Shown piece after piece: positions 1 through 19,028 of a stretch of DNA of 19,028 nt. Under the pieces are notes generated by a model. It did no database searches. It saw only the letters and a program-made list of their open reading frames with translations, and was not told where the DNA came from. This DNA is from Thermoplasmatales archaeon SW_10_69_26 (GTDB taxonomy: Archaea; Thermoplasmatota; SW-10-69-26): positions 85,187-104,214 of the forward strand of contig PXUB01000025.1 of the NCBI GenBank assembly GCA_003009755.1, written 5' to 3'. Position 1 is the first letter of the stretch. Each line of letters opens with the position of its first letter. Both the position numbers and the translations under genes were made by a program.

Positions 1-177
1 GATGCTCGAGGATTCGAACGACCTTCGGTCGTCCTCTCGCCAGCATCGGGCCCGCGCAACCGCTGTCGGGCCAACGATGCTGGCGATCTGTACGGCCTCA
101 GCGGTATCCGCGGTCGGCCGTACCATCCTGAGAGACGCCGTTCTGTGACCGCGAGGTGCCCGATGGTGAGGCGTCTC
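1..177. repeat. Gene-free stretch dense in inverted repeats
   Basis: I see no convincing gene here. The stretch holds several perfect inverted repeats in a row. ACGACC (18-23) pairs with GGTCGT (27-32) around a 3-nt loop. A 12-bp repeat, TCGCCAGCATCG (37-48), matches CGATGCTGGCGA (75-86). An 8-bp repeat, GTACGGCC (90-97), matches GGCCGTAC (116-123), with a nested GCGG/CCGC stem inside. GATGCT at 1-6 can also pair with AGCATC at 42-47, so two folds compete. This could be a structured RNA, a terminator region for a gene left of the window, or a decayed element; the sequence does not decide. Confidence 0.5.
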
Positions 178-183
178 TCAGGA
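126..183. repeat. 14-bp perfect palindrome overlapping the zinc-ribbon stop codon
   Basis: TCCTGAGAGACGCC (126-139) is the exact reverse complement of 170-183, with a 30-nt loop. The TGA stop of the minus-strand zinc-ribbon gene (178-180) lies in the stem. The arms end in CTGAG/CTCAG, like the palindrome at 5270-5356. A transcription terminator or a mobile palindromic element are both possible. Confidence 0.6.
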
Positions 184-381
184 CGCCCCGACACGAACGA
201 GGACGCCGCCGCAGTCGCACTGGCCGACGCGAGCGCCCACGGGCACGGTCTGCTGGACGCCGACTTGCGTGTTCTCGCCGCAGTCGGCGCACTCGATCGG
301 CAGATCGCGGCGCCAGGAGTGGGCGTGCATCCACGGCGTCTCCTTCAGGTTGAGGATCTCGGTATCGGGGTCTTGGGACAC
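178..381 (-). CDS. Small zinc-ribbon protein (67 aa)
   Basis: This short protein has a CxxC knuckle (C31, C34) and a CxC knuckle (C55, C57) about 20 residues apart, the pattern of a small zinc ribbon. The second half (GQCDCGGVLVRVG) is glycine- and beta-rich, as expected for the second knuckle. I start it at a GTG (379-381), because the open frame upstream runs antisense-like into the neighbouring lipoprotein gene. A 7-bp inverted repeat, GGGAAGC/GCTTCCC (384-390, 412-418), sits just before the start. No TATA-like box is seen in the 74-nt gap, so it is probably transcribed with the upstream lipoprotein gene. The function is unknown; a DNA-, RNA- or protein-binding role is only a family-level guess. 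Confidence 0.6.
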   Translation of the reverse strand: MSQDPDTEILNLKETPWMHAHSWRRDLPIECADCGENTQVGVQQTVPVGARVGQCDCGGVLVRVGAS

Positions 382-455
382 GTGGGAAGCGCCTCGCCTG
401 TCAGGGTGCCGGCTTCCCCCTTCAACGTTGGGGACTCGGCTGAGGGGCGGCCCGA

Positions 456-1022
456 TCAGTGTTCGTCCTCGTGACCGTCCCCGTGATCGTGGTTCTCGGT
501 GTGGAAGTAGTCCCCGTGCTCGTGGTCGGTCTCGCCCGCGTGGTAGTGCAGCGGGAACGCGAGCGTGGTGCCGTCGGAGAGCGTGATCGTGAGGTCCACG
601 ATCCAACCCTCGGGCTTGTCGAAGGTCGCCACGCCGTGGTAGACGCCGTTGCCGGAGTGCGTCGGCGTCTGGGTGTGGGAGGACTCCAGGTCCTCGTGGC
701 TCTTCGAGACGTCCATCGAGATCTGGGCGTCGATGACCGGCTCGTCGGTCTCCGAGTCGAACAGCAGGAAGTAGAGGTCGTTCTCACCCGTGGGGACGCC
801 GCTTTGCGGGTCCGAGGGGGAAAGCGTCTTGATCCGCAGCGGGTGGTCGGGGTCGTTGTCGAGGGACGGCGCATCCGGCGCCGCCAGCACGACGCCGTCG
901 CTTCCCTTGGCTTCCTGGTAGCTGTCGAAGGACGGCCCGGCGGAGATGCACCCCGTCAACGGGACCGCCAACAGCGTCATCGTGACTCCCAGCAGTGCGG
1001 CAGCTCGTCGGTTGCTCGTCAT
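456..1022 (-). CDS. YtkA-like lipoprotein with histidine-rich C-terminus
   Basis: The 188-aa protein starts with a basic n-region, a hydrophobic stretch and a lipobox, LTGC, with Cys25 as the likely lipidated residue, so it should be anchored outside the membrane. The middle (roughly residues 75-155) resembles the YtkA-like/FixH-like beta domain: a GENDLYFLLFD opening strand, a 'PVIDAQISM' strand, then G-Y-H and 'GWIVDLTI'. The last 30 residues are very rich in His, Asp and Glu, a typical site for binding Cu, Zn or Ni ions. A Shine-Dalgarno sequence GGAGGAG (1028-1034, minus) lies 5 nt before the ATG. The zinc-ribbon gene follows on the same strand. A role in metal handling or respiratory copper assembly is inferred from the domain and tail only. 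Confidence 0.75.
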   Translation of the reverse strand: MTSNRRAAALLGVTMTLLAVPLTGCISAGPSFDSYQEAKGSDGVVLAAPDAPSLDNDPDHPLRIKTLSPSDPQSGVPTGENDLYFLLFDSETDEPVIDAQISMDVSKSHEDLESSHTQTPTHSGNGVYHGVATFDKPEGWIVDLTITLSDGTTLAFPLHYHAGETDHEHGDYFHTENHDHGDGHEDEH

Positions 1023-1027
1023 CCCTG

Positions 1028-1034
1028 CTCCTCC
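1028..1034 (-). promoter_or_regulatory. Shine-Dalgarno site of the YtkA-like lipoprotein gene
   Basis: GGAGGAG on the minus strand, 5 nt before the ATG. An A/T-rich GATTAAC box (about 1059-1065, minus) further upstream would give a short leader, so this gene seems to use a leadered transcript, unlike most genes in the window. Confidence 0.6.
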
Positions 1035-1107
1035 ACCCCGGCGAACCCGATCACCCTTGTTAATCTTTCACGGTGCTTGACTGCCGGACGGTATCTGCGT
1101 ACCTCTC

Positions 1108-1238
1108 GCCGCCCTCAGCAGGTCGAAAGCTAGGAGCCAAGACGAAGGAAGGCCCGCAGGGCCTTTCGAGGTCGACGGCGACGACGCTTGCGGCAGCGGC
1201 GAGGGCGTTCCCGTCGGCATCGGCCTGCTGAGGGCGGC
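1108..1238. repeat. Large inverted repeat with nested GCA-loop hairpin
   Basis: GCCGCCCTCAGCAGG (1108-1122) is the exact reverse complement of 1224-1238; with one G-T pair the stem extends to 18 bp (1108-1125 with 1221-1238). The 95-nt loop contains a tight hairpin, AAGGCCC-GCA-GGGCCTT (1149-1165). The stretch 1071-1540 has no gene I can support; ORFs that cross it lack protein-like composition and overlap the promoters. Confidence 0.6.
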
Positions 1239-1253
1239 CCCCCAGGCGGCGGC

Positions 1254-1345
1254 CTGAGCGGCCCATCTCATCGTCGGCCTGCATCGACAACCCGCAGGGG
1301 TTCCCAGCTTGGGCCTCCGTGACCTTGCCTCGCTCACGCCGCCGC
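1254..1345. repeat. Degenerate palindromic element, relative of 5270-5356
   Basis: Read on the plus strand, this stretch starts CTGAGCGG. It shares the blocks CGTCG, CTGC, TCG and CCCGCAG in the same order and near-equal spacing with 5270-5338. Its inner hairpin is AACCC-GCAG-GGGTT (1289-1302). The right end (about CTCC to CGCTCAC, 1315-1337) resembles the right arm of the 5270 element but is diverged. Confidence 0.45.
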
Positions 1346-1546
1346 GAGATGTTACGCACATCGAGTCCGGCAGGCTAGGACCCGCCACAGCGGCGGATCC
1401 CCGGACCGACACGGGGACGAGCACGACCCAGACGAGCCAGGCGCCCACCTCGACGCCCGGGTCGACGAGCACCGCCGCCGTCCGGGTCCTCGGCGGAGGC
1501 GTCGGGCGCCACCAGAGGGCGATCCGATCCCGCCGCCGACCGGTTG

Positions 1547-1553
1547 TTTTTAA
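1547..1553 (+). promoter_or_regulatory. TATA box of the HisA-related gene
   Basis: TTTTTAA in an otherwise GC-rich stretch. Counted from the G before it, the GTG at 1577 is 31 nt downstream, the same spacing as four other plus-strand TATA boxes here. A leaderless transcript is implied. Confidence 0.7.
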
Positions 1554-1576
1554 GGGGTCGGGGGTTTGCCGTGCGC

Positions 1577-2335
1577 GTGCCGACCACCTCGCTCGAGATC
1601 TTGCCCGTCATCCACGCCCGCGATGGCGCGCTCGTGGGTCCCGACGCCGAGCCCCTGGAGGAGGATCTGCGGCAGGTGGCCCGCCGCTTCTCACGCAACC
1701 GGGACGCGGTGTACCTGGTCGATCTGGACGGCCTCAAGCGCAACCGGCCCCAGGTCGGCTTGATGCAGCGCCTCTCCGACCGCGTCCACACGTGGGCCGA
1801 CGCCGGCCCGCGCAACGCCGAGGACTCGATGGATCTGCTGATGGCGGGAGCCGAGCAGGTGACGGTCCGCTACCACACGGCTGAGGCTCGCGACGTGGTG
1901 CGGGAGACCGTGCGCATCTCCGAGCAGGTGGCGCTGGGCATGGAGTTCCGCGACCAGGAGCTCGTCCAGAACCGTGCCTGGCCCGCGACGCCGCCCGAGC
2001 TGGTCGACCTGGCCGAGGACCTGCAGATCCCGCTCGTCGTCGTGGACCACTCGCGAGCCGGCACCGCCAGCGGGATCGACCGATCGGTGGCCTGGCACGC
2101 CCGCCAGCACGAGCCCGGCGCGTACTTCGCCGGCGGGATCGCCTCCCAGCGGGACCTCGACGTGCTCGAGGACCTCGGCTACCAGGGAGCGTTGATCTCG
2201 ACGGCCCTGCTCGAGGGTGAGAGCTTCGAGGGTCAGGACTGGCAGGGCCCGCCCCGGGCTCGCGAGGACGACGAAGAGCCCATCGACCCGTCGGGCTTCG
2301 ATCCCACGCCCGATCCACGGGAGGGGATCTTGTGA
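1577..2335 (+). CDS. HisA-related TIM-barrel protein
   Basis: The protein (about 252 aa) resembles the archaeal family related to phosphoribosylformimino-AICAR isomerase (HisA; COG1411-like). It has 'ILPVIHARDG' as the first strand, 'YLVDLDGLKRNRPQ' after strand 2, and 'YFAGGIASQRDLDVLEDLGYQGALISTALLEG' as the C-terminal phosphate-site strands. It lacks the GGGIR motif of true HisA, having 'WADAGPRN' in that place, so histidine synthesis should not be assumed. After the barrel comes a 30-residue acidic, Pro-rich tail. I prefer GTG 1577 because it fits the TATA spacing; GTG 1571 is also in frame, and the open frame extends to 1544 inside the TATA box. The stop overlaps the next start (GTGA). 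Confidence 0.8.
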   Translation: MPTTSLEILPVIHARDGALVGPDAEPLEEDLRQVARRFSRNRDAVYLVDLDGLKRNRPQVGLMQRLSDRVHTWADAGPRNAEDSMDLLMAGAEQVTVRYHTAEARDVVRETVRISEQVALGMEFRDQELVQNRAWPATPPELVDLAEDLQIPLVVVDHSRAGTASGIDRSVAWHARQHEPGAYFAGGIASQRDLDVLEDLGYQGALISTALLEGESFEGQDWQGPPRAREDDEEPIDPSGFDPTPDPREGIL

Positions 2336-2844
2336 CGACGGCAACCCAGCAGGCGCTGGCCGTGGTGTTCCGCCGGTTCAACGACGAGGTCGTGCCGCGC
2401 GACGACCTGGTGAAAGCGATGAGCCTCGAGCTGGACTGGACGAAGCCCTCCAGAGCCGAGAACCTGCTCGATCGCGGCCTCAACGGGGGCTACGTCGAGG
2501 AGCGGGATGGCGGGCTGGCGGCCGGCTTCGACGCGAGCGCGGTCGACGTCCCGTTCGGCTTCGCGCCCGCCGAGGACCTGTTCGAAGCCGTGGAGACGAC
2601 CGCCGACGGGGCGGCGTCGGCGAGCCCCGAGGAAACGCCGCTGCTGGATCGGTTGCTCGATCGCGTGGCCGACGCGTTGGGTGGCGATCGGAACGAGGCC
2701 ATGGCGGCCGCCAACGCTTGCCAGGACACGATGGGAGGCCTGGTCTCGATCGAGGCGGCCGCGCTCCTCGTCGCCCACCGCGAAGGGGTCGACGTGGGAG
2801 ACGAGGCCGAGCAGGTGCTGGACGCGCAGCGGGCGGAGGCCTAA
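2332..2844 (+). CDS. DUF2240 family protein
   Basis: This 170-aa protein matches the archaeal DUF2240 family: an N-terminal winged-helix-like segment with 'MSLELDWTKPSRAENLLDRGLNGGYVEERDGGL', then 'FDASAVDVPFGFAPAEDLFE', and a C-terminal helical part with 'NACQDTMGGLVSIEAAALLVAHREGVDV'. The family function is not established. The GTG start overlaps the stop of the HisA-related gene by 4 nt (GTGA), which suggests translational coupling. Its TAA overlaps the stop of the convergent protease gene on the other strand (2841-2844), so the two genes leave no room for a terminator between them. Confidence 0.8.
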   Translation: MTTATQQALAVVFRRFNDEVVPRDDLVKAMSLELDWTKPSRAENLLDRGLNGGYVEERDGGLAAGFDASAVDVPFGFAPAEDLFEAVETTADGAASASPEETPLLDRLLDRVADALGGDRNEAMAAANACQDTMGGLVSIEAAALLVAHREGVDVGDEAEQVLDAQRAEA

Positions 2845-4769
2845 CGCCGGCTGGACCTCGCGCGCGTGAGCGCGGCGCCGGACAAGGCGACGACCAGCGT
2901 CGCGAAGAACCCGACCGTGAACCATCCCACCGCCACCGAGCGGTAGGTGTGACCAAGCGGCGGGGACAGATCCTCGCCCTCCCAGGGTTCGACGAACTCG
3001 GTCGGTGTCGGCTCGCTGCCGGTTTCCAGCGTCGCGGACATGCCGGCGAGGACGCTGGCGGTGCGGTAGAAGCGCAGCGCGGCACCGTCCTCCTCCTGGA
3101 CGCCACCGAACTCGAACAGGGCGATCGGCAGGATCGGGTCCACGCCGAGCCCGCGCGCCTCCTGGATGGCGCGAGCGGCTGCATCGCGGGCCGTGTCGAG
3201 CTTGTCCTGCGTGATGAGGCCGGCTCGGAGCTCCACCGACAGCGCCGAGATGACCTGGGTCTCGGCCGCCTCGACGGCCGCGCCGGCGTGGAAGCCGCGG
3301 CGCTCGTTGTCGCGCGCCTGCCGCATCGACTGGGCCGCCTCGTTGGGCGGCCGGTCGCCGAGGATCTGGCTCGTGTACGCCAGCATCTCGTCGGCCAGGT
3401 CCAACATCTCGTCGGCGAGCTGGTCGGCCGGCACCGGCAGACCGGGGCCGGGCCCGAAGGCCTCATCCAGCTGCAACCACCAGTGGACGGTCGCCGAGCG
3501 CTCGATCGCGCGCGCCGCCGACTGCAGCGCCGTGCCGGGCTGCGGGGCTTGGGATCCGTTCCAGGCGCGCTCGGCCTGTCGGACGCGTTGCTCGGCGTCG
3601 GCGACGCGCTTTTGCGCGGCGCCGACGGTGTAGAGGCTCTGCATCCCCGTCACGTTGGCATCGCCGGCGGCCTGACGGGCGCGCTCGACGGTGGCGGACG
3701 CGTTGGCGATCGCCTCGTCGACGACGGCCGGGTCCCGGTCCTGCTGGTGGTAGCGGAACAGCAGCTCGGCGTGGCGGGCCTGGATGGCGGCCGCGAACGC
3801 GCGGCTGGCCGCGCTGTAGAAGCGCTCGGCGTCGACGTTGGCCTCGGCGCGCTGGACGTCGTCCTGGGCGCCTCGCAGGATCTCGACGATCTCCCGCGCG
3901 GGTTGCTCGGCCACCGAGCTGGCGTTGAGCTCGGCCCAGACGTCCTCGTAGATCCGGCCGCGGTCGATGAGCCGATCCGCGAGCGGAGCCAGCGTGTCCT
4001 CGTAGCCGGCCGTGGTCGGTCGATCGCCGAGCTCGGGCTGGACGAACCGGTGCCCGGTCGCGAGCTCGACGAGCTGCTTGAGGTTGCGGACCTCCTGGCA
4101 CTGGATGCGCAGCTCGTCACGGCAGTGCTCGCCGACGTCGACCGTTTCGCCGCCGCGTGCAGCGACGGTGCCCTGGCCTTCGGGGACGAGGAACAGGCCG
4201 GCACCACGGTCGGCGGCCGCCTCGGCCTTCTCGAGGATGCCACCGACGGGACCGATCGAGCCGTCCGGGTTGATCGTGCCCGTGACGAGCACGTCGTCGG
4301 TGATGTTCCACGCCGGCTCGTCGGGGGCTCGGTGGGCGTTCTCGAGCGCGACGGTCGCCGCCAACGCCATCACCGAGCCCGCCGAGGGCCCGGAGATGAC
4401 GGGCGAGTCGCTGCGGACCACGAAGTAGAAATCGTGGTTCTCGAGGGCGTAGCCGGTCGCCGAGGCCGCCACGCGCGCGGCGATGCGAGCCGAGCCCTGC
4501 ATGTCGGTGCCGGTCAGGGGCTGGGTGGCCAGGCTGACGCCACCGGTGCCGTTCGGGCTGACGGTCACGCTGATCGTCGCGACGGTGCCGACGGTCTCGC
4601 CGGCCTCGGTGCGGGCGACGGCGACGGCGTCCATCTGGGCGTTCTCGGACAGCTGCCGGGTTTCCTGCGCAAGCGCCCCGGTCGCCAGCGGTTGGACGGG
4701 GACGAGCAGGAGCGCGAGCAGCACGAACGCGACCGAGCGCACGCGGCGGGCACCATCCACGGGGGACAT
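2841..4769 (-). CDS. Secreted, membrane-anchored Lon-type (S16) serine protease
   Basis: The 642-aa protein has a signal peptide (residues 12-34, ending ALA), a Lon proteolytic domain (about 55-225), a long helical region (about 230-600), and a C-terminal membrane helix (about 610-630) followed by basic residues. The Ser-Lys dyad is visible: Ser129 in GPSAG and Lys181 in ILEKAEAA, with the family's 'TGTINPDGSIGPVGG' strand between. There is no ATPase domain, so this is the archaeal COG1750-like type, facing outside the cell, and not cytoplasmic Lon or LonB. The Ser-Lys gap of 52 residues is longer than the roughly 43 usual in Lon, owing to a loop near residues 143-158. A TATA-like CTTAAC (about 4829-4834) would give a leader of about 34 nt. 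The gene is divergent from Sec61-beta. Confidence 0.88.
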   Translation of the reverse strand: MSPVDGARRVRSVAFVLLALLLVPVQPLATGALAQETRQLSENAQMDAVAVARTEAGETVGTVATISVTVSPNGTGGVSLATQPLTGTDMQGSARIAARVAASATGYALENHDFYFVVRSDSPVISGPSAGSVMALAATVALENAHRAPDEPAWNITDDVLVTGTINPDGSIGPVGGILEKAEAAADRGAGLFLVPEGQGTVAARGGETVDVGEHCRDELRIQCQEVRNLKQLVELATGHRFVQPELGDRPTTAGYEDTLAPLADRLIDRGRIYEDVWAELNASSVAEQPAREIVEILRGAQDDVQRAEANVDAERFYSAASRAFAAAIQARHAELLFRYHQQDRDPAVVDEAIANASATVERARQAAGDANVTGMQSLYTVGAAQKRVADAEQRVRQAERAWNGSQAPQPGTALQSAARAIERSATVHWWLQLDEAFGPGPGLPVPADQLADEMLDLADEMLAYTSQILGDRPPNEAAQSMRQARDNERRGFHAGAAVEAAETQVISALSVELRAGLITQDKLDTARDAAARAIQEARGLGVDPILPIALFEFGGVQEEDGAALRFYRTASVLAGMSATLETGSEPTPTEFVEPWEGEDLSPPLGHTYRSVAVGWFTVGFFATLVVALSGAALTRARSSRR

Positions 4770-4837
4770 ATGGGTTCGGGAATCGGTCGCCGCGCCAGGC
4801 GCGGTGGGCCGGTCCCTCCGGCTGTCTCGTTAAGCAG

Positions 4838-4961
4838 GGCCGCGAAGGACACGAAGGATCGCCAAGGCCACGAAGGGCCTGTGTACTCGCCGCCGGGCGG
4901 CGTTGTCACGGCAGCTGCTCGCCTTTGTACCCTGGCGTCCCCTCGCGTCCTTGGTGGTGCC
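4838..4961. repeat. Large imperfect palindrome of 'KDTK' type
   Basis: The left arm (about 4838-4876, with AAGGACACGAAGGA and CGCCAAGG) pairs imperfectly with the right arm (about 4922-4961, with CCTGGCGTCC and GCGTCCTTGGTGGT). I count roughly two thirds matching over 39 positions. The loop contains CGCCGC-CGG-GCGGCG. When translated, the left arm gives Lys-Asp-Thr-Lys-Asp and Gly-His-Glu-Gly, the spurious product typical of widespread 'aaggacacgaagg' intergenic repeats in other prokaryotes. It separates the divergent protease and Sec61-beta genes. Confidence 0.55.
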
Positions 4962-5039
4962 CCCCGTTTCTTATCCCTACAGCGCGCCGGTCCCTCCCCG
5001 TCAACCTTTTCAACCACCACCGATGTCGTTGGAGCAACC

Positions 5040-5225
5040 ATGGCCAGCGGAGAAGGCGGAGGCGGATTCCAAGAAGCAGCAGGCCTCGTCCGTTACTTCG
5101 ACGAGGAGGAGGAATCGGCCATCCACCTCGATCCCCGTCTCGTGCTGGGGATCTGTTTCGCCACGGCGTTCCTCACCATCCTCTTCAACTGGCAGTGCAC
5201 CCCCGGCGCGGGTGCGTGTTTCTAG
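5040..5225 (+). CDS. secG: Preprotein translocase subunit Sec61-beta (archaeal SecG)
   Basis: This 61-aa tail-anchored protein is the small beta subunit of the archaeal SecYE-beta channel. The diagnostic motif GLVRYFDEEEESAIHLDPR sits at residues 15-33, followed by one membrane helix (about 34-51). The N-terminus is Gly-rich and should be cytoplasmic. The length is normal for the family, except for a short Cys-containing tail (WQCTPGAGACF) after the helix. The best upstream TATA candidates are CTTATCC (4970-4976), giving a leader of about 40 nt, or the weak CTTTT (5006-5010). A long gene-free stretch follows. Confidence 0.93.
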   Translation: MASGEGGGGFQEAAGLVRYFDEEEESAIHLDPRLVLGICFATAFLTILFNWQCTPGAGACF

Positions 5226-5269
5226 GCTCGGTCGGTCGGCTGCGTCGGCCGCTCCCTCGGCGGGATGGT

Positions 5270-5356
5270 CTGAGCGGTCGCGCTGACGGCGTCGAGCTGC
5301 GTCGGAATCCCGCAGAGGGGATTCCTACCTCGCTCTCCTTGTCAGCGACCGCTCAG
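5270..5356. repeat. Palindromic element with nested CCCGCAG hairpin
   Basis: CTGAGCGGTCGC-GC-TGAC (5270-5287) pairs with GTCAGCGACCGCTCAG (5341-5356) except for a 2-nt bulge. Nested inside is GGAATCCC (5304-5311) with GGGATTCC (5318-5325). The right arm recurs at 5487-5502 and 5636-5651. The whole element resembles 1254-1337. Confidence 0.65.
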
Positions 5357-5651
5357 ATGGCTCAGTCGTGCGGCCATCCTGCCTCGGTGCGCGGCCTCCT
5401 CGCCGACCCCCCTCGCATCGACGCGGCCACCCCCGGCGGTTCGGTTCCTCCCCAAGCGGCGGCTGGCAGGGCACCCCCCTTCCCTTGTCAGCGACCGCTC
5501 AGGTTCGAAGGGGCCGCCACCCTCCTGCCTCGGTCCGACCCTTCGGTCGCCGACCTCCCTCGCCCCTCCCAACCCGGGCCCGGACTCCCAACCCGTGAGG
5601 GACGTAGGACGGAGCACGTTCACCTCGAGTTCCTGGTCAGCGACCGCTCAG
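5341..5651 (+). repeat. Three direct copies of GTCAGCGACCGCTCAG, ~148 bp apart
   Basis: Exact 16-bp copies lie at 5341-5356, 5487-5502 and 5636-5651, with spacings of 146 and 149 bp. The DNA between the copies is partly related: both units carry a CCTGCCTCGGT block followed by GCCGACC and CCCTCGC. This looks like a degenerate tandem array with a conserved 16-bp core. The spacing is far too long for a CRISPR array. Confidence 0.65.
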
Positions 5652-5991
5652 ACGGTGGGGTTGATGCGGCCACCCGGTGTGCGGCGATACCCATCGAACG
5701 GAGATAGCGTTTCGAGCGCGGTCTCCGAGGCCTCCCGGACCGGTGTCCATCGTCGGTACGCGTCCGCGAGAACGTTCACGGATCTCCCGCGCGAGACGGG
5801 GGAGCCCTGCCAGCGCTGCTGATCCGGCTGGTGTGGGCCCGCCCGGCGTCGGCCCCGGCGCTCGAGCGGGTCGCTCGGCGGTCGCCGCAGCCGGGGCCAG
5901 ACGTCGGTGGAGCGTGGAGGCGGCCTCGCGGGGGTCCTACCGCCAGGCGAACCCTCGCGAGAGGGGGGGTGGATCTCCCATCCATCCAGAG

Positions 5992-6027
5992 GGCTGGGAG
6001 CCCTCGATACAGGCCGAGGGCCCAGCC
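5992..6027. terminator. Strong 13-bp hairpin upstream of lysS
   Basis: GGCTGGG (5992-5998) pairs with CCCAGCC (6021-6027), and CCCTCG (6001-6006) pairs with CGAGGG (6015-6020). Only a 2-nt bulge separates the stems, and the loop has 8 nt. It lies 60 nt before the lysS TATA box. It could end a transcript coming from the gene-free stretch, or be part of a structured RNA; no U-tract follows. Confidence 0.4.
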
Positions 6028-6086
6028 GACGCTCCATCGATCGGCTACGAGGGCTCCGTTGGAGGGGAGGAGTCTCGCCCTGAGGT

Positions 6087-6093
6087 CTTATTA
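6087..6093 (+). promoter_or_regulatory. TATA box of lysS
   Basis: CTTATTA, 30 nt before the lysS ATG counted from its first base. There is no Shine-Dalgarno sequence before the ATG, so a leaderless mRNA is likely. Confidence 0.75.
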
Positions 6094-6116
6094 GGGGGTC
6101 GTTCTTCCCTCACGCG

Positions 6117-7673
6117 ATGCACTGGGCCGACGTCCTCGCCGAGGATCTGCTCGAGCGGGGCTCCGAGCACACGCTCGCCACCGGGATCACGCCCTCGGGA
6201 CCGATCCACGTCGGGAACCTGCGCGAAGTGCTGACGACGGAGGCCGTCCATCGCGCCGTGCAGGACCAGGGCGGATCCTCCACGTTGCTTTACGTCGGCG
6301 ACACCTACGACCCGCTGCGCAAGGTCTACCCCTTCCTCGAGGACCACCCCGAGATCAACTACGCCGACCACGTCGGCGAACCGATCTCGACGGTGCCGGC
6401 CCCCGACGGCGAGCACGAATCCTTCGCCCACCGGTTCCTGTCGCCGTTCCTCGACGCTCTCGCCGAGCTCGGCATCGACCCCGAGATCCGGCTGGCGCAC
6501 GAGCTGTACGAGTCCGGCGCCTACCGCGAGGCCATCGAGCAAGCGATCGACCACGGCGAGACGATCCGCGGGATCCTCAACGACGTCGCCGGTCGCGACC
6601 TCGAGCCCGGCTGGGTGCCGTTCAACCCGCGCTGCCCCGATTGCGGGCGCTTCAGCGAGACCGAGATCACGGCCAGCGATGGCACCAGCCTCGAGATCCG
6701 CTGCTCGTGCGGGTTCACCGGGTCGCTCGACGCGTTGGACCCCGGCGCCGGCAAGCTGCCTTGGCGCGTCGACTGGCCCGCGCGGTGGGCGTTCCTCGGC
6801 GTCTCCTTCGAGGCGTTCGGCAAGGACCACGCCGCCAGCGGCGGCAGCTGGGACACCGCCGTCCCGATCGCCGAGCAGGTGTACGGGATCGATCCCCCCG
6901 GCCACGAGGTGTACGAGTGGATCCACGTCGAAGGCGAGGGGGCGATGTCCTCCTCGAAGGGGACCGGGATCGCGGCCCAGGACGTGCTCGAGGTCACCCC
7001 GCCCGAGGTGCTGCGGTTCCTCTTCATGCGCTACCGGCCGAACAAGCACGTCGAGTTCGACGCCGGCGAGGGGCTGCTGGACCTGGTCGACGGCTACGAC
7101 CGGGCGATGACCGAGCTCGAGGAGGAAGGCACGAGCGACGAGCTGCGCGATCCCGAGCGCGTGCTCGAGCTGTCCCAACCCTCCGGCGAGATGCCCGAGC
7201 ACCCCAGCCAGCACGTCTCGATGCGGCACCTGGCTCGGTTGGTCGACATCTACGAGGACACCGAGGAGGTGTTGGCCAGCGTGCGCCGGTCCGGCCACAT
7301 CGAGGAGGTCACCGACGCCGAGGAGGGGTTGCTGCGCTCGCGGATCGAGCGCACGCGAGCCTGGCTGGCGACGTTCGCACCCGAGGACGCCCAGTTGACC
7401 AGGAACCCGGGCGCCTGCGGTCGCGCGTGCACGAGCTCACCGCCTGGCTCGACGGGGCGCCCAACGTCGCCTCGCAGGGCCCGGGTCCGCCCGAGGAGCT
7501 GGCGGTGTTCGCCCTTTGGCGCGCCCTGGCCGCGAGAGACGCCGTCGACGTGGAGCCGCCGACGAAGCCGCGCGATCTCGCCGGCGAGCTGCAGACCCTC
7601 TTCGAGGGCGAGATCGACCGAGTCGACCGGCAAAGCTCCGACCAGGTGCTCGTCCCGCTGGCCTTGCACCTAG
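6117..7673 (+). CDS. lysS: Class I lysyl-tRNA synthetase, 3' end disrupted
   Basis: It charges tRNA-Lys with lysine. The class I signatures are clear: the HIGH-like PIHVGN at residues 29-34, a four-Cys zinc site (RCPDCG and RCSCG, about 172-203), and the KMSKS-like AMSSSKG (about 275-281), followed by the helical C-terminal part with 'HLARLVDIYEDTEEVL' and 'RIERTRAWLATFAPEDAQ'. Homology stops at about residue 426 (position 7396). The remaining roughly 90 residues (TRNPGACGRACTSSPP and on) are out-of-frame junk, and the conserved last C-terminal domain (about 100 residues, ending in a GPR-type motif) is missing. The break falls exactly at the end of a 99-bp sequence that recurs at 8044-8142. 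The gene is either truly truncated or the assembly is wrong here. Synthesis of lysyl-tRNA is essential, so a real truncation would be surprising. Confidence 0.85.
   Translation: MHWADVLAEDLLERGSEHTLATGITPSGPIHVGNLREVLTTEAVHRAVQDQGGSSTLLYVGDTYDPLRKVYPFLEDHPEINYADHVGEPISTVPAPDGEHESFAHRFLSPFLDALAELGIDPEIRLAHELYESGAYREAIEQAIDHGETIRGILNDVAGRDLEPGWVPFNPRCPDCGRFSETEITASDGTSLEIRCSCGFTGSLDALDPGAGKLPWRVDWPARWAFLGVSFEAFGKDHAASGGSWDTAVPIAEQVYGIDPPGHEVYEWIHVEGEGAMSSSKGTGIAAQDVLEVTPPEVLRFLFMRYRPNKHVEFDAGEGLLDLVDGYDRAMTELEEEGTSDELRDPERVLELSQPSGEMPEHPSQHVSMRHLARLVDIYEDTEEVLASVRRSGHIEEVTDAEEGLLRSRIERTRAWLATFAPEDAQLTRNPGACGRACTSSPPGSTGRPTSPRRARVRPRSWRCSPFGAPWPRETPSTWSRRRSRAISPASCRPSSRARSTESTGKAPTRCSSRWPCT
7298..7396 (+). 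repeat. 99-bp exact direct repeat, copy 1 (native lysS sequence)
   Basis: It encodes IEEVTDAEEGLLRSRIERTR and the following WLATFAPEDAQ in the lysS frame. By comparison with the LysRS family this copy is in its natural place. It is identical to 8044-8142. Confidence 0.9.
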
Positions 7674-8236
7674 TCCGCTCGATGCGGCGCCCCGCGGTCG
7701 ACCGGGACCCCCAGCGACTGGCCGACCGCGTCGAGGCCAAGATCGACGCCATCGGCGCCGGGCGGCCGGGCTCGCTGCCGGACCCCGAGACGCTGGCCGA
7801 GTGCGTGCGCGTCCTCCACACCGCACTGCACGAGGGCCTGCCGGACGCTCGCGACCGCTCGCCCGGTGAGCTGCGGCGACTGACCGATGCCCTCGAGGAC
7901 GCTCTCGCGGAGGCCGGCATCGAGCAACTGGCCGAGGCGGACCTGGGTCTGCCCGAGCTGGCGATGACCGACGTGCTCGTGGCTCGCTCCCTGCTCGAAC
8001 GCGCCCGCTCGGGCCTGGCGACGTTCCGCGAGCGCCACGAGCGCATCGAGGAGGTCACCGACGCCGAGGAGGGGTTGCTGCGCTCGCGGATCGAGCGCAC
8101 GCGAGCCTGGCTGGCGACGTTCGCACCCGAGGACGCCCAGTTTGCTCGACCGCCTGGCCGCCCTCACCGGACCCTGAGCGCCCCGGTCGGATCGGCCGGG
8201 GAACCCAGCCGGCTGGTCGTCCCCGAAAAGGCTTAA
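7427..8236 (+). CDS. Unidentified helical protein, probably chimeric
   Basis: The frame is open from within lysS, and the first reasonable start is GTG 7427. Residues encoded up to 8043 form an acidic, Leu/Arg-rich, mostly helical protein ('LTAWLDGAPN', 'LVPLALHLVRSMRRPAVD', 'LARSLLERARSGLATFRERHER'-like helices) that I do not recognise. The 99-bp lysS repeat then enters in frame (8044-8142) and shifts the reading frame, giving a Pro-rich tail to 8236. If the repeat is removed, the sequence reads on as RERHER-LLDRLAALTGP with a stop at 8175-8177. A 6-bp hairpin (8181-8201) follows directly, which looks like the original end. The true N-terminus is unknown. Confidence 0.45.
   Translation: MHELTAWLDGAPNVASQGPGPPEELAVFALWRALAARDAVDVEPPTKPRDLAGELQTLFEGEIDRVDRQSSDQVLVPLALHLVRSMRRPAVDRDPQRLADRVEAKIDAIGAGRPGSLPDPETLAECVRVLHTALHEGLPDARDRSPGELRRLTDALEDALAEAGIEQLAEADLGLPELAMTDVLVARSLLERARSGLATFRERHERIEEVTDAEEGLLRSRIERTRAWLATFAPEDAQFARPPGRPHRTLSAPVGSAGEPSRLVVPEKA
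8044..8142 (+). repeat. 99-bp exact direct repeat, copy 2 (misplaced)
   Basis: It is identical to 7298-7396, at an offset of 746 bp. It interrupts the end of the unidentified ORF and causes its frameshift. The bases just before and just after differ between the copies. Confidence 0.9.
8181..8201 (+). terminator. Hairpin after the inferred original stop
   Basis: CCCCGG (8181-8186) pairs with CCGGGG (8196-8201) around a 9-nt loop, 3 nt after the TGA at 8175-8177. No T-run follows. It supports 8177 as the ancestral end of the preceding gene. Confidence 0.35.
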
Positions 8237-8238
8237 AG
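8232..8238 (+). promoter_or_regulatory. TATA box of the aIF5A gene
   Basis: CTTAAAG, 32 nt before the aIF5A ATG. It overlaps the stop codon of the shifted frame of the preceding ORF, which suggests that ORF did not originally extend this far. Confidence 0.75.
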
Positions 8239-8263
8239 GCTCCGGGCTCTGGACCGAGCAACG

Positions 8264-8650
8264 ATGACGACCCGACAAGCCGAGGTCCGAGAACTGCGTG
8301 AGGGCCGTTACGTCGTGATCGACGACGAGCCCTGCAAGATCAAGTCGATCTCGACGAGCAAACCCGGCAAGCACGGCAGCGCCAAGGCCAAGATCCAGGC
8401 CGAAGGCATCTTCGACGACTCCAAGCGCCGCATGAAGGCGCCGGTCGACGACCGCTGCCGCATCCCGCACATCGACAAGCGGCAGGCCCAGGTCATCAGC
8501 GTCCAGGAGGACATCGTCCAGCTGATGGATCTGGAGACCTACGAGACATTCGAGCTCCGCATCCCGGAGGACCTCGAGGGCCAGATCGAGCCCGAGGACG
8601 AGATCGACTACCTCGAGGCGATGGGGCGCCGCAAGATCACCGGGACGTGA
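8264..8650 (+). CDS. eif5A: Translation factor aIF5A (hypusine-containing)
   Basis: The 128-aa protein is full length for the archaeal family. It helps the ribosome with slow peptide bonds and with termination. The N-terminal SH3-like domain carries the loop STSKPGKHGSAK, and Lys36 is the residue expected to become hypusine or deoxyhypusine. The C-terminal OB fold follows with 'VQLMDLETYETFELRIPEDL' and an acidic 'EPEDEIDYLEA' strand. The sequence is acidic and reads close to euryarchaeal, including haloarchaeal, proteins. A TATA box 32 nt upstream and no Shine-Dalgarno site imply a leaderless mRNA. pyrF starts 4 nt after its stop, so the two are probably co-transcribed. Confidence 0.95.
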   Translation: MTTRQAEVRELREGRYVVIDDEPCKIKSISTSKPGKHGSAKAKIQAEGIFDDSKRRMKAPVDDRCRIPHIDKRQAQVISVQEDIVQLMDLETYETFELRIPEDLEGQIEPEDEIDYLEAMGRRKITGT

Positions 8651-8654
8651 GGCC

Positions 8655-9419
8655 GTGGGAGCCTTCCGGGGCCGCATCGAGACCCTGAACGACGAGCGCG
8701 GCCACCTGTGCGTGGGCGTGGATCCTCGGCCGGGTCGGTTCCCGCCCGACGACCAGGACGCCGCGGGGCTCGAGCGCTGGTGCCTGAACCTCGTCGAAGC
8801 AACGGAGGAACAGGCCGCCGCCTACAAGCCCAACCTCGCGTTCTTCCTCGCGATGGGCCCCGAGGGGCTTCGAGTGCTGGAGGCGGTGGCCGACCGGGCC
8901 GAGGCCGCCGGCGCCTTGACGATCCTCGACGGCAAGTTCACCGACATCGGTTCGACGGCCGAGGCCTATGCGCGGTTCGCGGACGACGTGGTGGGCGCCG
9001 ACGCCGTCACGTTGAGCCCGTACATGGGGACCGACGTGCTCGATCCGTTCCTCGATCGGGATCTCGACGCCTTCGTGTTGGCTCGGACGACGAACGCCAG
9101 CGCCAGCCAGGTGCAGGACACGGTGGCGGGCGAGGTCGTGCAGACGTTCTCGATGCGCGGCACCGGGTTCGTGGCGCCCGGCAACGACCCGGACACCGCT
9201 GGCCACGTCCGCCAGACGGCCGGCGGCGCGCCGCTTCTGTTGCCCGGCATCGGTGCCCAGGGCGGGTCGGCGGCGGAGGCCGCTTGCACGGCCCGCGGCG
9301 GTCCGTTCCTGATCGCGATCGGGCGAGGCATCGCCCACGCCGAGGGCAGCTTCCCAGACAACGCCCGCGAGGCCGCCCAACGGTTCTCGAAGGAGATCGA
9401 CGCGGCCCTCGACGGCTGA
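8655..9419 (+). CDS. pyrF: Orotidine 5'-phosphate decarboxylase
   Basis: It converts OMP to UMP in pyrimidine synthesis. The protein (254 aa) matches the long-form OMPDC family: CVGVDPRPGRF (Asp23), AAYKPNLAFF (Lys58), the catalytic stretch ILDGKFTDIGSTAEAYA with Asp92, Lys94, Asp97 and Thr101, and 'PLLLPGIGAQGG' with 'IAIGRGI' forming the phosphate site. The usual DAKRGD signature is DGKFTD here, so the catalytic D, K and D are kept but the residues between differ. It starts at a GTG 4 nt after aIF5A. It converges with the cupredoxin gene: the two stops lie inside the palindrome CTGAGCTCAG (9416-9425). Confidence 0.9.
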   Translation: MGAFRGRIETLNDERGHLCVGVDPRPGRFPPDDQDAAGLERWCLNLVEATEEQAAAYKPNLAFFLAMGPEGLRVLEAVADRAEAAGALTILDGKFTDIGSTAEAYARFADDVVGADAVTLSPYMGTDVLDPFLDRDLDAFVLARTTNASASQVQDTVAGEVVQTFSMRGTGFVAPGNDPDTAGHVRQTAGGAPLLLPGIGAQGGSAAEAACTARGGPFLIAIGRGIAHAEGSFPDNAREAAQRFSKEIDAALDG

Positions 9420-9421
9420 GC

Positions 9422-9946
9422 TCAGCGCCGGCGGGCCGCCCACGCGCCGACCGAGACGGCGGCCAGCGCCCCGAGGGTCCCGAACCCAGGCTGGGGCCGC
9501 TCGTCGCTTTCGGCCAGCGAGGGCACGTGGATCGTGAACACCTCGCCCAGCGCGGCGTGACCGTCCCGCCCGCACTCGAGGGTGGCGTTCGGTTGCCCGG
9601 CCTCCTCGATCGCCGGCCAGGGGATCTGCAGCCGCTGGGTTTCGTCGGCTGCCAGGGTCCGGTTCATGCCGTGCTCGGCCAGGGAGGGTGCCGTCTCGTC
9701 GGCGAAGGTGAGGTTGTGCGCGATCCGGCCCTCGTTCGTGACGCGCAGCACGAGGTCGGTGCCTTCCTCGAGCGTGACGTTGCCCGGCTGCACGCAGAAC
9801 CGGTCCGGTCCGGCGGGGCAGCCCTCGTCCTGCAGGGTCAGGTTGACGGCACGACGCGGTCGATCGTCCTGGGCCGCGGTCGCGGGGACGACGATGGCGG
9901 CGGCGAGCAAGACCCCGGCGACGATCAAGCCCCTGGCAGGCGGCAT
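9422..9946 (-). CDS. Cupredoxin-like secreted protein with PGF-CTERM-type anchor
   Basis: The 174-aa protein has a signal peptide (residues 1-25, ending ATAA), a beta-rich cupredoxin-like domain (about 33-142), and a C-terminal sorting tail with PGFG at 153-156, a hydrophobic stretch and ARRR, as in archaeosortase substrates. Possible copper ligands are His77 (AHNLTF), Cys125 and His130 in ECGRDGHAALGE. The spacing C-x4-H-x4 matches blue copper sites, but the axial Met position is Glu135. Cys43 and Cys51 may form a disulfide. I start at the ATG (9944-9946) because it follows a TATA-like CTTTTGC by 31 nt, although the frame is open to 10024. It could carry electrons outside the membrane; an oddly metallated or metal-free relative is also possible. 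Confidence 0.75.
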   Translation of the reverse strand: MPPARGLIVAGVLLAAAIVVPATAAQDDRPRRAVNLTLQDEGCPAGPDRFCVQPGNVTLEEGTDLVLRVTNEGRIAHNLTFADETAPSLAEHGMNRTLAADETQRLQIPWPAIEEAGQPNATLECGRDGHAALGEVFTIHVPSLAESDERPQPGFGTLGALAAVSVGAWAARRR

Positions 9947-9970
9947 CGTGCGGGCGAGCAGGCGCCCTCG

Positions 9971-9977
9971 GCAAAAG
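9971..9977 (-). promoter_or_regulatory. TATA box of the cupredoxin-like gene
   Basis: CTTTTGC on the minus strand, 31 nt before the ATG at 9946. This is the same spacing as the plus-strand leaderless genes and decides the start. Confidence 0.6.
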
Positions 9978-10026
9978 CGTTCCTGACCGGCTCGCGCCTT
10001 GGCCCCCTCACGCGGGGACCGCACGG

Positions 10027-10033
10027 CTTATCA
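10027..10033 (+). promoter_or_regulatory. TATA box of the TraB-family gene
   Basis: CTTATCA, 32 nt before the GTG at 10059. It argues against the longer open frame that starts at 9999. Confidence 0.7.
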
Positions 10034-10058
10034 GGGACGTGTCGGGTCGCTCGGGCCG

Positions 10059-11234
10059 GTGCGTGTCACGGTCGGCGACGTGACGCTCGTCGGGACGGCG
10101 CACGTCTCGCCCAAGAGCGTCGAGGAGGTCCGGGATGCAATCGAGGAGATCGAGCCCGAGACCGTGTGCGTCGAACTGGACGAGACGCGGCTGCAGGCGC
10201 TGCGCGATCCCAACGCGTGGGCCGAGCTGCCCGTCCTCGATCTGATCAAGCAGGGCAAGGGCCCCCAGCTGTTGGCCCAGGTCCTGTTGTCCTCCTACCA
10301 GCGCCGCATCGGTGAGGAGACCGGCGTCCGCCCCGGTCGGGAGCTGCTCACCGCCGTCGAGGAGGCCGAGGCCCGCGAGGCCGAGGTCGTGCTCGCCGAT
10401 CGCGACGTCGGCACCACGCTGCGTCGCGCCTTCCAGGCGATGCCCCTCCGCGAGAAGGGCCGGGTGGCCTGGGAGATGATCAAGGCCACCTTCGCCGACG
10501 AGGAAGCCGAGAGCTTCGAGGCCGAGGAGATCGACGAGCTGCTCGAGGAGGACGCGCTCACGCAAGCCATGGAGGAGATGGCCGAGCTGGCTCCCTCGGC
10601 CTCGCACGTCCTCATCGACGAGCGCGATGCCTACATGAGCACGAGGATCCTCGACGCCGCCGACGAGACCGACGGCGAGCTCGTCGCCGTCGTCGGCGCC
10701 GGGCACCTTCGCGGCGTCGAGGCGGCGCTCCGCGAGCAGCGACGCGCCAACCTCGAGGTGCTCGAGAGCACGGACAGCTCGGGCATCCCGTGGGGCAAGG
10801 TCGTCGCCTGGTCGCTGTCCGCCCTCGTGATCGGTCTCTTCGGCCTGCTGGCCTACGAGGCGTTCACGACCGGGAACCTCGACACGCTGGGCCTGGGCCT
10901 GTTCTGGTACTGGGTGATCAGCGGCATCCCCGCTGCGATCGGCTCGATCATCGCCGGCGGAGGCGTTTCGACCACCATCGTGGCCTTCCTGGCCTCACCG
11001 TTGACGAGCCTCAACCCGGCCGTGGCGGCTGGATGGTTCGCCGGCGCGGTCGAGGCCTGGCGCCGGGAGCCCAAGGTCGGCGACGTCGAGGGCCTGTCCG
11101 AGATCTACACGTTCGCCGACATGCGCGAGAACCGGCTCGTGCGCGTGATCCTCGTCGCCGCGCTCGTCAACCTCGGCTCGATCGTCGGGAGCTGGGCCGG
11201 CGCGCTCAAGCTCTTCGAGGTGGTGCGCGGGTGA
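10059..11234 (+). CDS. TraB/PrgY (TIKI-like) family membrane protein
   Basis: The 391-aa protein has the TraB-family signature near the N-terminus: VTLVGTAHVSPKSVEEV (His15 in GTAHVS), then 'VCVELDETRLQAL', a helical middle with 'DRDVGTTLRRAF', and 'VAVVGAGHLRGV', the second conserved GxxH motif. The C-terminal 150 residues contain several membrane helices, as in archaeal members. The related animal TIKI proteins are metalloproteases, but activity of archaeal members is unproven. The start is GTG 10059, set by the TATA box 32 nt upstream. The last codon overlaps the GTG of the next gene (GTGA), so the two are probably coupled. Confidence 0.88.
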   Translation: MRVTVGDVTLVGTAHVSPKSVEEVRDAIEEIEPETVCVELDETRLQALRDPNAWAELPVLDLIKQGKGPQLLAQVLLSSYQRRIGEETGVRPGRELLTAVEEAEAREAEVVLADRDVGTTLRRAFQAMPLREKGRVAWEMIKATFADEEAESFEAEEIDELLEEDALTQAMEEMAELAPSASHVLIDERDAYMSTRILDAADETDGELVAVVGAGHLRGVEAALREQRRANLEVLESTDSSGIPWGKVVAWSLSALVIGLFGLLAYEAFTTGNLDTLGLGLFWYWVISGIPAAIGSIIAGGGVSTTIVAFLASPLTSLNPAVAAGWFAGAVEAWRREPKVGDVEGLSEIYTFADMRENRLVRVILVAALVNLGSIVGSWAGALKLFEVVRG

Positions 11235-11902
11235 ACGAGCCCTCCGCGTACCGGTTCGAGAAGCGTGAGACGCTCTCGCTGGTGGCGAGCACGCTCGTGC
11301 TCGCCGCCGCCTTCAGCTTCCTCTTGTCCTGTTCGTACCTGATCGAGACGGCGCTCGTCGCCAACTGCGCGCCCGGGTTCGACTGGGGGATGTTCTTCGG
11401 GACCGCGTTCCCGGTCAGCCTCGTGCTCGTGCTCGGCGCCTTCGTGTTGCACGAGCTGGCGCACAAGTTCGCGGCTCAGTACTACGGCCTGTGGGCCGAG
11501 TTCCGCGCCTCGACATGGGGCCTGCTGTTGGCGCTGGCCGCCTCGGGCACGTTCGGCATCGTCGTCGCCTCGCCGGGCGCGGTCGTCATCATGGGCCCGG
11601 CCGACGACCGCGAGGCCGGCATCATCAGCGTGCTGGGCCCGATCGTGAACATCGCGTTGGCGGTGATCGCTCTCCCGCTGTGGTTGGCCACCGATCAGCC
11701 GGCGGCCTTCGACGTCGGCCTGCCACGCATCGGCAACGTCTTCCAGCTTGCGCTGCTGGTCAACGTCGTCTTGGCCGCGTTCAACATGCTGCCGATCAAG
11801 CCGCTGGACGGCTCGAAGGTCGTGCGTTGGAGCGTCTCGGCCTTCGTCGTCGTCTGGCTGGCGATCGCGACCCTGTTCGCCCGCACGGTCGGCTTCATCT
11901 GA
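11231..11902 (+). CDS. Site-2-protease-like (M50) membrane metalloprotease
   Basis: The 223-aa protein is polytopic, with the zinc motif HELAHK (residues 74-79) inside a membrane helix and the second motif NMLPIKPLDGSKV (about 185-197), whose Asp is the third ligand. Six or so membrane helices fill the rest. There is no PDZ or CBS domain, so this is a minimal S2P. Such proteins cut membrane-bound substrates within the bilayer. The GTG start overlaps the TraB stop by 4 nt. A GCCGCCTG/CAGGCGGC hairpin (11910-11939) lies 7 nt after the TGA. Confidence 0.88.
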   Translation: MNEPSAYRFEKRETLSLVASTLVLAAAFSFLLSCSYLIETALVANCAPGFDWGMFFGTAFPVSLVLVLGAFVLHELAHKFAAQYYGLWAEFRASTWGLLLALAASGTFGIVVASPGAVVIMGPADDREAGIISVLGPIVNIALAVIALPLWLATDQPAAFDVGLPRIGNVFQLALLVNVVLAAFNMLPIKPLDGSKVVRWSVSAFVVVWLAIATLFARTVGFI

Positions 11903-11909
11903 GCACCTC

Positions 11910-11939
11910 GCCGCCTGGGCTCTCCCGTCGGCAGGCGGC
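11910..11939 (+). terminator. Hairpin after the S2P gene
   Basis: GCCGCCTG (11910-11917) pairs with CAGGCGGC (11932-11939) around a 14-nt loop. No T-run follows. The remaining intergenic DNA to 12149 shows nothing I can name, except CAGCGACCGCT (12011-12021), which matches 11 bases of the 16-bp repeat at 5341. Confidence 0.4.
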
Positions 11940-12149
11940 TGCCAGCCGTCAGGTTGGCGGCGTCGGTCTCCATCGCCGTGGCCCGGCCATGCCTGCTTCG
12001 ACCATCGGGCCAGCGACCGCTTGGACGACATGGAAGATGTGGGCACCCTGCCTGGGTCCGAGCCATCGTCGGCAACGGCTCGCGCTCTCCCGCGTCCACC
12101 GAGCCCTCTCGCCAATACTGTGTTGATCGGGCTGGCGTCGACGATCCGT

Positions 12150-13253
12150 CTACCGGGTCCGCGAGGTCAGGTCGATGGTGGCGTCGGCGTCGGGCCCGGA
12201 GCTGGTGCCGCCGCGAGCATCGCCCTCCCACGTGTCCGCGAAAGCGTCGTAGTTGGCGGTGAGGACGTGGGTCTGCTGGTCGCCCGAGCGGACATCGATC
12301 GGCTCGCCGTCACCACCGTCGTCGTGCAGGAACGTCAGGCGGATCTCCTTCGCCCAGTTCCCGCTGGCGTAGGCACCGCCCAGCTCCTCGGTGAACTCGG
12401 AGCCGCGATCGGCGACGTCCAGCTCCATCGACCATTCCAGTTCGTTCTCGCCCCTCTCGATGGCTTGGGGTCCCTGGGTCGCCTGGGCCTGAGGGCCGTC
12501 GACCTCGACGAGCAGGTCGGCTCCGCCGTCGATCCGGAAGTCTTGCTTGAGGTTGACCGAGCGGATGTGCACCGTGACCCGCAGGTCGCCGAGAGGCGCG
12601 GCGTCGTTGAGGTCCAAGACACCGTCGTCGTCGGTGTCCTCGATGGTGGGACCGGTGGCCAGCTGTTTCTCGAGGCCGTCGTGGAGGCCGTCGCGATCCG
12701 TGTCGGCGTTCTGCAGGCCGGGGTTGGAGCGCGCGTGGTAGGCCTCGCCGGCGACCGGCTGGACCTGCCAGCCTTCGATCTCGGTGCCGTCGTCGAGCGT
12801 GTCGCTGAGCTGGGGGCTGCTGTCCGAGTGGGCATCCGCCGGGTTCGACCGGTAGGAGAAGTCGCCGATCTCGGTGCGTTGCTCGCCGAGGTAGCAGCCC
12901 GCGCGCTCGGGATGCTCGAGGACGTCGGCCTCGAGGATGCGATCCTCGAAGTCGGACCCGGACTCGGGGCACAGGGTAGCGCCGTCGAGCAGCCGGTCGC
13001 GGTCGGTGTCGACGGACCGGGGATCGATGCCCGCGTTGAGCTCGTCGAAGTCGTTGAGCCCGTCGCCGTCGGTGTCCGTCTGCGTGGGGTCGGAGGTGAC
13101 GTTGTAGGAGCGTTCGGTCCCGTCGGGGTAGCTGGCGCGCACGGTCCATCCGCCGGCTTCGGCGTCGGCGGGCAAACCGTCGCTGTCGCCACCGTCCGTG
13201 CACCCGACGAGGGGGACCGTGAGCAGGCAGACGGCCAGCAGGAGGCGTTTCAC
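12150..13253 (-). CDS. Lipoprotein with thrombospondin type 3-like calcium-binding repeats
   Basis: The 367-aa protein has a signal peptide with lipobox PLVGC (Cys18). It contains several Asp-rich repeats of the DTDGDGLND type: about 59-70 (TDTDGDGLNDFDE), 82-91 (DTDRDRLLDG), near 183-195 (DTDRDGLHDGLE) and near 206-218 (DTDDDGVLDLND). These are typical calcium ligands in thrombospondin type 3 repeats. The C-terminal 130 residues look like a beta domain ('DLRVTVHIRSVNLKQDF'). It is the last gene of a four-gene minus-strand surface cluster. Its GTG start overlaps the stop of the preceding gene (GTGA). It probably sits on the outer face of the membrane. Confidence 0.8.
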   Translation of the reverse strand: MKRLLLAVCLLTVPLVGCTDGGDSDGLPADAEAGGWTVRASYPDGTERSYNVTSDPTQTDTDGDGLNDFDELNAGIDPRSVDTDRDRLLDGATLCPESGSDFEDRILEADVLEHPERAGCYLGEQRTEIGDFSYRSNPADAHSDSSPQLSDTLDDGTEIEGWQVQPVAGEAYHARSNPGLQNADTDRDGLHDGLEKQLATGPTIEDTDDDGVLDLNDAAPLGDLRVTVHIRSVNLKQDFRIDGGADLLVEVDGPQAQATQGPQAIERGENELEWSMELDVADRGSEFTEELGGAYASGNWAKEIRLTFLHDDGGDGEPIDVRSGDQQTHVLTANYDAFADTWEGDARGGTSSGPDADATIDLTSRTR

Positions 13254-14110
13254 TCGTACTTCACCTCGAACCAGTTGCCGGGCGGGTCCTCACGGTACAC
13301 GGTCGGATCCATCGGCACGTTCTCGTTGCCCCTGGCTTCGGCGTTGTGGAAGGTCGCGGTCACGTTGTAGGATCCCTCCGCTGGACGGTCCTCCTCGTAC
13401 TTCTGGGATTCGAAGTTGTCCCACGGCACGATCACGTTCGTGACCGCCGTCGTGTTCAACGGGACGGTCCCGTGGAAGACGTTGTCGTGCTGGGCCTGGC
13501 ACTCCTGGGTCTCGTTCGCGACGCCGAGCCCAGTTCCCAGCGGGCCCTGTCGGTCGCAGTCCTCCCAGTAGACGTCGAGCACGAGTTCGCCGGAGGTGAA
13601 CACGCTCGAGCTCAGCGGTTGGGCCTTCGACTGCGCCAGGGCGACCTCGATGCGGGTGCGCTCCTCGGTCTCGTTCGGGAACGAGCGGATGTAGACCCAG
13701 TTGACGACCTTCTCGACAGAGAAGCGGGTCTGGGCCTCGTCCTCGCCCATCGTGACCTCGACCTGGTACTGGCCGTTCTCGCCGGCGAACCTCTGGTAGG
13801 GGATCTCGAGCGTGCCCTCGCAGTCCTCGACCTCCACCTGGCCGAGGACGCTCGGGTAGACGATGATGTCGTCCTTGAGGATCTCGACGTCGGCCTCGTC
13901 CTCGCAGCCGCCGACCAGGCCCGGGTCCTTCTGGATCAAGACGGTGATCCCGTCCCCGGACTCGGGTGCCTCCACCGCGACGAAGAAGCTCTCACCGCCG
14001 CCGACGGCACCGCCGAACGTGGGCAGCAGGAGGACGAGCGCCACGATGCCGATGGCGAGCTTTTTCGCGTGGCGTCGAAGCCGCTCCGGCACCATGGTCC
14101 TCGTGTCCAT
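13250..14110 (-). CDS. Secreted or membrane-anchored beta-rich surface protein, unknown family
   Basis: The 286-aa protein has a basic N-terminus and one hydrophobic segment (about 17-35), which is either a signal peptide or an N-terminal anchor. The rest is polar and beta-rich, with N-glycosylation-type sequons (FPNETEE, NTTAV, YNVTATFHN) and paired cysteines. I do not recognise a family. Two starts are possible. The first ATG (14108-14110) has GGAGG 10 nt upstream; the second (14093-14095) lies 36 nt after a TTTTT box (14126-14130). It sits 53 nt after the coiled-coil surface protein gene and overlaps the following lipoprotein gene. Confidence 0.65.
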   Translation of the reverse strand: MDTRTMVPERLRRHAKKLAIGIVALVLLLPTFGGAVGGGESFFVAVEAPESGDGITVLIQKDPGLVGGCEDEADVEILKDDIIVYPSVLGQVEVEDCEGTLEIPYQRFAGENGQYQVEVTMGEDEAQTRFSVEKVVNWVYIRSFPNETEERTRIEVALAQSKAQPLSSSVFTSGELVLDVYWEDCDRQGPLGTGLGVANETQECQAQHDNVFHGTVPLNTTAVTNVIVPWDNFESQKYEEDRPAEGSYNVTATFHNAEARGNENVPMDPTVYREDPPGNWFEVKYE

Positions 14111-14163
14111 CGACGGGAGGCCTCCAAAAACTTCGCCTTACGGGAACGGCTCCCTTTGGCCCA

Positions 14164-15453
14164 TCAGGAGGGCTCCACGCCTCCGGCGGGGTCGCGGTCG
14201 ACCTCGTCCTCGGAGGGCTGTTGGGCGCGTTTGCGTTCCAAGAGGGCGCGCTTGCGCTCGAGCAGGCGCCGGCGTCGTCGGACGTCCTCGGGGTCGGGGC
14301 CCTCGCCCTCGCGGGCGTCCACGAGCGCCGCGTGGCGTTCGCGGTAGGCTTCCTGTAGGGCTTCCTCGGCCCGTTGGCGTTCCTGGTAGGCTTCCTTCCA
14401 GGCGTCCTTGCGCTGGTCGTACAGCGTCTGGAGCCGGTCCTCGACGACGTCGGCTCGCTCGGGGTCCTCGATCTTGAGGGCCTCGAGCTCGGCTTCGTGC
14501 TCGGGGTCGAGGCCCGGGTAGCTGGGCTTGCCCTTCTCCAGCTTGCGCCGCCGGATCTTGCGCGTCGTGCGCTTGGTGATGAGACCGACGCCGAGCAGCA
14601 ACAGCATCGCGTGGGGGGCCACCCACGCGGGGGCGTTGGCGCCGGATTGGGTGACGGGGATGTTGGTGGTGACGAGCGGCTGACCGTTGGTCTCCGAGAC
14701 CGCGCGGACCGTGATCAGGTCCGACGAGCTGGTGTAGAGGAACCAGGGGTTCTCCGGCGAGCGGACGTCGATGTAGACGGTCTTGGTCTCACCGGGAGCC
14801 AGGCGGATCGAGGAGGGGGGGGAGACCATCCATTCCTCGGGCCCGTTGACCTGGAAGGAGGCCATGTCGGGGTAGTAGTTGTTGTTCGTGACGGTGATCG
14901 GGACGCTGCGCTTCTGGTCGGGCTCGAAGTCGTCCGGGATCTCGGCCATCTGCATGTAGAGCCGCGGGAACGACTCGGCGACGGCGAGCACGGAGGCGTT
15001 CGCCACGGTCTCGTCACCGGAGACGGGGGTGTAGACCGCCGTGACGCGGACCTCGACCGTCGGGGCCTGGATGGTGGCGCCGGCCTGGATGTCGAGGTTG
15101 ATCTCGTGCGTGTCGCCGGGTTCGGTCTGGAGCGTGTACCGGTCGAGGCTGGCAGCCCAGCCGGCCGTGTTGTTGCCGACGATGTCGACGGAGAGCGAGA
15201 TCCGGTTGCGCTCCCGAGGGTTGTCCTCCGAGGTGGCCTGGGTGCTCACGTCTTCGACCGTGATCGGGATGTTGGCGGACCCGCGGAACTCGATCGACGC
15301 CGAGCCCTGCTGAGGAAGGACATTGGCCGCGTAGTTGTCCCGGGTGGTGTCGGGCTCGGGGACCTGCGCCTGGATCGGCGCAGCGAGGAGAAGGAGAGCA
15401 AGGAGGGGGAGCAAACCCCGTCGATGGCGGGCCCTGCTCCCCACAGGTGGCAC
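14164..15453 (-). CDS. Single-pass surface protein with Ig-like ectodomain and charged cytoplasmic tail
   Basis: The 429-aa protein has a signal peptide (about 12-30, ending IQAQ), an ectodomain of two or three Ig-like or NEW3-like beta modules ('SVPITVTNNNYYPDMASFQV', 'IRLAPGETKTVYIDVRSPE'), one membrane helix (about 272-292, HAMLLLLGVGLI), and a 135-residue cytoplasmic tail. The tail is extremely charged, with long Arg/Glu helices likely to form a coiled coil. So it links an external domain to something inside the cell. The GTG start lies 7 nt after the stop of the upstream PGF-CTERM gene, so the two form an operon. Confidence 0.75.
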   Translation of the reverse strand: MPPVGSRARHRRGLLPLLALLLLAAPIQAQVPEPDTTRDNYAANVLPQQGSASIEFRGSANIPITVEDVSTQATSEDNPRERNRISLSVDIVGNNTAGWAASLDRYTLQTEPGDTHEINLDIQAGATIQAPTVEVRVTAVYTPVSGDETVANASVLAVAESFPRLYMQMAEIPDDFEPDQKRSVPITVTNNNYYPDMASFQVNGPEEWMVSPPSSIRLAPGETKTVYIDVRSPENPWFLYTSSSDLITVRAVSETNGQPLVTTNIPVTQSGANAPAWVAPHAMLLLLGVGLITKRTTRKIRRRKLEKGKPSYPGLDPEHEAELEALKIEDPERADVVEDRLQTLYDQRKDAWKEAYQERQRAEEALQEAYRERHAALVDAREGEGPDPEDVRRRRRLLERKRALLERKRAQQPSEDEVDRDPAGGVEPS

Positions 15454-15460
15454 CTCGAAG

Positions 15461-16390
15461 CTACTCGATCCGCTGTCGGCTCTTCGTCAGTGCCAGGGCC
15501 ACGCCGGTCATGGCGATCGCGCTCAAGGCGGCGCCGGGACCGGGCACGTAGAAGCCCTTGGTCTTCGTCAAGGTGGACACCTGCGAGCTGGCGCCCTCGA
15601 TGTTCGTGTCGGCAGCGTAGAAGCTGTCGACCTGGAGATCGATCGAGGCGATCCGGTTCACGTACCCGTTCTTGAACGGGGTGAACACCTGGAAGGTCGC
15701 CTGACCCTGCGTGTTCTCGCCGCCGGTCGCTTGCGAGCGCACCGTCAGCGGGCTGGGAAGCGCGGTCTGGAAGCCCTCGGGGGTGCCGCCCTCTTGGGCC
15801 ACGCTGAACTCGAAGCGGGTGTCCCCGTTGGAGAAGTTCTCGATCACCATCGGGAAGGTGACCTCGCTGTCGGGGCCACCCTCGGCGATCTTCCCGTCGA
15901 GTCGCACGTTGTACAGGTTGAAGTACCCGGGCGTGACGGCGATCTGCGTCGGGTTCGTCACGGCTTCCTGCCCCTCCCCGGTCCCCGGCTGCAGGTCGGG
16001 GACGAGGCGGAGCTGGGTCGCGACGAACGCCGGCGCGTCCTGCCTAAGGGACACCGAGACGGTGAAATCCTTCGTCTCCGTGCGCGTGTCGCCTTGAGGC
16101 GGGGTGAAGGTCATCGAGCTCGGGGAGATGATGACGTTCATCCAGGACTTCTGGTTGGCGGTGTTGATCGTAAGGGACGTCGGGTTGACGGGCTCGGACG
16201 TACCGCCCGACCATTCGACCTCAGCCGTGCACTGCCATTGCCCCGGAGGCCCGAGCGGCCGGATCTCTTCCGGGCCGGGGTCGCAGGTCAGGCTGCCAGT
16301 TACGTTTTGTTGCGCGCTCGCCGTGGGGACCAAGGCCATCGTAAGGCCCCCGGTCAGGAGCATCACTGCCAAGAGCTTTCGTGCCACCAT
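15461..16390 (-). CDS. Secreted surface protein with PGF-CTERM-like sorting tail
   Basis: The 309-aa protein has a clear signal peptide (residues 1-26, ending ASA), a beta-rich ectodomain, and a C-terminal tail of VPGPG, a hydrophobic helix and basic residues (KSRQR). This is the layout of an archaeosortase (PGF-CTERM) substrate, with PGPG instead of PGFG. Two of its ectodomain stretches ('VSVSLRQDAPAFVATQLRL', 'TFPMVIENFSNGDTRFEFSV') look like NEW3/COG1361-type modules. It is the first gene of the minus-strand cluster. It has a long leader (TATA-like GTTATCC at 16494-16500) with a strong Shine-Dalgarno GGAGGAG, 8 nt before the ATG. Confidence 0.75.
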   Translation of the reverse strand: MVARKLLAVMLLTGGLTMALVPTASAQQNVTGSLTCDPGPEEIRPLGPPGQWQCTAEVEWSGGTSEPVNPTSLTINTANQKSWMNVIISPSSMTFTPPQGDTRTETKDFTVSVSLRQDAPAFVATQLRLVPDLQPGTGEGQEAVTNPTQIAVTPGYFNLYNVRLDGKIAEGGPDSEVTFPMVIENFSNGDTRFEFSVAQEGGTPEGFQTALPSPLTVRSQATGGENTQGQATFQVFTPFKNGYVNRIASIDLQVDSFYAADTNIEGASSQVSTLTKTKGFYVPGPGAALSAIAMTGVALALTKSRQRIE

Positions 16391-16398
16391 GTGCTTGT

Positions 16399-16423
16399 CT
16401 CCTCCGCGCGTCTACTCGGAGGA
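16399..16423 (-). promoter_or_regulatory. SD site folded into a hairpin before the surface cluster
   Basis: On the minus strand the Shine-Dalgarno GGAGGAG (16399-16405) can pair with an upstream anti-SD. The plus-strand bases TCCTCCG (16400-16406) and CGGAGGA (16417-16423) are exact reverse complements, with a 10-nt loop. Folding would hide the ribosome site and could control translation of the whole cluster. Confidence 0.45.
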
Positions 16424-16493
16424 CCCCACAAGTGGGTTGCGGTCTCGTGGGCGACGCCTCCGTTCGACGCAGCCAGGGAGTCAGGCCGGAGAC

Positions 16494-16500
16494 GGATAAC
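16494..16500 (-). promoter_or_regulatory. Candidate TATA box of the surface cluster
   Basis: GTTATCC on the minus strand. With the usual spacing the transcript would start near 16469 and carry a leader of about 80 nt, unlike the leaderless genes around it. Confidence 0.45.
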
Positions 16501-16600
16501 GTTTGTGGGTACGTCCTTTGACCGGCTGGACGGCCCCCGGGGGAGATCCGGGCCCGCGGGCGGTCGACCGGGGCGATGCTCGAAGGCCCTGCTCACCAAG

Positions 16601-16608
16601 CTTTTATC
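16601..16608 (+). promoter_or_regulatory. TATA box of the repeat membrane protein gene
   Basis: CTTTTATC, 32 nt before the ATG at 16633. It decides that start over the longer frame beginning at 16576. Confidence 0.7.
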
Positions 16609-16632
16609 GGGGGAGTCTCGTCCCTTGGGCAC

Positions 16633-18942
16633 ATGGAAGACCGGTTCTCCGGTGATCTCAGCCTCCCCGAGGTCGATACGCCGGAGACCGGCGAGTGGTC
16701 ACAGTTCGTGCGCGAGCACTGGTGGACGGCGCTGCCGGCGCTGCTCGTCCTGTGGGGCGTGTTCTCGCTGCTGTTGTTCCCGATCGTCGGTTTCGTCACC
16801 GGCTCGATCACGGTCGGCATCCTCGCGTCGCCGCTGTTGGGCCTGGCCGCCGCGGGGGCGCTCGGCCATCGTTGGGGCCTGGTCGAACCCGTCGACGAGG
16901 CGAGACGCGATGCCCCGCTGTGGGCCCGCCTGCTCGTGCCGGTCCCCGTCTTCGCCGTCCTGTGGGCGCTGTTCTTCGTGGGCGTAGGCTCCTTCGTCCA
17001 GACCTTCACGCTAATCGCCGCGATCGCGACGGTGCTGGCGGCCGCCGCGACCGGCGCCGGCGTCGCCTCGCTGGGGCTCTGGCGAGGGTCGATCGAGACG
17101 ATCCGTGACGCGAGCCCGCTCGCGCGGCTGGGCATGCTCGCGAGTTTCGGCACCACGGTCGGCCTGCTCACGTTCGCGGGCATCGTCGTCGGCCTCGGCA
17201 ACGTGCCGCTGGCGCTGGCGACGCTCGTCCCCGTCGCGTTGCTGGCCGGCGTGGGCCTGGCCCACGGCCTCGGCTGGACCGAGGACGCCTACGAGGCGAT
17301 CCGGTCCCCGCACTTCGGCATCCGGTTGGGCGTCTTCGTCGTGCTCGAGGCGCTGTTGGCGGTCTACATCGCCGTCCAGGTCGGTCGGTTCATCCCGGAC
17401 GCCCGCTTCGCGTACGCGATCGGGATCGCGGCCGGCCTCGCCCTGCTCGTGCCCGCCACGATCTGGGTGCACGCCTGGCGGGACGCCTGGCAGGCGTTCA
17501 CCGACCTGGGCGAGGAGCACCGCGCGTTGGTGCTGTTGCCCGTGTTCCCGCTGGTCGCCGTCCTCGTCTTCGGTCTCGTCGTCGTGTTGACCGACAGCTT
17601 CGAGGCCGGCTACATCCTGAGCGTCCCGGCGGGGATCGCGGCCCTGCTGGCCGTGGGCGCGCCGCTGGGCGTGACCGGCAAGATCCCCTCGATCGTCCGC
17701 CGCAAGCAGCTGCCGACCCGGTCGGCGATCTTCCTGGCTTCCTTCGCGCTCCTCAGCGCGTACGCCTACCTCGGCTTCGCCCTCGTCATCCAGAACGTCG
17801 AGATCTCGCTCGTCGCCGGCATGGCGTTCGCCGGGCTCGTGCTCGGCGCCGTCAACTCGGCCTTCGACCTCGGCCGGGGGTTGGGCGAGGAGTTCGAGGC
17901 CTACGGCGCGCCCAGCGAGGCCGCCGTGCTCGTCAGCGTGTTCGCGCTGTCGCTGGCGCTGGCGTTCCTGGCGTTGGCGCTCACGACCGGCGACTTCCGG
18001 CTGGCGTTCCTGGTGAGCGTCGTCGTCGCCGCCGGCCTCAACTACCTGATCGCTCACTCGACCGGCCTCGTCGAGAGCATGCGAGCTGTCGTCGCCGACG
18101 TACCCTGGTGGGCCGACCTCGTCGTCCTGGCGGTGCTGTTCGCGGGCGTGGCGGCCTACGGCACCGTCGCGGTGGGCGTGTTCATCGCCAGCGCGCCCAT
18201 CGCGCTCACGGCCGGCGTGCTGCTGGGCCTGGGCGGCGTCGTGTTCTTCTCGCGCGACCTGGCGATCGGCCACGACGTGATGGCGGAGGCCGAGGAGCAG
18301 ACGACGGCCCGGGCCGTCGTGCTCCTGTTGGCCTTCCTGGGCGCCTTCCTCGCCGGGTTGTTCGCCTCCGGCGCCGCCCTCTCGCTGACCGGGACCGCGA
18401 TCTTCGGGTTTCCGCTCTTCGTCGCGGTCGTCACCGGCTCGGCGGCCGCGATCGCGCTGGCACGGTTCCGTGGCTGGGACGAGACCGTGCTCGGGCGCGT
18501 CCGCTCGCGCACGGACAAGCTCAAGGTCGTCACGATCCTCGCCGTCTGGTTGGCGGTCGGCATCTTCACCGGCTTCTCGCTCACCTCGCTGCCGGTCGGC
18601 GAGGCCGACCTCGGCATCGGCTCCTCGCCGAGCCTCCCGCTCACGCTCACGATCGGCGCCGGTCTCCTGTTGTGGATCTGGATGCCGGTCATCCTGTTCC
18701 GAGCCGTCGACGTGAGCCGCGGCCCCGCCGAGGCGACGATGGAGACCCGCGACCGCGGCCGGGCGCTCGCCAGCGCCGGATGGGGCCTGCTCGTGTTCGC
18801 GATCGTGCTCGTGACCGTGCTGTCGATCTTCAACCAGCCGGTGGTCGCCGTCGCTTCAGCCCTGGCCGTGGGGTACTTGGTGGCCCTGCTCATCAGCACC
18901 CGCGGCTCTCGGAACGACCCCGAGGACGTTGAGGGCTCATAG
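16633..18942 (+). CDS. Large polytopic membrane protein made of ~67-aa repeats
   Basis: The 769-aa protein is almost all hydrophobic, with about 20 membrane helices. About every 66-70 residues an amphipathic segment of the same type returns: GHRWGLVEPVDEA (about 77), LWRGSIETIRD (148), GLGWTEDAYEAIR (211), HAWRDAWQAFTD (279), GKIPSIVRRK (345), LGRGLGEEFEAY (411), STGLVESMRAV (473), LAIGHDVMAEAE (539), FRGWDETVLGRV (610) and a divergent one near 690. Each repeat seems to be two helices plus a short cytoplasmic helix. I do not recognise the family; a transporter, scaffold or structural membrane role cannot be told apart. The first 35 residues are acidic. Its final codon and TAG lie inside the following tRNA gene. 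Confidence 0.75.
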   Translation: MEDRFSGDLSLPEVDTPETGEWSQFVREHWWTALPALLVLWGVFSLLLFPIVGFVTGSITVGILASPLLGLAAAGALGHRWGLVEPVDEARRDAPLWARLLVPVPVFAVLWALFFVGVGSFVQTFTLIAAIATVLAAAATGAGVASLGLWRGSIETIRDASPLARLGMLASFGTTVGLLTFAGIVVGLGNVPLALATLVPVALLAGVGLAHGLGWTEDAYEAIRSPHFGIRLGVFVVLEALLAVYIAVQVGRFIPDARFAYAIGIAAGLALLVPATIWVHAWRDAWQAFTDLGEEHRALVLLPVFPLVAVLVFGLVVVLTDSFEAGYILSVPAGIAALLAVGAPLGVTGKIPSIVRRKQLPTRSAIFLASFALLSAYAYLGFALVIQNVEISLVAGMAFAGLVLGAVNSAFDLGRGLGEEFEAYGAPSEAAVLVSVFALSLALAFLALALTTGDFRLAFLVSVVVAAGLNYLIAHSTGLVESMRAVVADVPWWADLVVLAVLFAGVAAYGTVAVGVFIASAPIALTAGVLLGLGGVVFFSRDLAIGHDVMAEAEEQTTARAVVLLLAFLGAFLAGLFASGAALSLTGTAIFGFPLFVAVVTGSAAAIALARFRGWDETVLGRVRSRTDKLKVVTILAVWLAVGIFTGFSLTSLPVGEADLGIGSSPSLPLTLTIGAGLLLWIWMPVILFRAVDVSRGPAEATMETRDRGRALASAGWGLLVFAIVLVTVLSIFNQPVVAVASALAVGYLVALLISTRGSRNDPEDVEGS

Positions 18943-19006
18943 CTCAGCCTGGTAGAGCGGCGGGCTCATAACCCGTCGGCCGGCGGTTCGAATCCGCCTG
19001 GGCCCA
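18933..19006 (+). tRNA. tRNA with CAU anticodon (Met, possibly Ile2)
   Basis: A complete cloverleaf is present: acceptor GGGCTCA/TGGGCCC with one G-T pair, D stem GCTC/GAGC, anticodon stem GCGGG/CCCGT around loop CTCATAA (anticodon 18967-18969), T stem GGCGG/CCGCC with loop TTCGAAT, and discriminator A. No CCA is encoded and no intron is seen. Pair 1-72 is G-C, whereas archaeal initiators usually have A-U, so an elongator Met or an agmatidine-modified Ile2 tRNA is more likely. Three G-C pairs in the anticodon stem are initiator-like. The first 10 bases overlap the end of the preceding gene. Confidence 0.93.
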
Positions 19007-19028
19007 CTTCTCGACGGCCTTCGGCGAT

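Follow-up and report, generated by a model that had tools for sequence, protein, structure and literature searches.

The window, the whole 19,028-nucleotide stretch analysed here, is the N-free sequence between two scaffold gaps of contig C25 (C25:85187-104214). Its forward strand carries, at 6117-7396, a partial class I lysS gene, the 5′ four fifths, encoding residues 1-426. The product matches TIGR00467 with 425 bits and PF01921 with 374 bits, and shares 69% sequence identity with the full-length LysRS of the nearest relative. The last 99 bp of this partial gene (7298-7396) recur on the same strand at 8044-8142. The locus is sequentially composed of segment A (lysS up to 7297), the first copy of the 99-bp repeat R, segment B (7397-8043), the second copy of R, and segment C (8143 onward), giving the order A-R-B-R-C. 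Segment B is a 647-bp forward-strand piece that is protein-like in its codon usage and lies in a different frame from lysS. Segment C opens at 8143-8177 (+) with a probable native lysS 3′ end and continues into the gene for the archaeal translation factor IF5A (eIF5A; 8264-8650, +), identified by PF21485 and PF01287, which is also the lysS neighbour in the nearest relative. The long gap between a Lon-like gene and lysS contains three imperfect 34-bp repeats (5327-5655; core GTCAGCGACCGCTCAG) with spacings of 146 and 149 bp. A tRNA-Met (CAT) is located at the window end, at 18933-19007, beside a scaffold gap.

A direct-repeat scan of the window finds the two copies of R identical at 99/99 positions, with a spacing of 746. 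The repeat is maximal, as the flanking bases differ on both the left (A/G) and the right (G/T). It is present at two sites only in the 2.82-Mb genome, and no third copy exists. Apart from it, the direct repeats found in the window reach at most 45 bp, at 71%, so the 99-bp match is far beyond chance. An earlier reading of this DNA from the sequence only had described an exact 99-bp direct repeat with differing flanks and had assigned copy 1 to native lysS. Both descriptions hold: in the LysRS alignment, copy 1 encodes residues from about 395 to 426.

The interrupted lysS gene

The LysRS homology stops at copy 1. Residues 1-427 match positions 1-423 of the 515-position TIGR00467 profile, short of the complete C-terminal anticodon-binding region of a functional class I LysRS. 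In the alignment, relatives carry approximately 95 further residues past this point, including a conserved final V-x-x-R-L tail, and these residues do not continue after copy 1 in the window. Profile and alignment thus agree with the earlier statement that LysRS homology ends after copy 1 and that the C-terminal domain is missing.

The last 101 residues of a relative's LysRS were used as a query for the missing part. The C-terminal segment was not found anywhere in the archaeon's own assembly at E<=10. With the same query, 17 of 20 relatives give a match at E<=2.5e-8. Of the other three, two are drafts of 76-78% completeness, and the third is a complete genome (G009) with zero class I lysS matches in a lysS homologue search. 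As these three are incomplete drafts or a genome with no class I lysS match, the query detects the segment where the gene exists. A class II LysRS was not found in the genome either: the TIGR00499 matches are AspRS, AsnRS and PheS, and the best of them, the AspRS, scores 120.5 bits against a curated cut-off of 427.6. The assembly as deposited is without a complete LysRS.

The nearest relative, Thermoplasmata MAG CSSed11_322R1 (7980-bp record PWVY01000126), belongs to the same family and possesses an intact lysS of about 520 residues. Related halophilic Thermoplasmatota are the subject of a Great Salt Lake paper, which offers no link to this assembly. The lysS of the MAG has a gene for a Lon-like protease as one neighbour, like the window, and stops about 75 bp ahead of the eIF5A gene, the same lysS-eIF5A order as in the window. 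The join in the window therefore contradicts the gene structure of relatives, in which the gene is intact in this MAG and the C-terminal segment is present in 17 of 20 genomes.

Directly after copy 2, segment C reads TG CTC GAC CGC CTG GCC GCC CTC ACC GGA CCC TGA, that is, (V)LDRLAALTGP followed by a stop. In the alignment, (V)LDRLAALTGP falls on the V-x-x-R-L tail conserved in the relatives. When the peptide is read as a LysRS tail, its score is reached by 18 of 3361 (0.5%) stop-proximal peptides in the contig; this scoring assumes V at the junction codon, whose first base lies in R. The stop is 86 bp ahead of eIF5A, similar to the spacing in the nearest relative. The tail score, strengthened by the gene order with eIF5A, provides moderate evidence that segment C is the native lysS end, which it fits better than it does a terminus of the middle ORF. 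The sequence-only reading had instead taken copy 2 to interrupt an unrelated ORF; this is probably wrong, as LDRLAALTGP and its stop more likely terminate lysS. The related proposal that the ORF rejoins in frame once the copy is removed does not stand. Removal of 99 bp gives ...RERHER-ARPPGRPHRTL..., and the quoted HER-LLDRLAALTGP requires 97 bp (8045-8141) to be taken out.

Overlap-sized repeats in the assembly

Maximal exact repeats were listed for 685 kb of the 2.8-Mb assembly, comprising the outermost 3 kb at both ends of every one of the 49 contigs, together with the complete contigs C25 (with the window), C38 and C42. Repeats were classed as terminal when they reached the end of a contig or the edge of a scaffold gap. 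The terminal repeats include 21 pairs of exactly 99 bp and none longer. Among the 98 contig ends, 34 carry such a repeat. Because terminal repeats pile up at 99 bp with none beyond, 99 bp is the graph overlap of this assembly. The overlap between contig ends equals maxK in metaSPAdes and MEGAHIT and maxK-1 in IDBA_UD (PMC10914622), and the pattern of end overlaps in the census fits this rule. The lysS duplicate has exactly this length.

Exact copies also flank scaffold gaps. On contig C2, exact 99-bp copies at 967-1065 and 1078-1176 flank a 12-N gap, and the duplicate is clearly a k-sized copy made by scaffold joining. On C25, exact 85-bp copies flank the 72-N gap just before the window: window 1-85 equals C25:85030-85114 exactly, which looks like an unmerged overlap. 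The longest internal exact repeats in the sample measure 100, 100, 99 and 99 bp, the lysS pair among them. With internal maxima of 99-100 bp, the lysS repeat lies at the length where the graph stops separating copies. One internal 100-bp repeat, C42:57988-58087 and 58411-58510, has its copies 423 bp apart with flanks partly alike; the copies may be genuine paralogues or mark another loop in the graph.

An assembly join at k=99 had been named earlier as one of two explanations, and the 21 terminal 99-bp repeats, with none longer, strongly support it. The 99-bp duplication in lysS is very probably an assembly artefact and not a biological event, since a real duplication is unlikely to have exactly the overlap length and also to bring a loss within the only LysRS gene. 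In de Bruijn graphs, an A-R-B-R-C order is the product of a path through a self-loop at one k-mer. At a final overlap length of 99 bp, the single 99-mer R would be shared by three segments of the graph: A with the 5′ part of lysS, B with the orphan coding sequence, and C with the lysS 3′ end and eIF5A. The path would enter R from A, circle the self-loop B, and exit to C. In the cell, lysS is probably a complete, ordinary class I gene with eIF5A behind it, the arrangement of the sister genus; a C-terminal segment of about 85 residues would have dropped out at the join. Of the junctions R-B, B-R and R-C, one or more would then not exist in the DNA of the cell, and B would belong elsewhere. A chimeric read, a smaller-k contig or a strain mixture may have supplied the support for each junction.

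Three points count against an artefact. First, in a k=99 graph, the B-R and R-C junctions must have had support from reads or a smaller-k contig. Second, B looks like coding sequence with native-compatible codon usage and runs in frame into copy 2. Third, the other internal repeats in the census (100, 100 and 99 bp) may mean that repeats of about 99 bp are in part real.

The middle segment and rival explanations

Segment B has a codon-usage score of 0.345 in one frame only, on par with the neighbouring genes, and reads in frame into copy 2. Its GC content is 74.8% against a mean of 69.2%, higher than 98% of 647-bp windows in the genome. The earlier suggestion to align the middle ORF to relatives yielded no homologue to align. 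No homologue above noise was found in the relatives, 389 genomes of the phylum and GTDB species genomes, nor in viral contigs, phages, plasmids, Pfam, NCBIfam and PHROGs. A single-sequence structure model is all-helical with a mean pLDDT of 53, too poor to use. B looks like a genuine coding sequence, an orphan of compatible codon usage. A hidden LysRS piece in another frame was considered for B and rejected, since the C-terminal query finds nothing genome-wide.

The strongest rival, itself quite improbable, is a real and very recent rearrangement, in which B and a second R replaced the lysS C-terminal segment in the population while a second intact LysRS is encoded in another strain or in the 5% of the genome missing from the assembly. 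The native-like codon usage of B is consistent with such an event, and in a genome 95% complete a second LysRS gene could be missing. But the duplicate matches the graph overlap exactly in length, the only LysRS found stays broken in every join tested, no class II LysRS is present in the assembly, and nothing like B occurs in any relative. The copy-and-paste event offered as the other earlier explanation is disfavoured likewise. It would destroy the only LysRS, and the genome search proposed alongside it recovered neither the missing C-terminus nor a second LysRS of class I or class II.

A small integrative element, with B inserted in lysS and the two R copies as left and right attachment sites, is extremely unlikely. 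Direct repeats do bound a higher-GC segment without relatives, but B is without a recombinase, a phage or plasmid relative or a family match. Between the repeats, the search for a recombinase or mobility gene gave no Pfam or NCBIfam match and a single PHROG hit no better than noise. An element that takes the end of a gene as its attachment site normally leaves that gene whole again, whereas A-R-C here is out of frame and some 85 residues short.

Of similarly slight probability is a tandem duplication in a diverged lysS family, which could make B a piece of a decayed lysS copy. Over its final 96 bp (7948-8043), B resembles R: immediately before copy 2, in the frame of that copy, the best 60-base stretch is identical at 39/60 positions and includes CTGGCGACGTTC, a level equalled by 1 of 1398 control blocks. 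The local alignment of B with lysS is exceeded in score by only one of about 274 non-lysS control pieces. The likeness was noticed post hoc, LysRS family models do not match B, and the first 119 residues of B are without the MSSSKG region expected of a colinear LysRS copy.

That the arrangement is real as it stands, and that the archaeon lives with a class I LysRS ending after 426 residues, its C-terminus displaced by an orphan, probably helical protein, would be hardly credible.

Comparison with known systems

An assembly artefact at this locus would mean that an overlap-sized duplicate falsely knocks out an essential gene in a draft that is 95% complete, within a contig that looks clean; its value is that of a warning only. 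Internal exact repeats with the length of the terminal overlap offer a quick, read-free test for false joins. Short of proof from reads, the lysS duplication is not to be taken for a biological feature.

Compared with the class I LysRS (TIGR00467) of Thermoplasmatota, residues 1-426 align over their full length and the catalytic core is present. The two differ at the C terminus, where approximately 85 residues are replaced here by unrelated sequence and a native-looking tail of about 11 residues stands after the second copy. The duplicate shares several features with the overlap-sized duplicates of the de Bruijn assemblers metaSPAdes, MEGAHIT and IDBA_UD: it has the terminal-overlap length, both flanks differ, and it exists in two copies only, placed at a gene break. 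Unlike those duplicates, it lies inside a contig, which would require the traversal of a self-loop or a wrong path.
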